Assembly: GCF_002906155.1 (NCBI RefSeq)
Contig: NZ_MUJK01000011.1
Coordinates: forward strand, 124,001-188,000
DNA: 64,000 nucleotides
Source of the DNA: Pseudomonas laurylsulfativorans
GTDB taxonomy: Bacteria > Pseudomonadota > Gammaproteobacteria > Pseudomonadales > Pseudomonadaceae
Direction of reading: 5' to 3'
Positions 1-64,000 of this stretch are shown in pieces. The translations under genes and the position numbers were made by a program. How positions within the stretch are numbered: position 1 is the stretch's first letter; the number at the start of each line of letters is the position of its first letter. The notes under the pieces are model-generated. The model did no database searches. It saw nothing but the letters and a program-made list of their open reading frames with translations, and was not told the origin of the DNA.

Positions 1-195
1 GCGGGCAGCGTGGATACGGTCGATCAATTCGTATTCGGCATTGCTTTGCAGGTACAGCAAATGGTGACCGGCTTCGCGGGCGCGGCGTTCCAGGTCCTGG
101 TTGATCTGCGCCAGCGTCGTGGCGCCATAGGTGCCCGGTTCACGAGTGCCGAGCAGGTTCAGGTTGGGTCCGTGCAGAACGAGTAGCGTCGCCAT
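1..195 (-). CDS. aroQ: 3-dehydroquinate dehydratase type II (partial, N-terminal part)
   Basis: Only the first 65 residues lie in the window; the gene continues beyond position 1. The start [20 protein letters not shown] carries the type II dehydroquinase signature (GPNLNLLG, then REP and the YG of the flexible lid). The enzyme converts 3-dehydroquinate to 3-dehydroshikimate in the cytosolic shikimate pathway. The ATG at 195 is preceded by AAGGAA on the minus strand. In pseudomonads aroQ normally sits between dsbD and accB/accC, and dsbD is indeed the upstream neighbour here. Confidence 0.93.
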
Positions 196-327
196 CGGCG
201 GTTCCTTTGTTATCTGTGTGCAATTGTCAGAACCCGGCGACTATGCCGCAAAGCCTTTGTGACTGTCCAGTTCTCTGCAATAGCCGGCACGATGACCGAT
301 GTTTGCGCGAAATATATGACCGCTTGA

Positions 328-2073
328 TTAAATTTGGTCATTCGCCTTGGCAACACGTTCGGCGAAGTCTTTGGCGTTGATCTCGCCGATCACCCGCACA
401 TCGGCGCGTTCGACGCCGTCTTTGCCGAAAAACATCAGGGCAGGTGGACCGAACAGCTGGTAACGGTCGAGCAAGGCGCGTTGCTCGGCGTTGCTGGCGG
501 TGATGTCGAAACGGATCAGCCGATAGCCCTTCAGGCGTTCGACGACGACCGGGTCGTCCAGTACCTCATGCTCGATGACTTTGCAGCTGATACACCAGTC
601 GGCGTACCAGTCGAGCAGCAGCGCAGTGCCGGACGACCGGGCCTCGGCGAGCACGCGGTCCAGATCGGCGGGTGTGCTGACGGTTTGCCAGGCACTGGCC
701 TTTTGCACAGACGGGTTGCCCTCGACGACGCGCGGCTGGCCAATCGGATTGAAAGGGTCGGTCTGGCCGCTGAACGCGCCGTACCAGCAGGCCAGGGCGT
801 AAAACACCAGGAACATTCCGAGCAACTGCCCGAGTCGCTTGCGCGGCGGCTTGTAGACGAACTCCAGCGCACCCATGAACAAGCCAACGCCACCGGCCAG
901 AAGGCCGATCAACAGCAGGGTGACCTGGCCCGGCAGCACACGGCTGAGCAGGCCTATCGCCAGTCCCAGCAACAGCACGCCAATCGCGTTTTTCACGTAG
1001 ACCAGCCACGGACCGCTTTTCGGCAGCCAGGCTGCACCACCGGTGGCCACCAGCAACAGCGGTGCACCCATGCCGAGGCCGAGCATGAACAGTTTCAAGC
1101 CGCCGCCAAGCGCATCGCCACTGGCGCTGATGTACAGCAACGCACCGGCCAGCGGCGCGGAAACACAGGGTGAAACCAGCAAGCTGGAGACCACGCCCAA
1201 CACCGCAGCGCCCCACAGGGACCCGCCTTCGGTGCGGCCGGCGATGCGGTCCAGGCGACTGCTGATGGCGTGCGGCAATTTCAGTTCGAAGACGCCGAAC
1301 ATCGCCAGCGCGAACAGTGCGAAAAACATCGCGAAAGGCACCAGCACCCAGGCCGATTGCAGCCGTGCCTGCAGATTCAGTTGGGCACCGAACAGGCCCA
1401 TCAGCGCACCGAGCAGGGCGAAGCAGGCGGCCATCGGCAGCACATAGGCCAGTGACAGATTGAAACCGCGCCAGCCGCCGACCTGGCCGCGCAGCACCAC
1501 ACCGGAAAGGATCGGCAGCATGGGCAGCACGCAGGGCGTAAAAGTCAGGCCCAGGCCGGCGAGGAAAAACAACGCCAGTTCGCGCCAACTCCATGGATAA
1601 GCCGTCGTCGGAGCACCGCTGCCGTCGATGCTCAAACGCTCGGTTTCCGGCGGATAGCACAGGCCTTTGTCGGCGCAACCCTGATAGGTCACGGCCAGGG
1701 TGAAGGCGCGTTGGTCGGTGCGCGGCAACTCGACATCGAGAATGCCGTGGTAGACCTCGACATCACCGAAGTATTCATCGTGCTTTTTCTGGCCGTCGGG
1801 CAGTTTTGCCGCACCGAGGACAACATCGGCCGGATCGGCGCGAAACTGAAAACGGTGACGGTAGAGGTAATAACCTTCGGTGGCGACAAAGCGCAGCTTG
1901 ATCGATTGCGGTGTGCTTTCTACCAGGCTCAACCGGAAGGCTTCGCGCACCGGCAGGAAGTCGGCACTGTTGTTGATCGAGCCCAAGGTGGAGCTGGGTC
2001 GGTTCTCCAGCAAGCCAGTGGCACTGGCCGGCAGGGCGAACACTAAAAACAGCAGGCAGAGCAAACGGCGCAT
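328..2073 (-). CDS. dsbD: Thiol:disulfide interchange protein DsbD
   Basis: Inner-membrane electron transporter that passes reducing power from cytosolic thioredoxin to periplasmic thiol proteins. The 581-residue protein has a signal peptide (residues 1-18, ending ASA), a periplasmic alpha domain with Cys133 and Cys139 (GCADKGLCYPPET), a membrane domain with the conserved Cys181 (TPCVLPMLP) and Cys303 (SPCVSAP), and a C-terminal thioredoxin domain with WCISCK (Cys494/Cys497). All three redox pairs are present. I start at the ATG at 2073 because the signal peptide begins there; a longer frame upstream only reads through a REP element. It is followed by aroQ on the same strand. Confidence 0.95.
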   Translation of the reverse strand: MRRLLCLLFLVFALPASATGLLENRPSSTLGSINNSADFLPVREAFRLSLVESTPQSIKLRFVATEGYYLYRHRFQFRADPADVVLGAAKLPDGQKKHDEYFGDVEVYHGILDVELPRTDQRAFTLAVTYQGCADKGLCYPPETERLSIDGSGAPTTAYPWSWRELALFFLAGLGLTFTPCVLPMLPILSGVVLRGQVGGWRGFNLSLAYVLPMAACFALLGALMGLFGAQLNLQARLQSAWVLVPFAMFFALFALAMFGVFELKLPHAISSRLDRIAGRTEGGSLWGAAVLGVVSSLLVSPCVSAPLAGALLYISASGDALGGGLKLFMLGLGMGAPLLLVATGGAAWLPKSGPWLVYVKNAIGVLLLGLAIGLLSRVLPGQVTLLLIGLLAGGVGLFMGALEFVYKPPRKRLGQLLGMFLVFYALACWYGAFSGQTDPFNPIGQPRVVEGNPSVQKASAWQTVSTPADLDRVLAEARSSGTALLLDWYADWCISCKVIEHEVLDDPVVVERLKGYRLIRFDITASNAEQRALLDRYQLFGPPALMFFGKDGVERADVRVIGEINAKDFAERVAKANDQI

Positions 2074-2137
2074 GACGATCTCGCGTATCGGAATTGGGGG
2101 GATGATAGCGGACAGTCGCGGGGTGTGCAGGCACGCT

Positions 2138-2273
2138 TTTGTGGCGAGGGGGCTTGCCCCCGTTGGACCGCGTAGCGGGCCCAAAGCAAGCGACTTCGTA
2201 TTACCTTTGTGACTGAGTAGTTTGGCACTGCGGTCGCTGCGCAACCGAACGGGGGCAAGCCCCCTCGCCACAA
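2138..2273. repeat. REP pair upstream of dsbD
   Basis: Two inverted copies of a GTGGCGAGGGGGCTTGCCCC-type unit (2141-2160, and the inverted copy 2250-2272) face each other with about 85 bases between them. This is a Pseudomonas REP variant. It fills the gap between dsbD and the upstream chemoreceptor gene. Confidence 0.85.
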
Positions 2274-2280
2274 GAGCGTG

Positions 2281-4227
2281 TCAGACGCGGAATGCCTGAA
2301 CGGCCGTATGCAGTCGCCCACCCAGCACCAGCAAATGTTCCCCTTGCTCGCGCCCTTCGCCGATACGCAGCAGGTTATCCCCACCCAACTGATGAATCCG
2401 CTCGCTGTGGTCGCGGATTTCACTGACCGCGCCGCTTTGCTGGGCGGTGACATCGGCGATGCGTACCGCCGTGTCGGAAATGGTCTGGATCGCCCCGACG
2501 ATTTTATCCAGTGCGCCATCGGCGGCTTGGGCCTGGCTGGCCGTGGCTTCGGCGTGTTCGACCTGGGCGCGCATGCCTTCCACCGATTGCCGCGCGGCGG
2601 TCTGCAGCCCTGCTATCAGCGTCTGAATTTCTGCCGTGGCCCCGGCGGTACGTTGCGCCAGTGAGCGCACCTCTTCCGCCACCACCGCAAAGCCGCGTCC
2701 CATCTCCCCGGCCCTGGCGGCTTCAATGGCTGCGTTCAAGGCCAGCAGGTTGGTCTGGTCGGCAATCGAGCGGATCACCGTCAACACGCCGCCGATGGTC
2801 GCGGACTCTTCGGCCAGATGCTCGATCATTTGTGCATTGCTTTGCACTTCGTCCACCAGCGCATGCAGGCCGGTGAGGCTCAGGCCGATGACTTTCTGCC
2901 CGTGCTCCACCGCCAGGCCGGCGTGGCGACTGGCGTCGGCGGCCTGGCTGGCATCACCGGCGACTTGTTGAATGGTCGCTTCCAGTTCGCTGAGGGAGTC
3001 GCGGATCAGAGCCGTGTCGCCAGCCTGATGTTCGGCGCCGCTGTGCAAGTCGTTGCTCAGGTCGGCCAGGGTGCGGCTGCTGCCGGCCACCTGCTCGGCG
3101 TTGCGGCGAATGGTCCCCACCAAGTCCACCAGATACGCGCGCAAGCGGTTGAGCGAGGCTTCAATGTCGTGCAATTCGCGGTTGGTGTTGCCCAGCTGAA
3201 TGTCGCGGCTGAAGTCGCCTTCGGCCCAGGTCGACAGGGCCGGGGCGAGGTTGGTCAGGGTTCGCGCCAGTTTGCGCTGCAGGGTGTCGATCAGCAGCGC
3301 GATCAACAGAATCAGACCGATCATCACGCCTTGCATCAGCCGCACTTCACTCTGGATCTGCCCGTGCTGGGCGCGCACCACCGGTTCCAGCCCGGCAATG
3401 GCCTGTTGCACGTCGGCGATTTTCAAGTGAGTCGCGCTGCTGAGGTCGGCGCGTTTCTGGATTTGATCGCGGGTGCGCGAGAGCTCCGCCGGGTAGCGAG
3501 TGAGCAGGCTGTTGAGCTCGCGCTTGAGGCCGACGCCGGCATCTTCGGCGACGGTTTTTTCCTTGTTCTCAAGGCCCATCATCGCGGCGAAATCATCGGT
3601 GTTCGATTCGCTGCTGGTGGTCACGCCCAGCAAGGGCAGGGCGTCGAGTTTCTCGGCCTGGGTGCGGATGTTTGCCACTTCGCGTTCGACGTCGGCGGCC
3701 AGTTCACTGCGGCCGCTGCTGACCAGTTTGTCCCGGGCCAGGGACAACTTGCCCAGGTGCTGCGATGCGATGAGCAGCGGCGTCAGGTAGGCCGCATTAC
3801 CGCTGGCGTATTGGCTCAGTTGATCGAGACTGGCGCCCAATTCGCGCTCGGCCTGCAGCAGCAAGGCCTGTGGGTCGCCAGCGAGCTTGCCCGCGGCCAA
3901 CAGGTCGGTTTTGCTGAATTCTTCAAGGGTCGACAGGCTCGGGCGCAAGGTCTCGGCCAGGACCGGTGGCAATTCGCCGAGTTCTTTTTGCAGGCTGGCG
4001 ATGCTTTGGGTGGCACTGCTCAGGCGCAGTGCATCGCCGCTGCCAAGGTAATCCTCAATGCTGCGGGCGACTTCATTCTGAAATTGCTGCGACAGGCCCA
4101 GGTAGCGCTCCATTAATAGATAGGGACGCTCAAGGGCTTTCTGCGACCACCACAGCGTAGCGCCGAGGGCCACGCACACGGCCACCAGAAGAAGGGTATT
4201 GAGATTGGTCAGCAGCTTCAGGCGCAT
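2281..4227 (-). CDS. Methyl-accepting chemotaxis protein
   Basis: Membrane chemoreceptor of 648 residues. It has an N-terminal membrane helix (about 10-27), a long, mostly helical periplasmic region (about 30-295) without an obvious Cache motif, a second helix (298-316), a HAMP linker (about 317-370) and a cytoplasmic signalling domain. The hairpin tip is clear at about 487-525 ([19 protein letters not shown] and [18 protein letters not shown]). It would control CheA kinase through CheW. The ligand cannot be told from the sequence; the helical sensor resembles four-helix-bundle or helical-bimodular types. It lies just downstream of the diguanylate cyclase gene, with a gap of about 50 bases. 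Confidence 0.93.
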
Positions 4228-4279
4228 TACGGACTACCAATGGCAGAAATGGTAAGTGCCTGAAGTTATTGCGTTTCTG

Positions 4280-5950
4280 TTACAGGGTTATGACTGTATC
4301 GGTCGAATCCGATAAAAAAGTGGCACTTTGCTTTGACGTGCGTGCCGCTTGTACGCGATTGCGTCCGCCGCCCTTGGCGCGATACAGCGCTTCGTCGGCC
4401 AGGCTGGCCATCATCAGGCTGTCGGAGCTTTCGCATAACTCCACCACCCCGGCGCTGAAGGTGCACCACAGGTCCTGGGGTTGCGCGGGGTAGTGAATCT
4501 CGGCAAAACGCTGACGGATTTCATCGAGCACGTTATGGGCCGCTTCGATATCGGTGTCCGGCATGACGATGGCGAATTCCTCGCCACCGTAGCGACCGAT
4601 GAAATCGGTTTTGCGCAGGCGCTGCTTGAGAAATAGCGCCAGGCTTTTGATCACCCGGTCGCCCATGGGGTGGCCGTGGCTGTCGTTGACCCGTTTGAAG
4701 TGGTCGATGTCGAGCATGGCAAAGCTCAGCGGCTTGTTTTCGCGACGGGCGCGGAACGAGCAGTCTTCGAGCAATTGCAGGATATGCGTGTGGTTGTACA
4801 ACCCGGTGAGGCTGTCGCGAACCATTCGTGCCTTGAGGTTGCGAGCCCTGGCGGCGCGATTGCGCACGGTAGTGATCAGGTGCCGAGGCTTGATCGGTTT
4901 GGTCAGGAAGTCATCGCCGCCTTCGCTCATGGCGTCGAGCTGCTTGTCCAGGTCGTCTTCGGCCGACAGGTAAATGATCGGCACGCTGACATAGCGGTCG
5001 TTATGGCGGATTACCTTGGCCAGTTCCGTACCGGTGCAGGCCGGCATGTACATGTCGAGGATGATCAGGTCCGGCTGGAAATCTGCGAGTTCGGCCATGG
5101 CCTGGATCGGCTCGATCAACGTGCGGGTGACAATCCCGGCGCTGTTGAGCAGGCGCTCGGTGTGCAGGGCCTGGGCACGGGAGTCGTCGATGATCAGCAC
5201 TTTATAAGGCTCGTACTGGGCAACGCAGGTCAGGACTTCGATTTTCTCCAGCAGGCTCGACGCTTCGAGGGTGCCGGTGAGGAACTCTTGGCCACCGGCA
5301 CGCACGGCGGCGAGGCGGGTCGGGGTGTCGGTTTCGTGCAGGCTGAAGAACAGCAGCGGCAGTTGATGGTCGAGGCCTTCCTGGGCTTCGGCGGCCAGTT
5401 TCAGGCCGACGCCGGGGCCGCTGAAATCCACGTCCATGACAATCGCCGCCGGTAAACGCTCAACCATCGATGAGCGAAACGCGTCTACGCTGTCCAGGGA
5501 CTGGGCGCTGAGCCCGAAGAATTCCAGTTGTTTGGCCAGGCGCTCGGCACGGTCGTGATCCTGCAGCACCACATAGATGGGCTTGCGCAGTGGCGGCAGG
5601 AAGGTTTGATCGAGTTGGTCGCCATGGCGCAGGCCGGTGCGTGACAGGCGCTGCATCAAACGATTGAGATCGGTGATCAGGCCGCTGCTCAGGCGTCCGC
5701 GATTGGCGTCGACCGCCTCCAGGGATTGACCGATGTGGCGCGCCAGTTGCGTGTGTTCCGGTTGTTCGAAACGCTCGGCGAAACGCAGCAGGCGCAGATT
5801 GGCCTCGCTCAGTTCCGAAAGGTCGGCTGTGGACCACTCACTGCGTTGCAGGCGCTGCCATATCTCAAGAATCTGACGAGCCTGATGAATTACCCGCTGG
5901 GCAAAGTGGTGCTTGAGGCGCTCGCGGCTGGGGTCTTCTGGCTCGGTCAT
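4280..5950 (-). CDS. Diguanylate cyclase with two receiver domains (PleD-like)
   Basis: Predicted cytosolic response regulator of 556 residues that makes cyclic di-GMP. After a helical N-terminal region (1-120) comes a degenerate receiver domain (about 124-240), then a canonical receiver (about 249-365) with phosphoacceptor Asp299 (ILDMYMP) and Lys351 (LTKPI). The GGDEF domain follows, with GGEEF at 455-459 and an RKTD inhibitory site at 446-449, so both catalysis and product inhibition look intact. The frame opens at a GTG at 5977, but I prefer the ATG at 5950 (MTEPEDP), which has a weak AGGA just upstream. No cognate kinase is adjacent. Confidence 0.9.
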   Translation of the reverse strand: MTEPEDPSRERLKHHFAQRVIHQARQILEIWQRLQRSEWSTADLSELSEANLRLLRFAERFEQPEHTQLARHIGQSLEAVDANRGRLSSGLITDLNRLMQRLSRTGLRHGDQLDQTFLPPLRKPIYVVLQDHDRAERLAKQLEFFGLSAQSLDSVDAFRSSMVERLPAAIVMDVDFSGPGVGLKLAAEAQEGLDHQLPLLFFSLHETDTPTRLAAVRAGGQEFLTGTLEASSLLEKIEVLTCVAQYEPYKVLIIDDSRAQALHTERLLNSAGIVTRTLIEPIQAMAELADFQPDLIILDMYMPACTGTELAKVIRHNDRYVSVPIIYLSAEDDLDKQLDAMSEGGDDFLTKPIKPRHLITTVRNRAARARNLKARMVRDSLTGLYNHTHILQLLEDCSFRARRENKPLSFAMLDIDHFKRVNDSHGHPMGDRVIKSLALFLKQRLRKTDFIGRYGGEEFAIVMPDTDIEAAHNVLDEIRQRFAEIHYPAQPQDLWCTFSAGVVELCESSDSLMMASLADEALYRAKGGGRNRVQAARTSKQSATFLSDSTDTVITL

Positions 5951-6436
5951 ATCCTGACTACTAGTTAGGGTGCACACTGAGGTCGACTGGTGGCTCTATG
6001 CTAGCACCACTTTTCAGTTACATGAGTGCTGTAGGTCAATAATCTGCAATGTGACCACATTCAGTTTGTGACCGTGCGGTCCGGTTTGGGCCTTTGAGGT
6101 CGCGGTGTGCAGAGGGCGAAGTGCTTTGATCAGGGCGCTTGACGGGTGTGGGGTGGCCATGGGACGTGACTGGCATTGGGCTGCTCCTGAGTTTCCTGTC
6201 AGTTGTGATCGGTCCGTTTTTTCAGGTTTCAGAGGGTCAGGGATTCCCTTAGGGCGCGCAATCCAAACCATTAGGTGGTTTTCGAGGGGCGCAGCATCGT
6301 CGTATGGGCGGGAACGCTTTTTATCCGCAAGCCCGGTAATTTTCCCCGTCGGTGCGATGGCGGGTGCCGGGCCAAGGCACGTTGTTGTATGGTTGTGGTC
6401 GAACCGTTGAACTCAAGAGATTGAAAGGATATCGCC
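5951..6436. other. Intergenic stretch without a recognised gene
   Basis: This 486-base gap separates the divergent diguanylate cyclase and DUF2333 genes and must carry promoters for both. I see only short frames with no ribosome binding site or family resemblance. A GAAAGGA sequence just before 6437 serves as ribosome binding site for the next gene. Confidence 0.5.
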
Positions 6437-7504
6437 ATGCTGGACTGGAAGAACCGCACAGGCAGTGCGCCTGAACGCGCCGCTGAACCGAAGTCGGAGG
6501 CCCGCAGTTATCTGGGCGGTCTGTTGTTCAGCCGGGCGCTGGCCACTCTGCTGGGCATCTACCTGTTGGTGGCGAGTGTCCTGGGCTGGTACTGGAGCCA
6601 AGAGCCGGCGCTGTTCCCGGTCCAGCAGACCGCGCAACTGGCGGCCGAGAAAGAAGGCAAGCAGATGGTCGTTGGCTACACCACGGTGGAAACCCTCAAG
6701 ACCGTCGCCGGCACCTTGCTGACCAAGCCGGGTGGCTACATTTCCAACGACCGGTTCCCGCCAGGCCTGTGGATGGACAACATGCCGAGCTGGGAATACG
6801 GCGTGCTGGTGCAGGTCCGCGACCTGAGCCGTGCACTGCGTAAAGACTTCGCCCGTTCACAGTCGCAGTCCGCTGAAGACGCTGACCTGGCCAAGGCTGA
6901 ACCGCGCTTTAACTTCGACAACAAGAGCTGGGTGCTGCCGTCCAGTGAGTCCGAGTACCAGGAAGGCATCAATTCCCTGAGCCGCTATCAGACACGCCTG
7001 TCCGATCCGAACCAGAAGAGCGCGCTGTTCTATGCCCGCGCCGACAACCTGAACAACTGGCTGGGTGACGTCGGCACCCGACTGGGTTCGCTGTCGCAAC
7101 GGCTGTCGGCCAGTGTGGGCCGGGTCAAGCTCAACACTGCGCTGAAGACCGAGGTGGTGACGCCGGGTGTGGCGCCACAGGTCGACGAAGAAATCGTTGA
7201 AACCCCATGGCTGCAGATCGACAACGTGTTCTACGAAGCTCGCGGCCAGGCCTGGGCTCTGTCGCATTTACTGCGCGCCATCGAAGTCGATTTCGCCGAT
7301 GTGCTGGCCAAGAAGAACGCCACGGTCAGCGTGCGCCAGATCATTCGTGAGCTGGAAGCGTCGCAGGAGCCGGTGTGGAGCCCGATGATCCTCAACGGCA
7401 GTGGCTTCGGCGTGCTGGCCAACCACTCGCTGGTCATGGCCAACTACATTTCCCGGGCCAACGCTGCGGTGATCGATTTGCGTCAACTGCTCAATCAGGG
7501 CTGA
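6437..7504 (+). CDS. DUF2333 family membrane protein
   Basis: A 355-residue protein recognised as DUF2333, a family of unknown function found in gamma-proteobacteria. It has a cytoplasmic N-terminus, one membrane helix (about 35-52, ending WYW) and a long, mostly helical domain probably in the periplasm. The start follows GAAAGGA by a normal distance. The gene ends 4 bases before the NUDIX gene, so the two probably form one transcript. No catalytic motif is visible. Confidence 0.85.
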   Translation: MLDWKNRTGSAPERAAEPKSEARSYLGGLLFSRALATLLGIYLLVASVLGWYWSQEPALFPVQQTAQLAAEKEGKQMVVGYTTVETLKTVAGTLLTKPGGYISNDRFPPGLWMDNMPSWEYGVLVQVRDLSRALRKDFARSQSQSAEDADLAKAEPRFNFDNKSWVLPSSESEYQEGINSLSRYQTRLSDPNQKSALFYARADNLNNWLGDVGTRLGSLSQRLSASVGRVKLNTALKTEVVTPGVAPQVDEEIVETPWLQIDNVFYEARGQAWALSHLLRAIEVDFADVLAKKNATVSVRQIIRELEASQEPVWSPMILNGSGFGVLANHSLVMANYISRANAAVIDLRQLLNQG

Positions 7505-7508
7505 GTTC

Positions 7509-8066
7509 ATGGTCGATAACGCCAGGGAGGTCGCGCACCGTGCGGCTTCCGATGCCGAACAGATCGCCTGGGTCGACGAGCAGGACAACCTGCTCGGAGC
7601 CTTGGTCCGTTCCGATTTGCGCGAGCGTGGGCTGATCGGGCGCGGCACCTACATTATGTTGTTCAACTCGGCCGGCGAGCTTTGCGTGCATCGGCGCACG
7701 CTCAGCAAGGCGATCTATCCCGGTTACTGGGACGTTGCAGCAGGCGGTATGGTGCTCGCCACGGAAACGTATGCCGAATCGGCGGCTCGTGAACTGGAGG
7801 AAGAACTGGGTGTGAGTGGAGTGGAACTGACCGCCCATGACCACTTTTTCTTCGAGGACACCGGCAATCGCCTGTGGTGTTCGGCGTTCTCGGCGGTGTG
7901 GGATGGCCCGTTGACCCTGCAACCGGAAGAGGTGCTCGAAGCGCGCTTTATCCCCATCGATCAAGTCATGCTGGAAATCGGGCAAAAGCCTTACTGCCCG
8001 GACTCTCTGGCCGCGTTGAAGCGCTATTTGCGCGCACGCGGGACCGACGTCGCAAAACAGCTATAA
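7509..8066 (+). CDS. NUDIX hydrolase (YfcD-like)
   Basis: Cytosolic 185-residue hydrolase of the NUDIX superfamily, which cleaves nucleoside diphosphates linked to another group. The box GX5EX7REUXEEXGU is complete at residues 80-102 (Gly80, Glu86, then RELEEELGV at 94-102), so the metal-binding glutamates are present. Length and layout resemble E. coli YfcD, whose substrate is not firmly known. The ATG lies 4 bases after the DUF2333 stop codon, which suggests translational coupling. Confidence 0.9.
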   Translation: MVDNAREVAHRAASDAEQIAWVDEQDNLLGALVRSDLRERGLIGRGTYIMLFNSAGELCVHRRTLSKAIYPGYWDVAAGGMVLATETYAESAARELEEELGVSGVELTAHDHFFFEDTGNRLWCSAFSAVWDGPLTLQPEEVLEARFIPIDQVMLEIGQKPYCPDSLAALKRYLRARGTDVAKQL

Positions 8067-8151
8067 ATTGGCGCTGATTGGCTCTTAGCAATCGGCGTTT
8101 TTGCCGTTACACTGCGCGACCTTTTCAAACTGAGCCGGTATTGCTGGTTGT

Positions 8152-8251
8152 TGTAGGAGCGAGCCTGCTCGCGAAAAACGCATGGACGACGCGTGCAGCC
8201 TGATGCCGCGCGTTATCGTTGACGTCCATCGCTGGCAAGCCAGCTCCTACA
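8152..8251. repeat. REP pair, mixed type
   Basis: The left arm (TGTAGGAGCGAGCCTGCTCG, 8152-8171) and right arm (TCGCTGGCAAGCCAGCTCC, from 8229) belong to two different Pseudomonas REP subfamilies placed head to head. The element sits in the 327-base gap between the NUDIX and YciH genes; the rest of that gap shows nothing recognisable. Confidence 0.85.
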
Positions 8252-8393
8252 GAAGACGTCATCGTTCGTAAGTCGTAGCGTTTCAGCAATGTTGTACCGT
8301 TTCAGTAGCGCTGCCCCTGCCTGAGTGGGGCTTCGCGGTCGATAGCCTTCCCAAGTGCTGCGACCAGTCTTTGTCCTCCGAAGAGGATTGCCG

Positions 8394-8765
8394 GTGGCCA
8401 AAAAAGCCGCATCCTTCGCCGCCCTGGGTGGCCTGGTATTTTCCACCGACGCAGGTCGTCATTGTCCGGAATGCAGTAAACCGGTGGACGCCTGCATCTG
8501 CAAACAGACCGTTATCCCTGCCGGCGACGGCATCGCGCGCGTGCGTCGCGAAAGCAAGGGCCGTGGCGGCAAGACGGTGACCACCATCACCGGCGTGCCA
8601 TTGGCTGAAGACGCGCTCAAGGAACTGGCCACGACGTTGAAGAAACGCTGTGGGACCGGTGGGGCGCTGAAAGACGGTGTCATCGAAATCCAGGGCGATC
8701 ATGTCGAGCTACTCTTGGCAGAACTGATCAAGCTCGGTTTCAAAGCGAAGAAGTCCGGCGGCTAG
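8394..8765 (+). CDS. yciH: YciH/SUI1-family translation initiation factor-like protein
   Basis: A 123-residue protein of the bacterial SUI1/eIF1-like family. E. coli YciH can discriminate against wrong initiation complexes in vitro, but its role in the cell is unsettled. The N-terminal part has a Cys-rich CPECSKPVDACIC motif (a possible metal site), and the rest carries the basic SUI1 fold segment (RRESKGRGGKTVTTI, and KKRCGTGGALKDG). I start at the GTG at 8394, which follows GAGGA by a normal spacing; the family normally begins close to the AKKAASFAALG segment. Confidence 0.88.
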   Translation: MAKKAASFAALGGLVFSTDAGRHCPECSKPVDACICKQTVIPAGDGIARVRRESKGRGGKTVTTITGVPLAEDALKELATTLKKRCGTGGALKDGVIEIQGDHVELLLAELIKLGFKAKKSGG

Positions 8766-8769
8766 CAGC

Positions 8770-8847
8770 CTCTGTGAAAACCACCCTCGGCTTGATCCGG
8801 TCCTGATGGCATTCAGGCCTGGCGTCGTCCACATGGTTTTCACAGAG
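8770..8847. repeat. 14-base perfect inverted repeat around a 50-base loop
   Basis: CTCTGTGAAAACCA at 8770-8783 is repeated in perfect inversion at 8834-8847, just after the yciH-like stop codon. There is no T-run, so it is not a textbook intrinsic terminator. It could cap the 3' end of the transcript or belong to a dispersed repeat. Confidence 0.6.
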
Positions 8848-8984
8848 CCTGTTCATGACCGGTTTCTAAACTCACTGCGGTCGGCGGGGTCTATTGCCTC
8901 GTTGACGAACCGTCATTTTCATTCTTTAGACTGCGCCGGCCTGAACCCAGGCGACGCACTATGACTTCTTTATAGGGGACTTCG

Positions 8985-10898
8985 ATGTCCGTACGACGCA
9001 CACGCAAAGACGATGGCAGCCAATGGACAGTTGCGGACAGCCGCAGTGTTTACGGGATTCGCCATTGGGGGGCCGGGTATTTCGCGATCAATGACGCCGG
9101 TCGCGTCGAAGTTCGTCCGAACGGTCCGAGCAGCTCGCCTATCGACCTGTTCGAGCAAGTCGACCAGCTGCGCAAAAGTGGCCTGTCCTTGCCGTTGCTG
9201 GTCCGTTTCCCGGACATTCTGCAAGACCGCGTGCGTCAGCTGACCGGCGCATTCGACGCCAACATCGAACGCCTGGAATACCAGAGCAAGTACACCGCGC
9301 TGTATCCGATCAAGGTGAACCAGCAGGAAGCGGTGATCGAAAACATCATCGCCACCCAGAACGTCTCCATTGGTCTGGAAGCCGGCTCCAAGCCTGAGCT
9401 GCTGGCGGTGCTGGCACTGGCGCCGAAGGGCGGCACCATCGTCTGCAACGGTTACAAGGACCGCGAGTTCATCCGCCTGGCGCTGATGGGCCAGAAGCTC
9501 GGCCACAACGTGTTCATCGTGATCGAGAAAGAATCAGAAGTCGGTCTGGTGATCGAAGAAGCCGCCTCGCTCAAGGTCAAGCCTCAGGTCGGCCTGCGCG
9601 TGCGCCTGTCGTCCCTGGCCTCGAGCAAGTGGGCTGACACCGGCGGCGAAAAATCCAAGTTCGGCCTGTCGGCGGCGCAACTGCTGTCGGTGGTCGAGCG
9701 TTTCCGTGCTGCTGGTCTGGACCAGGGCATCCGCCTGCTGCACTTCCACATGGGTTCGCAGATCGCCAACCTGGCGGACTACCAGCACGGTTTCAAGGAA
9801 GCGATCCGTTACTACGGCGAATTGCGCAACCTCGGCCTGCCGGTGGACCACATCGACGTCGGCGGCGGTTTGGGCGTGGATTACGACGGTACGCACTCGC
9901 GTAACGCCAGTTCGATCAACTACGACATGGACGATTACGCCGGCGTCGTGGTCGGGATGCTCAAGGAATTCTGCGATGCGCAGAGCCTGCCGCACCCGAA
10001 CATCTTCTCCGAAAGTGGCCGCTCCCTGACCGCGCACCACGCCATGCTGGTGATCCAGGTGACCGACGTCGAGAAACACAACGACGACGTGCCGCAGATC
10101 GAGAACAAGGAAGCGCTGCCGGAAACCGTGCAGTGGCTGGTGGACCTGCTGGGTCCGACTGACATCGAGATGGTCACCGAAACTTACTGGCGTGCCACGC
10201 ACTACATGAGCGATGTCGCCGCCCAGTACGCCGACGGCAAGCTGACCCTGGCCGAAAAAGCCCTGGCCGAGCAATGCTACTTCGCCGTGTGCCGTCGCCT
10301 GCACAACTCGCTGAAGGCGCGCCAGCGTTCCCACCGTCAGGTGCTGGACGAACTCAACGACAAGCTGGCCGACAAGTACATCTGCAACTTCTCGGTGTTC
10401 CAGAGCTTGCCGGACACCTGGGCCATCGACCAGGTCCTGCCGATCATCCCGCTGCACCGCCTCGACGAAGAGCCGCTGCGTCGTGCGGTACTGCAGGACC
10501 TGACCTGTGACTCCGACGGCAAGATCAATCAGTACGTCGACGAGCAGAGCATCGAAACCAGTTTGCCGGTGCACGCGCTGAACGAAGGCGAAGACTACTT
10601 GCTGGGTGTGTTCCTGGTCGGTGCCTACCAGGAGATCCTTGGTGACATGCACAACCTGTTCGGTGACACCGACTCGGTGAACATCTACCAGAATGCCGAC
10701 GGCAGTGTGTACCACGCCGGTATCGAAACCCACGACACCATCGAAGACATGCTGCGTTACGTGCACTTGTCGCCGGAGGAGTTGATGACTCACTACCGCG
10801 ACAAGTGCGCCAATGCCCGCATCAGTGCATCCGAGCGCACGCAGTTCCTCGATGCCTTGCGTCTGGGGCTGACCCGTTCGTCTTACCTGTCTTCCTGA
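8985..10898 (+). CDS. speA: Biosynthetic arginine decarboxylase
   Basis: PLP-dependent fold-type III decarboxylase that turns arginine into agmatine, the first step of the agmatine route to putrescine. At 637 residues it has the usual SpeA length. The PLP lysine lies in [12 protein letters not shown] (Lys110), and the barrel motifs [10 protein letters not shown] and [12 protein letters not shown] are intact, as is the C-terminal sheet domain. The gene stands alone, with its own upstream region of about 220 bases. Confidence 0.96.
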
Positions 10899-10915
10899 GG
10901 CAAGCGTCACGCTCA

Positions 10916-10967
10916 TCAGGTTGTCTGAAAATTTTCCGTTTGCCGCGGAAATTTCAGATGACCTGGT
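10916..10967 (+). terminator. Long imperfect stem-loop after speA
   Basis: CAGGTTGTCTGAAAATTTTC and the near-complementary GGAAATTTCAGATGACCTG form a stem of about 20 pairs around a short loop near 10938-10945, starting about 20 bases after the speA stop. It lacks a clean T-run, so it may act as a transcript-end structure rather than a classical terminator. Confidence 0.5.
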
Positions 10968-11130
10968 GCGGCAATTCTCCTATTTCATACGAAGTTTCCC
11001 GCGTACTCGACCACCCGAAGCACTTGGTCTTCTTTTCGCGTAGGTTATTTCCTTATTTGTATTTCGGCACTCTACTCGGCCATGTCTCTCAGCGAGAATC
11101 CCCGACCGCCCCTCCTGTAGAGAAACGCCG

Positions 11131-12450
11131 ATGTTCAATCCAGTCAGTGAACCGTCATTTCGTCTGGATGTTGCAGGTCTGCCCGACGCCTTTGAGGTCC
11201 TGGCCTTTACCGGTAGAGAAGCCATCAGTGAGCCGTTCGTGTTCGACCTGGAACTGCTGATCGATGACCCGGTGCTTGACCTTGCCAGTTTGCTGTACCG
11301 CCCGGCCTCGTTGCATTTCGGGCCAGCCGGAAGCCTCGTGCATGGACAATTGCTTGAACTCGTCCAGCGTGATCATGCCTCGGGCCCCCGACTCTGCCAG
11401 GTGCGCCTGGGGCCAAAGCTGGCTTGCCTGGCCCAGCGCTTCAGCCAACGAATATTCAGTGCCCGTTCAGTGCCGCAAATCCTTGATCAGGTGCTCAAGG
11501 AGCACGGTATTACCGGTAAAGATCGGCGCATGGAGCTGAGCGGCGACCACCCACCCCGGGATTTTTGCACGCAATATCGAGAGTCAGACCTGCAATTTCT
11601 CCAGCGGCTGTGCGCCCAGGAACGGCTTCACTACTACTTCGAACACCGGTCCCGCGGGCACTGCGTGGTGTTTGGGGATGATCAGCAGCATTTTCGAACC
11701 GGCGAACCGGCGGTATTGAGCAACGAGGGTGATCGGCCGGCGGTGCGGCAGCTTGAACGTCAGCGCTGCACTGTGACAGCGGCGCAGTGTGCCGACTGCC
11801 GGACAGACCTGGCGACGCTACGCAGTGGTCGGCTGATGCCGCTGTCTGGTCATCCGGTTGCCGATTGCAACCGACTCTGGCTGCTGACCCACGTTGAGCA
11901 TTGGGGCAGCCAGGATTCGGCGACGCCCTACCACAATCAGGCCCGCGCCGTGCAATGGCCGGCATCCTTCGAGCCGCCCTGTGGGACGGTCAAACCACAG
12001 ATGCATAGCCTGCAACGGGCGTGGGTCGTCGAGGTCGATGAACCGTGTCCCGACCCTGCCAGGCCGGTTCCGGTGCAGTTCGACTGGCTTTATCAGGGCG
12101 AAGGGGCGGCGCCCAGTCACTGTTGGCTGCCATTGGCCGGACCGTTGCAAGCCGAGACGTTCTCGCCTTTGCGCGAAGGAACCGAGCTGGTCGTGAGTTT
12201 TATCGAAGGCGATCCCGACCAGCCGCAGATCTCCGGGGTGCTGCATGCACCGGCACCGGTCGAGGTGACAGGGGTGACCGAGCCCCAGCCCCTCTGCACG
12301 AATGACGATGGCCTGGAGCAATGGTTACGGTCGGCGGAGCCATTACTGATGCTGTGCCTGCTGCCCGGTGGTGGCAGCTTCAACCATTGTGCACAGGCGT
12401 TGTGTACCTGTCGTCTGGCGACACAGCTAGGCCAGAGTTCTGGAGCATGA
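11131..12450 (+). CDS. Short VgrG-family protein (type VI secretion tip)
   Basis: A 439-residue protein with the gp27-like N-terminal layout of VgrG (FRLDVAGL near the start, then SFTG-like LAFTGREAISEPFVFDLELL, FCTQYRESDLQFLQRLCAQE near residue 150, and HYYFEH), followed by an OB-fold segment (RPVPVQFDWLYQG ... GTELVVSFIEGDPDQPQISG). Canonical VgrG spikes exceed 600 residues; here no repetitive beta-helix needle follows the OB fold. Instead the protein ends in a short tail with GGGSFNHC and CTC. It overlaps the DUF4123 gene by ATGA. No T6SS structural gene is nearby, so it is an orphan or satellite locus. Confidence 0.85.
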   Translation: MFNPVSEPSFRLDVAGLPDAFEVLAFTGREAISEPFVFDLELLIDDPVLDLASLLYRPASLHFGPAGSLVHGQLLELVQRDHASGPRLCQVRLGPKLACLAQRFSQRIFSARSVPQILDQVLKEHGITGKDRRMELSGDHPPRDFCTQYRESDLQFLQRLCAQERLHYYFEHRSRGHCVVFGDDQQHFRTGEPAVLSNEGDRPAVRQLERQRCTVTAAQCADCRTDLATLRSGRLMPLSGHPVADCNRLWLLTHVEHWGSQDSATPYHNQARAVQWPASFEPPCGTVKPQMHSLQRAWVVEVDEPCPDPARPVPVQFDWLYQGEGAAPSHCWLPLAGPLQAETFSPLREGTELVVSFIEGDPDQPQISGVLHAPAPVEVTGVTEPQPLCTNDDGLEQWLRSAEPLLMLCLLPGGGSFNHCAQALCTCRLATQLGQSSGA

Positions 12451-13247
12451 TCGTCACGTGCACGCCAGAGGCACCCCCGCAGTGGCTGTTGCTGGATGTG
12501 CCGGGCATGCCGCAAGCGGGTGTCACGCTTCGGCAGATGTTTGTGCAGGCCCGGTGGTCCGGTTTGTTCGAAGGTACGGAGTGGCATGCGCTACATGAGC
12601 AGGGACCGGTCCTGGTCGATCTGCGCACCTGCCCGGCACTCGCCGATTTATGCATCGTCGACGGACAACGCTGGCCCGGATTGCTGATGGTCAGCGAGGC
12701 CAGCGCTTCGTCGTTGCTGGCGCATTTACGACGCATGCTCACGGTTACGCTGGGCCTGCACCGGGCCCTTTTGAGCTACTACAACCCGATCACCGCCAGC
12801 TATTTTTTCGATGCCTGCGATGCCGCTGAACTGAGCCGCTGGCTAGGGCCTATCCACCAGTTACGCTGGTTCGGCGGCAGTTGGGGCGACCGCGCGATGG
12901 GATGTGAGGGCTGGCAGCGCTTGTCCAACCCGGGGCTGGCGGTCAGACCGTTGGCAGTCGAGGAGAGCCTCAGTGTCGGGCAACAGGGAAAGCTGCAAAC
13001 CTGCTTGCTCGAACAACATGCCTGGCGCTGGAGCCGATCCACTGGTGCCGATTTCTCCCGCCTGTGGGCCCATGTGCAGGAGGGACTGGCACTGGGTTTC
13101 AGTGAACGCCCGGTACTTGATGGCTGGATCTGTCTACGCTTGCAGTATCCCGACGCCGTGCCCGTGCAGCCATTGCCGGGCAGGACTCAACAGGAGCGCC
13201 TCGATAGCCTGCGTCACCTGTGGCAGAACGACCAACCCTGGCCGTGA
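12447..13247 (+). CDS. DUF4123 domain protein (T6SS effector adaptor type)
   Basis: A 266-residue protein with the DUF4123 pattern: an N-terminal WLLLDVPGM strand, LFEGTEWHALHEQGPVLVDL, LLAHLRRMLTV with GLHRALLSYYNP, and RWFGGSWGD. Members of this family act as chaperones that load an effector onto VgrG. The ATG at 12447 overlaps the VgrG stop by 4 bases, showing coupled translation. An effector gene would be expected next, but the following gene is a MATE exporter on the other strand, so the partner is unknown. Confidence 0.83.
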   Translation: MIVTCTPEAPPQWLLLDVPGMPQAGVTLRQMFVQARWSGLFEGTEWHALHEQGPVLVDLRTCPALADLCIVDGQRWPGLLMVSEASASSLLAHLRRMLTVTLGLHRALLSYYNPITASYFFDACDAAELSRWLGPIHQLRWFGGSWGDRAMGCEGWQRLSNPGLAVRPLAVEESLSVGQQGKLQTCLLEQHAWRWSRSTGADFSRLWAHVQEGLALGFSERPVLDGWICLRLQYPDAVPVQPLPGRTQQERLDSLRHLWQNDQPWP

Positions 13248-13263
13248 GGTCGAAACAGTCCGT

Positions 13264-14613
13264 TCAGTGAGTGCTGCCAGCGAACCAGCCATCGTTACGG
13301 CGCAGGCGCCAGGCGATCACGCCGAGGGTCAGACTGCGCAGCAGCATGAACAACAAGAAGGTTATCCACAGGCCGTGGTTGCCCCAGCCTTGCAGTACCC
13401 AGCCGAAAGGCAGCACCAGCGCCACGGTCAGCAGCATGCCATTGCGCATTTCCCTGGCCCGGGTGGCGCCGATGAACAGGCCGTCGAGCAGGTAACTCCA
13501 GACGGCGATCAGCGGCAAGACGGCGAGGTAGGGAAGGTAGATGAACGCGGTGTCGCGCACACTTTGAATGTCGGTTTGCATCTCGATGAACAAGTGCCCG
13601 GCCAACAGAAACAGCGCGGCGAAACCCAGGCTCGCGAGCAACGACCAGCCGCCAGCCACCACCAATGAACGGCGCAGGGCATCACGATCGCGGGCGCCGA
13701 GGGCATGCCCGCACAAGGCTTCGACGGCGTGGGCCAGGCCATCCAGCGCGTGGGCGGTCAGCAGCAGGCCATTGAGCAAAAGCGCATTGGCCGCGACTGT
13801 GGCGTCGCCCAGCCGCGTGCCTTGCACCGTGATCAGGAAAAACACCGATTGCAGCGCCAGGCTGCGGATGAAGATGTCGCGGTTGACCGCCAGCAATGGC
13901 CGCCAACTCTGCCACAGTGCCAATGCCGCCCAGGCGATATGCCCGGGATAGGCGCGCAGCGCTTTGCGGGTCATCAGCAAGCCGATCAGAGCCCCCGTCC
14001 ATTCGGCAATCACCGAGGCCCGGGCCGCACCGACCACGCCCCATTCCAGTCCGAGGACGAACCACAGGTTCAGGGCAATGTTGACCAGGTTGGTGCTCAG
14101 CAAGATCGCCAGCGGCGCCCGGGCGTTCTGGGTGCCGAGGAACCAGCCGACCAAGGCATAACTGGCCAGCGCTGCGGGGAGTCCGAACAGACGGGTGTGG
14201 AAAAACTCGCGGGTCAGTAGATCGAGCTCCGGCGACGGTTGCATGAAGTGCAACGCCACCCCACTCAACGGCACGCCCACCGCGCCCAAGACCAGGGCCA
14301 GGCCGATGGCGAGCAACAGGCCTTGCAACAGAATCTGCCGTAAGGCCGCGCCATCGCCACGCCCCGCCGCCTGGGCGGCGAACCCGGTGGAACCCATGCG
14401 CAGAAAACCCATGGCCCAGGCGAGGAAGGTATACAGGCTGGCCCCGACCGCGACGGCGCCGAGTTGATGGGCATGGGGCAGGTGGCCGATGACGGTGCTG
14501 TCGACCAGTGCCACCAGCGGTACGGAAATGTTCGAGAGAATCATCGGCGCGGCGAGCGCCCAGACCCGGCGATGGGTAGGGCGGTCGCGCCAGTCGGCGG
14601 TCAGGTTGGACAT
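13264..14613 (-). CDS. dinF: MATE-family efflux transporter (DinF-like)
   Basis: Polytopic inner-membrane exporter of 449 residues with about 12 membrane helices in two homologous halves, driven by Na+ or H+. The N-terminal ALAAPMILSNISVPLVALVDSTVIGHL (split over residues 15-41) is typical of the DinF branch, which exports cationic or oxidative-stress-related compounds; the substrate here is unknown. The start at 14613 follows AAGGAG by a good spacing. No LexA box was recognised upstream. Confidence 0.9.
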   Translation of the reverse strand: MSNLTADWRDRPTHRRVWALAAPMILSNISVPLVALVDSTVIGHLPHAHQLGAVAVGASLYTFLAWAMGFLRMGSTGFAAQAAGRGDGAALRQILLQGLLLAIGLALVLGAVGVPLSGVALHFMQPSPELDLLTREFFHTRLFGLPAALASYALVGWFLGTQNARAPLAILLSTNLVNIALNLWFVLGLEWGVVGAARASVIAEWTGALIGLLMTRKALRAYPGHIAWAALALWQSWRPLLAVNRDIFIRSLALQSVFFLITVQGTRLGDATVAANALLLNGLLLTAHALDGLAHAVEALCGHALGARDRDALRRSLVVAGGWSLLASLGFAALFLLAGHLFIEMQTDIQSVRDTAFIYLPYLAVLPLIAVWSYLLDGLFIGATRAREMRNGMLLTVALVLPFGWVLQGWGNHGLWITFLLFMLLRSLTLGVIAWRLRRNDGWFAGSTH

Positions 14614-14679
14614 GCAGGCTCCTTGGGGGAGCGGGCATTGTAGCGACACATTTGAAATCTTCCGCGATCCATTGTGGTG

Positions 14680-14973
14680 TCAGTGAATGATCCAACTGAG
14701 CAACCAAAGCCCCAGCATCAACCAGATGATCCCCATGATGAACGACGCATTGAGAAAGGCGCGGATCGCCGACCACAGCAGTATCAGCCCGAGGATCAAG
14801 GTCACGATGCTGACGACCGAGGTATCCATGCCCAGTGCGCTGGACAAGCCTTCGACAAAGTTGCTGCTGGCGTTGCTCAACAGGTTGAACAGCCCGCTGA
14901 GGCCATCAACGATAAAACGGATGATCGAGCCGAGTACCTGGCCGAGCCATTCGGAAAAACCTTCTACCTGCAT
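14680..14973 (-). CDS. Small hypothetical membrane protein
   Basis: A 97-residue protein with an amphipathic N-terminal part rich in Ser/Asn/Leu and two hydrophobic segments (about 53-70 and 78-96) that form a C-terminal helical hairpin. It starts at an ATG preceded by AGGA. I do not recognise a family with confidence. It sits between the MATE gene and the divergent MazG-like gene. Confidence 0.7.
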   Translation of the reverse strand: MQVEGFSEWLGQVLGSIIRFIVDGLSGLFNLLSNASSNFVEGLSSALGMDTSVVSIVTLILGLILLWSAIRAFLNASFIMGIIWLMLGLWLLSWIIH

Positions 14974-15146
14974 GGAGTGGCGTCCTGATTAAAGAGAATC
15001 GAGTCTTGGGCTGTCGATCGTACTGTCGAGTTCCCACAAGCATAGAGCGTTGCACTGCTCCCACAATAAACAACCCTAACCGCTCAATCATGTCACTTGC
15101 CTTCACCCGTCATCCCCCCGAAGCTATACGCCTTCAGGAGAGCCCG

Positions 15147-15449
15147 ATGAACCTTGTTGAACTGACCGAACGCCTGCACGCCATTCGTGACCGCAATGAC
15201 TGGCGGCAATTTCACAGCCCGAAAAACCTGGCCATGGCCGCGAGCGTGGAAATGTCCGAGCTGGTGGAGATTTTCCAGTGGCTGACCGAAGACCAGTCAC
15301 GCCAGTTGCCTGCGGACAAACTCGCCCACGCCGGGCAGGAAGTCGGTGACATTGTGCTTTATCTGTTGCTGTTGTGCAGCGAGCTGGGCCTGGACATGGA
15401 CGCAGTGGTGCGCAGCAAACTGGCGGACAGCGAACGGAGGTTCAGCTGA
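15147..15449 (+). CDS. MazG-like nucleotide pyrophosphohydrolase
   Basis: A 100-residue all-helical protein of the MazG/dCTPase-like fold. It carries the metal-binding pattern EMSELVEIFQW (ExxE), followed later by EVGDIVLYLLLL (ExxD), as in small MazG-family enzymes that hydrolyse (d)NTPs to monophosphates. The ATG at 15147 follows CAGGAG. Its stop overlaps the cmoM start (TGATG), so the two are coupled. Confidence 0.88.
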   Translation: MNLVELTERLHAIRDRNDWRQFHSPKNLAMAASVEMSELVEIFQWLTEDQSRQLPADKLAHAGQEVGDIVLYLLLLCSELGLDMDAVVRSKLADSERRFS

Positions 15450-16198
15450 TGAGCGACCGTCATTTCGATCAACTGGCGACCCGATTCGCCGAAAAAATCT
15501 ACGGCGGTGCCAAAGGTGCGATCCGTCTGGCGGTGTTACAGGCCGATCTGGCCGAAACCTTGCCCGACCGTCCCCTGCGCGTGCTGGACATCGGCGCCGG
15601 CCTTGGTCACATGTCGCTGTGGCTGGCCCAGCGTGGCCATCAGGTGACCCTCGCCGAACCTGCCGAGCCCATGCTCGAAGGCGCCCGCCAGCGCTTTGCC
15701 GAAGCCGGGCAGAGCGCCACGTTCATTCAGGCACCCTGGCAGGCGCTGCTCGGCCAGCTCACCGAACCCTACGACCTGGTGCTGTGCCACGCCGTGCTGG
15801 AGTGGCTGGCCGAACCCCACGCCATCCTGCCGGTGCTGCATCAACTGACCAAGGCGGATGGCTGGCTGTCCCTGGCGTTCTACAACCGCGACGCGCTGAT
15901 TTATCGCAACTTGCTCAAGGGCCATTTCCGCAAGATGCGCAAGAACGACATGGCTGGCGAAAAGCAGAGCCTGACCCCGCAGCAGCCCCTTGATCCGCGC
16001 GAACTGGCGGCGCAACTTGAAGGTATGTGGCAGGTCGAAACCCAGAGTGGCGTGCGGGTTTTTCACGATTACATGCCGGCGGAATTCCAGGCCCGCGCCG
16101 AACTGGTGGACCTGCTGGAAATGGAATTGGCCCACCGCCGTCATCCAGCCTTTGCCGGGCTTGGGCGTTACTTGCACTGGATCTGTCGGCCTGTCTGA
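15449..16198 (+). CDS. cmoM: tRNA 5-carboxymethoxyuridine methyltransferase CmoM
   Basis: SAM-dependent methyltransferase of 249 residues. It methylates 5-carboxymethoxyuridine at the wobble position of certain tRNAs to the methyl ester. The Rossmann SAM motif VLDIGAGLG is at about 45-53. HAVLEWLAEP, LSLAFYNRD and SGVRVFHDYMP match the E. coli CmoM (SmtA) pattern closely, as does the start RHFDQLATRFAEKIYGGAKG. Its start codon shares one base with the stop of the MazG-like gene. Confidence 0.9.
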   Translation: MSDRHFDQLATRFAEKIYGGAKGAIRLAVLQADLAETLPDRPLRVLDIGAGLGHMSLWLAQRGHQVTLAEPAEPMLEGARQRFAEAGQSATFIQAPWQALLGQLTEPYDLVLCHAVLEWLAEPHAILPVLHQLTKADGWLSLAFYNRDALIYRNLLKGHFRKMRKNDMAGEKQSLTPQQPLDPRELAAQLEGMWQVETQSGVRVFHDYMPAEFQARAELVDLLEMELAHRRHPAFAGLGRYLHWICRPV

Positions 16199-16210
16199 TC
16201 GGAGTTCGAA

Positions 16211-16819
16211 ATGAAAAATCATTCAGGTGTACTGGTGTTCTGCCTGGGGCTGGCGGCCTGTCAGGCCAGCAACCCGTATGTCGCCACGTCCAATCCTTTG
16301 CCACCGGCGCCGCCCCAGGCCGCCAATACCTTTGACCGCAGTGCGTATCCGGCCCCGCCCCGTGACTACGCCAAGTACCGCAGTTGGGCATGGCTTGACG
16401 GGCACTTGCCTCCGGGCACGGTCTGGGCGGACTCGGCGCAGGTGGCCGAAGTGGTCAGCAATGCGCTGGATCAACGCGGCTTGCGCCCGTTGCACGACAA
16501 TCGCCCGGCCGACGTGTTGGTCAGCGCCGACCTGCGCATGGAAACCCGTATTCGTCAGGTGCAGGACGATTATTACGGCGGCGGTTATGGCGGCTACAAC
16601 GGCTACGGCCCAGGTTATGGTGGCTATGCCACGGTGCCGATCGTGCGGACGTATCAGGAACAGGTCCTGGTGGTGCAGGTGAACATGTTCGATGCCCACA
16701 GCGGTCAGCCCGTGTGGAGCGCCAGCGCGGAAACCGCTAGCGGCGGTAACGAGAGCAAACGCGCCGATGCACTTCGGGAGGCTGTGGAAAAGGCAATGTC
16801 GGCGTATCCTCCTGGTTAG
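16211..16819 (+). CDS. DUF4136 lipoprotein (first of two)
   Basis: A 202-residue exported lipoprotein: a short signal with lipobox LAAC (Cys17 becomes the lipidated residue), then a DUF4136 domain ([12 protein letters not shown] near residue 55, and LDQRGLRP). A Gly/Tyr-rich run ([19 protein letters not shown]) sits near residues 120-138. No catalytic role is known for this family. It is followed by a second DUF4136 lipoprotein after a 39-base gap. Confidence 0.85.
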
Positions 16820-16858
16820 CTATCTTGTAGATAAGAAGCATTCCGCAGGAGAACCATC

Positions 16859-17422
16859 ATGTTCCGCCGTTTCGTTCTACTGGCCATGGCCGTGCTGCTC
16901 AGTGCCTGCGCCGCCAACCAGGTCAACCATGATTATGACGCCAGCCGCGATTTTGCTGCCTATCGCAGCTGGACCTGGAAAGAACCCGCCCTGCAATACC
17001 GTCCCGATGATCCACGGATCAAGAGCGACCTGACCGAACAGCGCATCCGTCAGGCGGTTGCCGATCAACTGGATCAGCGCGGTCTGCGCCCGGCCGCCGC
17101 AGGCGCCAAGGGCGATTTGAATGTGCAGACCTACCTGATTGTCGAAGAGCGGCAACAGCAGGTGACCACCAACTACGGTGGCGGTTGGGGTAATCCGTGG
17201 TATGGCTACTACGGCGCCCCCATGTATAACGAAACCCGCAGCGTCAGCTACAAAGTGGCGACCATCCAGATCGACCTGCTCGATGGCAAGGATGGCAAGC
17301 TGGTATGGCGCGGCAGTGACGAACAGATACTCAGCCGCACGCCGAACCCGACGGATCGTCGCGATGCCATCTGGGAAACGGTCACGCGGATATTGGCCAA
17401 CTATCCACCGCACGCCTCCTAG
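16859..17422 (+). CDS. DUF4136 lipoprotein (second of two)
   Basis: A 187-residue lipoprotein with signal MFRRFVLLAMAVLLSAC (lipobox LSAC, Cys17), then a DUF4136 domain with [25 protein letters not shown] and a Gly-rich loop (NYGGGWGNPWYGYYG). It is a clear paralogue of the preceding gene, probably from tandem duplication, and both likely sit in the outer membrane. An intrinsic terminator follows. Confidence 0.86.
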   Translation: MFRRFVLLAMAVLLSACAANQVNHDYDASRDFAAYRSWTWKEPALQYRPDDPRIKSDLTEQRIRQAVADQLDQRGLRPAAAGAKGDLNVQTYLIVEERQQQVTTNYGGGWGNPWYGYYGAPMYNETRSVSYKVATIQIDLLDGKDGKLVWRGSDEQILSRTPNPTDRRDAIWETVTRILANYPPHAS

Positions 17423-17441
17423 AAACACCCCAGTCCTGTAA

Positions 17442-17466
17442 CCTCTGTGCTCTCACAGGGGTTTTT
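17442..17466 (+). terminator. Intrinsic terminator after the DUF4136 pair
   Basis: CCTCTGTG, a CTCT loop and CACAGGGG form an 8-pair stem with one mismatch, followed directly by TTTTT (17462-17466). Confidence 0.75.
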
Positions 17467-17570
17467 GTGCTGGGCACTGGCAAGTTGCCAGCAGCCACCG
17501 CCACCCTTGTCTACACTGCTGGTCACCCATGGAGGTTGCGCCCGGCTGTGCGCCGGCAAAGGAGTGCGCC

Positions 17571-19553
17571 ATGTCTCCCCGCCTGCAGTTTCGCGGCCCG
17601 GCCCGGCAACGGGGGGCGATTGGCCTGATGGCCGCGTTGACCCTGACCCTGGCGTTGGGGTTCATGCTGTTGGTGATCGATACCGGCAGGCTGTACCTGG
17701 AAAAACGTAGTTTGCAGCGCGTGGCCGACATGGCCGCGCTTGAAGCGGCGACAAGAGGTGGAGACTGTTCCGCCAGCTCAACCGCAAACACCTATGCCAC
17801 GGCCAGCGCACAACGAAATGGTTTCGCGCTTCCCAGTACCGGGCGCGCACTGGCTGTGGCGTGCGGCGCGTTGACCCTTGATGCCAACAACCTTCGGGTA
17901 TTCAGTGCAGACCCAAGCAAAAGCGAGGCTATTCGGGTTATCGCCAGCCATGTCGTGCAACAAAGTATTGCCGGTGGCATCGGCGCTTTGTTCGGCGGCG
18001 CACCGGCGGGTTCAACGATGACGCTGAACGCCACGGCGGTCGCTGCGCTGCCGCCCCCCCTGGCTTCATTGACGATCCGCAGTACGGCCCTGACGTTCGA
18101 TGACAGCAAGGCGGCCATTACCAGTCTGCTTTTCGGGGGATTGCTGGGGGGGAACGTCACTGTCAGTGCGGCGGGTTGGAACGGTTTGGTCAACACCAAC
18201 ATCAGCCTGCTCGGCTACCTCAATCGGTTGAAAATTGACCTCGGCCTGACCGCCGCTGGCTACGATCAGGTGCTGGGCAATACAGTCAATGTCAGCCAGT
18301 TGACCCAGACCACCATCAACGTGCTGGACCCCAACGGCACACTTGGCGCAACCGCAACGATCGTCAGCCTGCAAGCACTGAAGGTGGCAGCGGGGACGAC
18401 GTCCGTCGTGCTGGGGAATTTGTTGCATGTTGAAAGTGGCACCGACATCTCGGCCTTTGCCGTGAATCTGAAAGCGTTCGATCTGATCGAAGGGTTCGTG
18501 CAACTGGCCAACAAGAAGAACGCCCTGGTTGCGAGCTTGCCGATCGACATCGCAGGGCTGGCGCAAATCACTGCACGGGTGCAGGTGATGGAGCCGCCGC
18601 AACTGTCGGCCATCGGCAATCCGAAAAACGCGGCATTGGCCCCTTTGGGCCCCAACCGCATCTATGTACGCACGGCTCAGGTCAAGACACTGTTGTCGAT
18701 CAACCTGCCCGTACTGGATGCCATCACGCCTCTGGTCAACGCCGTCATCAATCTCGTTGCACCGTTGACCAATACCCTGAATGCATTGCTGCATCTGAAC
18801 CTGGTAGGCGTTGTCAACTCATTGACCTGCGCATTGCTCGTGCCATGTGACACCCCGGAAATCAAGCTGTTGCCACCACCGATACGGATCGACGTGGCGC
18901 TGGAAGCGGCCGGCGCCTGGAGCTATGTCACGGCTTACAGTTGTGTGAGTGCGACGAATAAAAGTCTGACGACCAACACCACGACCACGCTGATCGGATT
19001 GAAGATCGGGCAGATCAATCCTGCCGATGTGTTTGGCTCACCCACTGTTCCACCCAGCAACAACGTCAACCCTCTGAAGGTCATTGATATCGGCGTGCAG
19101 ACCTGCCAACGGCTGCTGTTCTTGCCGCTAAGCTGTTACAACCACCAGCCCGGCGTTGGTGGTGGCATCGATATCATGGTCAACATCCCGATTGCTCAAA
19201 ATGCCAACATGTCCCACGTCTATTCAGCGCCGGCAGCGGCCAATCTGCCGGAGATCAATCAGCCTCCGTTTTACTACGCCTTCACCACGACCAATATCGT
19301 CAACAGCCTGAGCACCACCGTCAGCAACCTTGGCGTCAATATGTACGGGCCGTCGGGCAGCATCGTGGGTGGCTTGGAGAGCATTTTGAGTGATGTCACT
19401 GCCGCGCTGGTCAATGCGATCAACACCGTACTCAGCCCATTGCTGGACACGCTGATCAACACGCTGCTGGCGAGCCTGGGGATCGACTTGAACAAAGTCG
19501 AGGTGGGTGCCAACCTCAGTTGTCACTCGGGACGCCCATCCCTGGTGATCTAG
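17571..19553 (+). CDS. tadG: TadG-like Flp pilus assembly protein
   Basis: A 660-residue protein with the N-terminal Tad signature: RQRGAIGLMAALTLTLALGF, then DTGRLYLEKRSLQRVADMAALEAA. This is one membrane helix followed by the conserved aspartate segment. The remainder is a large, Ser/Thr/Asn/Val-rich periplasmic region with a few cysteines (for example CALLVPCD). In P. aeruginosa TadG (PA4297) sits at the edge of the PprB-controlled Tad locus. The ATG at 17571 follows AAAGGAG. Its stop overlaps the stop of the convergent kinase gene. Confidence 0.86.
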   Translation: MSPRLQFRGPARQRGAIGLMAALTLTLALGFMLLVIDTGRLYLEKRSLQRVADMAALEAATRGGDCSASSTANTYATASAQRNGFALPSTGRALAVACGALTLDANNLRVFSADPSKSEAIRVIASHVVQQSIAGGIGALFGGAPAGSTMTLNATAVAALPPPLASLTIRSTALTFDDSKAAITSLLFGGLLGGNVTVSAAGWNGLVNTNISLLGYLNRLKIDLGLTAAGYDQVLGNTVNVSQLTQTTINVLDPNGTLGATATIVSLQALKVAAGTTSVVLGNLLHVESGTDISAFAVNLKAFDLIEGFVQLANKKNALVASLPIDIAGLAQITARVQVMEPPQLSAIGNPKNAALAPLGPNRIYVRTAQVKTLLSINLPVLDAITPLVNAVINLVAPLTNTLNALLHLNLVGVVNSLTCALLVPCDTPEIKLLPPPIRIDVALEAAGAWSYVTAYSCVSATNKSLTTNTTTTLIGLKIGQINPADVFGSPTVPPSNNVNPLKVIDIGVQTCQRLLFLPLSCYNHQPGVGGGIDIMVNIPIAQNANMSHVYSAPAAANLPEINQPPFYYAFTTTNIVNSLSTTVSNLGVNMYGPSGSIVGGLESILSDVTAALVNAINTVLSPLLDTLINTLLASLGIDLNKVEVGANLSCHSGRPSLVI

Positions 19554-22291
19554 TCCGCCAGCACAATCGGCAGTTCAATGCAGAAGCGCGCGCCCTCGGT
19601 GGAGTTCCTGACGCTCAGTTTGCCGCCCATGTTCTCGACGATGCCGTAGCTTACCGACAGCCCAAGACCGGTGCCGACGCCGACCGGTTTGGTGGTGAAG
19701 AACGGCTCGAAAATCCGCTCCAGCAAACGTGGGTCGATACCGCCGCCGTTGTCTTCGACCCACAGGCGTACCGAGTGCGTATCCCGTTCGGCGTACAGCG
19801 AAATCCACGGCTTGAATCCGGGTTTTTTTTCGCGCTTGTCGAGCAGGGCATCCCGGGCATTGACCATCAGGTTGATCAGCACTTGTTCAAGCTGGTCGAC
19901 GTAGCCGCGCACCTGCACGTCAAAACCGGTCTCGCTGATGCGCAGGTCGACGCCTTTGCCGCGCATGCCCTCGGACAACAGCGACAACGTGCCTTCGATG
20001 GCATGGGCGGGGTTGAACGGTTGCTGTTCGATTTCCGAGCGACGGCCGAACACCCGCATGTGGTCCACCACCCGTGCGGCGCGTTGCACTTGGGTATCGA
20101 TGCGGGTGAGTTTGTCGATCAGGTAATCGACCTGCACGTCGTCATTGTTCAGTCGTTTGAGGACATTGACGATGGCCATGCGCATCACGTTCAACGGCTG
20201 GTTGATCTCATGGGCCAGGCCGGTGGCCATTTCACCGAGGGTGGCCATTTTCGCGCTTTGTGTGAGCTGCTGCTGCGAGCGCCGCACCTCGGTGTTGTCG
20301 CGCCCAACGGCCTGGATCTCGAGCAAGCGGCCCTGCTCATCGAATACCCCGCGATCGGACCAGACCCACCAGGCGTGTTCGCGGCCGGGCAGTTGCAGGT
20401 TGATCTCGGCGGTGCTGACCGGAAACTCGGGGCTCAACTGGTTCAGTCGTTGGGTGAACGCATCACGCTGTTCGGCGGACATCCAACTGCCCAGATTCAC
20501 CCCCGGCAACTGCTCGGGCGCCAGTTCCAGATACGTGGCCAACGGTCGGTTGCCGAAGGTCAGGGTCAGGTCCGGCAGGTAGCGGCAGATCATCGCCGGC
20601 GAGTCTTCCACCAGAATCCGGTAGCGTTCTTCACTCTGCCTGACCTGTTCGGTGGCCAGGGTCGCGTCCGTGACGTCCAGCCACAGACCCACGGCCTCTA
20701 CCGGCAAGCCGAGGTCGTCGCGCAACAACTTCGCTTCATCGAGCAACCAGTGATAGTCGCCGCGACTGTCGCGCAACCGATAGCGGGCGCGCACCGAGCC
20801 TTCACGCAGTAACTGCCGGGTGCGCTCGAAATACTGCGGGCGGTCGTCGGGATGCACCCGCTCCACCAGCGTTCCCGGTGCGCAGTCGGCCAGGGTCCAG
20901 CCGAGCAGCGGCAACAGGCTGTCGCTGAAGAACACCGGTTGCAACGCACCTTCGACATAGCGCTGTACGTAAATCACCGCCGGTGAGCTGGCGATCAGGT
21001 TGTCCAGGCGCGCGTGGGCGGCGGCGGCGCTCTGCTCCTGATTCTTGATGTCGCTGATGTCGAGCATGAAACCCACCAGACGGCGGTTTTTCCCTACGCC
21101 CAGCGCCTGACCCTGCAGGCGATACCAGACCGGTTCGAAGCCATCGTCGGGGCGATACAGGCGCACGCACAACAGCAGTGGCATGCCGGAGTCCTGCAAG
21201 TCTTGCAGGTGGATGCGCAGCGCTTCGCGGTCGGCGGGATAGACCTGATCGAGCCAGTCCTGCACGGATAAGCGTGACGTTTCAAGGTTCAGGGTCGTGG
21301 CCAGCGACGGAGCCAACTGCACCTCGTTGCTGTCGCTGAACACTTCCCACCAGCCAGTGCCGAGTAGCGCTTGCAGCGATTCCAGACGTTCCAATTGCAG
21401 ATGATGCCGATGCTCGCGCAGGCGTTCGAGCAAGGGGCTGGCGAGCGCGGCGGTGATTTGCAGCCAATCGCGTTCAGTGACATCGGGGGCGCGTTGTGGC
21501 GCTGTGAAGAAACCACACAGCAACCAGGCGACCACTCCTTGCGCATCGTGATAGGGCACGGCGAAGCCATCGGTATTGCCGAAAGTGTCTTGCAGGCGCG
21601 GGTGTTCGCGCAGGGTCAGGTGCTGCGGTGCCGAGCCGCTCAAACTGTCCAGCCCCGTGCCCAGGCGTTGGCCGTTTCGCCACAGTTGCGGTGCATCCAG
21701 GGCTGCGTAGTGCTGGTGAATTTGCCAGCCCTGCTCCTGCTCATCGAGCAGGGCCAGGGCAATGCAGGGGACCTGAAAACGCTGGGCCAGGCTTTGCAGT
21801 TGTACGCCCAGCACCTCGGGCAGGCGCGTCAGGCTGCACAGGCGCAACTGTTCGGCGATTTGCATCGCCAGCACCTGGCATTGCTCGCGGTTGCGCGATT
21901 GCCGGCGTTCGAGCAACAAGTCGCCGATGTCGAGCATCTGCAGCAACCAGGCATCGGCCAAGGGTTGCACCCAACCGCGCAAATGCAGCGGTGGACCGTT
22001 GAGGCTGTAGAAGTCCAGGTCCAGGTTTTGTCCTCGCCAATCCGCCGGCGCACCCTCGATGACGAGGCTGCTGTGGGGCAACAGGAAGTCGAGCAGATGC
22101 GGTGCCTGCGCGCCGGGGCTTTGTTGGGCCAGCAGGTGCCGCAGCGGACCGCTCAGTTGAATGACACGCCCTACGGCATCGAGCTGCATCTGCAATCCGA
22201 AACTGTGCACCCGCAGTGCCTCTTGCGGCTCCGGCGGGGGCGGCGGATGGCGGTTGAGCAGGCGCCCGAAGAGTTTGTCGCCGGCACTCAA
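19550..22291 (-). CDS. pprA: Multi-PAS sensor histidine kinase PprA
   Basis: A 913-residue soluble sensor kinase. After a GAF/PAS-like N-terminal half come several PAS modules (around 330-420, 430-550 and 560-680), then HisKA with phosphoacceptor in GLAHEINQP, and HATPase with N box ([10 protein letters not shown]), DNGGG and [11 protein letters not shown]. Position beside fppA, pprB and tad genes identifies it as the PprA partner of PprB, which controls Flp pili and envelope traits in P. aeruginosa. The start codon is TTG and overlaps the TadE/F-like stop; an internal GTG at residue 28 is an alternative. It ends convergent with tadG. Confidence 0.88.
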
Positions 22292-22728
22292 AATTGCAGG
22301 CTCGCGCTAGCCGTAAGGGTCGCCGGCAGATTTGGCACCTGACCGATGCCCGGCAGGTTCAGGAACGGGATGGCGGCTCTGATTTTATTGGTGGGGTAAC
22401 TGATGCGGACTGTCAGCAACCCGCCCACGTAAGTGACGGTGGCGTCGGTGGCAGTATTGAAATTCAGGGCCGGCGGAATCCAGGCCGTTTGTGTGGTCAG
22501 TTCCGTTTTGGCGCGGGCGATCAGTGCGGCACCGTAACCGGGGGTGGCCGGATCCAGCGCCACGCTGCGGCGCACGGCTTCGGCGGTCGACTGGTTGAAT
22601 GACTGCATCAACAACAGCGGCAGGCTGTAGCTGATGATGGCGTAGAACACACCGAAAAAAATGATGAATACCAGGGCGAATTCGATCGCGGCGGCGCCTT
22701 TTTGTTTATGGGGGAGGCTGGCTTTCAT
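22288..22728 (-). CDS. TadE/TadF-like pseudopilin (PA4294-like)
   Basis: A 146-residue protein with a type IVb prepilin-like N-terminus: a short basic leader (MKASLPHKQKG), then AAAIEFALVFIIFFGVFYAI, in which Gly and Glu are placed as for processing by a prepilin peptidase. The rest is a small periplasmic domain. It would be a minor pseudopilin of the Tad machine. The start at 22728 is preceded by AGGGTAG. It lies just before pprA and overlaps it by about 4 bases. Confidence 0.85.
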   Translation of the reverse strand: MKASLPHKQKGAAAIEFALVFIIFFGVFYAIISYSLPLLLMQSFNQSTAEAVRRSVALDPATPGYGAALIARAKTELTTQTAWIPPALNFNTATDATVTYVGGLLTVRISYPTNKIRAAIPFLNLPGIGQVPNLPATLTASASLQF

Positions 22729-22803
22729 GAGTGCGTCTACCCTGACCAACACTGTGTAATGTCAGCATAGAATCATTCAGCCAAAACGGACGTTTTTTAC
22801 CGA

Positions 22804-23274
22804 ATGCAGAGCTTTGTCCTACTGATCTGGTTGGCGCTGTGTGCCGTGCAGGATGCCCGGCAACGGCACATTGCCAATGGCCTGACCCTGGGTGCCGGCG
22901 CCTTGGCCCTGGCCTGGTTGCTGTGGAGCGGCACGACCTGGCTGGGTGCCGAGGCGCAACAGGGCGGCTGGGCGTTTTTACTGGCCCTGGGCTTCACCCT
23001 ACCGGGCTATTCGATGAAACGCCTGGGCGGTGGCGACGTGAAACTCATGGCCGCGCTGGGTCTTGCGACAGACGGTATGCACGTGCTCGGCACGTTCATT
23101 GGCGCCGGTTTGGCCAGTGTTTTCTGGGTGCTGCTGGCGCCAAGAGTCTGGCTTCATATGAGTCAAGGGCTTAGAACTCATCTTTTTTATATGGCGCCTG
23201 AAATGTCAAAGAAGCAGCCGTTTGCACCGTTCGTGTTGGCGGGGCTGATGCTGACATTGGCCTGGTTCCACTAG
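22804..23274 (+). CDS. fppA: Type IV prepilin peptidase FppA (TadV)
   Basis: A 156-residue inner-membrane aspartic protease that processes Flp-type prepilins. It has several membrane helices; the catalytic aspartates are Asp17 (CAVQDARQRHI) and Asp78 in GGGDVKLMAALGL, the GxGD motif. It lacks the methyltransferase domain of PilD, as is normal for FppA/TadV. It sits between the divergent pseudopilin gene and pprB, the order seen in P. aeruginosa PA4294-PA4296. Confidence 0.92.
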   Translation: MQSFVLLIWLALCAVQDARQRHIANGLTLGAGALALAWLLWSGTTWLGAEAQQGGWAFLLALGFTLPGYSMKRLGGGDVKLMAALGLATDGMHVLGTFIGAGLASVFWVLLAPRVWLHMSQGLRTHLFYMAPEMSKKQPFAPFVLAGLMLTLAWFH

Positions 23275-23388
23275 TCGGCCCTTTTATGTACAGAGCCTGA
23301 AACTACGTCTACTTTTCAGACAGCAGTCGTACAGCCGCTGGCTGTTGGTGAGGGGCGGGTCAACCTTTGGCCTGACAGGGAGTTGCAC

Positions 23389-24162
23389 GTGAGCAAGTTT
23401 ACTTCGGCAGTAAAAATCCTTGTGGTCGACGACGCGCCATTGATCGTTGAAGAGCTCTGCGAGTTTCTGGAGAGCAAAGGTTACTGTTGTGTTCCCTGCG
23501 AGTCGGGCCATCAGGCGATCGAGCGTTTCAACGAAGACCTCGACATCGGCCTGGTGCTGCTGGACTTGCACATGCCCGGCATGGATGGCCTTGAGCTGAT
23601 GCAGGAGCTGCAACGGCTATCGGGCAAGCACCGGGCGTTCGAGGCGATCATGCTCACCGGGTGTGCCGACAAGCAGGACTTGATCAAGGCCCTGCGCGCT
23701 GGCGTTGCCGACTATTACCAGAAGCCGATCGATCTGTATGAGTTGCTCGAAGGTTTGCAGCGTCAGGAAGTGGCCTTGCAGGAGAAGCACAAGAACTTGC
23801 AGTTGGGGCATTTGAATCAGAAGCTGCAGTATTTGTCCGAGTCGATCGATGATCTGTACCAGGACCTGGACAAGGTTCGGCGCGGACCGCAAGCGAGTGA
23901 CCGTGGTGTTGCCGAGGCTGATGCGGTGGAGATTCCGGCGATTTTCAATCAGCTGTCACCGCGGCAACTGGAGGTGGCGCAGTTGGTGGGCAAAGGGCAG
24001 ACCAATTATCAGATTGCCTGTGAGTTGGGGATTTCCGAGAACACGGTGAAGTTGTATGTGTCGCAGGTGTTGCGGTTGACGCATATGCATAATCGGACGC
24101 AGTTGGCGCTGGCTTTGTCGCCCAGTGTTTCCGGGGGGCGGCAGCGGGTTACGGCGCACTGA
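23389..24162 (+). CDS. pprB: Response regulator PprB (LuxR-type)
   Basis: A 257-residue two-component regulator. The receiver domain has Asp59 (LLDLHMPGMDG) and Lys112 (YQKPID), followed by a coiled-coil linker (about 120-160) and a LuxR HTH domain near 190-235 (LSPRQLEVAQLVGKGQTN, then ISENTVKLYVSQVL). PprB activates the flp/tad genes in P. aeruginosa. I start at the GTG at 23389, 6 bases after AGGGAG, rather than the TTG at 23383 that abuts the ribosome site. The partner kinase PprA is encoded 1.1 kb upstream on the other strand. Confidence 0.9.
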   Translation: MSKFTSAVKILVVDDAPLIVEELCEFLESKGYCCVPCESGHQAIERFNEDLDIGLVLLDLHMPGMDGLELMQELQRLSGKHRAFEAIMLTGCADKQDLIKALRAGVADYYQKPIDLYELLEGLQRQEVALQEKHKNLQLGHLNQKLQYLSESIDDLYQDLDKVRRGPQASDRGVAEADAVEIPAIFNQLSPRQLEVAQLVGKGQTNYQIACELGISENTVKLYVSQVLRLTHMHNRTQLALALSPSVSGGRQRVTAH

Positions 24163-24175
24163 TTTTGTGTACATA

Positions 24176-24480
24176 TCCGTTTCTGCGGTAACGGCCACTT
24201 ATGGTTTCGCCCTTACGGCGAGTCACTTTTTTTACAAACGCCTAAAAAAAGTAACCAAAAAAACGCTCGCCCCTGGCGTCCGGCCCCTCGCCTAGGCTCG
24301 GCGTTCCTTCGCTCCGGTATTCATCCGGGGGCATTGCCCTCCGGTCGGCTTCGCTTCGACCTACATGCAATGAGTTCGACTGCGTCGAACGGCGCTGCGC
24401 GCCAATCCCCGGATAAACACCTCCTCTCAGCCTCCCGAGGGGGCGGGTGGATCAAGATCAAGAGCTGCAGGCGAGCTAAC
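24176..24480. repeat. Conserved Pseudomonas non-coding repeat
   Basis: The stretch begins GGTTTCGCCCTTACGGCGAG, runs through the A/T-rich ACAAACGCCTAAAAAAAGTA and a GC-rich part (CTCGCCTAGGCTCGGCGTTC ... GAGTTCGACTGCGTCGAACG). I recognise this from other pseudomonads as a high-copy intergenic sequence of unknown role. No convincing gene lies in it. Its GTTCGAC/GTCGAAC segments are self-complementary. Confidence 0.6.
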
Positions 24481-24537
24481 GCTCGGCCTGATGAGTGGTG
24501 AGGAGCATGGGTGTACGCAGCTCTGCCTTTGCTCTTC

Positions 24538-24715
24538 TGTAGGAGCGAGCTTGCTCGCGATGGCGGCCCGTCGGCCGACCAATTTCTTTCAGACACACCC
24601 AGCCCAACTGTGCGGGCTTGCTCGCGAAGGCGGCCTGCCAGCCGACCCATTTCTTTCAGATGCACCCGTCCCAACTGTAGGCGCGAGCTTGCTCGCGATG
24701 GCGTCCTTTCAGCCC
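24538..24715. repeat. Three tandem REP units
   Basis: GCTTGCTCGCGA recurs in the same orientation at 24549, 24616 and 24687, so units repeat every 67-71 bases. Each of the first two is followed by CCGACC and ATTTCTTTCAGA plus a C-rich end. REP sequences here are usually inverted pairs, so this direct array is atypical. Confidence 0.8.
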
Positions 24716-24846
24716 ACACATTCCTGTGTAGTTTCCTCAAATCCCTGGGAAATCTCCGACACGCTTTTCAGGTTGTCCATCGGAAGTGCCATCTCTAGCC
24801 TTTGTCGATCGCTGCAAAATCAGTGATCGGGTTTGGTCGCCCGGGT

Positions 24847-25023
24847 TTAGAATGGCGCACAGTGCCGCGCGAGCGGCATTTTTGTGCTCGCTTAATGGCG
24901 AGCCGTGCGTGGGAGGGCCTAGGCCCTGCCGGGTTTCCATTCCCTGGTCGACCAACCTGCGTACGGTTCGCCACCCTTCTGCTTGGTCGCAGTGGTGGGC
25001 GAACTCCAACTCTATGAATGGAG
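24847..25023 (+). promoter_or_regulatory. Structured leader of the DUF6124 gene
   Basis: A possible -10 (TAGAAT, 24848-24853) is followed by TGCCGC-GCGA-GCGGCA and TTTTT (24863-24883), which looks like an intrinsic terminator. Next come a perfect 14-base palindrome AGGGCCTAGGCCCT (24914-24927) and a nested stem (24966-25004: GTTCGCCACC pairs with GGTGGGCGAAC around CTGC/GCAG). The coding start follows at 25031. The layout suggests a regulated or conserved RNA leader; the regulatory role is inference. Confidence 0.5.
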
Positions 25024-25030
25024 CTTCACC

Positions 25031-25294
25031 ATGATCAAACCAACCCCAAATCCCCCCAGGCAACCGGTCACCCACAAACTCGGCACAATGTTCGTCATCG
25101 CCCCGGACATCGATACCGAGACTCTACGGGCCCACGCCTGTGAATCACTGGCGTCGGCGAGTGTGATGGCGAGTGATTTCGCGGGGTTTCTCCAGGGCTC
25201 GCAGCGCAATACGCTGCTGGGGATTGCGCAGGTGATCATGCTGGGCGAGCTGGCGGTGAATCGGGCGCTGGATAATCTCGATCCGCAGGACTAG
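25031..25294 (+). CDS. DUF6124 family small protein
   Basis: An 87-residue protein with the segment THACESLASASVMASDF-like (here RAHACESLASASVMASDFAG) and LGELAVNRALDN, which I recognise as the DUF6124 family, abundant and multicopy in the P. fluorescens group and of unknown function. It has no signal peptide; the C-terminal part is helical. The ATG at 25031 follows TGGAG. It ends convergent with, and overlapping by 4 bases, tadC. It appears inserted into the tad locus with its own leader. Confidence 0.8.
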   Translation: MIKPTPNPPRQPVTHKLGTMFVIAPDIDTETLRAHACESLASASVMASDFAGFLQGSQRNTLLGIAQVIMLGELAVNRALDNLDPQD

Positions 25295-26187
25295 TGGGCA
25301 AAGGCCCGAGTCAGGGCAGTGAAGCCCGGGCCGGCCAGGACGATCAATAGCGCCGGGAAGAGAAACAGCATCATCACCACGGACATCTTGGCGGACATCT
25401 TGGAGATGTATTCCTGCAAGCGCGTCAGGCGCCGGTCATCGAGCAGCTGTTTGAGCGCCAGCAAGGATTTCATCGCGCCACCCCCTTGGTGGATCAATTG
25501 TTGAAGGATCACGCAGGTGTCGGTGAACTCGTCTACCGAAAGCAGTCGGGTGCTTTTGTTCAGCTCTTCGCCCAGTTCCATGCCCGAGTCGACACGGGCC
25601 AGAACCAGGCGCAATTCATGGGTCAGGGCGGGCAGCAATTGTTTGCCCTCCTGACTCAGTACACGCAGCGATTGCTCCACCGCCATGCCCGATTCGAACA
25701 GGGTGCGCAGCAGCGCAATGAAGGTTGATGTCTCGGTGGCGAGCTGCTTTTGCCGATGCTGTGCGGCGGCGGCCAGCCAGCGTTTGGGTAGCAGATAGCC
25801 GAAGCTGGTGGCGAGCATCGGGGCGATCCAGTGGTTCTCCACATTCGGGTAGAACAGCCCCTGGATCAGCAGGCACAAGGTCAGTGCCAGCACCGGGGCA
25901 CCCACCTGCAAGGCAGCAAACATCGAACGTTGGCGAACGCTGCGCCAGCCCAGGCGGTTGAGCAGGGTCTGGGTTTCGTTGTCCATTTTGACCGACTTTT
26001 GCCCCAGACGGCTGGCGCCCAGGGCGTGCAGCAGCTCGCTGAAGCGGCTATCGCCAGGCGCCTTGCCATCCAGTCGCTGGGCCACCTGGCGCGCTCGTCG
26101 GCGTTGCTCCAGCAAGGCGCTGATCAGCAACAGTGCAGCCCCGAACAGGAGCAGCGCGCTGATCAGCAAGAGCATCTTCATATTCAT
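25291..26187 (-). CDS. tadC: Tad inner-membrane platform protein TadC
   Basis: A 298-residue membrane protein of the GspF/TadC type: an N-terminal helix (about 4-27), two central helices (about 90-135) and a C-terminal helix (about 265-290), with the T2SSF domain between (FIALLRTLFESGMAVEQSLRVL, split around residues 153-174). With TadB it forms the platform on which the ATPase TadA acts. The start overlaps the tadB stop by ATGA. Normally tadD follows, but here the next gene is DUF6124 on the other strand. Confidence 0.9.
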   Translation of the reverse strand: MNMKMLLLISALLLFGAALLLISALLEQRRRARQVAQRLDGKAPGDSRFSELLHALGASRLGQKSVKMDNETQTLLNRLGWRSVRQRSMFAALQVGAPVLALTLCLLIQGLFYPNVENHWIAPMLATSFGYLLPKRWLAAAAQHRQKQLATETSTFIALLRTLFESGMAVEQSLRVLSQEGKQLLPALTHELRLVLARVDSGMELGEELNKSTRLLSVDEFTDTCVILQQLIHQGGGAMKSLLALKQLLDDRRLTRLQEYISKMSAKMSVVMMLFLFPALLIVLAGPGFTALTRAFAH

Positions 26188-27068
26188 AGGCTACGCAACA
26201 TGCGCCAAAGCGCCAGGCAACCGATCACCTGAAATCCGAAGGCACTCGCCAGCATGGTTTGCCCCGAGCTGTCGTGCCACATGGAAAGCAGGTAGATCGG
26301 ATTGGTGAGTAGAAAGTAGCCAGCGACCGAGACCGGCAGCAGGGCCAGGACCGCGGCCGTGATGCGGGTTTCGCCGGTCATGGCCTTCAATTGGCGAGCC
26401 GCTTGCTCGCGTTCGCGGATCATCTTGATCAGATTTTCCAGCAGCTCACTGGCATTGCCGCCGTAACGGTGGTTGACCTTCAGGCCAAGTGCGAGCAGGC
26501 GCAGTTCATCTTTTTCGTACAACTCGGCGAAGTCCGACGCGGCGTCCGCCAGGCTGACCCCCAAATGCATATTGCGCTGAATCCGGCCCATGGCATTTTT
26601 CAGCGGATCTTCGGCGGCATCGATGGCGCCCAGTACAGCGTCGGCCAGGGTCCGCCCGGACTTCAGGCTGCGTACGGCATGGTCGAGCAGCATCGGCAGT
26701 TGTTCGATCATGCGGCTGAGGCGACGCTGATAACGCCAGCTGACGAACAGCCGTACTGCCGCCGGAGGCACCAGCAGCAACAGCAGTGCGCCGATCCAGC
26801 CACCCAAGGCAAACCCCAGTAGCACCCCGAGTATCCAGAACACCAGCCATTGGCCCAGGCGTTCCGTGGGGCGTCCGAGCCCGGCGCGCAGGAACGCCCG
26901 CTCAAGCCCTGTCCACGATGATTTGTGCACGACCCGCTGCGGTTGCCCCTGGCTCAGGCGTCCCAGAATCCGTTCGTTGCCGGTCTGGCGCAAACCGTTA
27001 AAGAGCAAGCGCAGCGACAGGCCGAGAAGGATCAGGCAAACGAGGATGAGCAGCGCCGGTTTGAGCAT
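26184..27068 (-). CDS. tadB: Tad inner-membrane platform protein TadB
   Basis: A 294-residue protein with an N-terminal helix, central paired helices (about 80-120) and a C-terminal pair (about 230-290) flanking a GspF-like domain (LPMLLDHAVRSLKSGRTLADAV). Partner of TadC in the Flp pilus platform. The start lies 9 bases after tadA ends, and the stop overlaps tadC, so tadA-tadB-tadC are tightly coupled. Confidence 0.9.
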   Translation of the reverse strand: MLKPALLILVCLILLGLSLRLLFNGLRQTGNERILGRLSQGQPQRVVHKSSWTGLERAFLRAGLGRPTERLGQWLVFWILGVLLGFALGGWIGALLLLLVPPAAVRLFVSWRYQRRLSRMIEQLPMLLDHAVRSLKSGRTLADAVLGAIDAAEDPLKNAMGRIQRNMHLGVSLADAASDFAELYEKDELRLLALGLKVNHRYGGNASELLENLIKMIREREQAARQLKAMTGETRITAAVLALLPVSVAGYFLLTNPIYLLSMWHDSSGQTMLASAFGFQVIGCLALWRMLRSL

Positions 27069-27077
27069 GTCGTGGCC

Positions 27078-28358
27078 TCAATACGCCGAGGGCGACAGCG
27101 CCGAGTCCCGGCGCAATTTGTCGCCAGCCGGGTTGAGCGCTTCGCGCAGGAAACCGAAACCGCTGTGGCGGTCGAAACGGAACAGCGTGTTGGTGACATA
27201 CACGTCATCGCGAACACCGACGACTTCCACCACTTCGCTGACGCAACGGCGACCGTCAGGCATGCGTGTGAGCTGGATGACCACATCGAGCGCCGCGCAG
27301 ATCATTTGCCGCAACGTGCGCTCGGCGATGCCGCGACCGGTCAAACCCACCAGGGTCTCCAGGCGCAGCAACGCATCCTGGGCGTTGTTGGCATGTACGG
27401 TGCTCATCGAGCCGTCGTGGCCGGTGTTCATGGCGGTCAATACATCGACCACTTCGACACCGCGAATTTCGCCGAGGATGATCCGGTCCGGGCGCATCCG
27501 CAGGGCGTTGCGAATCAGGTCGCTGGCTTTCACCTCGCCATGGCCTTCGGCATTCGGTGGACGGGTTTCCAGGCGCACGACGTGAGGGTGGCCCAGTTGC
27601 AGTTCGGCGACGTCTTCGATGGTGACCAGGCGTTCGTGAGGGCTGATCAACTGGCTGAGAATGTTCAGCAGCGTGGTCTTGCCGGTGCCGGTGCCGCCGC
27701 TGATGAGGATGTTGCAGCGTTTGCCCACGGCTTCCTGAATGAATTCATAGATCGCATGATCGATGGTTTGCATTGCCATGAGGTCGGAGCTTTTGAGCAT
27801 GTCCTGGCGGAATTTTCGGATCGACAGGCACGGGCCATCTAGGGCAATCGGCGGGATGATGGCGTTGACCCGGCTGCCATCCGGCAGGCGCGCGTCGACC
27901 ATCGGCGAGGACTCGTCGAGCCGCCGGCCTAGCGGCGCGAGAATCCGTTGCATGACACGCTCGACGTGGTGCGAATCGATGAAACGCAAGTCGCTCAGAT
28001 GCAGCACACCTTCGCGTTCGACAAATACCCGGTGCGGGCCGTTGACCAGGATCTCGGTCACCGCGGTGTCGCGCAGCAGTACTTCCAGTGGGCCGAAACC
28101 GGTGAGCTCGTCGACGATTTCCTCGGCCAGACGCTCCATCTCATAGCGGGAAATCGCCAGGTGCAAACGGGCGATGTACTCGGCCACTTTGTCGATCACG
28201 AATTGCGACAGCACCTGCCGTGAACCTTCCAGCAGGTTTTTCCCCGACTCTTCGATGGCATCGATGATGTAGCGGTGTAGCACCAGTTTCAGGCCATCGT
28301 GGTCGGTATTGCCAACCGCGCCGCGCTGAGGTGAGCCAAAGAGTTTTTCACTGTTCAT
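27078..28358 (-). CDS. tadA: Flp pilus assembly ATPase TadA (CpaF)
   Basis: Hexameric secretion ATPase of 426 residues that powers Flp pilus assembly. Walker A is GGTGTGKTT (221-229), Walker B RIILGEIRG (292-300), and the His box GHDGSMSTVHAN (313-324); the N-terminal domain carries the TadA-typical FGPLEVLLRDTAVTEILVNG. I start at 28358 (MNSEKLF), which overlaps the tadZ stop by ATGA; the longer open frame upstream is only a shadow of tadZ. Confidence 0.95.
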   Translation of the reverse strand: MNSEKLFGSPQRGAVGNTDHDGLKLVLHRYIIDAIEESGKNLLEGSRQVLSQFVIDKVAEYIARLHLAISRYEMERLAEEIVDELTGFGPLEVLLRDTAVTEILVNGPHRVFVEREGVLHLSDLRFIDSHHVERVMQRILAPLGRRLDESSPMVDARLPDGSRVNAIIPPIALDGPCLSIRKFRQDMLKSSDLMAMQTIDHAIYEFIQEAVGKRCNILISGGTGTGKTTLLNILSQLISPHERLVTIEDVAELQLGHPHVVRLETRPPNAEGHGEVKASDLIRNALRMRPDRIILGEIRGVEVVDVLTAMNTGHDGSMSTVHANNAQDALLRLETLVGLTGRGIAERTLRQMICAALDVVIQLTRMPDGRRCVSEVVEVVGVRDDVYVTNTLFRFDRHSGFGFLREALNPAGDKLRRDSALSPSAY

Positions 28359-29545
28359 TGTGCGCCCCTCAAGCGGTTGAACCAGCCGGTCTTGGGTTTG
28401 GCCAGGCCTTCGGAGTGCTTGGCCAGGCGCTCGCCGAGGGTGCGCAGGCCCTGGGTGAGGCCTTCGCGTGGGGCCAGTTCGAATAAGGTCAGGCCCTGGT
28501 TCTTGGCGTTGAGCCGTACTTCCGGGCTGTAGGCGAGGGTGGCGATGATTTCCAGGCCGAACGTCTTGCCCAGGGTGTCGGAGTCCGGCGCGACGCTGCG
28601 CAGGTAGCGATCCACGAGCAATTTGGCGTGATCGAGCTTCATGCCTTTTTCGCGCCAAAGATTGAGCACCGAGAGGTTGCGGCGGCAGTCGAGTACATTT
28701 TGATCGGTGTACCACAGCAGTTTGTCGCAATGGCTGACGAAGGTACGCAACGCTTCGCTGTCCGGCTGCCCGGTGAGGTTCACCACGATGTGCTGGAAGT
28801 GTTGGCGCAGGGCGCTGAGGAGCATGTACAACTCGGCGGCGCTGGTGTGTTCCAGCGGTTCATCGCCACTGGCGTAGGCGAGGATGCGCAGCCCGGCTTC
28901 GCAACTGGTGAAGGCGCTGTCGATCAGCGTCGCGTCGAGGCGGCGCAAATGACGCAACGCGTCGCCGAAATGAAACGAACTCTCCAGACCGAGCAAAGCC
29001 AGGCTGTCACCGCGAGGTAAACCAAGGTCCAGCAGCAGCGTGTGCTGACCGCTTTTTTGCACCACTTGCGCCATGTGCGTGGCCAGCAACGCGCCGTCGG
29101 CGCTGCTCTGCACGCCGTACAGTACGGTCAGGCGACCCAGGTGCGTGTTTGGCGCGACGGCGGGGAGGCGTTTGCTCAGGCGCCGCACCAGCCCCGCGAC
29201 TTCACTGGAGCGTGAACCATAGGCCACGAAATCCCTGGCCCCGGCACGCATCGCGTTCAATACCAGCTGGTTGTCCATGCCGTCGCCCAGCGCGACGATC
29301 GCCAGCATCGGTTTGGCTTCCAGCGCGCCTTCGATCAACGCGCTCTGGGCCACCACGTGGTCGCGGTCCAGGCCGATGAACACCAGACTGGCAAACGTCA
29401 CGTCCACCAGTGCCAACAGTTCGTCGAGGCTGCCGCCACCGGCACTGACCACCTGACCCAAGGGCGCAAGCGCGCCTTGCAACCATTCCAGGTCAGTGCT
29501 GTTACGCGTAATCGCGAGGAAGGTTTGACTCAGGTTCTGGCTCAT
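28355..29545 (-). CDS. tadZ: Tad pilus localisation protein TadZ (CpaE)
   Basis: A 396-residue MinD/ParA-like protein with an N-terminal atypical receiver domain (about 8-125) and a C-terminal ATPase-like domain. In place of the usual GGVG Walker A it has YGVQSSADGALLATHMA, so nucleotide hydrolysis may be altered or lost. TadZ/CpaE proteins mark the pole or site of Tad assembly. It lies 26 bases after rcpC and overlaps tadA. Confidence 0.87.
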   Translation of the reverse strand: MSQNLSQTFLAITRNSTDLEWLQGALAPLGQVVSAGGGSLDELLALVDVTFASLVFIGLDRDHVVAQSALIEGALEAKPMLAIVALGDGMDNQLVLNAMRAGARDFVAYGSRSSEVAGLVRRLSKRLPAVAPNTHLGRLTVLYGVQSSADGALLATHMAQVVQKSGQHTLLLDLGLPRGDSLALLGLESSFHFGDALRHLRRLDATLIDSAFTSCEAGLRILAYASGDEPLEHTSAAELYMLLSALRQHFQHIVVNLTGQPDSEALRTFVSHCDKLLWYTDQNVLDCRRNLSVLNLWREKGMKLDHAKLLVDRYLRSVAPDSDTLGKTFGLEIIATLAYSPEVRLNAKNQGLTLFELAPREGLTQGLRTLGERLAKHSEGLAKPKTGWFNRLRGAQ

Positions 29546-29571
29546 TGCGATAACCCGCTGTGGTGCTCGAT

Positions 29572-30516
29572 TCAGGGTGTTTGTTGAGTGATTTCGTTGC
29601 CGCGAATGACTTCCACGCTGGTTTTGCGCGGCGTGGCGCCAGCACTGGCAACGGGTTTTGGCGGCGTAGTCATGGCCAGTTGGCTGAATTGCAGTAACTC
29701 GCGGTTGGCATTGGCCAGGTTGGCAGCAGAGGTGCTCTCGCCGGCCCAGTAGCGCGCCAGGCGTTTTTCATCGGCGCTGCGCACGGCCAGGCGCAACACG
29801 CCGGCCTGGGTCGCGAGCATCAGACGGCTCACCAGTTGTTCAGGAACGGCGAGCAGCACGGTGCGGGCGGTGGTGCGCGATTGCTCCTGTCTGAGCTTTT
29901 CATCGGCGCTACGTGCCGGGCTTGAAGGCTGGCCGTCGTTGGTCAAGCCCAACTGCTCGCCGACCCCGAGCACCCGCAAGGCCGGCACCACGAGTTGGGC
30001 CGTTGGCTGAGGATTGAGAGTGTCCATGCGCAGGAACAGCAGCACGTCGACGTAGTCACCGGGTGTCAGCTGTCCGCCGACGTTGACCACCTCGTCCACG
30101 GCGACCGCCAGGGCGCGCTCATCGGCGCGAATCATCCGCGACAGTTTGCTGCCCGCTTCGAAGCTTTCGTCGTTGAGCCAACTCCCGGCCGTGAGGGCGC
30201 GCCAAGGGGTACGGCCAATGGCCTGGTCGAGGCTGGTCAGGCTGCCGGCCGGGACGGTGCGCAGTTTTTCCAGGGTGACATCGGCGGCGGTGATCGGCGC
30301 AAATGGCGCGACATCGTTGACCAGCACGACCACGGGGTGGCGAGTAGGGTCATCAGCCGACACGGCCACCTGTGCGTTGGCGAGCGGCGCACCGACAGTG
30401 GATTGGGCAACGGATTCGGGGGCCGGTTGACGACTCAATGCGAGCCCCCAGTAACCGGTAATGATGGCGCCGACCAGAAACAATCCGGCGAGGCTCAGAG
30501 TGACACGGCTGTTCAT
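29572..30516 (-). CDS. rcpC: Flp pilus assembly protein RcpC (CpaB)
   Basis: A 314-residue membrane-anchored periplasmic protein: one N-terminal helix (about 7-25), an SAF-like domain (about 55-115, VVLVNDVAPFAPITAADVTLEKL), and a CpaB/RcpC C-terminal domain with LTPGDYVDVLLFL. It supports secretin and pilus function in Tad systems. The start at 30516 follows AAGGGAGAG. In P. aeruginosa rcpA (secretin) follows; here tadZ begins only 26 bases after the stop. Confidence 0.88.
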   Translation of the reverse strand: MNSRVTLSLAGLFLVGAIITGYWGLALSRQPAPESVAQSTVGAPLANAQVAVSADDPTRHPVVVLVNDVAPFAPITAADVTLEKLRTVPAGSLTSLDQAIGRTPWRALTAGSWLNDESFEAGSKLSRMIRADERALAVAVDEVVNVGGQLTPGDYVDVLLFLRMDTLNPQPTAQLVVPALRVLGVGEQLGLTNDGQPSSPARSADEKLRQEQSRTTARTVLLAVPEQLVSRLMLATQAGVLRLAVRSADEKRLARYWAGESTSAANLANANRELLQFSQLAMTTPPKPVASAGATPRKTSVEVIRGNEITQQTP

Positions 30517-30841
30517 GAAGGCTCTCCCTTTCCTGCTGCGCAAAACCCCGCCATATCTAACGAGACAACTTCGCAATCAGGCAGCTATGAACATGGAACT
30601 ATTTCGCTATTTGACCGTAGCGCAGGTAAAGCGAAATGCCATTAGCGCGAGGGGAAATATCTAACGAAAGTGCAAAGTTGCGATGAAATGATCTGTTTTT
30701 TGACGTCAACGAAACGGTTAATACTTTCGTGTTAATGCGTATTTACAGTTGTTGGGGTGGAGAATGCCGACAATGCTGGTGCTGGCAATGGGGAATCATG
30801 TTGCGTCCGTGCAACACCCGTCGTCGTCCAGGAGAAATGTC
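30517..30841. promoter_or_regulatory. Divergent rcpC/flp promoter region
   Basis: This 325-base A/T-richer gap separates flp (plus) from the rcpC-tad operon (minus). It holds an inverted repeat ATTTCGCT/AGCGAAAT (30601-30608 and 30630-30637) and an 11-base direct repeat ATATCTAACGA (30553-30563 and 30657-30667). These are candidate binding sites, plausibly for PprB, but I cannot confirm a PprB motif. Confidence 0.55.
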
Positions 30842-31039
30842 ATGTCTTTTTCCAAGCTTGTTGAGAAGGTCAAATCCGAAATCGCGTTTTACAAAGGGCT
30901 GGCCAAAGATACCGAGGGTGCGTCCGGTATTGAGTACGCGATCATTGCGGCCATGGTCGCGGTGGTGCTCGCCGGTTTCAGTGGAGGTGTCCAGAACGCC
31001 ATCACGGCCACGTTCAACACGATTCAAGCGGCGCTGTGA
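30842..31039 (+). CDS. flp: Flp-type major pilin
   Basis: A 65-residue type IVb prepilin. The leader ends in DTEGASG and is followed by the Flp motif IEYAIIAAMVAVVLAGFSGG, with the invariant Glu-Tyr pair; cleavage by FppA is expected within the SG/IEY region. The rest is a short tail (VQNAITATFNTIQAAL). The start at 30842 follows AGGAGA. It is transcribed away from rcpC. Confidence 0.94.
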   Translation: MSFSKLVEKVKSEIAFYKGLAKDTEGASGIEYAIIAAMVAVVLAGFSGGVQNAITATFNTIQAAL

Positions 31040-31113
31040 CCAGGAAGTCGGCAATTACTATTGCTTTACCGGGTTCCTAACGTCAGCGCTTCGTCCATAG
31101 CAGGTGTTACCTC

Positions 31114-31527
31114 ATGAACGCTCTCGCACAGCCACGCCAACAGTTGCTTCTGGTGGATGACGAAGAGGACGCATTGCTTGAGCTGGGGGAGTTGCTGGAG
31201 GGGGAGGGGTTCAATTGTTTTACGGCCACTTCGGTCAAGCTCGCGCTGCAGCATCTGACCCGGCATCCCGATATCGCTTTGGTGATCACCGATTTGCGCA
31301 TGCCGGAGGAGAGTGGCATGTCGTTGATCAAGCGTTTGCGCGAGCATACGTCGCGCCAGCATTTGCCGGTGATTGTGATGTCGGGGCATGCGGACATGGA
31401 GGATGTCAGTGACATGTTGCGCTTGCAGGTGCTGGATCTTTTTCGCAAGCCGATTTATCACGTGCGGTTGTTGGAGACGCTGAATAATCTGTTTCCGCAG
31501 CCGCAGGTCTATCTGGTTAAAGGTTGA
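31114..31527 (+). CDS. Stand-alone receiver-domain protein
   Basis: A 137-residue CheY-like single-domain response regulator: acidic pair in LLLVDDEED, phosphoacceptor in VITDLRMPEESG (Asp near residue 62), the switch Ser in IVMSGHAD, and Lys in FRKPI. No output domain is present. It lies 75 bases after flp on the same strand, so it may be co-transcribed and feed into pilus control; this is inferred from position only. Confidence 0.85.
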   Translation: MNALAQPRQQLLLVDDEEDALLELGELLEGEGFNCFTATSVKLALQHLTRHPDIALVITDLRMPEESGMSLIKRLREHTSRQHLPVIVMSGHADMEDVSDMLRLQVLDLFRKPIYHVRLLETLNNLFPQPQVYLVKG

Positions 31528-31569
31528 TTCGCTGATCCCCGGATTTACACCTGCGCTCAGCCCTGTACC

Positions 31570-31669
31570 TGTAGGAGCGAGCTTGCTCGCGATGGACGTC
31601 AACGATAACGCGTGCTGACTGATTGATCGGGTTATCCAGACGTTTTTCGCGAGCAAGCTCGCTCCTACA
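31570..31669. repeat. REP pair after the receiver gene
   Basis: TGTAGGAGCGAGCTTGCTCG (31570-31589) and its inverted copy (31649-31669) enclose about 60 bases. A further half REP (TGTGGGAGCGAACTCCCTCG, 31741-31760) lies just before the maoC-like gene end. The rest of the 31528-31778 gap shows nothing else. Confidence 0.87.
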
Positions 31670-31778
31670 GGGAAACGCGTTCAATTTCGAATAGGTTGGC
31701 CTGCCAGCCAACCCAATTCTCACGGGTGTATCCAATCCCCTGTGGGAGCGAACTCCCTCGCCACAAATATCCGCCTTG

Positions 31779-32633
31779 TCAGGCTACCGGCTGCCAATGC
31801 CCGACCATGTGCTCCAGATCCCCGACACCCACCAGTTGAAAATCCCCGCTCACGCCCGGCGCACTGGCCAGCAACGTCACCTCGCTGGGCAACCGTACCG
31901 GTTTCTTGAACTGCACCGCGATCTCGACATTCGCCACTGGCAGATGCCCGGTCAGTGCCGCCAGCGTGCGTGCCTTGTTCCACAGACCATGGGCGATGGC
32001 GGTGGGGAAGCCGAAGAGTCGGGCGCTGGCCGCGCTGAGGTGGATCGGGTTGTAGTCGCCGGACACTTTGGCGTATTGCCGGCCGATGTCCGAGGGCGCT
32101 TTCCAGTGCTCGATTTCGCTCACGGCCAGGCTGCTTGTCAGGGGGGCTTCGGGCGGTTCACCCTCGAGTTTGATGCCGCGGCAGAGCATCCTGCTTTCTG
32201 CTTCCCACAGTGGTCCCAACTGATCGTCGAGGGTGGTCAGTAGATCGAATGTCGCGCCTTTGGCGTGGGGTTGCAGGTTCTGCACCTGCACACTGACTCG
32301 CACCCGGTTCACCCCGCCCATGGGGCGCAGTAAACGAATGCGATTGCTCAGGTGAATCAGGCCCAGCAGCGGGAACGGGAAGTCCCTGGCCGTGAGCAAT
32401 TGCATCTGCAAGGCAAACCCGAGGATGTGTGGATAGGTCGGCGGCAGCAGGCCGTTGTCGGCAAAACCACAGACCCTGCGATAAGCCGCCAGGCGCTTGG
32501 GATCGACATCGACCCAGCACCGCAAACCCGAATCGGGCAAGGTGGTGCCGGTGATTTTGCGCCGTGTCGCGGCGCGGGCGTACAACCCCGGCAGGCTGGG
32601 TTCGCGGTTGAGTGTGTGCCAGTCGGTGATCAT
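31779..32633 (-). CDS. MaoC-like hydratase (hot-dog fold)
   Basis: A 284-residue double hot-dog protein. The C-terminal half carries the hydratase-2 motif GDYNPIHLSAASARLFGFP (Asp and His catalytic), followed by AIAHGLW. Such enzymes hydrate trans-2-enoyl-CoA or enoyl-ACP. It lies 2 bases after the long FabG reductase gene, so the two probably act on the same acyl substrate. The start at 32633 (MITDWH) follows the reductase stop. The physiological substrate is unknown. Confidence 0.85.
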   Translation of the reverse strand: MITDWHTLNREPSLPGLYARAATRRKITGTTLPDSGLRCWVDVDPKRLAAYRRVCGFADNGLLPPTYPHILGFALQMQLLTARDFPFPLLGLIHLSNRIRLLRPMGGVNRVRVSVQVQNLQPHAKGATFDLLTTLDDQLGPLWEAESRMLCRGIKLEGEPPEAPLTSSLAVSEIEHWKAPSDIGRQYAKVSGDYNPIHLSAASARLFGFPTAIAHGLWNKARTLAALTGHLPVANVEIAVQFKKPVRLPSEVTLLASAPGVSGDFQLVGVGDLEHMVGHWQPVA

Positions 32634-32635
32634 CC

Positions 32636-33988
32636 TTAAGCCCCCAGAACGCTTTGCCCGCATACGCGCAACGCTTGCCCGGTGAAGGCGCCTGTGCCTG
32701 GTTGCGCGAGCCAGGCCACGGATTCGGCGACGTCCTGTGGCAGGCCGCCCTGGCCAAGCGAACTCATGCGCCGTCCGGCTTCGCGCAGGCCGAAGGGAAT
32801 GTGCGCGGTCATCTGCGTTTCGATGAATCCCGGCGCCACGGCGTTGATGCTGATGCCGCGCTCGGTGAGCAACGGCGCCCACGCCTGCGCCAGGCCAATG
32901 AGCCCGGCCTTGCTCGCCGCGTAATTGGTTTGCCCGCGATTGCCGGCAATGCCGCTGATGGACGCCAGCAGAATCACCCGGCCGTTGTCGTGCAGGGTGC
33001 CGCTGTCGAGCAGGGCTTTGGTCAGCACTTGAGGCGCATTGAGGTTGACTGCCAGCACCGCGTCCCAGAATTCCGGGGTCATGTTGGCCAGGGTTTTATC
33101 CCGGGTGATGCCGGCGTTGTGCACCAGGATGTCGAGGCCGTCGGGCAACTGTTCGATCAGCTGCGCAGCGGCGTCTTCGGCGCAGATGTCGAGGGTGATG
33201 CTGCGCCCGCCGAGGCGCGCGGCGAGGGCTTCGAGATCGGTTTTGGCCGGTGGAACGTCGAGCAGGATGACGTCAGCGCCGTCGCGGGCCAGGGTTTCGG
33301 CGATGGCGGCACCAATACCCCGTGCCGCGCCGGTAACCAGTGCCTTGCGCCCGGCGAGCGGGCGCGTCCAGTCGGTGACTGGCGTCGAACACGGGTTCAA
33401 GCGAACGACCTGCCCGGACACGAAGGCGCTTTTGGGTGAGAGGAAAAACCGCAGGGGGCCTTCCAGTTGCGCCTCGGCACCTTCGCTGACGTAGATCAAT
33501 TGCAGGGTGCCACCGCTGCGCAACTCCTTGGCCAGCGAGCGGCTGAAACCTTCCAGGGCACGTTGCGCACTGGCGGCGAACGGGTCGCGCAAGGTTTGCG
33601 GGTCGCGTCCGAGAATCACCAGGTGCGCGCAGTGATCGAGGTTCTTCATCAGCGGCTGGAAAAACTCGCGCAGTTGCTTGAGCTGATCGGTGTGCAGCAG
33701 ATCACTGGCATCGAACACCACGGCCTTGAGTTTCGGTCCATGGCCGGGAATCCAGGCCGTGGCCATTGAAGGCTCAGTGCCGTAGCTGTAGATCGCGTCG
33801 GTCAGGCGGTTGGCGAAAGCGCTGACGTGTTCGGCCAGTGGCCCGCCGCCGATCAGCAGCGCGCCCTCCACGGGCCGCAGCCGGCCCGCTTGCCAGCGCT
33901 CCAATCTGGTCGGCGCTGGCAACCCCAGGGCGCCCACCAGACGATGGCCGATGGACGAATTGGCGAAGTCGATATAGCGGTCAGACAT
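32636..33988 (-). CDS. High-molecular-weight 3-oxoacyl-ACP/CoA reductase (FabG4-like)
   Basis: A 450-residue SDR with an extra N-terminal flavodoxin-like domain (about 1-205), as in HMwFabG enzymes. The C-terminal SDR domain has GAARGIGAAIA (nucleotide binding, near 217) and the Ser/Tyr/Lys triad in LLASISGIAG and TNYAASKAG. It reduces 3-oxoacyl-CoA or -ACP thioesters. It pairs with the MaoC-like gene and faces a thiolase across the upstream gap, which together would form a short-chain acyl cycle. Confidence 0.88.
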   Translation of the reverse strand: MSDRYIDFANSSIGHRLVGALGLPAPTRLERWQAGRLRPVEGALLIGGGPLAEHVSAFANRLTDAIYSYGTEPSMATAWIPGHGPKLKAVVFDASDLLHTDQLKQLREFFQPLMKNLDHCAHLVILGRDPQTLRDPFAASAQRALEGFSRSLAKELRSGGTLQLIYVSEGAEAQLEGPLRFFLSPKSAFVSGQVVRLNPCSTPVTDWTRPLAGRKALVTGAARGIGAAIAETLARDGADVILLDVPPAKTDLEALAARLGGRSITLDICAEDAAAQLIEQLPDGLDILVHNAGITRDKTLANMTPEFWDAVLAVNLNAPQVLTKALLDSGTLHDNGRVILLASISGIAGNRGQTNYAASKAGLIGLAQAWAPLLTERGISINAVAPGFIETQMTAHIPFGLREAGRRMSSLGQGGLPQDVAESVAWLAQPGTGAFTGQALRVCGQSVLGA

Positions 33989-34080
33989 GGAACGCGCTCC
34001 GAAAGCTGGGGTTCAAAGTGTGGACCACGAATGGCGATCAGTCGTTCGATACACGAGATAAGGCCTACGCTTGGTTACAT

Positions 34081-34180
34081 TGTAGGAGCGAACTTGCTCG
34101 CGATGGTCGTGAACGATGACACGTATCGTCTCGAGAAATGCGTCGCCTTCCAACTCATCGCGAGCAAGCTCGCTCCTACA
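34081..34180. repeat. REP pair between fabG-like and thiolase genes
   Basis: TGTAGGAGCGAACTTGCTCG (34081-34100) and its inverted copy ending at 34180 flank about 57 bases. It sits in the divergent promoter gap. Confidence 0.87.
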
Positions 34181-34220
34181 GGGGGCGGTTTTCGATTTGA
34201 ATCATTCACCAGGAGCTCTT

Positions 34221-35498
34221 ATGACCCAACTGCGCCGCGTCGCGATCATCGGCGGTAACCGGATTCCCTTCGCCCGCTCCAACGGCCCCTACGCCACGGC
34301 CAGTAACCAAGTGATGCTCACCGCCGCTCTCGAAGGCCTGATCGAACGTTACAACCTGCACGGCCAGCGCATTGGCGAAGTGGTCGCTGGGGCCGTGCTC
34401 AAAGTGTCGCGGGACATGAACCTCACACGCGAGTGCGTACTCGGTTCGCGACTGTCGCCTGCCACCCCGGCCTATGACATCCAGCAGGCGTGCGGCACCG
34501 GACTGGAGGCGGCGTTGCTGGTGGCGAACAAGATTGCCCTGGGTCAGATCGACTGCGGCATTGCCGGTGGCGTGGACACCACCTCGGATGCGCCGATCAG
34601 TGTCAGCGAAGGCTTGCGCAAAATTCTCCTGCAAGCCAACCGCGCCAAAACCACCGGCGACAAACTGAAAACGTTCCTGCAATTGCGCCCCAAACATTTG
34701 GTCCCCGAGTTTCCACGCAACGGCGAGCCGCGTACCGGGTTGTCCATGGGCCAGCACTGCGAGTTGATGGCTCAGACCTGGAACATCCCTCGCCAAGCGC
34801 AGGATCAACTGGCGCTTGAGAGCCATCAGAAACTGGCCGCGTCCTACGCCGAGGGCTGGCACAACGACCTGATGACACCGTTCCTGGGGCTCACCCGCGA
34901 CAACAACCTGCGCCCGGATTCGACGCTGGAAAAGCTCGCCGCGCTCAAGCCGGCTTATGAGAAAAGCGCCAAGGGCACGCTGACCGCAGGCAACTCCACG
35001 CCACTGACCGATGGTGCGTCACTGGTGCTGCTGGGCAGCGAAGAGTGGGCCAAGGCACGCGGCTTGCCGATTCTGGCCTACTGGCGTGACGGCGAGGCGG
35101 CGGCGGTTGATTTCGTCAACGGTGCCGAAGGGTTGCTGATGGCGCCGGTCTACGCCGTGCCGCGTTTGCTCGCGCGCAATGGCCTGACCTTGCAGGACTT
35201 CGACTACTACGAAATCCACGAAGCCTTCGCTGCGCAAGTGCTGTGCACATTGAAGGCCTGGGAGGATGCGGAGTTTTGCAAAACCCGTCTCGGCCTCGAC
35301 GCGCCGTTAGGCTCGATCGACCGCAGCAAGCTCAACGTCAAGGGCAGTTCACTGGCGGCAGGGCATCCGTTTGCCGCCACGGGTGGGCGCATTGTCGTCA
35401 ACCTGGCGAAGTTGCTGGATGCGGCGGGCAAGGGGCGGGGACTGATTTCGATTTGCGCGGCGGGCGGGCAGGGTGTGACTGCAATCATCGAGCGCTAG
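34221..35498 (+). CDS. Acetyl-CoA C-acyltransferase (FadI-like thiolase)
   Basis: A 425-residue thiolase. The nucleophile is Cys91 in QQACGTGLEA; the second-site motifs HEAFAAQ and CAAGGQG and the GGVDTTSDAP loop are present. Thiolases of this branch split or form 3-oxoacyl-CoA. The ATG at 34221 follows AGGAG. It diverges from the fabG-like/maoC-like pair, an arrangement common in pseudomonads for a set of fatty-acyl genes. Confidence 0.9.
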   Translation: MTQLRRVAIIGGNRIPFARSNGPYATASNQVMLTAALEGLIERYNLHGQRIGEVVAGAVLKVSRDMNLTRECVLGSRLSPATPAYDIQQACGTGLEAALLVANKIALGQIDCGIAGGVDTTSDAPISVSEGLRKILLQANRAKTTGDKLKTFLQLRPKHLVPEFPRNGEPRTGLSMGQHCELMAQTWNIPRQAQDQLALESHQKLAASYAEGWHNDLMTPFLGLTRDNNLRPDSTLEKLAALKPAYEKSAKGTLTAGNSTPLTDGASLVLLGSEEWAKARGLPILAYWRDGEAAAVDFVNGAEGLLMAPVYAVPRLLARNGLTLQDFDYYEIHEAFAAQVLCTLKAWEDAEFCKTRLGLDAPLGSIDRSKLNVKGSSLAAGHPFAATGGRIVVNLAKLLDAAGKGRGLISICAAGGQGVTAIIER

Positions 35499-35509
35499 GC
35501 AAAAACAAC

Positions 35510-35568
35510 TGTGGGAGCGAGCCTAATTCTATGCTTGGGGGTTCCCCCCAAACATAGAATCTCCCACA
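35510..35568. terminator. Chimeric REP-palindrome, likely bidirectional terminator
   Basis: Outer arms TGTGGGAG (35510-35517) and CTCCCACA (35561-35568) look like REP ends. Between them sits a near-perfect hairpin: ATTCTATG/CATAGAAT and TTGGGGG/CCCCCAA around a TTC loop (35526-35560). It lies between two convergent genes and is much stronger than a usual REP stem. Confidence 0.7.
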
Positions 35569-35591
35569 GGCTCAGGGGGTATGGCGATTAA

Positions 35592-37538
35592 TCAGGTACG
35601 AAACCTGCGCACCAACCCGTCCAGCTCATTCGACAACCCGGCCAGGCTCTGGGAGTCCAGGCGCGCCGAGTTGGCCAGCTCCGCCACCAACTGCGCATCG
35701 CCGTGGATCTGGCTGATGTGCCGGTTGATGTCTTCGGCCACTTGATGCTGCTGTTCCGCCGCGGTTGCGATCTGGGTGTTCATGTCGCGGATCACGTCCA
35801 CCGACTCGCGAATCTGCCCGAAGCTGTTGCGCGCCTCGCCGATGCGCGTCACCGATTGCTGGGACACTTCCAGGCTGGCGTGCATTTGTTGGGTCACCTG
35901 GCTGGTGCGTTTGGCCAGATTGCCCAGCAGCCCGTCGATTTCCGCCGTGGAGTCGGCCGTGCGCTTGGCCAGGGCTCGTACTTCGTCGGCCACCACGGCA
36001 AAACCGCGACCTTGTTCACCGGCCCGGGCCGCTTCGATCGCGGCGTTCAGCGCCAGCAGGTTGGTTTGTTCGGCGATCGAACGGATGGTCCCGAGGATCG
36101 ACTGAATGTCGTTGCTGTCGCGTTCAAGTTGTTGCATCGACTGGGCCGACTGTTCGATTTCCTGGCTCAGGCGATCCACGCTGTTCACCGCCGCATCGAT
36201 CTGCTGCTGGCCTTCGCGCGCCTGGCGCTGGCCACTGTCGGCGGATTCCGCTGCCTGGCTGCAAGACCGCGCGACTTCGTTGGCGGTGGCGACCATTTCG
36301 TGGAACGCCGTGGACACCATGTCCACCGCTTCACGCTGGCGTCCGGCGGCTTCGGCCATGTCGCTGGAAACCTGGGTCGAACTCTTGGATGTGGCGAGGA
36401 TCTTGCCCGCCGCACCGCCGATGCTCTGGATCAGGTTGCGAATCGCGGTCAGGAACTGGTTGAACCAGTTGGCCAGTTGCGCGGTTTCGTCGCTGCCACG
36501 GATTTGCAGGTTCTGGGTCAGGTCGCCTTCGCCTTGGGCGATGCCTTCCAGGCCGCTGGCCACGCTGCGGATCGGACGCACGATGAGGCTGGCAAAACTG
36601 GCGCCAACGATGGCGAAGATGACCGCCAGTACGGCGGCGATGATGGCGATCAACCAGGTCAACTGGGTCGCGGAGCTCATCACGTCGTCCTGTTTGATCA
36701 GTCCGATGAAAGTCCAGCCCAGTTGCTCCGACGGCCAGACGTTGGCCATGTAGTGCTCGCCGTTCAGCTCCACTTCCACCAGGCCCTTGCCGGCCTTGGC
36801 CAATTGCGCGTAGCCGTCGCCAAGGCTATTCAATGGTTTGAAGTTGTGTTCCGGTTGTTTCGGGTCCACCAGGACCATGCCGGTGTTTTCCAGCAGCATC
36901 AGGTAGCCGGTTTCACCAAGCTTGATCTGTTTAACGATTTCGGTGAGCTGCTTGAGCGTCACGTCGATGCTGACCACGCCGCCGTTGGTGCCCAACTTGT
37001 TGTCGATGGTGCGCACGGTGCTGACGTAGGTCGCATCGTCCTGTGCCCAGTAGTAGGCCTCGGTGCGGAACGGCTTGCCCGGCTTGGCCTGGGCCGCCTT
37101 GTACCAGGGGCGCTGGCGCGGGTCGTAATTGTTCAGTTTCGGATCATCCGGCCACGACACGTAGCCGCCCGCTGCCGTGCCGAGGATGGCATAGGCGTAG
37201 GCCGGGTGGCTGTTGCCCAGGTCCTGGAGCAGAGTGAAGACTTTTTTGTCTGCCTCGCCCTGAGGGACGCTCTCGGCGTTGGCGGCCATGTAAGTCTTGA
37301 GGCTGTCGTCGGAGTTTCGGATCAGCGGTTGCTTGGCCAGGTAATCGACGTTCTGGCTGATGCCGTCAAAGAACAATTGCATGGCGTTGCTGACCTGACG
37401 AATCTCGCGGGCACTGCCGTCGACGAATTCGTCCCTGGCATCACTGCGCAGGTTCAGCACAACGAGGGTGGCGACCAGCACCACGGGCAGGCAGGCGATG
37501 ATTGCAAACGCCCAGGTCAACTTCTGTTTGATGTTCAT
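35592..37538 (-). CDS. Methyl-accepting chemotaxis protein with dCache sensor
   Basis: A 648-residue chemoreceptor: membrane helix (about 8-30), periplasmic double-Cache domain (about 35-275) with the ligand-loop motif [12 protein letters not shown] (138-149), second helix (about 280-305), HAMP, and a signalling domain with the [20 protein letters not shown] tip. The RPWY motif plus a later Asp (VVSIDVTL) resembles amino-acid-binding dCache receptors such as PctA, so an amine or amino-acid ligand is plausible but unproved. The start at 37538 (MNIKQKL) is chosen because the helix begins there. Confidence 0.93.
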
Positions 37539-37983
37539 CCGCGCTCCAGATTTTCTTGTAGGCCCACGCAGTGCAGATGACTCGCGGTTTATTGGCAGCC
37601 GTAAACGTTCTTGGTCAACCCCGGTCCTTGAGTGCAGCATCGCTTTTGTTGTGGCAGCGATTGTCGGACAAATCACTTTGTCACTAAGGACTTCGGCTGT
37701 TGTTGGAGGAAATTGAGGCCTTTTGGGAAAAATCCTACGGAAGGTACGAGTTGTGGTGTCAGCTTCTGTCGCAATTGCCCTCAATGCCCTTGCACAACAA
37801 GTGACGCAGGCTCGGCTATGATCTGGAACGACCCGTGCGGTCGTCGGTTTTACCTGATGAAATCGGCACATTGTGTGCTTCTGCAATGTTCATAAGTCGG
37901 CAACCCCTCCCCCCCGTGAGTGGATTGCCGTATAACGAATGACTTTCGCGTGTTTGGTAATAAAGGACCCACAATAAAAGCTG
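37539..37983. other. Divergent promoter gap, no recognised gene
   Basis: These 445 bases separate the chemoreceptor (minus) from the RIO kinase gene (plus). A GCCAATAA sequence on the minus strand near 37590 resembles a FliA -10 element, but no matching -35 lies at the right distance. I see no credible small gene. Confidence 0.45.
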
Positions 37984-38877
37984 ATGAAGACTCCAAAACG
38001 CATTGAACCCCTGATCGAGGACGGTCTGGTCGACGAGGTGCTGCGCCCACTCATGAGTGGTAAAGAAGCAGCTGTTTATGTGGTGCGCTGCGGCAACGAG
38101 TTACGTTGCGCGAAGGTCTACAAGGAGGCTAACAAACGCAGTTTCCGTCAGGCGGCCGAGTATCAGGAAGGCCGCAAGGTGCGCAATAGCCGTCAGGCCC
38201 GCGCAATGGCCAAGGGCTCCAAATTTGGCCGCAAGGAAACCGAAGACGCCTGGCAGAACGCCGAAGTGGCGGCGCTGTTCCGTCTGGCCAATGCCGGTGT
38301 ACGGGTGCCCAAGCCGTTCGACTTCCTCGAAGGCGTGCTGCTCATGGAGCTGGTGGCCGACGAGTACGGTGATGCCGCTCCGCGCCTGAACGATGTGGTG
38401 CTGGAGCCGGATCAGGCCCGCGAGTATCACGCGTATCTGATTTCCCAGATCGTGCTGATGCTGTGCACCGGTCTGGTGCACGGCGACCTGTCCGAGTTCA
38501 ACGTGCTGCTGACGCCGACCGGCCCGGTGATCATCGACCTGCCGCAAGCGGTGGATGCCGCGGGCAACAACCACGCATTCAGCATGCTGGAGCGCGATGT
38601 GGGCAACATGGCGTCCTACTTCGGGCGGTTTGCCCCGGAGTTGAAGCAGACCAAGTACGCCAAGGAAATGTGGGCCTTGTACGAGGCCGGCACCTTGCAC
38701 CCGGCCAGTGTCCTGACCGGCGAGTTCGCCGACACGGAAGAGCTGGCTGACGTGGGCGGGATCATGCGCGAAATCGAGGCCGCGCGCCTGGATGAAGAGC
38801 GCAAGCAAGCCGTACGCGCGGCGGACGATGCTCCGCCAGGCAAGACCGAAGAACCGCCTCCACCCTGGATGCAGTGA
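37984..38877 (+). CDS. RIO1-family serine/threonine kinase
   Basis: A 297-residue RIO-like kinase. It has a GKEAAVYVV nucleotide loop (26-34), ATP-contacting Lys44 (CAKVYK), the catalytic loop LVHGDLSEFNVLL with Asp168 and Asn173, and the metal-binding Asp185 in IIDLPQAV. Bacterial RIO proteins are poorly characterised and their substrates unknown. The C-terminus is Pro-rich (PPPPWMQ). It is a single-gene unit closed by a strong terminator. Confidence 0.9.
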   Translation: MKTPKRIEPLIEDGLVDEVLRPLMSGKEAAVYVVRCGNELRCAKVYKEANKRSFRQAAEYQEGRKVRNSRQARAMAKGSKFGRKETEDAWQNAEVAALFRLANAGVRVPKPFDFLEGVLLMELVADEYGDAAPRLNDVVLEPDQAREYHAYLISQIVLMLCTGLVHGDLSEFNVLLTPTGPVIIDLPQAVDAAGNNHAFSMLERDVGNMASYFGRFAPELKQTKYAKEMWALYEAGTLHPASVLTGEFADTEELADVGGIMREIEAARLDEERKQAVRAADDAPPGKTEEPPPPWMQ

Positions 38878-38887
38878 TCGGCTAAAG

Positions 38888-38914
38888 AAAAACCCGGCTT
38901 CGGCCGGGTTTTTT
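38888..38914 (+). terminator. Intrinsic terminator of the RIO kinase gene
   Basis: AAAACCCGGC-TTCG-GCCGGGTTTTTT: a 6-8 pair GC-rich stem with UUCG tetraloop and T-run, 11 bases after the stop codon. Confidence 0.95.
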
Positions 38915-38955
38915 GTGGGTTGCAGATTCAATACCTGTGTCGACTGTTAGTCCGC

Positions 38956-38981
38956 CTTCGCGGGCAAGCCCGCTCCCACAG
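38956..38981. repeat. Single REP half-element
   Basis: CTTCGCGGGCAAGCCCGCTC followed by CCACAGG: one REP unit without an inverted partner nearby. Confidence 0.7.
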
Positions 38982-39090
38982 GGATTTGTGCATGTGTGCA
39001 GAATTTGTGATCGGCCGCAAACATTGAGGGAGCGGCGGTGCGGCGATCCGACTTGCCCGCGATGGCGTCGGTACAGCCGGCTTCAATGCA

Positions 39091-39504
39091 TCAGGCTTGA
39101 GCCGGTTCAGCACAACACCCCGACTCCAGATTCTTCAGAATCGGGCAGTCCGGCCGATGATCGCCCTGACAGTGCTCGACCAGATCCTGCAAGGTATCGC
39201 GCAATTGCCCCAGCTCGCGGATCTTCTGGTTCAACTCATCGATATGCTGACGGGCCAGGGCTTTAACATCGGCGCTGGCGCGCTGGCGGTCTTGCCAGAG
39301 CGCTAGTAACTTGCCGACTTCTTCCAGGGAAAACCCCAGGTCCCGCGAGCGCTTGATGAAGGCCAGGGTGTGCAGGTCGTCATCGCCATACACCCGGTAA
39401 CCGCTGTCGGTGCGATGGGCGGCCTTGAGCAGGCCGATGGATTCGTAATAACGGATCATCTTTGCGCTCAGGCCGCTGTGGCGGGCCGCTTGGCCGATGT
39501 TCAT
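39091..39504 (-). CDS. cueR: Copper-responsive MerR-type regulator CueR
   Basis: A 137-residue MerR-family activator. The HTH is at the start ([20 protein letters not shown]) and the dimer helix follows. The Cu(I) ligands Cys112 and Cys120 (CQGDHRPDC) stand exactly where E. coli CueR has them; an additional CC pair lies near the C-terminus (residues 130-131). It overlaps the copA stop by ATGA, so regulator and pump are co-transcribed. Confidence 0.93.
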
Positions 39505-41894
39505 CGGTTGTCCTCCAGGTCCTTGGGTTTCCAGGTTTTCAACAGAAGTGCATTGCTCACAACGCTGACGCTCGACAATGCCATGGCTGCACCGGCCAGC
39601 ACTGGATTGAGGAAGCCGAACGCCGCCAGCGGAATGCCGATCAGGTTGTAGACGAAGGCCCAGAACAGGTTCTGCCGAATCTTGGCGTAGGTCTTGCGGC
39701 TGATCTCCAGCGCGGCTGGCACCAGTCGCGGATCGCCGCGCATCAGGGTGATGCCGGCCGCGTGCATGGCGACGTCGGTGCCGCCGCCCATGGCAATGCC
39801 GATGTCGGCGGCGGCCAGTGCCGGGGCATCGTTGATACCGTCGCCGACCATTGCCACCACGCCAGTTTCCTTCAGTGCGGCGACGGTGGCGGCCTTGTCT
39901 GCCGGTAGCACTTCGGCATGCACATCCTGGATGCCCAGCGCCTCGGCGACCACCTTGGCGCTGCCGCGATTGTCGCCGGTCAGCAGGTGGCTGCTGATGT
40001 TCCGTGCACTCAGTTGTTGCACCGCTTGCAGCGCGCCGGGCTTGAGGGTGTCACCGAAGGCGAACAGACCCAGCACTTGTGGTTCGGGGGACTGTTCGAT
40101 CAACCAGGACAAAGTCCGGCCTTCTTTTTCCCACGCGATCGCCGAGTCGGCCAACGGCCCGGCGTTCAAGCCGCTGTCCTCCAGCAGACGACGGTTGCCC
40201 AGCGCCAGGCGACGCCCTTCGAGGCTGCCAGCGATGCCGCGGCCGGTCAGGGACTGGCTGTCACTGACATCGGCGACCTTCAAATGGCGTTCGGCACAGG
40301 CATCCAGAACAGCCTTGGCGAGCGGGTGCTCACTGCCGCGTTGCAGGGCGCCGGCCAATTGCAGCAGGCTCGCCTCATTACCGTCGATGGCACTCAGATG
40401 AGCAATGCGCGGGGCGCCGGAGGTCAGGGTGCCGGTCTTGTCGAACACCACTGCGCTGACTTCATGGGCCCGCTCCAGTGCCTCGGCATCCTTGATCAGA
40501 ATCCCGTAGCGTGCTGCCACGCCGGTGCCGGCCATGATCGCGGTGGGTGTGGCCAGACCCAGTGCACAAGGGCAGGCAATCACCAGCACCGCCACCGCAT
40601 TGATCAGTGCCGTTTCCATCGGCGCGCCATACAGCCACCAGCCGATCAGGGTCGCCAGGGCAATCAGCAGCACGGTGGGCACGAACACCTGGCTGACTTT
40701 ATCCACCAGTTTCTGGATCGGCGCTTTCGCGGCCTGGGCGTCTTCCACCAGACGGATGATCCGCGCCAGCACGGTTTCCGCACCAAGGGCCCGGGTACGC
40801 ACCAGCAACCGGCCTTCACCGTTGATCGCGCCGCCGGTGACTTTGTCACCGGGCTGCTTAGGCACCGGCAGGCTCTCGCCACTGATCAGGGCTTCGTCGG
40901 CTTGGCTTTGGCCTTCGATCACTTCACCGTCCACCGGAAAGCGTTCGCCGGGTTTGACCATCACCAGATCATCGAGGCGCAGGGCGCTGATGGCGACGTC
41001 TTGCTCGTGGCCATCGATCACCCGGATCGCCCGTTCCGGGCGCAAGGCTTCGAGGGCGCGGATGGCGCTGGCGGTCTGGCGCTTGGCGCGGCTTTCCAGG
41101 TACTTGCCCAGTAGCACCAAGGCGATCACTACCGCCGAGGCTTCGAAATACAGATGCGGCATGCGCCCGGCGGCAGTGGCCCATTCGTACAGGCTCAAGC
41201 CATAACCGGCGCTGGTGCCCAGGGCCACCAGCAAATCCATGTTGCCGGCTCCGGCGCGCACGGCTTTCCACGCGGCGACGTAAAACCGTGCGCCGAAGAT
41301 GAATTGCACCGGCGTGGCCAGGGCGAATTGCGCCCAGGCCGGGAGCATCCAGTGCACGCCGAAGGGTTGCAGCAGCATCGGCAGCACCAGCGGCAAGGCG
41401 AGGGCGATGGCCATGATCAAGGCCAGGCGTTCGCGATGCAGGCGCTGTTGCTGATTGTCGGTTGTCGGGTGTTCGGCTTCCCGGACGCTGGCGGCGTATC
41501 CAGCCTTGGTCACGGCCGCGATCAAGGTTTGCGGATCAATCTGGCCGAGCAGTTCAAGGTGGGCGCGTTCGTTAGCCAGGTTGACGCTGACGCTTTTCAC
41601 CCCCGGCACCTTGGCCAGCGCGCGCTCGACACGACCGACGCAGGAGGCGCAGGTCATGCCGTCGATGCTCAATTCCAGGCTCTGTTGCGGCACGCTGTAG
41701 CCGGCCTTGGCCACGGCATCCATCAAGGCCGGCAGGCTGTCGCTGGGTGCCTGGACCCGTGCCTGTTCAGTGGTAAGGTTGACACTGACGGCACTGGCGC
41801 CAATGACTTTGCTCAAGGCGCGCTCGACGCGCCCGGCGCAACTGGCGCAGGTCATGCCGGCAATCGGCAGGTCGAACGTGGTGGATTCGGACAT
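39501..41894 (-). CDS. copA: Cu(I)-exporting P1B-type ATPase CopA
   Basis: A 797-residue inner-membrane pump that exports Cu(I) from the cytosol. Two N-terminal metal-binding domains each carry GMTCASC (Cys16/Cys19 and Cys82/Cys85). The transmembrane CPC motif is at 441-443, the phosphorylated Asp485 in DKTGTLT, the SEHPLAKA motif marks the N domain, and GDGINDAP closes the P domain. The ATG at 41894 follows AGGGAG by 8 bases. A CueR-type operator lies about 40 bases upstream. Confidence 0.96.
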
Positions 41895-41923
41895 CGGTCG
41901 CACTCCCTGTAGTAGATAACCAC

Positions 41924-41954
41924 AGGATCAACCTTGCCATGTTGGCAAGGTCAA
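41924..41954 (-). promoter_or_regulatory. CueR-type promoter of copA
   Basis: On the minus strand TTGACC (41954-41949) is followed by a 19-base spacer that contains the dyad CCTTGCC-AACAT-GGCAAGG (41950-41932) and then GATCCT. The long spacer and central dyad are characteristic of MerR/CueR-controlled promoters. Confidence 0.8.
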
Positions 41955-41981
41955 GTGCCATGTTTCAGATCAAGCAACCGA

Positions 41982-42365
41982 TCAGTAGCCCAGACCGGCG
42001 CGCTTGAGGTACATCCCTTCCTGCGTCATCGCGATCCGGTACTTGAGCACATCCCCGGCCTTGAGCTGGATGTCCTGCGACCCCGGCGCGAGCATGCCAG
42101 GATTGCAACCCGGCACTTGGCCCGGAAGCAATTTAAGGCGCAGCGAGACGATGCCGGGCGGCAGGTTGAACGAGGTGCTCTGTTCCTGAAACAACCGCGC
42201 CGCCAGTTGATCCTGGATGTACACACCGATTTCGCAACTGGTCGCGACTTCCAGGCGCTCGCGGGAAATGATCAACACGCCATAATCCTGACCGGCGGCA
42301 TTGACCGAAGGCACGGCGGCGAAAAGGCTGAGAAAGCCAAACAGGCTGAAAACTGACCAGCGCAT
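41982..42365 (-). CDS. Exported protein of unknown function in the copper cluster
   Basis: A 127-residue protein with a signal peptide (MRWSVFSLFGFLSLFAAVPSVNA, cleavage likely after VNA) and a small periplasmic beta-rich domain with two cysteines (TSCEIG and PGCNPG). The ATG at 42365 follows AGGAG. I do not recognise the family. It lies between copA and copZ, transcribed like copA, about 90 bases from the CueR-type box that faces copZ. A link to copper is suggested only by position. Confidence 0.75.
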   Translation of the reverse strand: MRWSVFSLFGFLSLFAAVPSVNAAGQDYGVLIISRERLEVATSCEIGVYIQDQLAARLFQEQSTSFNLPPGIVSLRLKLLPGQVPGCNPGMLAPGSQDIQLKAGDVLKYRIAMTQEGMYLKRAGLGY

Positions 42366-42454
42366 GGTTGAGTCTCCTGGGTTCGAGTCGTAGATGGACG
42401 CAGCTTGGCCGAGCCCGGCGTCGATTGCCAGCCCGGCAGCTAACTTCAGAACTT

Positions 42455-42485
42455 GACCTTGCCACGGTGGCAAGCTCGAAACTGG
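42455..42485 (+). promoter_or_regulatory. CueR-type promoter of copZ
   Basis: TTGACC (42455-42460), a 19-base spacer with the dyad CTTGCC-ACGGT-GGCAAG (42460-42476), then GAAACT as -10 (42480-42485). The copZ start is 29 bases further on. The layout mirrors the copA promoter. Confidence 0.8.
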
Positions 42486-42513
42486 ACTCAACCCTCGGAA
42501 AAGGAGCTATCCC

Positions 42514-42711
42514 ATGCAAGTGTTCAACGTTGAAGGCATGTCTTGTGGTCATTGCGTCAAGGCCATCACTCAGGCGGTGCAGGCCAAAGACCCGGCGGCC
42601 AGTGTGCGGGTCGACCTGGCGGCGAGGGAGGTTGGAGTCGAAAGTGCGCTGACCGCCCAGCAAGTGATCGAGGCGATCCGCGAGGAGGGTTACGGCGTCA
42701 AACTGGCCTGA
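42514..42711 (+). CDS. copZ: Copper chaperone CopZ
   Basis: A 65-residue HMA-domain protein with the Cu(I) site GMSCGHC (Cys11 and Cys14) and the ferredoxin-like beta-alpha-beta-beta-alpha-beta pattern. It would carry Cu(I) to CopA in the cytosol. The start follows AAAGGAG. A CueR-type promoter lies directly upstream, so it should be induced together with copA. Confidence 0.93.
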   Translation: MQVFNVEGMSCGHCVKAITQAVQAKDPAASVRVDLAAREVGVESALTAQQVIEAIREEGYGVKLA

Positions 42712-42801
42712 GTTTGATAGTTAGCGAGCTACCGGAATGTTCAAGGCGTCCATGCACGGCTAGACTGTCGGCCTGCCGACTTCTGCCTCACTGGATGCCT
42801 G

Positions 42802-43998
42802 ATGAACTTTCGTACCATTCTGATTCTTGGCGCCTTGAGCGCTTTCGGTCCGCTGGCGATCGATTTCTACCTGCCAGCCTTCCCGGCCATGGCCCAGGCT
42901 TTCGGGACGGATGAAAATCACGTTCAGATGACGTTGGCGGCTTACTTCCTCGGCTTGTCCATCGGCCAACTGCTTTATGGCCCGGTGGCGGATCGTTTCG
43001 GGCGACGTATTCCGTTGCTCACCGGTGTCGGCCTGTTCACCGTTGCCTCTGTGGCGTGCGCCTATGCGCCGAACCTGGAATGGCTGATCGGCGCGCGTTT
43101 CGTCCAGGCGTTGGGCGGTTGCGCGGGGATGGTGATTTCCCGGGCGGTGGTCAGCGACAAGTGTGATGCGGTGGGGTCGGCAAAAGTCTTTTCGCAGTTG
43201 ATGCTGGTGATGGGGCTTGCCCCTATCCTTGCGCCGTTGCTGGGCGGGTTGTTGGTCAACACGACAGGCTGGCAGTCGATCTTCCTGGCCTTGACCGGTT
43301 TCAGTGCGCTGGCGGGGCTGGCGGTTGCGACGGGATTGCCGGAAAGCATGCCGGCCAACATGCCGCGTCAACCGCTGTCGGGTGCGCTGCGTCAGTACGG
43401 GCGGTTGCTGGCCGACCCGGTGTTCCTCGGCCATGCCTTGACCGGCGGCATCGCCATCGCCGGGATGTTTGCCTACATCGCCGGTTCACCGTTCATCATT
43501 ATCAAGCTCTACGGTGTTCCGGCCGAGCATTTCGGCTGGCTGTTCGGTGCCAATGCGGCGGGCTTCATTCTGGTGGCGCAGGTCAATGCGCGGTTACTGG
43601 CCAAGCGTGGCCCGACGTTCTTGCTGGCGCGCGCGGTGTGGGTTTATCTGGCCGCCGGTTTGACCCTGCTCGCTGTGAGCTCTCTGCACCCGGCACAACT
43701 GTGGCCGCTGCTGATTCCCTTGTTCATCTGTATTGCCAGCCTCGGTTGCATCACTCCCAACGCCGCGGCCTGCGCGATGAACGGGCAGGGTGCGCGGGCC
43801 GGCAGCGCTTCGGCGCTACTCGGTTGCCTGCAATTCAGCGTGGCTTCCGGTGCCTCTGCGCTGGTGGGCGTGCTGCACGACGGCAGCGCCGTGCCGATGG
43901 CCATGGTCATCAGCCTGTGTGGAATTCTGGTGGTGAGCGCAGCGATGCTCACCCGGCGTTTGCAAAATGCCCGGGCGCTGGCGCAAGCCCAGGTTTGA
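42802..43998 (+). CDS. Bcr/CflA-family multidrug exporter
   Basis: A 398-residue MFS transporter with 12 membrane helices. DFYLPAFPAM in helix 1 and the loop GPVADRFGRRIPLL (MFS motif A) identify the drug:H+ antiporter-1, Bcr/CflA type. Likely exports small hydrophobic drugs; the true substrate is unknown. It follows copZ on the same strand after 90 bases, but shares no evident copper link. Confidence 0.9.
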   Translation: MNFRTILILGALSAFGPLAIDFYLPAFPAMAQAFGTDENHVQMTLAAYFLGLSIGQLLYGPVADRFGRRIPLLTGVGLFTVASVACAYAPNLEWLIGARFVQALGGCAGMVISRAVVSDKCDAVGSAKVFSQLMLVMGLAPILAPLLGGLLVNTTGWQSIFLALTGFSALAGLAVATGLPESMPANMPRQPLSGALRQYGRLLADPVFLGHALTGGIAIAGMFAYIAGSPFIIIKLYGVPAEHFGWLFGANAAGFILVAQVNARLLAKRGPTFLLARAVWVYLAAGLTLLAVSSLHPAQLWPLLIPLFICIASLGCITPNAAACAMNGQGARAGSASALLGCLQFSVASGASALVGVLHDGSAVPMAMVISLCGILVVSAAMLTRRLQNARALAQAQV

Positions 43999-44006
43999 AG
44001 CCGGAG

Positions 44007-44180
44007 TTAGCCGGCAGCGCGCTGCGGGTGGAGGGCGGGAATTTGGTGAGGGGCCTGGATACGGGCTTCGAGGGTGCGCGTGAAAGCGCGAGCTTCTGCT
44101 TCGCTGCGAAACGTCACGGCATGCTGGTCAAGGCGGACTTGCCACTGGGACTTTGCCAGTTCTTTTATCAGGATCTTCAT
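44007..44180 (-). CDS. 57-residue conserved small protein
   Basis: Starts ATG at 44180 after AAGGAG at an 8-base spacing and reads MKILIKELAKSQWQVRLDQH, continuing through AVTFRSEAEARAFTRTLEAR to a TAA. The N-terminal part looks like beta strands and the middle like a helix, a pattern I recall from small Pseudomonas proteins of unknown function. It has no signal or membrane segment. Tandem 14-base repeats lie directly upstream in its leader. Confidence 0.75.
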   Translation of the reverse strand: MKILIKELAKSQWQVRLDQHAVTFRSEAEARAFTRTLEARIQAPHQIPALHPQRAAG

Positions 44181-44194
44181 AGCTGAACTCCTTT

Positions 44195-44222
44195 TGTAAA
44201 AGATGTCTTGTAAAAGATGTCT
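44195..44222. repeat. Two perfect tandem 14-base repeats
   Basis: TGTAAAAGATGTCT occurs twice in a row, and a degenerate third copy (CGTAAAAGACAGCCT) lies at about 44237-44251. The repeats fall in the leader or promoter of the 57-residue gene. Confidence 0.85.
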
Positions 44223-44367
44223 CGTTATAGACGTTACGTAAAAGACAGCCTCGCAAGAGATTCGATTGTAGTCCTGAATACGAGCACGATTGTGACAAGG
44301 GTCAACTGTCGGACTGACGGTTTGTAACTAAAAAAAACACGGTTTTTCGATGGCGTTCACACGGGCT

Positions 44368-44397
44368 GTCGGCGACCGGGACGTCCCGGCCGCCGAC
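44368..44397 (-). terminator. Near-perfect 30-base palindrome after the oxidoreductase gene
   Basis: GTCGGCGACCGGGAC joined to GTCCCGGCCGCCGAC: 14 of 15 pairs match with no loop. It lies about 36 bases after the oxidoreductase stop on the minus strand, with a small AAAAAC/GTTTTT hairpin and T-run further on (44327-44347). The pair probably ends the oxidoreductase transcript. Confidence 0.55.
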
Positions 44398-44433
44398 GGA
44401 AAACATGAAAGCAGCGATGGCTCTTTCAGCGTT

Positions 44434-45447
44434 TCAGAACCCTTCCAGCACGATCTTGCCCTTGGCCTTGCCGCTTTCCAGCAGGGCGTGGGCACGGCGC
44501 AGATTGGCTGCGTTGATCGTGCCGAAGTGTTCGCCCACCGTGGTTTTCAGCGTCCCGGCGTCGATCAGCCCGGCGACGCGATTGAGCAGGTTGTGCTGCT
44601 CGATCATGTCCGCGGTTTCAAAAAGCGAGCGGGTGTACATGAACTCCCAGTGCAGTGACAGGCTCTTGCGCTTGAGCTTGGTCACGTCCAGTGACTTGGG
44701 GTCATCAATCAGCGCCAGCTTGCCTTGCGGGGCCAATGCCTCGACCAGTTGGTCCAGGTGCTGGTCGGTCTGGGTCAGGCTGGCGACGTGGGTGACCTGA
44801 TCCACACCGGCATGCTTGAGTGCTTCGCTCAGTGGCTGGCCGTGGTCGATCACCAGATCGGCACCCAGTTCCTTCACCCAGCTTTGGGTTTGTGCACGCG
44901 AAGCGCTGCCAATGACTTGGAGACCGGTGAGCTGTTTGGCCAGTTGCGTGAGAATCGAACCCACGCCACCTGCCGCGCCGACGATCAACAGGCTCTGGCC
45001 TTCATCGGTTTTGCTTTCACGTACTTGCAGGCGTTCGAACAACAGTTCCCACGCCGTGATCGCGGTGAGGGGCAGGGCCGCAGCTTCGGCGAAACCCAGG
45101 GTCTTTGGCATGTTGCCAACGATGCGCTCGTCCACCACATGCAACTCGCTGTTGCCGCCGGCACGTGCGATGGAGCCGGCGTAAAACACCTTGTCGCCGA
45201 CCTTGAACAGCGTCACCTCACTGCCCACCGCCTTGACCACACCGGCCACGTCCCAACCCAGCACTTTGGCCGCGCCGCCTTCGGGCTGGACGTTCTGGCG
45301 CACTTTGGTATCCACCGGGTTGACCGAGATGGCTTTGACTTCCACCAGCAAGTCGCGTGGGCCGGCAACCGGTTCCGGCAGTTCGATGTCTTGCAGGGCG
45401 TTGTCGTCACTGATCGGCAACGAAGCGTAGTAGGCAATGGCTTTCAT
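44434..45447 (-). CDS. Zinc-type alcohol dehydrogenase-like / quinone oxidoreductase
   Basis: A 337-residue MDR-superfamily enzyme. It has a GroES-like N-terminal half (SVNPVDTKVR, GWDVAGVVKAVGSEV) and an NAD(P)-binding half (LLIVGAAGGVGSILTQLAKQL). The catalytic zinc ligands are not evident, so it is closer to NADPH:quinone or enone reductases. The ATG at 45447 follows GGAG. A LysR regulator is divergently transcribed and probably controls it, as is common for reactive-electrophile reductases. Confidence 0.88.
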   Translation of the reverse strand: MKAIAYYASLPISDDNALQDIELPEPVAGPRDLLVEVKAISVNPVDTKVRQNVQPEGGAAKVLGWDVAGVVKAVGSEVTLFKVGDKVFYAGSIARAGGNSELHVVDERIVGNMPKTLGFAEAAALPLTAITAWELLFERLQVRESKTDEGQSLLIVGAAGGVGSILTQLAKQLTGLQVIGSASRAQTQSWVKELGADLVIDHGQPLSEALKHAGVDQVTHVASLTQTDQHLDQLVEALAPQGKLALIDDPKSLDVTKLKRKSLSLHWEFMYTRSLFETADMIEQHNLLNRVAGLIDAGTLKTTVGEHFGTINAANLRRAHALLESGKAKGKIVLEGF

Positions 45448-45570
45448 GGGTGACTCCGGAACACGAGTAAAGGAGAGATTCGATGGGGGGATGATTGGCT
45501 ATTTCTCCTGAAGATAAAACCGGCTAAAAGAGCAGTCTCTTTCAATATTTTTTTGATAATCGGTGCTCTG

Positions 45571-46500
45571 ATGCTGCGTTTCGATGACTTGCAGTTGTTT
45601 GTCCGGGCGGCGGACCTGGGCAGTCTCTCGGCCGCCGCGCGAGGGATGGACATGTCGGCGGCGGTGGCCAGTGCGGCGCTCAAGCGCATCGAACAGCAAC
45701 TCGGCGCCCGTCTGTTGGCCCGTTCGACCCGTAGCTTGCGCCTGACCGTCGAAGGCGAGGGCTTTCTCGAGTACGCCCGTGCGGCCCTGAGTAATCTCGA
45801 CGAAGGCCGGCGATTGCTGGCCAGTGGTCAGGACCAGGTCAGCGGGGTTCTGCAACTGTCGGCGCCATCGGACTTTGGCCGCAATCTGTTGCTGCCCTGG
45901 CTTGACGAGTTTCAGCGCGAGCATCCGAAACTGACCGTGCGCCTACTGCTGGGGGACCGCATCGCCGACCTGTTTCGCCAACCGGTAGACGTTGCCCTGC
46001 GCTATGGCGAGCCGGAGGACTCCAGCCTGGTGGCGCTGCCCATCGTCCCGCAGAACCGCCGGGTGTTGTGCGCCGCACCCGGCTATCTGGCTCGCCATGG
46101 CGAACCTCGGCATCTGGAGCAACTGGCACAGCACAATTGCCTTTTGTACATGCTAGGCAGCAGGGTCCACGATCACTGGAGTTTTCAAGACGGCAAACGC
46201 GAAGTCAGCCTGACCGTCAGCGGTGATCGTTTCAGTGACGATGCCGATGTCGTGCGCCTTTGGGCCGTGGCTGGCGCCGGGATCGCCTATAAATCCTGGC
46301 TCGATGTCGCCGCCGATGTACTGGCTGGCCGCTTGAAGGTGTTGATGCCGGAACTGCTTTGTGAGCGCGCACCGTTGAATCTGCTGTGCGCCCATCGCGC
46401 ACAATTGAGTAAGCCGGTGAACCTGTTGCGCGAAATGCTTGTCAGCCGATGCGCCTTTTTGAGCAGTCAATTTCCGGGCTTTCCGGATACCGCTCATTAG
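45571..46500 (+). CDS. LysR-family transcriptional regulator
   Basis: A 309-residue LysR regulator with N-terminal HTH (LQLFVRAADLGSLSAAARGM, then KRIEQQLGARLLARSTRS) and a periplasmic-binding-like effector domain. The start is the ATG at 45571; an upstream TTG frame has no ribosome site. The 123-base gap to the divergent oxidoreductase holds AATATTTTTTTGATAAT, an AT-rich near-dyad fitting a T-N11-A LysR site. The effector is unknown. Confidence 0.9.
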   Translation: MLRFDDLQLFVRAADLGSLSAAARGMDMSAAVASAALKRIEQQLGARLLARSTRSLRLTVEGEGFLEYARAALSNLDEGRRLLASGQDQVSGVLQLSAPSDFGRNLLLPWLDEFQREHPKLTVRLLLGDRIADLFRQPVDVALRYGEPEDSSLVALPIVPQNRRVLCAAPGYLARHGEPRHLEQLAQHNCLLYMLGSRVHDHWSFQDGKREVSLTVSGDRFSDDADVVRLWAVAGAGIAYKSWLDVAADVLAGRLKVLMPELLCERAPLNLLCAHRAQLSKPVNLLREMLVSRCAFLSSQFPGFPDTAH

Positions 46501-46566
46501 TCGCACGAAAAAAGAGAAATTTCCCTCAGGAACGATCACCACCTATGCCGGGCAGAGGACAGGATC

Positions 46567-46595
46567 GGGCGATCAACCCGCATATACTATCGCCC
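46567..46595 (+). promoter_or_regulatory. Dyad overlapping a -10 box before the ArsR-like gene
   Basis: GGGCGAT (46567-46573) and ATCGCCC (46589-46595) flank a good -10 sequence, TATACT (46583-46588). It could be an autoregulatory operator of the regulator encoded from 46819. The rest of the 318-base gap shows no convincing gene. Confidence 0.45.
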
Positions 46596-46818
46596 TCATC
46601 ATGTAAGTAGCGTCGATCCCCAGTGGCGGGTCCACGTTCGAGTCGGCCCGGTTGCACGGTCATCCTTCTGGGCTTCGCGGCATCGGGCCAGGCAGCGCAC
46701 TAATGAGTGAGCAAGGCGTTGCCGGGTTTATGGCAGTTTCCGCGGATTGGACGACGACACATTACTGGTCAAGATGTCTCTGGGCAGTAGACGAAATGAT
46801 TCAACAGGGAGTGAATAC

Positions 46819-47553
46819 ATGGAACATGCACCTTGCATCAGCCAGATCGCCACATTGCTGGCTGACCCAAAGCGCAGCGCAATGATGTGGGCCTTGATGG
46901 ATGGCTCGGCGCGAGCAACCGAAGAGTTGGCATTGCTGGCCGGCCTGTCACCGTCTTCGGCCAGTGCACACCTGGGACGCTTGTCCGCTGGAGGTCTGCT
47001 GAGGGTTGAAAACCGTGGCCGCAAGCGCTTTTTCCGCCTGGCCGCTCCCGAGGTCGGGGCGGCAATCGAAGCACTGGCCAGCGCGACCTTCGCCAGCGCA
47101 CCCCAGGATACTCCGGACGTATTCAAGCGCAGTGCACCTCTCGTCAAACCCCGGGCGGTGCGCTCGTCATTGCTGAGTGCCCGACTATGTGACGATCACC
47201 TGGGGGGCACCCTGTCGGCCGATCTGTATCAGCGACTGCTGGAAGCAGGCTGGATCGCACATTCTGATCAGCGGGTCACGGTCACGCTCAAGGGCGCGAC
47301 GGAGTTGGCGGCACGTGGTGTGTTCATCCAGGCCCTGGCCAATCACAACGGAAAGGTGGCCTGCGCCTGCCCGGACTGGAGCGAAAGACGCCCGCACATG
47401 GGCGGCTCACTGGGCGCGGCGTTGTTGCAGCTGTTCATGCAGTCGGGGTGGCTGACCCTGCCCAACGACTCCCGAGCCTTGCAGGTGACAGCCTCCGGGC
47501 AACGCGAGATCCATCGCTTTGCCCAGGAAACCGAGTTGGAAATGGCGTTGTAG
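46819..47553 (+). CDS. ArsR-family winged-helix regulator
   Basis: A 244-residue protein with an ArsR-type HTH (IATLLADPKRSAMMWALMDG, then LAGLSPSSASAHLGRLSAGGLL) and a long C-terminal extension of about 150 residues that contains cysteines (ACACPDW, in which the Cys may bind a metal or sense redox). Small ArsR proteins are about 100 residues; this is the long form. The ATG at 46819 follows AGGGAG. No target gene is obvious next to it. Confidence 0.85.
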   Translation: MEHAPCISQIATLLADPKRSAMMWALMDGSARATEELALLAGLSPSSASAHLGRLSAGGLLRVENRGRKRFFRLAAPEVGAAIEALASATFASAPQDTPDVFKRSAPLVKPRAVRSSLLSARLCDDHLGGTLSADLYQRLLEAGWIAHSDQRVTVTLKGATELAARGVFIQALANHNGKVACACPDWSERRPHMGGSLGAALLQLFMQSGWLTLPNDSRALQVTASGQREIHRFAQETELEMAL

Positions 47554-47576
47554 AACCTTTGGCCAAACACCCAATC

Positions 47577-47604
47577 TGTAGGCGCTGGCAAGCCAGCTCC
47601 TACA
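47577..47604. repeat. Single REP palindrome
   Basis: TGTAGGCGCTGGCAAGCCAG continuing to CTCCTACA forms one near-perfect stem-loop between the convergent ArsR-like and adenine deaminase genes; it may help end both transcripts. Confidence 0.85.
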
Positions 47605-47622
47605 GTTGGTTTGCGGTGTTGC

Positions 47623-49624
<2,002 letters not shown>

Positions 49625-49652
49625 TTTGCTTTCCTGATGTGAAATGAGCTTT

Positions 49653-49742
49653 TGTAGGAGCTGGCTTGCCAGCGAAGGTGTATTTCCAATCAACAATGAT
49701 GTTGGATGGATTGGCCTCATCGCTGGCAAGCCAGCTCCTACA
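49653..49742. repeat. REP pair (GGAGCTGGCTTGCC type)
   Basis: TGTAGGAGCTGGCTTGCCAG (49653-49672) and its inverted copy ending at 49742 flank about 43 bases between the oxygenase and BMP genes. Confidence 0.88.
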
Positions 49743-49753
49743 GGGGGCGTGTG

Positions 49754-50836
49754 TTACTTCGGTATTTCGGCCTTCATACCTTCCACGTAGTAATTCATCG
49801 ACGCCAGTTCCGCCGTGGTCGCGCTCACGCCCGCCGGGATTTTCTCGACGCCGGCCTGATCCTTGATCGGCCCAGTGAATGGCTGCAGCGCACCGCTCTT
49901 GATGTCGGCGATGATCTGCTCGGCCTCTCCCTTGACCGTCGCCGGCACCAGGTCGCTGATCGGCAGTTCAACGGTGCCTTCCTTCAAACCGCCCCAGTAG
50001 TCTTGGGACTTCCAGTCATGATCGATCACACTTTGGGCTGCCTTAATGTAGTGCGGGCCCCAGTCATTGACGATGGACGTCAGCACTGCCTTCGGCCCGA
50101 AGTGCGCCATGTCCGAAGCGTAGCCCACCGCATACACGCCGCGACGTTCGGCGGCCTGGATCGGCGCCGGGCTGTCGGTGTGCTGGAACACCACGTCCAC
50201 GCCCTGATCGATCAGGGCGTTGGCGGCATCCGCTTCCTTGCCTGGATCGAACCAGGAATTGACCCACACCACCTTGATCTCGGTGCCGGGGTTGTATTTG
50301 TTCAGGGCCAGCTGGATGGCGTTGATGTCGCGGATTACTTCCGGGATCGGGAATGAGGCGACGTAGCCGACTTTCCTGGTCTTGGTCATTTTCGCCGCGA
50401 GGAAGCCGCCGACGTAGCGGCCCTCGTAAGTGCGCGCCAGGTAAGTGCCGAGGTTCTTGTCCTGCTTGTAGCCGGTGGCGTGTTCGAAGGTCACCTGGGG
50501 AAACTGTTTGGCGACTTTCACGGTCGGGTTCATGTAGCCGAAGGACGTGGTGAAGATCAGGTCGTATTTGTCCTTGGCCATGTTGCGGATCACCCGCTCG
50601 GCGTCGGCCCCTTCGGCGACGTTTTCCACATAGTTGGTGGTGATCTGCGGACCGAATTTTTCCGCGAGTTCCTTGCGTCCCTGTTCATGCTGATACGTCC
50701 AGCCGTGGTCGCCGATCGGGCCGATATAAACGAAGCCGACTTTCAGCGGGTCGGCGGCTACGGTCGTCAGGCTGGCGCTCAAACCAATGGCCGCCGCAAC
50801 GGCGCAAAGCAGCTTCTTCAACGGACGGTTGTGCAT
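49754..50836 (-). CDS. BMP-family ABC transporter substrate-binding protein
   Basis: A 360-residue periplasmic binding protein of the BMP/Med type, which bind nucleosides or purines. A signal peptide (LLCAVAAAIGLSASLTTVAA, cleavage near residue 27) is followed by LKVGFVYIGPIGDHGWTYQHE and the hallmark FTTSFGYMN. It should deliver substrate to the permease/ATPase set encoded 5-9 kb away (55607-59216). The start at 50836 has GGAG upstream; an ATG five codons earlier lacks one. Confidence 0.9.
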   Translation of the reverse strand: MHNRPLKKLLCAVAAAIGLSASLTTVAADPLKVGFVYIGPIGDHGWTYQHEQGRKELAEKFGPQITTNYVENVAEGADAERVIRNMAKDKYDLIFTTSFGYMNPTVKVAKQFPQVTFEHATGYKQDKNLGTYLARTYEGRYVGGFLAAKMTKTRKVGYVASFPIPEVIRDINAIQLALNKYNPGTEIKVVWVNSWFDPGKEADAANALIDQGVDVVFQHTDSPAPIQAAERRGVYAVGYASDMAHFGPKAVLTSIVNDWGPHYIKAAQSVIDHDWKSQDYWGGLKEGTVELPISDLVPATVKGEAEQIIADIKSGALQPFTGPIKDQAGVEKIPAGVSATTAELASMNYYVEGMKAEIPK

Positions 50837-50962
50837 GAATTGAAACTCCATTTTGTTGTGAGGTTGGCCGGGCTCTCGGGCTTGCACAGGGCAATGCAAA
50901 TTGCTGACCAACAGGACAACAAAGGGGCAGGTTTCTGGTTTTGTGGCGGCAGGGAGTACGCC

Positions 50963-51031
50963 ATCGCTGGCAAGCCAGCTCCTACAAAAGTCGGATCACC
51001 GTTCCCCTGTAGGAGCTGGCTTGCCAGCGAT
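50963..51031. repeat. REP pair upstream of chaA
   Basis: ATCGCTGGCAAGCCAGCTCC (from 50963) and TGTAGGAGCTGGCTTGCCAG (from 51008) face each other with 21 bases between; the remainder of the 50837-51152 gap is promoter space. Confidence 0.88.
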
Positions 51032-51152
51032 GACACACTCCGGTGCGCCGATGCACCTTCCTGCTTGCCCGTGGTGCGCTAAGGTAAAACGAACCGTCAG
51101 CGCCACCCCGCAGTCAGTAGCTCATCGGTTCCACTCGGAAAAAAGGCTCGCC

Positions 51153-52241
51153 ATGCTCACCACCCTCAAGCAAGAAAGCTTCCTGCTGTTGGCGTTGATC
51201 GCCGCGTGCGTGGCTTATCCGCTGGAGCACTGGATGCTGCACAGCGGCCAGGTCGTCGCACTGGTGAGCGGGTTGGTGCTGATCGTCTTCATCGTCGCCG
51301 CCTCCATGCGCGTTGCCCATCAGGCCGAGTTGCTGGCGGAAAAAGTCGGTGATCCCTACGGCACGATGATCTTGACCCTGGCCGCGGTGTTGGTGGAAGT
51401 GGTGATACTGGCGATCATGATGAGCAACGAAGCCTCGGCCACGCTGGTGCGCGATACGATCTACTCGGCGGTGATGCTCGACATCAATGGCATCCTTGGC
51501 CTCGCGGCGTTGATGGGCGGGCTCAAGCACGGCGAACAGTCCTATAACGACGATTCCGCGCGCAGCTATAGTGCGATGATCCTCACGGCGATGGGCGTGT
51601 CGATGGTGGTGCCGGAATTCATTCCCGAAGCCGACTGGAAGCTCTATTCGGCGTTTACCATCGGTGCGATGGTGATGCTGTATGCGTTGTTCCTGCGCAT
51701 GCAGGTAGGACCGCACAGCTATTTTTTCAGCTACAGCTACCCGGACAAGCGCCGCAGGAAAACTCCCAGCGAAGAGCCGCAGCCGATCAATCTGGTATTG
51801 AGCATCGGGACCCTGGGGTTTGGTGTAGTGGTTATTGGCGCACTCGCCGAAGTGATGTCCAAGACCCTCGATCTTGGGCTGGAAGGGACGGGGGCACCGC
51901 CGGTGATCACGGCGATCCTGGTGGCGGCGATCTCCGCGGCGCCGGAGATTCTGACCGCGTTGCGCGCGGCATTGGCCAACCGCATGCAGTCGGTGGTCAA
52001 CATCGCCATGGGGGCGTCATTGTCGACGGTGATCCTGACGGTGCCGGTGATGGAGGCGATGGCGCTCTACACCGGTCAGCCATTCCAGATGGCCATGACC
52101 CCGGTGCAGACGGTGATGGTGTTTCTCACATTGATCGTCAGCGCGATCAACCTCAATGACGGCGAAACCAACGCCATCGAAGGCATGACTCACTTCGTGT
52201 TGTTTGCGACGTTCATCATGTTGTCGCTGCTTGGACTTTGA
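51153..52241 (+). CDS. chaA: Calcium/proton antiporter ChaA-like
   Basis: A 362-residue CaCA-superfamily membrane protein with about 11 helices. The two alpha repeats carry GDPYGTMILTLAAVLVEVVI and GALAEVMSKTL with ISAAPEILTALRAA; the acidic residues used for cation transport are present. Likely exports Ca2+ or Na+/K+ for H+. It is an insertion between purine genes and is transcribed against them. The ATG at 51153 follows AAAAAGG. Confidence 0.9.
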   Translation: MLTTLKQESFLLLALIAACVAYPLEHWMLHSGQVVALVSGLVLIVFIVAASMRVAHQAELLAEKVGDPYGTMILTLAAVLVEVVILAIMMSNEASATLVRDTIYSAVMLDINGILGLAALMGGLKHGEQSYNDDSARSYSAMILTAMGVSMVVPEFIPEADWKLYSAFTIGAMVMLYALFLRMQVGPHSYFFSYSYPDKRRRKTPSEEPQPINLVLSIGTLGFGVVVIGALAEVMSKTLDLGLEGTGAPPVITAILVAAISAAPEILTALRAALANRMQSVVNIAMGASLSTVILTVPVMEAMALYTGQPFQMAMTPVQTVMVFLTLIVSAINLNDGETNAIEGMTHFVLFATFIMLSLLGL

Positions 52242-52258
52242 ATCCTCAACAAAACCAA

Positions 52259-52348
52259 TGTGGGAGCGAGCCTGCTCGCGAAGACGGAGCGTCAGTCGAC
52301 ATCGTCAGTGACTGATATACCGCTTTCGCGAGCAGGCCCGCTCCCACA
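52259..52348. repeat. REP pair after chaA
   Basis: TGTGGGAGCGAGCCTGCTCG (52259-52278) and its inverted copy ending CTCCCACA (52341-52348) lie between the convergent chaA and 8-oxoguanine deaminase genes. Confidence 0.87.
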
Positions 52349-52366
52349 GTTTTAATCGGTGTTGTA

Positions 52367-53725
52367 TCAGGTCCCGGCAATCAACTGCCGAGCCGCCTGG
52401 CTGTGATCAGCAATCAAGCCCTTCAGATCCAGCCCTTCGACCTGACCATCGATCACCCGCCACTTGCCGCCGATCATCACTCGGTCCGCGCGATCAGCAC
52501 CACACAGCAGCAATGCCGAGACCGGATCATGACTGCCGGAGAAACGCAGTTCATCCAGTTTGAACAGGGCCAGGTCGGCCTGCTTGCCCACCGCTAATTC
52601 ACCGATATCGGTACGCCCCAACAGACTGGCCGAGCCTTTGGTCGCCCAGCCAAGTACACGTTCCGGGGTGATCTTCTCAGCGCCGTAACGCAGACGCTGG
52701 ATGTACAACGCCTGACGCGCTTCGAGCATCATGTTCGAAGCATCGTTGGATGCCGAACCGTCCACGCCCAAACCAAGCAAGGCACCGGCATCGGTCAACT
52801 CGATGCTCGGGCAGATACCCGAGGCCAGGCGCATGTTCGAACTCGGGCAATGGCAAATACCGGTCCCGGCGGCGCCGAGGCGGGCGATCTCGTCCGGGTT
52901 GAAGTGGATGCCATGGGCCAGCCAAGTACGCGGACCGAGCCAGCCGACACTGTCCAGATAGTCCACGGTGCGCAGGCCGAAGCGTTGCAGGCAGAAATCT
53001 TCTTCGTCGAGGGTTTCCGCCAGGTGGGTGTGCAGGCGCACGTCGAGTTTGTTCGCCAGTTCGGCACTGGCCGACATGATTTCCGGGGTCACCGAGAACG
53101 GCGAGCACGGTGCCAGGGCGATCTGGATTTGCGCGCCGTCACCGCGTTCATGGTATTCGGCGATCAGCCGCTGGCTGTCGGCGAGGATCACTTCACCTTC
53201 CTGCACAGTCTGTTGCGGCGGCAGGCCACCGTCCTTTTCGCCAAGGCTCATGGAGCCGCGCGTCAGCATGGCGCGCATGCCCAGTTCGCGAACGCTTTCG
53301 ACTTGCACGTCAATCGCGTTTTCCAGGCCTTCTGGAAACAGATAGTGATGGTCGGCCGCGGTGGTGCAACCGGACAACAGCAGTTCAGCCAGTGCGACTT
53401 TGGTGGCGAGGGCGAGTTTTTCCGGGGTCAGGCGGGCCCAGACCGGGTACAGGGTTTTCAGCCACGGGAACAGCGGCTGATTGACCACCGGCGCCCAGGC
53501 GCGGGTCAGGGTTTGATAGAAGTGGTGATGGGTGTTGATCAGCCCTGGCAGGATCACATGTTCGCGGGCATCGAACACTTCATTGCACGGCGCGGACGGT
53601 TGCTGGCCAGCGCCGAGCACTTCGACGATCAAACCGTCTTGCAGCACCAGACCGCCACGGGCATCGAGACCGTTGGACGTGAAAATGGCGAGGGGATTTT
53701 TTAACCAGGTACGGGTCGCAGGCAT
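52367..53725 (-). CDS. 8-oxoguanine deaminase (PA0142-like)
   Basis: A 452-residue amidohydrolase. Metal ligands appear in LINTHHHFYQT, HTHLAET, WLAHGIHFN and GVDGSASND, and the composite domain occupies both ends. The P. aeruginosa homologue PA0142 was shown to deaminate 8-oxoguanine to urate-level products, and related enzymes act on s-triazines. It would detoxify or salvage oxidised guanine. The start at 53725 follows AGAGGAG. Confidence 0.9.
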   Translation of the reverse strand: MPATRTWLKNPLAIFTSNGLDARGGLVLQDGLIVEVLGAGQQPSAPCNEVFDAREHVILPGLINTHHHFYQTLTRAWAPVVNQPLFPWLKTLYPVWARLTPEKLALATKVALAELLLSGCTTAADHHYLFPEGLENAIDVQVESVRELGMRAMLTRGSMSLGEKDGGLPPQQTVQEGEVILADSQRLIAEYHERGDGAQIQIALAPCSPFSVTPEIMSASAELANKLDVRLHTHLAETLDEEDFCLQRFGLRTVDYLDSVGWLGPRTWLAHGIHFNPDEIARLGAAGTGICHCPSSNMRLASGICPSIELTDAGALLGLGVDGSASNDASNMMLEARQALYIQRLRYGAEKITPERVLGWATKGSASLLGRTDIGELAVGKQADLALFKLDELRFSGSHDPVSALLLCGADRADRVMIGGKWRVIDGQVEGLDLKGLIADHSQAARQLIAGT

Positions 53726-53875
53726 GTTGGCCGGCTCCTCTGAAAGTTGGGTTCAGGGTTGCCAGCTCAGTGTTGCCCTGTCTGCTGATCCAGGTTCGCC
53801 GGGGAGGCGAGGTGCGAAGTGTCGATCAAATCTGCGTTGCGGGCAAGCCCGGCCCGACAGGCAGGTAATAAAACC

Positions 53876-53958
53876 TGTAGGAGCTGGCTTGCCAGCAATG
53901 GAGTGTCAGTCGACGCCGATGCAGCTGACACACCATCGCTGGCAAGCCAGCTCCTACA
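53876..53958. repeat. REP pair before the SDR gene end
   Basis: TGTAGGAGCTGGCTTGCCAG (53876-53895) and its inverted copy ending near 53958 enclose about 40 bases. Confidence 0.87.
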
Positions 53959-53972
53959 AGGGGCGGCGGTGA

Positions 53973-54662
53973 TTACCAGGGAATGGTTTCACCCCGGTAA
54001 TTGACGAAATGATGCCCGCCCTTGCCGACATACGCATTCACCTGATCAACCAGGCCACGGGTGCTGGTTTCGACATTGATGTCCGCGCCTTCACCGCCCA
54101 TGTCGGTTTTCACCCAACCCGGGTGCAGCGACAGCACGGTAAGACTGGTTTCTCTCAACTGAGTGACGAAGCTGTTGGTCATGGAATTCAGTGCCGCCTT
54201 GCTGGCCTTGTACAGTGCCAGTTCCGGTGCGTCGGGCATGGTCACGCTGCCCAGCACCGAACTCATGAACGCCAGCACGCCGGTGTCCGGGCGCAGTTGC
54301 TCGACAAAATGCTGGGCCAGGTTGATCGGCGCCACGGCGTTGGTGAAAAACAGCTGACCGACTTCAGTCATCGTCGCACCACCGTTCGGTGTCTGGACAT
54401 CCGGCCCTTTGACCCCGGCATTGACAAACAACAGATCAAACACCTCGCCCTTGAGTTGTTGCGTCAGGGCGATGACGGCCTGTTGATCGTCCATATCGAG
54501 CTTTTCGATCCGCACCTTGCCCAGGGCCTGCAAGGCCTCGGCTTTTTGCGGATCGCGCACGGTGGCGGTGACTTGCCAGCCGTCGGCCAGCAGGGTGTTT
54601 ACCAGCCCGAGGCCAAGCCCCCGGGAGGCGCCGATGATGAGTGCGGTTTTTGCCTTGGACAT
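53973..54662 (-). CDS. Short-chain dehydrogenase/reductase (C-factor-like)
   Basis: A 229-residue classical SDR: NAD(P) loop LIIGASRGLGLGL, then LFVNAGVKG, catalytic Ser in MSSVLGSV and the YKASKAA motif. Length and the HPGWVKTDMGG segment resemble the C-factor/CsgA-like SDRs. Substrate unknown. The start at 54662 follows AAGGAAG. A MerR-type regulator gene lies 19 bases upstream in the same orientation, so the two are likely one operon. Confidence 0.88.
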   Translation of the reverse strand: MSKAKTALIIGASRGLGLGLVNTLLADGWQVTATVRDPQKAEALQALGKVRIEKLDMDDQQAVIALTQQLKGEVFDLLFVNAGVKGPDVQTPNGGATMTEVGQLFFTNAVAPINLAQHFVEQLRPDTGVLAFMSSVLGSVTMPDAPELALYKASKAALNSMTNSFVTQLRETSLTVLSLHPGWVKTDMGGEGADINVETSTRGLVDQVNAYVGKGGHHFVNYRGETIPW

Positions 54663-54681
54663 GATTGGCTTCCTTGAAAAT

Positions 54682-55041
54682 TCAGAGTCGTGGATTCAAT
54701 GGACACTGTTGCCCGAGACGTTGTTGCAACTCATCGCGCAGTGCGCCGAGTTCGGCCATGCGGGCTTCGATCAGTTTGAGTTTGTCTTGCAGCAGTTGCG
54801 TGACGGCGCTGTCTGGATCGGGCGACTGCCAGATGGCCGCGACGCTGTTGCCGATTTCGTCGAGGGTAAAGCCCAGCCGTTGAGCGGTCTTGATGTACTG
54901 CACCAGTTGCACCATGTCTGGCGGATAGTCGCGATACCCGTTGGTGCTGCGTTGCGCCGCGATCAATCCGCGCTGCTCGTAAAAGCGCAGCGTGTCGCGG
55001 CTGACGGCGCTGGCCTGGGCTAATTCACCGATGCGCATCAT
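54682..55041 (-). CDS. MerR-family transcriptional regulator
   Basis: A 119-residue MerR regulator beginning MMRIGELAQASAVSRDTLRF, followed by YEQRGLIAAQR and a helical dimerisation region; there are no metal-binding cysteines at the C-terminal end (only one Cys, in GQQCPL). It lies just upstream of the SDR gene, as is usual for MerR-controlled detoxification enzymes. The start could be either of two adjacent ATGs at 55041 or 55038. Confidence 0.87.
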   Translation of the reverse strand: MMRIGELAQASAVSRDTLRFYEQRGLIAAQRSTNGYRDYPPDMVQLVQYIKTAQRLGFTLDEIGNSVAAIWQSPDPDSAVTQLLQDKLKLIEARMAELGALRDELQQRLGQQCPLNPRL

Positions 55042-55120
55042 GACGTCTCGAGGGGGCTTGACCCTGGAGCATACTCTAGGCTTTAGCCTTGTTGCTCCCT
55101 GAATTGATGGAGCAATGACG

Positions 55121-55546
55121 ATGTGGACTACAGCGCAATATCGCCGGTTGGTGCAAGGCAGTGCCTGGTACGACTTGATCGTGACGATGGCGTTTGTCAC
55201 GCCGTGGAGTTTTGCGGCATTGCACGGGCTTTTGACGGGTGTGAGTCAGGCGTTGAGTTTGCCCGGTGAATTGCCACCGTTCGAACCGGCGCACATGTTG
55301 ATGGCGAATCTCTTGGGGTCGATTGTCTGCGTGTGGTCGGTACTGCGGATTCGTGATCCGCAGCAGGTTTATGGGCGGTATGACGCCGTGGCCAGATTCC
55401 TGTTCTCGGCTTGGCAGGCCTATGCCCTGATCCATGGCGCGAGTTCGCTGCTGGTGGTTTTTCTGGTGTTTGAATTGGCGTGGGGCATTGCTCAAGTGTT
55501 GCCTGTTCGGACGCCATCGCCGGCAAGCCAGCTCCTACGGGTATGA
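55121..55546 (+). CDS. Small membrane protein with REP-derived C-terminus
   Basis: A 141-residue protein with four hydrophobic segments (about 20-40, 55-75, 85-105, 107-127). The family is not recognised with certainty. The ATG at 55121 follows TGGAG; an ATG two codons earlier is too close to it. Its last dozen residues (TPSPASQLLRV) are encoded by a REP sequence, so the original stop codon has apparently been lost or the frame extended. It diverges from the MerR/SDR pair. Confidence 0.75.
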   Translation: MWTTAQYRRLVQGSAWYDLIVTMAFVTPWSFAALHGLLTGVSQALSLPGELPPFEPAHMLMANLLGSIVCVWSVLRIRDPQQVYGRYDAVARFLFSAWQAYALIHGASSLLVVFLVFELAWGIAQVLPVRTPSPASQLLRV

Positions 55547-55588
55547 GGCGTCAACGCTGAACCTGTAGGAGCGAGCTTGCTCGCGATG
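55513..55588. repeat. REP pair overlapping a gene end
   Basis: CCATCGCCGGCAAGCCAGCT (55513-55532) lies inside the coding frame of the small membrane protein, and TGTAGGAGCGAGCTTGCTCG (55564-55583) follows, so the unit is part coding and part intergenic. Confidence 0.85.
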
Positions 55589-55606
55589 GGGTCGTGACGG
55601 TCGGAC

Positions 55607-56533
55607 TTAATGCCCGGCCTGCCAAGGCTGCCCCAACGACACCGGTGCATACAACCGCGTGCGCAGCGCGTCCCGGGACAACAGCACCAGCACCACAATG
55701 GTCGCGACATACGGCAGCATCGCCAGCAGACTCGAGGGAATCGCCAGCCCCAACCCCTGCGCCACCAGGTGCAGGATGCTGGCGAGCCCGAACAGGTACG
55801 CGCCGAGCAGCAGACGCCACACCCGCCAACTGGCAAACACCACCAGCGCCAGGGCTATCCAGCCGCGCCCGGCGCTCATGTTCTCCGCCCACATCGGCGT
55901 GTACGCCAGGGACAGATAGGCCCCGGCCAACCCGGCCATTGCGCCGCCGAACAACACCGCCAGGGTACGCACTGCCAACACTGGCAAGCCCATGGCACTG
56001 GCGGCGTCCGGATTTTCACCGACCGCTTGAATGATCAGCCCGACGCGGCTTTTCAACACCACCCAGGCCACCAGCGCAAACAGCGCGAACGACAGATACA
56101 CCAGCAGATCCTGGGCAAACAGCATGCGTCCGATCAGCGGGATCTCACTCAAATACGCAATCGCCATCGGCTCGAAACCGGCCAGCGGTTTGCCGACCCA
56201 CGCTGCACCGACAAACGTCGACAGGCCCACGCCGAAAATCGTCAGGGCCAGTCCGGTGGCCACCTGATTGGCGTTGAACACCAGTGCCACCAAGGCAAAG
56301 AGGGACGACAACAACATCCCGGCGAACATGGCCAGCAACACGCCGAGCCATAGATTGCCGGTGTTGAACGCGACGATGAAACCGATCACCGCGCCAAACA
56401 GCATCATGCCTTCCTGGCCCAGATTGAGAACGCCGCTCTTCTCGCAAATCAGTTCGCCCAGTGCCACCAGCAACAGTGGCGTGCCGCAGCGGACCATGGC
56501 GTAGAAAATATTACTCAGCAGATCGATATCCAT
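55607..56533 (-). CDS. BMP-type ABC transporter permease (second)
   Basis: A 308-residue permease of the nucleoside/purine importer type (NupQ/YufQ-like), with about 8-9 membrane helices and the coupling segment SGVLNLGQEGMMLFGA. It is the second permease of the set. The ATG at 56533 follows AGGAG by 8 bases and overlaps the stop of the first permease; a GTG one codon earlier is an alternative. Its counterpart in P. aeruginosa is PA0138. Confidence 0.88.
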   Translation of the reverse strand: MDIDLLSNIFYAMVRCGTPLLLVALGELICEKSGVLNLGQEGMMLFGAVIGFIVAFNTGNLWLGVLLAMFAGMLLSSLFALVALVFNANQVATGLALTIFGVGLSTFVGAAWVGKPLAGFEPMAIAYLSEIPLIGRMLFAQDLLVYLSFALFALVAWVVLKSRVGLIIQAVGENPDAASAMGLPVLAVRTLAVLFGGAMAGLAGAYLSLAYTPMWAENMSAGRGWIALALVVFASWRVWRLLLGAYLFGLASILHLVAQGLGLAIPSSLLAMLPYVATIVVLVLLSRDALRTRLYAPVSLGQPWQAGH

Positions 56534-57639
56534 CACAGCGCTCCTGCGTGTACGGCGGTGGCTTGTGCGCGGCGAGTCCAGCGCAGGTTCAGGCGGGGGC
56601 GATAGAGAATCAGCACATCACTGGCGAGCAGGAAAAACAGCATCATGCCCTGGAACAATTGGGTGATGGCTTGCGGCAGGTTCAGGCTCATTTGTGCGCT
56701 CTCGCCGCCGATGTACAGCAGCGCCATCAACAGGCTGGAAAACAAAATGCCGACGGGATTGAGGCGGCCGAGAAACGCCACGGTGATCGCCGCATAGCCG
56801 TAGCCCGGCGAGACCTGCGGTACCAACTGGCCGATAGGACCGGTGACCTCACATACGCCGGCCAGCCCAGCCAGACCACCGCTGATCAACAGCGCGAGCC
56901 AGATCAGGCGCTTCTCGCGAAAGCCGACAAAACTGGCTGCGCGCTTGTCCAGCCCGAGCACTTTGATCTGGAACCCGACAAAGCTTTTCTGCAACAACAC
57001 CCATACCGCCACCAAGGCGAGCAGGGCGAAATACACCCCGGCGTGAACCCGACCATCTTCCATCAACAGCGGCAAGCGGCTGGCGTCACTGAACATCGCT
57101 GACTCGGGGAAGTTGAACCCGGCGGGATCCTTCAAGGGGCCGTGAACGCAGAACAGCAACAGGTTCAGTGCGATGTAGTTGAGCATGATGCTGGTCAGGA
57201 TTTCATTGGCGTTGAAACGTGTGCGCAACCACGCCGTCAGGCCGGCCCACGCGGCGCCGGCCAGGGTGCCGGTGAGCAGGATCGCCACCAGCGCCCAGCG
57301 GCTTTGCAGACCGATGATGTTCACCGCCAGCGCACTGCCGGCCAACGCGCCGAGCAGCAGTTGACCTTCGGCACCGATGTTCCAGATACGTGCCTGATAG
57401 GCAACGGCCAGGCCCAGGGCGCAGAGCAGGATCGGCAGGGCTTTGACCAATAATTCGGAGACGCCATACAGATCGCTGACCGGAGCGATCAGCAAGGTGT
57501 GCAAGGTCAGCAGCGGGTCGTGCCCGAGCGCGATAAACAACAGTGATCCACAGCCCAGGGTCAGTGCCGCCGCCAGCAACGGCGAGCACCACAGCATCAG
57601 GCGTGATTGCTGGCCACGGGGTTCAAGGGAAAGCAGCAT
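56533..57639 (-). CDS. BMP-type ABC transporter permease (first)
   Basis: A 368-residue permease (NupP/YufP-like, PA0137 counterpart) with about 10 helices; the segment IWNIGAEGQLLLGALAGS is the conserved coupling loop. The start at 57639 (MLLSLEP) follows GGAG. It lies 11 bases after the ATPase gene ends, and overlaps the next permease, forming a single transport operon with the ATPase. Confidence 0.88.
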   Translation of the reverse strand: MLLSLEPRGQQSRLMLWCSPLLAAALTLGCGSLLFIALGHDPLLTLHTLLIAPVSDLYGVSELLVKALPILLCALGLAVAYQARIWNIGAEGQLLLGALAGSALAVNIIGLQSRWALVAILLTGTLAGAAWAGLTAWLRTRFNANEILTSIMLNYIALNLLLFCVHGPLKDPAGFNFPESAMFSDASRLPLLMEDGRVHAGVYFALLALVAVWVLLQKSFVGFQIKVLGLDKRAASFVGFREKRLIWLALLISGGLAGLAGVCEVTGPIGQLVPQVSPGYGYAAITVAFLGRLNPVGILFSSLLMALLYIGGESAQMSLNLPQAITQLFQGMMLFFLLASDVLILYRPRLNLRWTRRAQATAVHAGAL

Positions 57640-57650
57640 GTGACACTCCG

Positions 57651-59216
57651 TTAGCGCGTGGCGGATGCGAGTGATTGAGGGGTATCGAACTGGCCGGCCA
57701 TCCAGCCGCCGACGTCGCTCAGGCGTGTATCGACGGTGGCGCAGAGGGCGGACAGTCGACCGCTGCACAGGGCGCCAAGGCGGTCGCTGATCTGGAACAG
57801 TTCGTCGAGGTCTTCGGAGATCACCAGGATCGCCGCGCCGGCATCGCGCAAGGCAACCAAGGCATGATGAATCGTGGCGGCGGCGCCGACATCCACACCC
57901 CAGGTTGGATGGGCGGCCACCAGCAGTTTCGGTTGCTGGAGGATTTCCCGGCCAAGGATGAATTTCTGCAAGTTGCCGCCGGACAGGCTGCGGGCCTGGG
58001 TTTGGCTATTGGGCGTTTTCACACCGAATCGACGGATGATCTCCTCGGCCAGTGCGGTGACTTTGCTGCGCTGGACCAGGCCATGGCTCAGCAGCCCTTG
58101 CTGGAAAGCGGTCAATAGCGCGTTGTCTGCCAGGCTCAATTCCGGCACCGCGCCATGGCCCAGACGTTCGGCGGGGACGAACGCCAGGCCGAGTTGGCGA
58201 CGTGCATCGGGACGCAAGTGGGCGACGGGCTCCTTGCCAAAACGGATCGTCGCGCCGACGTTGCGTGGCAGTGGTTCTTCGCCGCTGAGCAAGGCCAGCA
58301 ACTCGTCCTGGCCGTTACCGGCGACACCGGCGATGCCGACAATTTCACCGCTACGCACTTCAAGGTCGATGTCCTTGAGCGAGCAGCCGAACGGGTCGGG
58401 GTTGTGCCAGGACAATCCACGGACATCAAGGAATGCCTCACCGCCGGTGACCTTCGGATAGTCAGCGATCAACTCCGCCGCCTCACCGACCATCAAACGT
58501 GCCAGTTGCTGATCCGAACACTCGGCCGGTACGCAATGCCCGGCCACCTGTCCGCCGCGCAGCACCGTCGCGCTATGGCACAACGCGCGGACTTCCCCGA
58601 GCTTGTGGCTGATGAACAGAATGCTGCAGCCCTCGGCGGCGAGCCGGCGCAGGGTGACGAACAAGTCGTCGGCCTCTTGCGGCGTCAGTACCGAAGTCGG
58701 TTCATCGAGAATCAGCAGGCGGATGTCCTGCATCAGGCAGCGAATGATCTCCACCCGTTGCCGCTCACCAATCGACAGGCTGTGGACAAGTCGCTCCGGT
58801 TCCAGCGCCATGCCGTAGCGCCGAGACACTTCGCGAATCTTCGGCTCCAACTGTTTGGGGGTGCCTGCCGCCGCGCCCATGGCCAGGGCGATGTTCTGCG
58901 CCACGCTCAGGGTTTCGAACAGCGAGAAGTGCTGGAACACCATGCCGATTCCCAAACTCCGGGCCTGGGCCGGGTTACGCAGGCTCACCCGTTGACCTTG
59001 CCAGATCACCTCGCCCGAATCGGCGTGGGTGACGCCGTAGATGATCTTCATCAGCGTGCTTTTGCCCGCGCCGTTTTCGCCGAGCAGGGCATGGATCTCG
59101 CCAGGGGCAATGGTCAGGTCGATGGCATCGTTGGCCAGGCAACCGGGGTAGCGTTTTGTGATTCTGCGAAGTTGCAGGCGCGGAGTCGGATCTGGGACTG
59201 GAGCGGGATTGGGCAT
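57651..59216 (-). CDS. BMP-type ABC transporter ATP-binding protein
   Basis: A 521-residue double ATPase (NupO/YufO-like, PA0136 counterpart). The first half has Walker A GENGAGKST, signature LSIGERQRVEI and Walker B LLILDEPTS. The second half is degenerate at Walker A (GVAGNGQDELL) but keeps LSGGNLQKF and VAAHPTWGVD; this is normal for the sugar/nucleoside class. It drives import of nucleobases or nucleosides together with the two permeases and the BMP protein at 49754-50836. Confidence 0.92.
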   Translation of the reverse strand: MPNPAPVPDPTPRLQLRRITKRYPGCLANDAIDLTIAPGEIHALLGENGAGKSTLMKIIYGVTHADSGEVIWQGQRVSLRNPAQARSLGIGMVFQHFSLFETLSVAQNIALAMGAAAGTPKQLEPKIREVSRRYGMALEPERLVHSLSIGERQRVEIIRCLMQDIRLLILDEPTSVLTPQEADDLFVTLRRLAAEGCSILFISHKLGEVRALCHSATVLRGGQVAGHCVPAECSDQQLARLMVGEAAELIADYPKVTGGEAFLDVRGLSWHNPDPFGCSLKDIDLEVRSGEIVGIAGVAGNGQDELLALLSGEEPLPRNVGATIRFGKEPVAHLRPDARRQLGLAFVPAERLGHGAVPELSLADNALLTAFQQGLLSHGLVQRSKVTALAEEIIRRFGVKTPNSQTQARSLSGGNLQKFILGREILQQPKLLVAAHPTWGVDVGAAATIHHALVALRDAGAAILVISEDLDELFQISDRLGALCSGRLSALCATVDTRLSDVGGWMAGQFDTPQSLASATR

Positions 59217-59763
59217 GACAGGCTCGGTGCTGTTGGACTTGTGCCTGTGGATAAAGCAATTTTCTGGCCACTAGGTCAGGAAAATGTCGAGGCCCTGTGA
59301 GCCGAGGCGTTGAATGCGCAGCTTTCAAACGTGTCGCACGAAGCCGGGCACCACATGGGGGCAGTGCCGCGAATCAAGCCCTGATTTTGCCCGTGCGGCT
59401 TTGGTCAAAAAATGAGCAATCGACCACGAGCCATGTCGTACGTGGCGCGGCGAAGGCCATGAACGGGTTATCCACAGATTGCTCCACAGTATTTGTGTGC
59501 AAGCTCAAGGCACGGGCATAAGCACTGAGTGGCTTTCTTCTAAAGGTGCTAAACCGTTGTAACTGTTTGTTTTTATTTGAATTTGATGTGCTTGATGGCG
59601 GATTGGATGAAAATTGAGCAAAGTTCGCAAAGCCGCATGACAGAAGGGTTACAGCGGTATGTGCTCAGGTTATCCACAGCCGGGTGCACAGCAGATGTGG
59701 GCAAATATGGAATATGTGGAAAAGCGGTGTGCCCCAAAAGATCGCAGCTTGTATTGAAGCCTT
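59217..59763. other. Intergenic stretch with a DnaA-box cluster
   Basis: No credible gene lies in these 547 bases. Three exact DnaA boxes are present: TTATCCACA at 59468-59476 and 59670-59678, and the inverted TGTGGATAA at 59246-59254. A further consensus-fitting copy, TGTGGAAAA (inverted TTTTCCACA), lies at 59715-59723, and a weaker TGTGGGCAA at 59696-59704. An A/T-rich run (about 59548-59585, GTTTGTTTTTATTTGAATTT) lies between them. The arrangement resembles an origin or a DnaA-titration site. Confidence 0.6.
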
Positions 59764-60345
59764 TCAGCGCTGCAGCAAAATGCGCCCGCGACTCAAATCG
59801 GCCAGTTGTGACTGCAAGGCGGCGATCTGCGCATCGCCCACGGCCAACTGCAGCTCGACACCATTGGCGGTGAAGCTTTCGTCCACAACCAATCCACCGG
59901 CCTCCGCGACCCGCAGCTTGACCAGGGCCAACTCGGCAAACCCGCAAGCGCAACTCAGCGGTACCCGGCTGATCAACTCGATCTTTGGTGCCGCTTGCAG
60001 GCACTTGTTCGCTCCCCCGCCATAGGCACGGGCGAGGCCACCAGTGCCCAGTTGGATGCCGCCATACCAGCGAACCACCAGCACCGCGACCTGATCGCAG
60101 GCCTGCGCCTCGATCGCCGCCAGAATCGGCCGGCCGGCTGTACCACCGGGCTCGCCATCATCAGTGCTGCGGTACTGATCGCCGAGTTTCCACGCCCAGC
60201 AGTTGTGCGAGGCATTCAGGTCACTGTGCTGTTCGATAAACGCCTGGGCCTCGGCCGGGCTGGCAATCGGCGCTGCGAAGGTGATGAAGCGGCTTTTGCG
60301 AATCTCTTCGCGGTATTCGCAAAAACCGCTGAGGGTAAATGGCAT
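59764..60345 (-). CDS. yigZ: YigZ/IMPACT-family protein (UPF0029)
   Basis: A 193-residue protein of the IMPACT/YigZ family: the segment STDDGEPGGTAGRPIL (about 60-75) and VRWYGGIQLGTGGLARAYG are the family signatures, followed by a C-terminal ferredoxin-like DUF1949 domain. The family is related to eukaryotic IMPACT, which affects translation control; the bacterial role is unclear. It lies next to a TetR regulator on the same strand. Confidence 0.9.
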   Translation of the reverse strand: MPFTLSGFCEYREEIRKSRFITFAAPIASPAEAQAFIEQHSDLNASHNCWAWKLGDQYRSTDDGEPGGTAGRPILAAIEAQACDQVAVLVVRWYGGIQLGTGGLARAYGGGANKCLQAAPKIELISRVPLSCACGFAELALVKLRVAEAGGLVVDESFTANGVELQLAVGDAQIAALQSQLADLSRGRILLQR

Positions 60346-60363
60346 ACGTACCTGAATGGCGAC

Positions 60364-61014
60364 TTAGATGGCAGGTTTCAGGCCGCAGCCCTTGAGAATG
60401 ATACGGATCAGGTTGTCCCCGGCGTCTTCCATGTCTTGCTTGGTCAACCGGGTGCGCCCGGTGACACGGCAGATCTGCGTGGCGAAGTCGGCATAGTGCT
60501 GGGTGCTGCCCCACAACAGGAAGATCAGGTGTACGGGATCGACCGGGTCCATTTTACCGGCGTCGATCCAGGACTGGAACACGCCCGCCCGGCCCTGGAA
60601 CCAGGCACGGTAATCCTGATTGAAGTACTCGGTCAGGCACTCGCCACCGCTGATGACTTCCATGGCGAAAATCCGCGAGGCTTGTGGTTGGCGTCGGGAG
60701 AACTCCATTTTTGCGCGGATGTAGCGGGTCAAGGCTTCGCTCGGATCGTCCTCGGCGGTGAGGGTGTTGAAGGTGCTGTCCCACAGCTCGATGATGTTAC
60801 TCAGCACCGCCACGTACAAACCGAGCTTGTTGGTGAAGTAGTAATGCAGGTTTGCCTTGGGCAGTCCGGCGTTCTGGGCGATGGTGTTCATGCTCGTGCC
60901 TTTGTACCCGTGACGGGCAAACTCGTCTTCGGCGGCTTTGATGATGGTCTCTTCGTTTTTCTGACGAATGCGGCTGACGGGTTTGCCGCCATGGGCTGGG
61001 ACTTCAAAGGTCAT
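60364..61014 (-). CDS. TetR-family regulator, RutR-like
   Basis: A 216-residue regulator with N-terminal TetR HTH (ARHGYKGTSMNTIAQNAGLP, then KANLHYYFTNK) and a C-terminal ligand domain that shows the RutR pattern (QASRIFAMEVISGG, IDAGKMDPVDPVHLIF, STQHYADFA). E. coli RutR binds uracil; a pyrimidine or related ligand is a reasonable guess. The start at 61014 follows GGAAG. It sits between a purine transporter and the beta-alanine genes, which are products of pyrimidine breakdown. Confidence 0.87.
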   Translation of the reverse strand: MTFEVPAHGGKPVSRIRQKNEETIIKAAEDEFARHGYKGTSMNTIAQNAGLPKANLHYYFTNKLGLYVAVLSNIIELWDSTFNTLTAEDDPSEALTRYIRAKMEFSRRQPQASRIFAMEVISGGECLTEYFNQDYRAWFQGRAGVFQSWIDAGKMDPVDPVHLIFLLWGSTQHYADFATQICRVTGRTRLTKQDMEDAGDNLIRIILKGCGLKPAI

Positions 61015-61103
61015 AAACACTTCCGAACTGATGGGGGGGACGGCCAGTGCGTTGATAACGTACCCACCGGCTTCAGACAAGTCCTTATGTGGCGCAATGA
61101 TCA

Positions 61104-62024
61104 CTAACGCGTCGCGGCCAGGCTCTCGAGAAAACTCTCCAGCACCAGATGCGGGCGACGTCCCTTGCGGGTGACCGACGCCAGGCTCAGGTCATAGAAG
61201 CGCGTTTTCGCTTTCAACGCTCGCAACCGGCCTTGCTGCACCCAAAGACTCGCGTAGTGATCCGGCAGGTAACCGATGTAGCGCCCGGTCAGGATCAGGA
61301 AGGCCATGCCTTCGCGGTCGGAGGCGCTGGCGGTGCAATTGAGCGCCTGGTAGTGGGCCTGGATCTCTGCCGGCAAACGGAAGGTGGGCGCGATGGCGTC
61401 CTGGCTGTTCAGGCGTTCGTCGTCCAGTTGTTTATCGTCGACATAAAACAGCGGGTGGCCGACTGCGCAGTACAGCAGCGACCGCTCGCTATACAGCGGT
61501 TGATACTCCAGCCCCGACAGTGCGCTGGCCTGCGGCACCACGCCGACGTGCAGGCGGCCGTCGAGCACGCCTTGTTCGACTTCATTGGGCGCGATCATGC
61601 GGATCTGGATCTGCACATCCGGGCCGCGCTCTTTCAATTGCGCGAGGGCATGGGTGATGCGCATGTGGGGCAGGGTGACCAGGTTGTCCGTCAAACCAAT
61701 GATCAATTCGCCGCGCAAGTGCTGGTGCAGGCCGTTGACCTCGGTCCGAAAGCTTTCCAGCGCACTGAGCAGTTGCAACGCCGATTGATAGACCTCGCGG
61801 CCTTCTTCGGTCAGGGAAAAACCGGCGCGTCCACGTTGGCAAAGGCGCAGGCCGAGGCGTTGCTCCAGATCGCTCATCTGCTGGCTGATCGCCGAGCGGC
61901 CGATGCCCAGCACCGTTTCCGCTGCGGAGAAGCCGCCGCATTCCACCACGCTACGGAAAATCCGCAGCAGGCGAATATCAAAGTCGCTGACCTGGGCCAG
62001 CGGATCGGGACGGCGAGTGCTCAT
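61104..62024 (-). CDS. bauR: LysR-family regulator BauR
   Basis: A 306-residue LysR protein (HTH: DIRLLRIFRSVVECGGFSAA, then GIGRSAISQQMSDLEQRLG) divergent from bauA, as PA0133 (BauR) is in P. aeruginosa, where it activates the beta-alanine catabolic genes. The effector domain follows from about residue 95. It should respond to beta-alanine or a derivative. Gene symbol rests on synteny and divergence rather than on residue-level proof. Confidence 0.86.
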   Translation of the reverse strand: MSTRRPDPLAQVSDFDIRLLRIFRSVVECGGFSAAETVLGIGRSAISQQMSDLEQRLGLRLCQRGRAGFSLTEEGREVYQSALQLLSALESFRTEVNGLHQHLRGELIIGLTDNLVTLPHMRITHALAQLKERGPDVQIQIRMIAPNEVEQGVLDGRLHVGVVPQASALSGLEYQPLYSERSLLYCAVGHPLFYVDDKQLDDERLNSQDAIAPTFRLPAEIQAHYQALNCTASASDREGMAFLILTGRYIGYLPDHYASLWVQQGRLRALKAKTRFYDLSLASVTRKGRRPHLVLESFLESLAATR

Positions 62025-62163
62025 GCGGGTTACTCGAAAGTTTAGTAGTCGGCTGACTGAACATTAGAAGAGTTGCATTTCACCGACTTTATCCCCGTGG
62101 CAATTTAGCTGCAACAACGGTTTTCAATCCTTACGCCGCTTATTGCCTTGCGAGGTTTTGCCC
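62025..62163. promoter_or_regulatory. bauR-bauA divergent promoter region
   Basis: The 139-base gap between the two genes holds an inverted GTTGCA/TGCAAC pair (62072-62077 and 62110-62115) and A/T-rich segments, fitting a LysR-type control region. No exact operator consensus could be assigned. Confidence 0.5.
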
Positions 62164-63513
62164 ATGAACTTGCCTGAAAACGCCCCGACTTCCCTGGCCA
62201 GCCAGCTGAAGCTCGATGCTCACTGGATGCCATACACCGCCAACCGTAACTTTCAGCGCGACCCACGGCTGATCGTTGGCGCCGAAGGCAGCTGGCTGAT
62301 CGACGACAAGGGCCGCAAGGTTTATGACTCGCTGTCCGGTCTGTGGACCTGCGGCGCCGGGCACACCCGCAAGGAAATCCAGGAAGCGGTCGCCAAGCAA
62401 CTGGGCACCCTGGATTACTCGCCAGCCTTCCAGTACGGCCACCCGCTGTCGTTCCAGCTGGCTGAGAAAATCACCGACCTGACGCCGGGCAACCTGAACC
62501 ACGTGTTCTTCACCGACTCGGGCTCCGAGTGTGCTGACACCGCCGTGAAGATGGTTCGCGCTTACTGGCGCCTGAAAGGCCAGTCGACCAAGACTAAAAT
62601 GATCGGCCGTGCCCGTGGTTACCACGGTGTGAACATCGCCGGTACCAGCCTCGGTGGCGTGAATGGCAACCGTAAACTGTTCGGTCAGGCGATGATGGAT
62701 GTCGACCACCTGCCGCACACCTTGCTGGCAAGCAACGCTTACTCCCGTGGCATGCCGGAGCAGGGCGGTATTGCTTTGGCTGACGAACTGCTGAAGCTGA
62801 TCGAACTGCACGATGCGTCGAACATCGCGGCGGTGTTCGTCGAGCCATTGGCCGGTTCCGCTGGCGTGCTGGTTCCACCACAGGGTTACCTCAAGCGTCT
62901 GCGTGAAATCTGCGACCAGCACAACATCCTGCTGGTGTTCGACGAAGTGATCACCGGTTTCGGCCGTACCGGCACCATGTTCGGCGCGACCACTTTCGGT
63001 GTGACCCCGGACCTGATGTGCATCGCCAAGCAAGTCACCAACGGTGCGATCCCGATGGGCGCGGTGATTGCCAGCTCCGAGATCTACCAGACCTTCATGA
63101 ATCAGCCGACCCCTGAATACGCGGTTGAATTCCCCCATGGCTACACCTATTCGGCCCACCCGGTGGCTTGCGCCGCAGGCCTGGCAGCACTCGACCTGCT
63201 GCAAAAGGAAAACCTGGTACAGAGCGTGGCTGAAGTCGCACCGCATTTCGAAAATGCGCTGCACGGCCTCAAAGGCACCAAGAACATCATCGACATCCGC
63301 AACTTCGGCCTGGCCGGCGCGATCCAGATCGCTCCACGTGACGGCGACGCGATCGTACGTCCGTTCGAAGCGGGCATGGCGCTGTGGAAAGCCGGGTTCT
63401 ACGTACGCTTCGGCGGCGACACCCTGCAGTTCGGCCCAACCTTCAACAGCAAGCCGCAGGACCTGGATCGTCTGTTCGACGCGGTCGGCGAAGTGCTGAG
63501 CAAGATCGACTGA
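62164..63513 (+). CDS. bauA: Beta-alanine--pyruvate transaminase BauA
   Basis: A 449-residue class III (omega) aminotransferase. PLP is held by Lys289 (CIAKQVTNGAIP) with the Asp of LLVFDEVITGFGR (Asp260). It moves the amino group of beta-alanine to pyruvate, giving malonate semialdehyde and alanine. The ATG at 62164 follows GCGAGG. It is followed by the semialdehyde dehydrogenase gene, the next step of the pathway. Confidence 0.94.
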   Translation: MNLPENAPTSLASQLKLDAHWMPYTANRNFQRDPRLIVGAEGSWLIDDKGRKVYDSLSGLWTCGAGHTRKEIQEAVAKQLGTLDYSPAFQYGHPLSFQLAEKITDLTPGNLNHVFFTDSGSECADTAVKMVRAYWRLKGQSTKTKMIGRARGYHGVNIAGTSLGGVNGNRKLFGQAMMDVDHLPHTLLASNAYSRGMPEQGGIALADELLKLIELHDASNIAAVFVEPLAGSAGVLVPPQGYLKRLREICDQHNILLVFDEVITGFGRTGTMFGATTFGVTPDLMCIAKQVTNGAIPMGAVIASSEIYQTFMNQPTPEYAVEFPHGYTYSAHPVACAAGLAALDLLQKENLVQSVAEVAPHFENALHGLKGTKNIIDIRNFGLAGAIQIAPRDGDAIVRPFEAGMALWKAGFYVRFGGDTLQFGPTFNSKPQDLDRLFDAVGEVLSKID

Positions 63514-63587
63514 TTTCTCCTTCTATATACCTATCAATAACAGGCGCCCGGAACGGGGCGTCTGTGGACAACTTTTCAGGAGCTTCC

Positions 63588-64000
63588 ATGAGCGTTATTC
63601 CGCATTTGATCAATGGCGAACTGGTGACCGAGAACGGTCGCGCGGTTGATGTGTTCAACCCGTCGACGGGGCAGGCTATTCACAAGTTGCCACTGGCGAC
63701 CCGCGAAACCATCCAGAGCGCCATTGACGCCGCCAAGGCTGCATTCCCGGCCTGGCGCAACACGCCGCCGGCCAAGCGTGCCCAGGTGATGTTCCGCTTC
63801 AAGCAACTGCTGGAGCAGAACGAAGCGCGTATCTCGCAATTGATCAGCGAAGAACACGGCAAGACCTTGGAAGATGCTGCCGGTGAGCTCAAGCGCGGTA
63901 TCGAGAACGTCGAGTTCGCTTGCGCGGCTCCGGAAATCCTCAAGGGCGAGTACAGCCGTAACGTCGGCCCGAACATCGATGCCTGGTCTGACTTCCAGCC
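63588..64000 (+). CDS. bauC: (Methyl)malonate semialdehyde dehydrogenase (partial)
   Basis: The first 137 residues of a CoA-acylating semialdehyde dehydrogenase (MmsA/BauC class) lie in the window; the gene continues beyond 64000. MSVIPHLINGELV, FNPSTGQAIHKLPLATRE and LISEEHGKTLEDAAGEL match the family start. It would convert malonate semialdehyde from BauA to acetyl-CoA and CO2. The start follows CAGGAG. The catalytic Cys lies outside the window. Confidence 0.92.
   Translation, partial: MSVIPHLINGELVTENGRAVDVFNPSTGQAIHKLPLATRETIQSAIDAAKAAFPAWRNTPPAKRAQVMFRFKQLLEQNEARISQLISEEHGKTLEDAAGELKRGIENVEFACAAPEILKGEYSRNVGPNIDAWSDFQ

Follow-up and report, generated by a model that had tools for sequence, protein, structure and literature searches.

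The intergenic gap considered here (positions 59217-59763, 547 bp) belongs to genome G000, of 6.69 Mb in 30 contigs, and was read within a window of 64 kb, that is the whole stretch of DNA that was analysed, corresponding to contig C2:124001-188000. It extends from the start of a gene encoding an ABC-transporter ATPase (57651..59216, Pfam ABC_tran) to the stop of yigZ (59764..60345), whose product is of the IMPACT family (Pfam UPF0029 and DUF1949), both genes being on the minus strand. A first-pass annotation had reported a cluster of DnaA boxes at this place, and the cluster is real: three exact copies of TTATCCACA, at 59246-59254 (minus strand), 59468-59476 and 59670-59678 (both plus strand), and one TTTTCCACA, a TTWTNCACA-type box at 59715-59723 (minus strand), lie inside the gap, which also has an A/T-rich stretch where the GC content is lowest (35-37% at 59520-59609). 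In the window as a whole, TTATCCACA is found 4 times against 0.12 expected, a number reached in 0 of 100 shuffles, and TTWTNCACA 9 times against 2.31 expected. An isolated single exact TTATCCACA is located at 13362-13370 of the window.

The annotation had judged the cluster against a chance expectation based on even base composition, which is the wrong yardstick, since TTATCCACA occurs 140 times genome-wide against 19 for the reversed word. Among the 100 matches listed there are at least three other groups of three or more boxes within 300 bp, at C26:279877-279943, 391951-392166 and 409762-410034, the last of which adjoins dnaA. Because the word is over-represented throughout the genome and such groups exist, box density alone is a weak argument and does not make the gap unique. 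The annotation's own reservation, that the genome could carry many equal clusters, is therefore partly justified for raw box density, but not for the three-box module described below.

Two modules of three boxes

Each of the two direct copies of TTATCCACA belongs to a module of three boxes. Core module A (59468..59502, plus strand, 35 bp) comprises box III, the exact TTATCCACA at 59468-59476, box II, TGCTCCACA, at 59480-59488 in the same direction (offset +12), and box I, TTGCACACA, at 59494-59502, which is inverted (offset +26). Core module B (59670..59704, plus strand) repeats the offsets 0, +12 and +26, with box III, TTATCCACA, at 59670-59678, box II, GGGTGCACA, at 59682-59690 in the same direction (6 of 9 consensus positions, as read off the sequence), and the inverted box I, TTGCCCACA, at 59696-59704. 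The two boxes III will be called box A and box B. In the window, boxes I and II of both modules are weak, agreeing with only 6-7 of the 9 consensus positions. One weaker copy had been mentioned by the annotation beside the exact ones; the weaker copies that matter are these four, at 59480 (+), 59494 (-), 59682 (+) and 59696 (-). The exact box at 59246-59254, in the leader of the ABC-ATPase gene, is accessory and stands without a three-box module.

DARS are non-coding DNA sequences on which ADP-DnaA assembles, drops its ADP and can take up ATP. The pattern of offsets 0, +12 and +26 (inverted) was drawn up from Pseudomonas alone, prior to inspecting E. coli, and in MG1655 the boxes of DARS1 (bioD-uvrB gap; 2108+, 2122- and 2134- of L103) and of DARS2 (rppH-mutH gap; 3136+, 3150- and 3162- of L104) are found at the same offsets, 0, +12 and +26 from box III. 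That DARS1 and DARS2 have the same core spacing, with box I opposed to II and III, is also stated in PMC5742627, and both modules of the gap consist of three boxes with this orientation and this spacing. On a 27-point core score DARS1 reaches 25, DARS2 24, module A 23 and module B 22, followed within the 64-kb window by places that score 20 and 18. When 306 geometries were ranked over 72 contexts, (+12,+26) came top with 6 boxes against 3 for the next, a result to which we give little weight because the pattern itself had brought in part of the 72 contexts.

Between the two modules an IHF-like site, TAACTGTTTGTTT (59560..59572, plus strand), agrees with TAAnnnnTTGATW at 8 of 9 positions; it is inside the A/T-rich stretch, at +92 from the first base of box A. 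A Fis-like site, GGTCAAAAAATGAGC (59403..59417), agrees with GnnYAnnnnnTRnnC at all positions and precedes box A by 65 bp, and a second one, GGATGAAAATTGAGC (59605..59619), with 5 of 6 positions, lies 65 bp before box B. All three are consensus matches only, and the consensuses used are loose ones. Across the 48 related loci that carry both boxes (see below), an IHF-like match of at least 8/9 is found at the +92 offset in 28, against 1 of 48 at the next best offset, and a full Fis-like match at -65 of box A in 20, against at most 2 of 48 at the other offsets from -100 to -1; for box B the full match at -65 is found in 12 of 48. These Fis-like counts take full matches only: a 5-of-6 threshold, which gives 47/48 at -65, is not specific because the count is again 47/48 at an offset of -9 from box B, where the match runs over the box. 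Genes for a Fis homologue and for IHF alpha are present in the genome, as are those for DnaA and for a 243-aa DnaA paralogue that would correspond to Hda.

With DARS2 the site has in common the three-box core offsets, an intergenic position and a steady relative distance from the origin (PMC4245941, PMC4585315), and its IHF-like and Fis-like sites begin 57 and 102 bp from core A where the consensus sites of DARS2 begin 58 and 110 bp from the core. It differs in possessing two cores instead of one, in its neighbours, in its distance to dnaA (about 12% of the genome, against about 21% for DARS2 according to the map positions in PMC5742627), in the perfect box at III, whereas the strongest box of DARS2 is at II, and in the flank that carries the IHF-like site (that of box I at core A, that of box III in E. 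coli DARS2). DARS1, a 101-bp sequence that works in vitro without further factors (PMC5742627), has the same core offsets as the yigZ modules, but the box strengths are distributed differently.

Conservation at yigZ and occurrence elsewhere

A BLAST search with positions 59150-59900 gave a match in 123 of 149 congeneric genomes and none in 26, part of the 123 being matches to the end of yigZ only; many of the weaker matches still keep short stretches of similarity around the boxes at 59468 and 59670. Plasmid records contained no match to the gap. We then compared 50 loci oriented by yigZ, namely the 30 best matches and 20 hand-chosen weaker ones, and the counts obtained from them are not independent because the loci are related and partly selected. 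Two direct copies of TTATCCACA are present in 48 of the 50 (L057 and L085 do not have the pair), spaced by 202 bp in 40 loci, 203 in 3, 200 in 2, and 201, 204 and 187 in one each. With a slightly relaxed core pattern, module A was recovered in 46 of the 48, module B in 41 and both in 39. Mean pairwise identity over these loci is 0.914 for core A and 0.895 for core B, slightly above codon positions 1+2 of yigZ (0.883; fourfold sites 0.53), against 0.27-0.66 for the spacers; the A/T-rich part (59575-59604, identity 0.42) is poorly conserved.

The boxes that the annotation had grouped together are thus of unequal standing, the pair 59468/59670 having a counterpart in 48/50 loci, 59246 in 22/50 and 59715 in 2/50; the TTTTCCACA at 59715-59723 is, judging from this count, probably incidental. 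The ABC-ATPase gene is the neighbour on the other side in 31 of the 50 loci, and it is absent, or only 33% alike, in the other 19, of which 18 keep the pair (core A in 18, core B in 14). The distance from box B to the end of yigZ varies from 39 to 192 bp. Since the pair is kept in loci lacking the ABC gene and its distance to yigZ is variable, the element is a unit of its own. Absence of the boxes from relatives, which the annotation had named as evidence against a function, was mostly not observed, but there is a group of congeners without the element at yigZ. Fifteen further yigZ loci were fetched for having no exact core listed there or a match extending little beyond yigZ; in 14 of them (L299-L312) no TTWTNCACA was found within 700 bp beyond yigZ, nor any core-like module (best score 15-17 of 27), and the fifteenth (L313) has one core. 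The element is therefore not universal at yigZ in the genus. Several genomes without it have an exact core at another place (for instance G139, at gbcA), and from this distribution the element may have been lost, gained or moved within the genus.

Considering the core at any place, an exact match is found in 164 of 199 congeneric genomes and is lacking in 35, with 0 for the reversed control. About 110 of the 164 have at least two cores on one strand, including a few pairs away from yigZ (e.g. G186). Altering the spacing from +12 to +10, the only alteration tried, gave 0/199 genomes. In the Pseudomonadaceae the core pattern occurs in 28 of 119 genomes and 5 of 19 genera, Pseudomonas included; in the order Pseudomonadales, with one base freed, it occurs in 3 of 145 genomes, all three belonging to the Pseudomonadaceae. 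Named genome contigs have the core in at least 120 stretches, where adjacent cores are 202 bp apart in 47 of 60 pairs; the 80 titles among the named contig matches listed are Pseudomonas or Stutzerimonas, except one bin titled Paucimonas, which carries the 202-bp pair.

Near-matches to the core (at most 3 mismatches) in G000 are found at C2:55765, C28:138874, C29:102353 and C29:140316-140875. The last consists of four degenerate core modules in tandem, at spacings of 182, 182 and 161 bp, adjoining a GbcA-like gene (named by eye), and relatives have an exact core beside the same gene (L107, L108, L111, L112, L122, L129, L131, L136-L138 and L140). On sequence grounds this gbcA-side cluster is a candidate second DARS-like site. 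In 6 genomes the distance between the exact gbcA-side core and dnaA is 6-9% of the genome, and in G015, the sole one of the six with both the gbcA and the yigZ site, the two are on opposite sides of dnaA. A one-mismatch core at C2:55572-55799 (L097) is near livF-like and SDR genes; exact cores occur in the vicinity of both genes in L142, from a genome of another genus, and of livF in L117, from a congener. A further one-mismatch core (C28:138874-138908, L098) is between HDAC-like and YhiN-like genes, both named by eye. In the genus g9 (L146-L152) a core pair 113 bp apart occurs at one locus, and a second locus has a single core beside NtrC-like and TrmL-like genes (names by eye).

Concerning the E. 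coli-type core pattern, it was found in 64 of 229 sampled gammaproteobacterial genomes, with 0 in the control and 0 in the G000 genome. From the 80 places listed we fetched 20, from 12 genomes chosen for several matches or long contigs. The possibility that the core geometry is a mere feature of oriC was discarded, as 20 of 20 places had no match within 5 kb to reading frames of the origin region (22 frames from C26:395-425k including dnaA, E <= 1e-15, a check run without positive control). These places showing no origin neighbours, the three-box geometry looks like a wider, non-oriC device, of which, to judge from the sequences, the Pseudomonas form with its strong box III looks like a variant. 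In 5 of the 20 stretches (L279, L283, L285, L294 and L296), from different families, the E. coli-type core is close to the start of priA; for L294 the priA neighbourhood is based on tblastn only.

The position of the site along the chromosome was evaluated in 21 placed genomes, of which 18 remain after setting aside G017 and G139, whose yigZ gap has no element, and G020, which has no exact core. In 17 of the 18, dnaA and the yigZ site are separated by 0.111-0.141 of the genome, the site being to one or the other side of the origin, and the outlier is G029 (0.365); in G020 the distance is 0.170. Where present, then, the site is intergenic, outside oriC and at a steady relative distance from the origin, as PMC4585315 describes for datA and DARS when E. 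coli strains are compared, although synteny alone could explain part of this steadiness. The dnaA gene itself is on another contig (C26:410117) and has its own box cluster. In the 120 kb around it (C26:370001-490000, L063-L068) TTATCCACA occurs 34 times against 0 for the reversed word, and this halo centred on dnaA resembles the one reported for E. coli in PMC12371093. The strong box word TTATCCACA, which a table in PMC4285127 gives for the Pseudomonas origin region, is common to that region and to the yigZ site; the origin region differs in that no core module of either type was found in C26:370-490k.

Candidate functions of the site

The annotation had offered three functions for the cluster. 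One of them, a DARS-like site, has passed a specific test, that of geometry; a datA-like or titrating site keeps some probability, while an ectopic origin found no support. From the features described above, our preferred reading of the gap, with a probability of about 0.55, is a DARS-like element that has two cores and reactivates DnaA. ADP-DnaA would assemble on the element, lose its ADP and take up ATP, providing more active DnaA before the next initiation. In each core, DnaA molecules on the strong box III and on the weaker direct box II would face a DnaA molecule on the inverted weak box I, head to head, and in E. coli it is such a head-to-head box arrangement that releases ADP. Bending by IHF between the cores, together with Fis 65 bp ahead of each, may bring the cores together and gate the reaction, in the way IHF and Fis gate it at E. 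coli DARS2. Observed are the boxes, their geometry and conservation, the constant spacing between the cores and, where the site exists, its steady distance along the chromosome; we infer the binding of DnaA, IHF and Fis, and equally the sign of the effect (reactivation as opposed to inactivation or titration).

The main doubt on the DARS reading is that the pair formed by boxes I and II, which is essential in E. coli, is weak. The perfect box is here at position III, and box III is described as stimulating in E. coli. The head-to-head arrangement of I and II is characteristic of DARS and essential according to PMC10380432. Geometry, moreover, is insufficient to make a DARS, because similarly arranged pairs of boxes in E. 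coli, 52 in number, exceed the two chromosomal DARS identified from them (PMC5835720).

The alternative that survives best, and that we still consider unlikely, is a datA-like site. ATP-DnaA would then assemble on the two direct strong boxes around a bent IHF site, and these, shortly after their replication, would stimulate ATP hydrolysis or retain DnaA. In both the yigZ site and datA two direct strong boxes flank an IHF or IHF-like site: boxes A and B, 202 bp apart, have the 8/9 IHF-like match between them, and the direct boxes of MG1655 datA (L105, 2745+ and 2907+), 162 bp apart, have a 9/9 site at 2810. Both lie at about 10-12% of the genome from the origin, the 11-14% measured to dnaA being close to the distance of datA (94.7 vs 84.6 min, PMC5742627). 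The IHF match at yigZ is imperfect, however, and both strong boxes come with a conserved inverted box at +26, while in datA the essential boxes all point the same way (PMC5742627); the best place in the MG1655 datA stretch reaches a core score of 21 at most, against 23 and 22 for the yigZ modules. DARS is favoured over datA because what is conserved is the head-to-head core, a signature absent from datA. Inactivation or titration nevertheless retains a share of the probability, because the macro-layout is common to datA and boxes I and II are weak.

Passive titration, with the gap being one of many high-affinity groups of boxes whose uptake of DnaA scales with the number of chromosome copies, appears improbable. 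The excess of TTATCCACA both genome-wide (140 vs 19) and around dnaA (34 vs 0 in 120 kb) agrees with it, an origin-proximal excess of boxes in E. coli has been proposed to serve titration (PMC12371093), and the loss of the site in some congeners would fit a dispensable sink. A sink, however, requires neither a fixed spacing of 202 bp nor fixed weak boxes at +12 and +26, and neither type of core is found in C26:370-490k, the region around dnaA that contains the 34 boxes.

A promoter of a neighbouring gene is unlikely, and we give very little credit to the gap being a transcriptional regulatory region, controlled by DnaA or otherwise, of the ABC operon or of yigZ. The gap is indeed the leader of the ABC gene, and the box at 59246 is placed about 30 bp before its start, with a counterpart in 22 of 50 loci, all 22 having the ABC gene next door; in these the distance to box A is 223 bp in 16 loci, 222 in 4, and 221 and 239 in one each. 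Of the 19 loci that do not have the ABC gene next door, on the contrary, 18 carry the pair, with other genes there in those inspected, and the pair is downstream of yigZ at a varying distance; a simple scan of 59150-59800 gave no sigma-70-type promoter or terminator.

Hardly credible, finally, is a non-coding RNA or an ectopic replication origin, to which the conserved non-coding block of about 300 bp, or the A/T-rich part with its DnaA boxes, could point. An Rfam search found no match in the gap and one in 57000-62000, outside the gap and below the gathering score, and in a consensus fold of 12 loci at least one change on both sides was seen in 6 of 38 predicted pairs, with an unfavourable covariation term (+0.85) and long pairs that join mutually inverted boxes; hence neither an Rfam family nor a covarying structure was recognized. 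As for an origin, which is unlikely, the dnaA gene and the box cluster belonging to it are on a different contig, the site and dnaA are 11% of the genome or more apart in the placed genomes, and the gap has neither a dnaA neighbourhood nor a conserved unwinding element, the identity of its A/T-rich part being 0.42.

A possible DnaA switch in pseudomonads

In the literature searched, as far as the excerpts go, no paper apparently describes DARS or datA in Pseudomonas, so that the pairing of two cores, the strengths of the boxes and the occurrence in Pseudomonas seem to be new. An earlier mention is nonetheless possible because DARS-like sequences are stated, in PMC10380432 citing another paper, to be present in many proteobacterial species. 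A broader picture, which we put forward tentatively and regard as rather doubtful, is that the two cores of the yigZ element, looped over IHF, could combine a DARS-type reactivation with a datA-type looping, and that the Pseudomonadaceae could have their own dispersed non-coding switches of the DnaA cycle, with the geometry of E. coli at unrelated loci, the gbcA and other sites, with one or several cores, standing in where the yigZ site has been lost.

To our knowledge, the loci that recharge or discharge DnaA are understood in detail in E. coli, and descriptions exist for its close relatives. With a 300-bp candidate whose core has the E. coli geometry and whose locus is unrelated, DARS-type control becomes directly testable in pseudomonads, and the presence or absence of the element among congeners offers a natural experiment. 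The occurrence of the E. coli-type core in 64 of 229 gammaproteobacteria hints at a wider use of the three-box core, and pseudomonads may time the copying of their chromosome by an E. coli-like DnaA switch.
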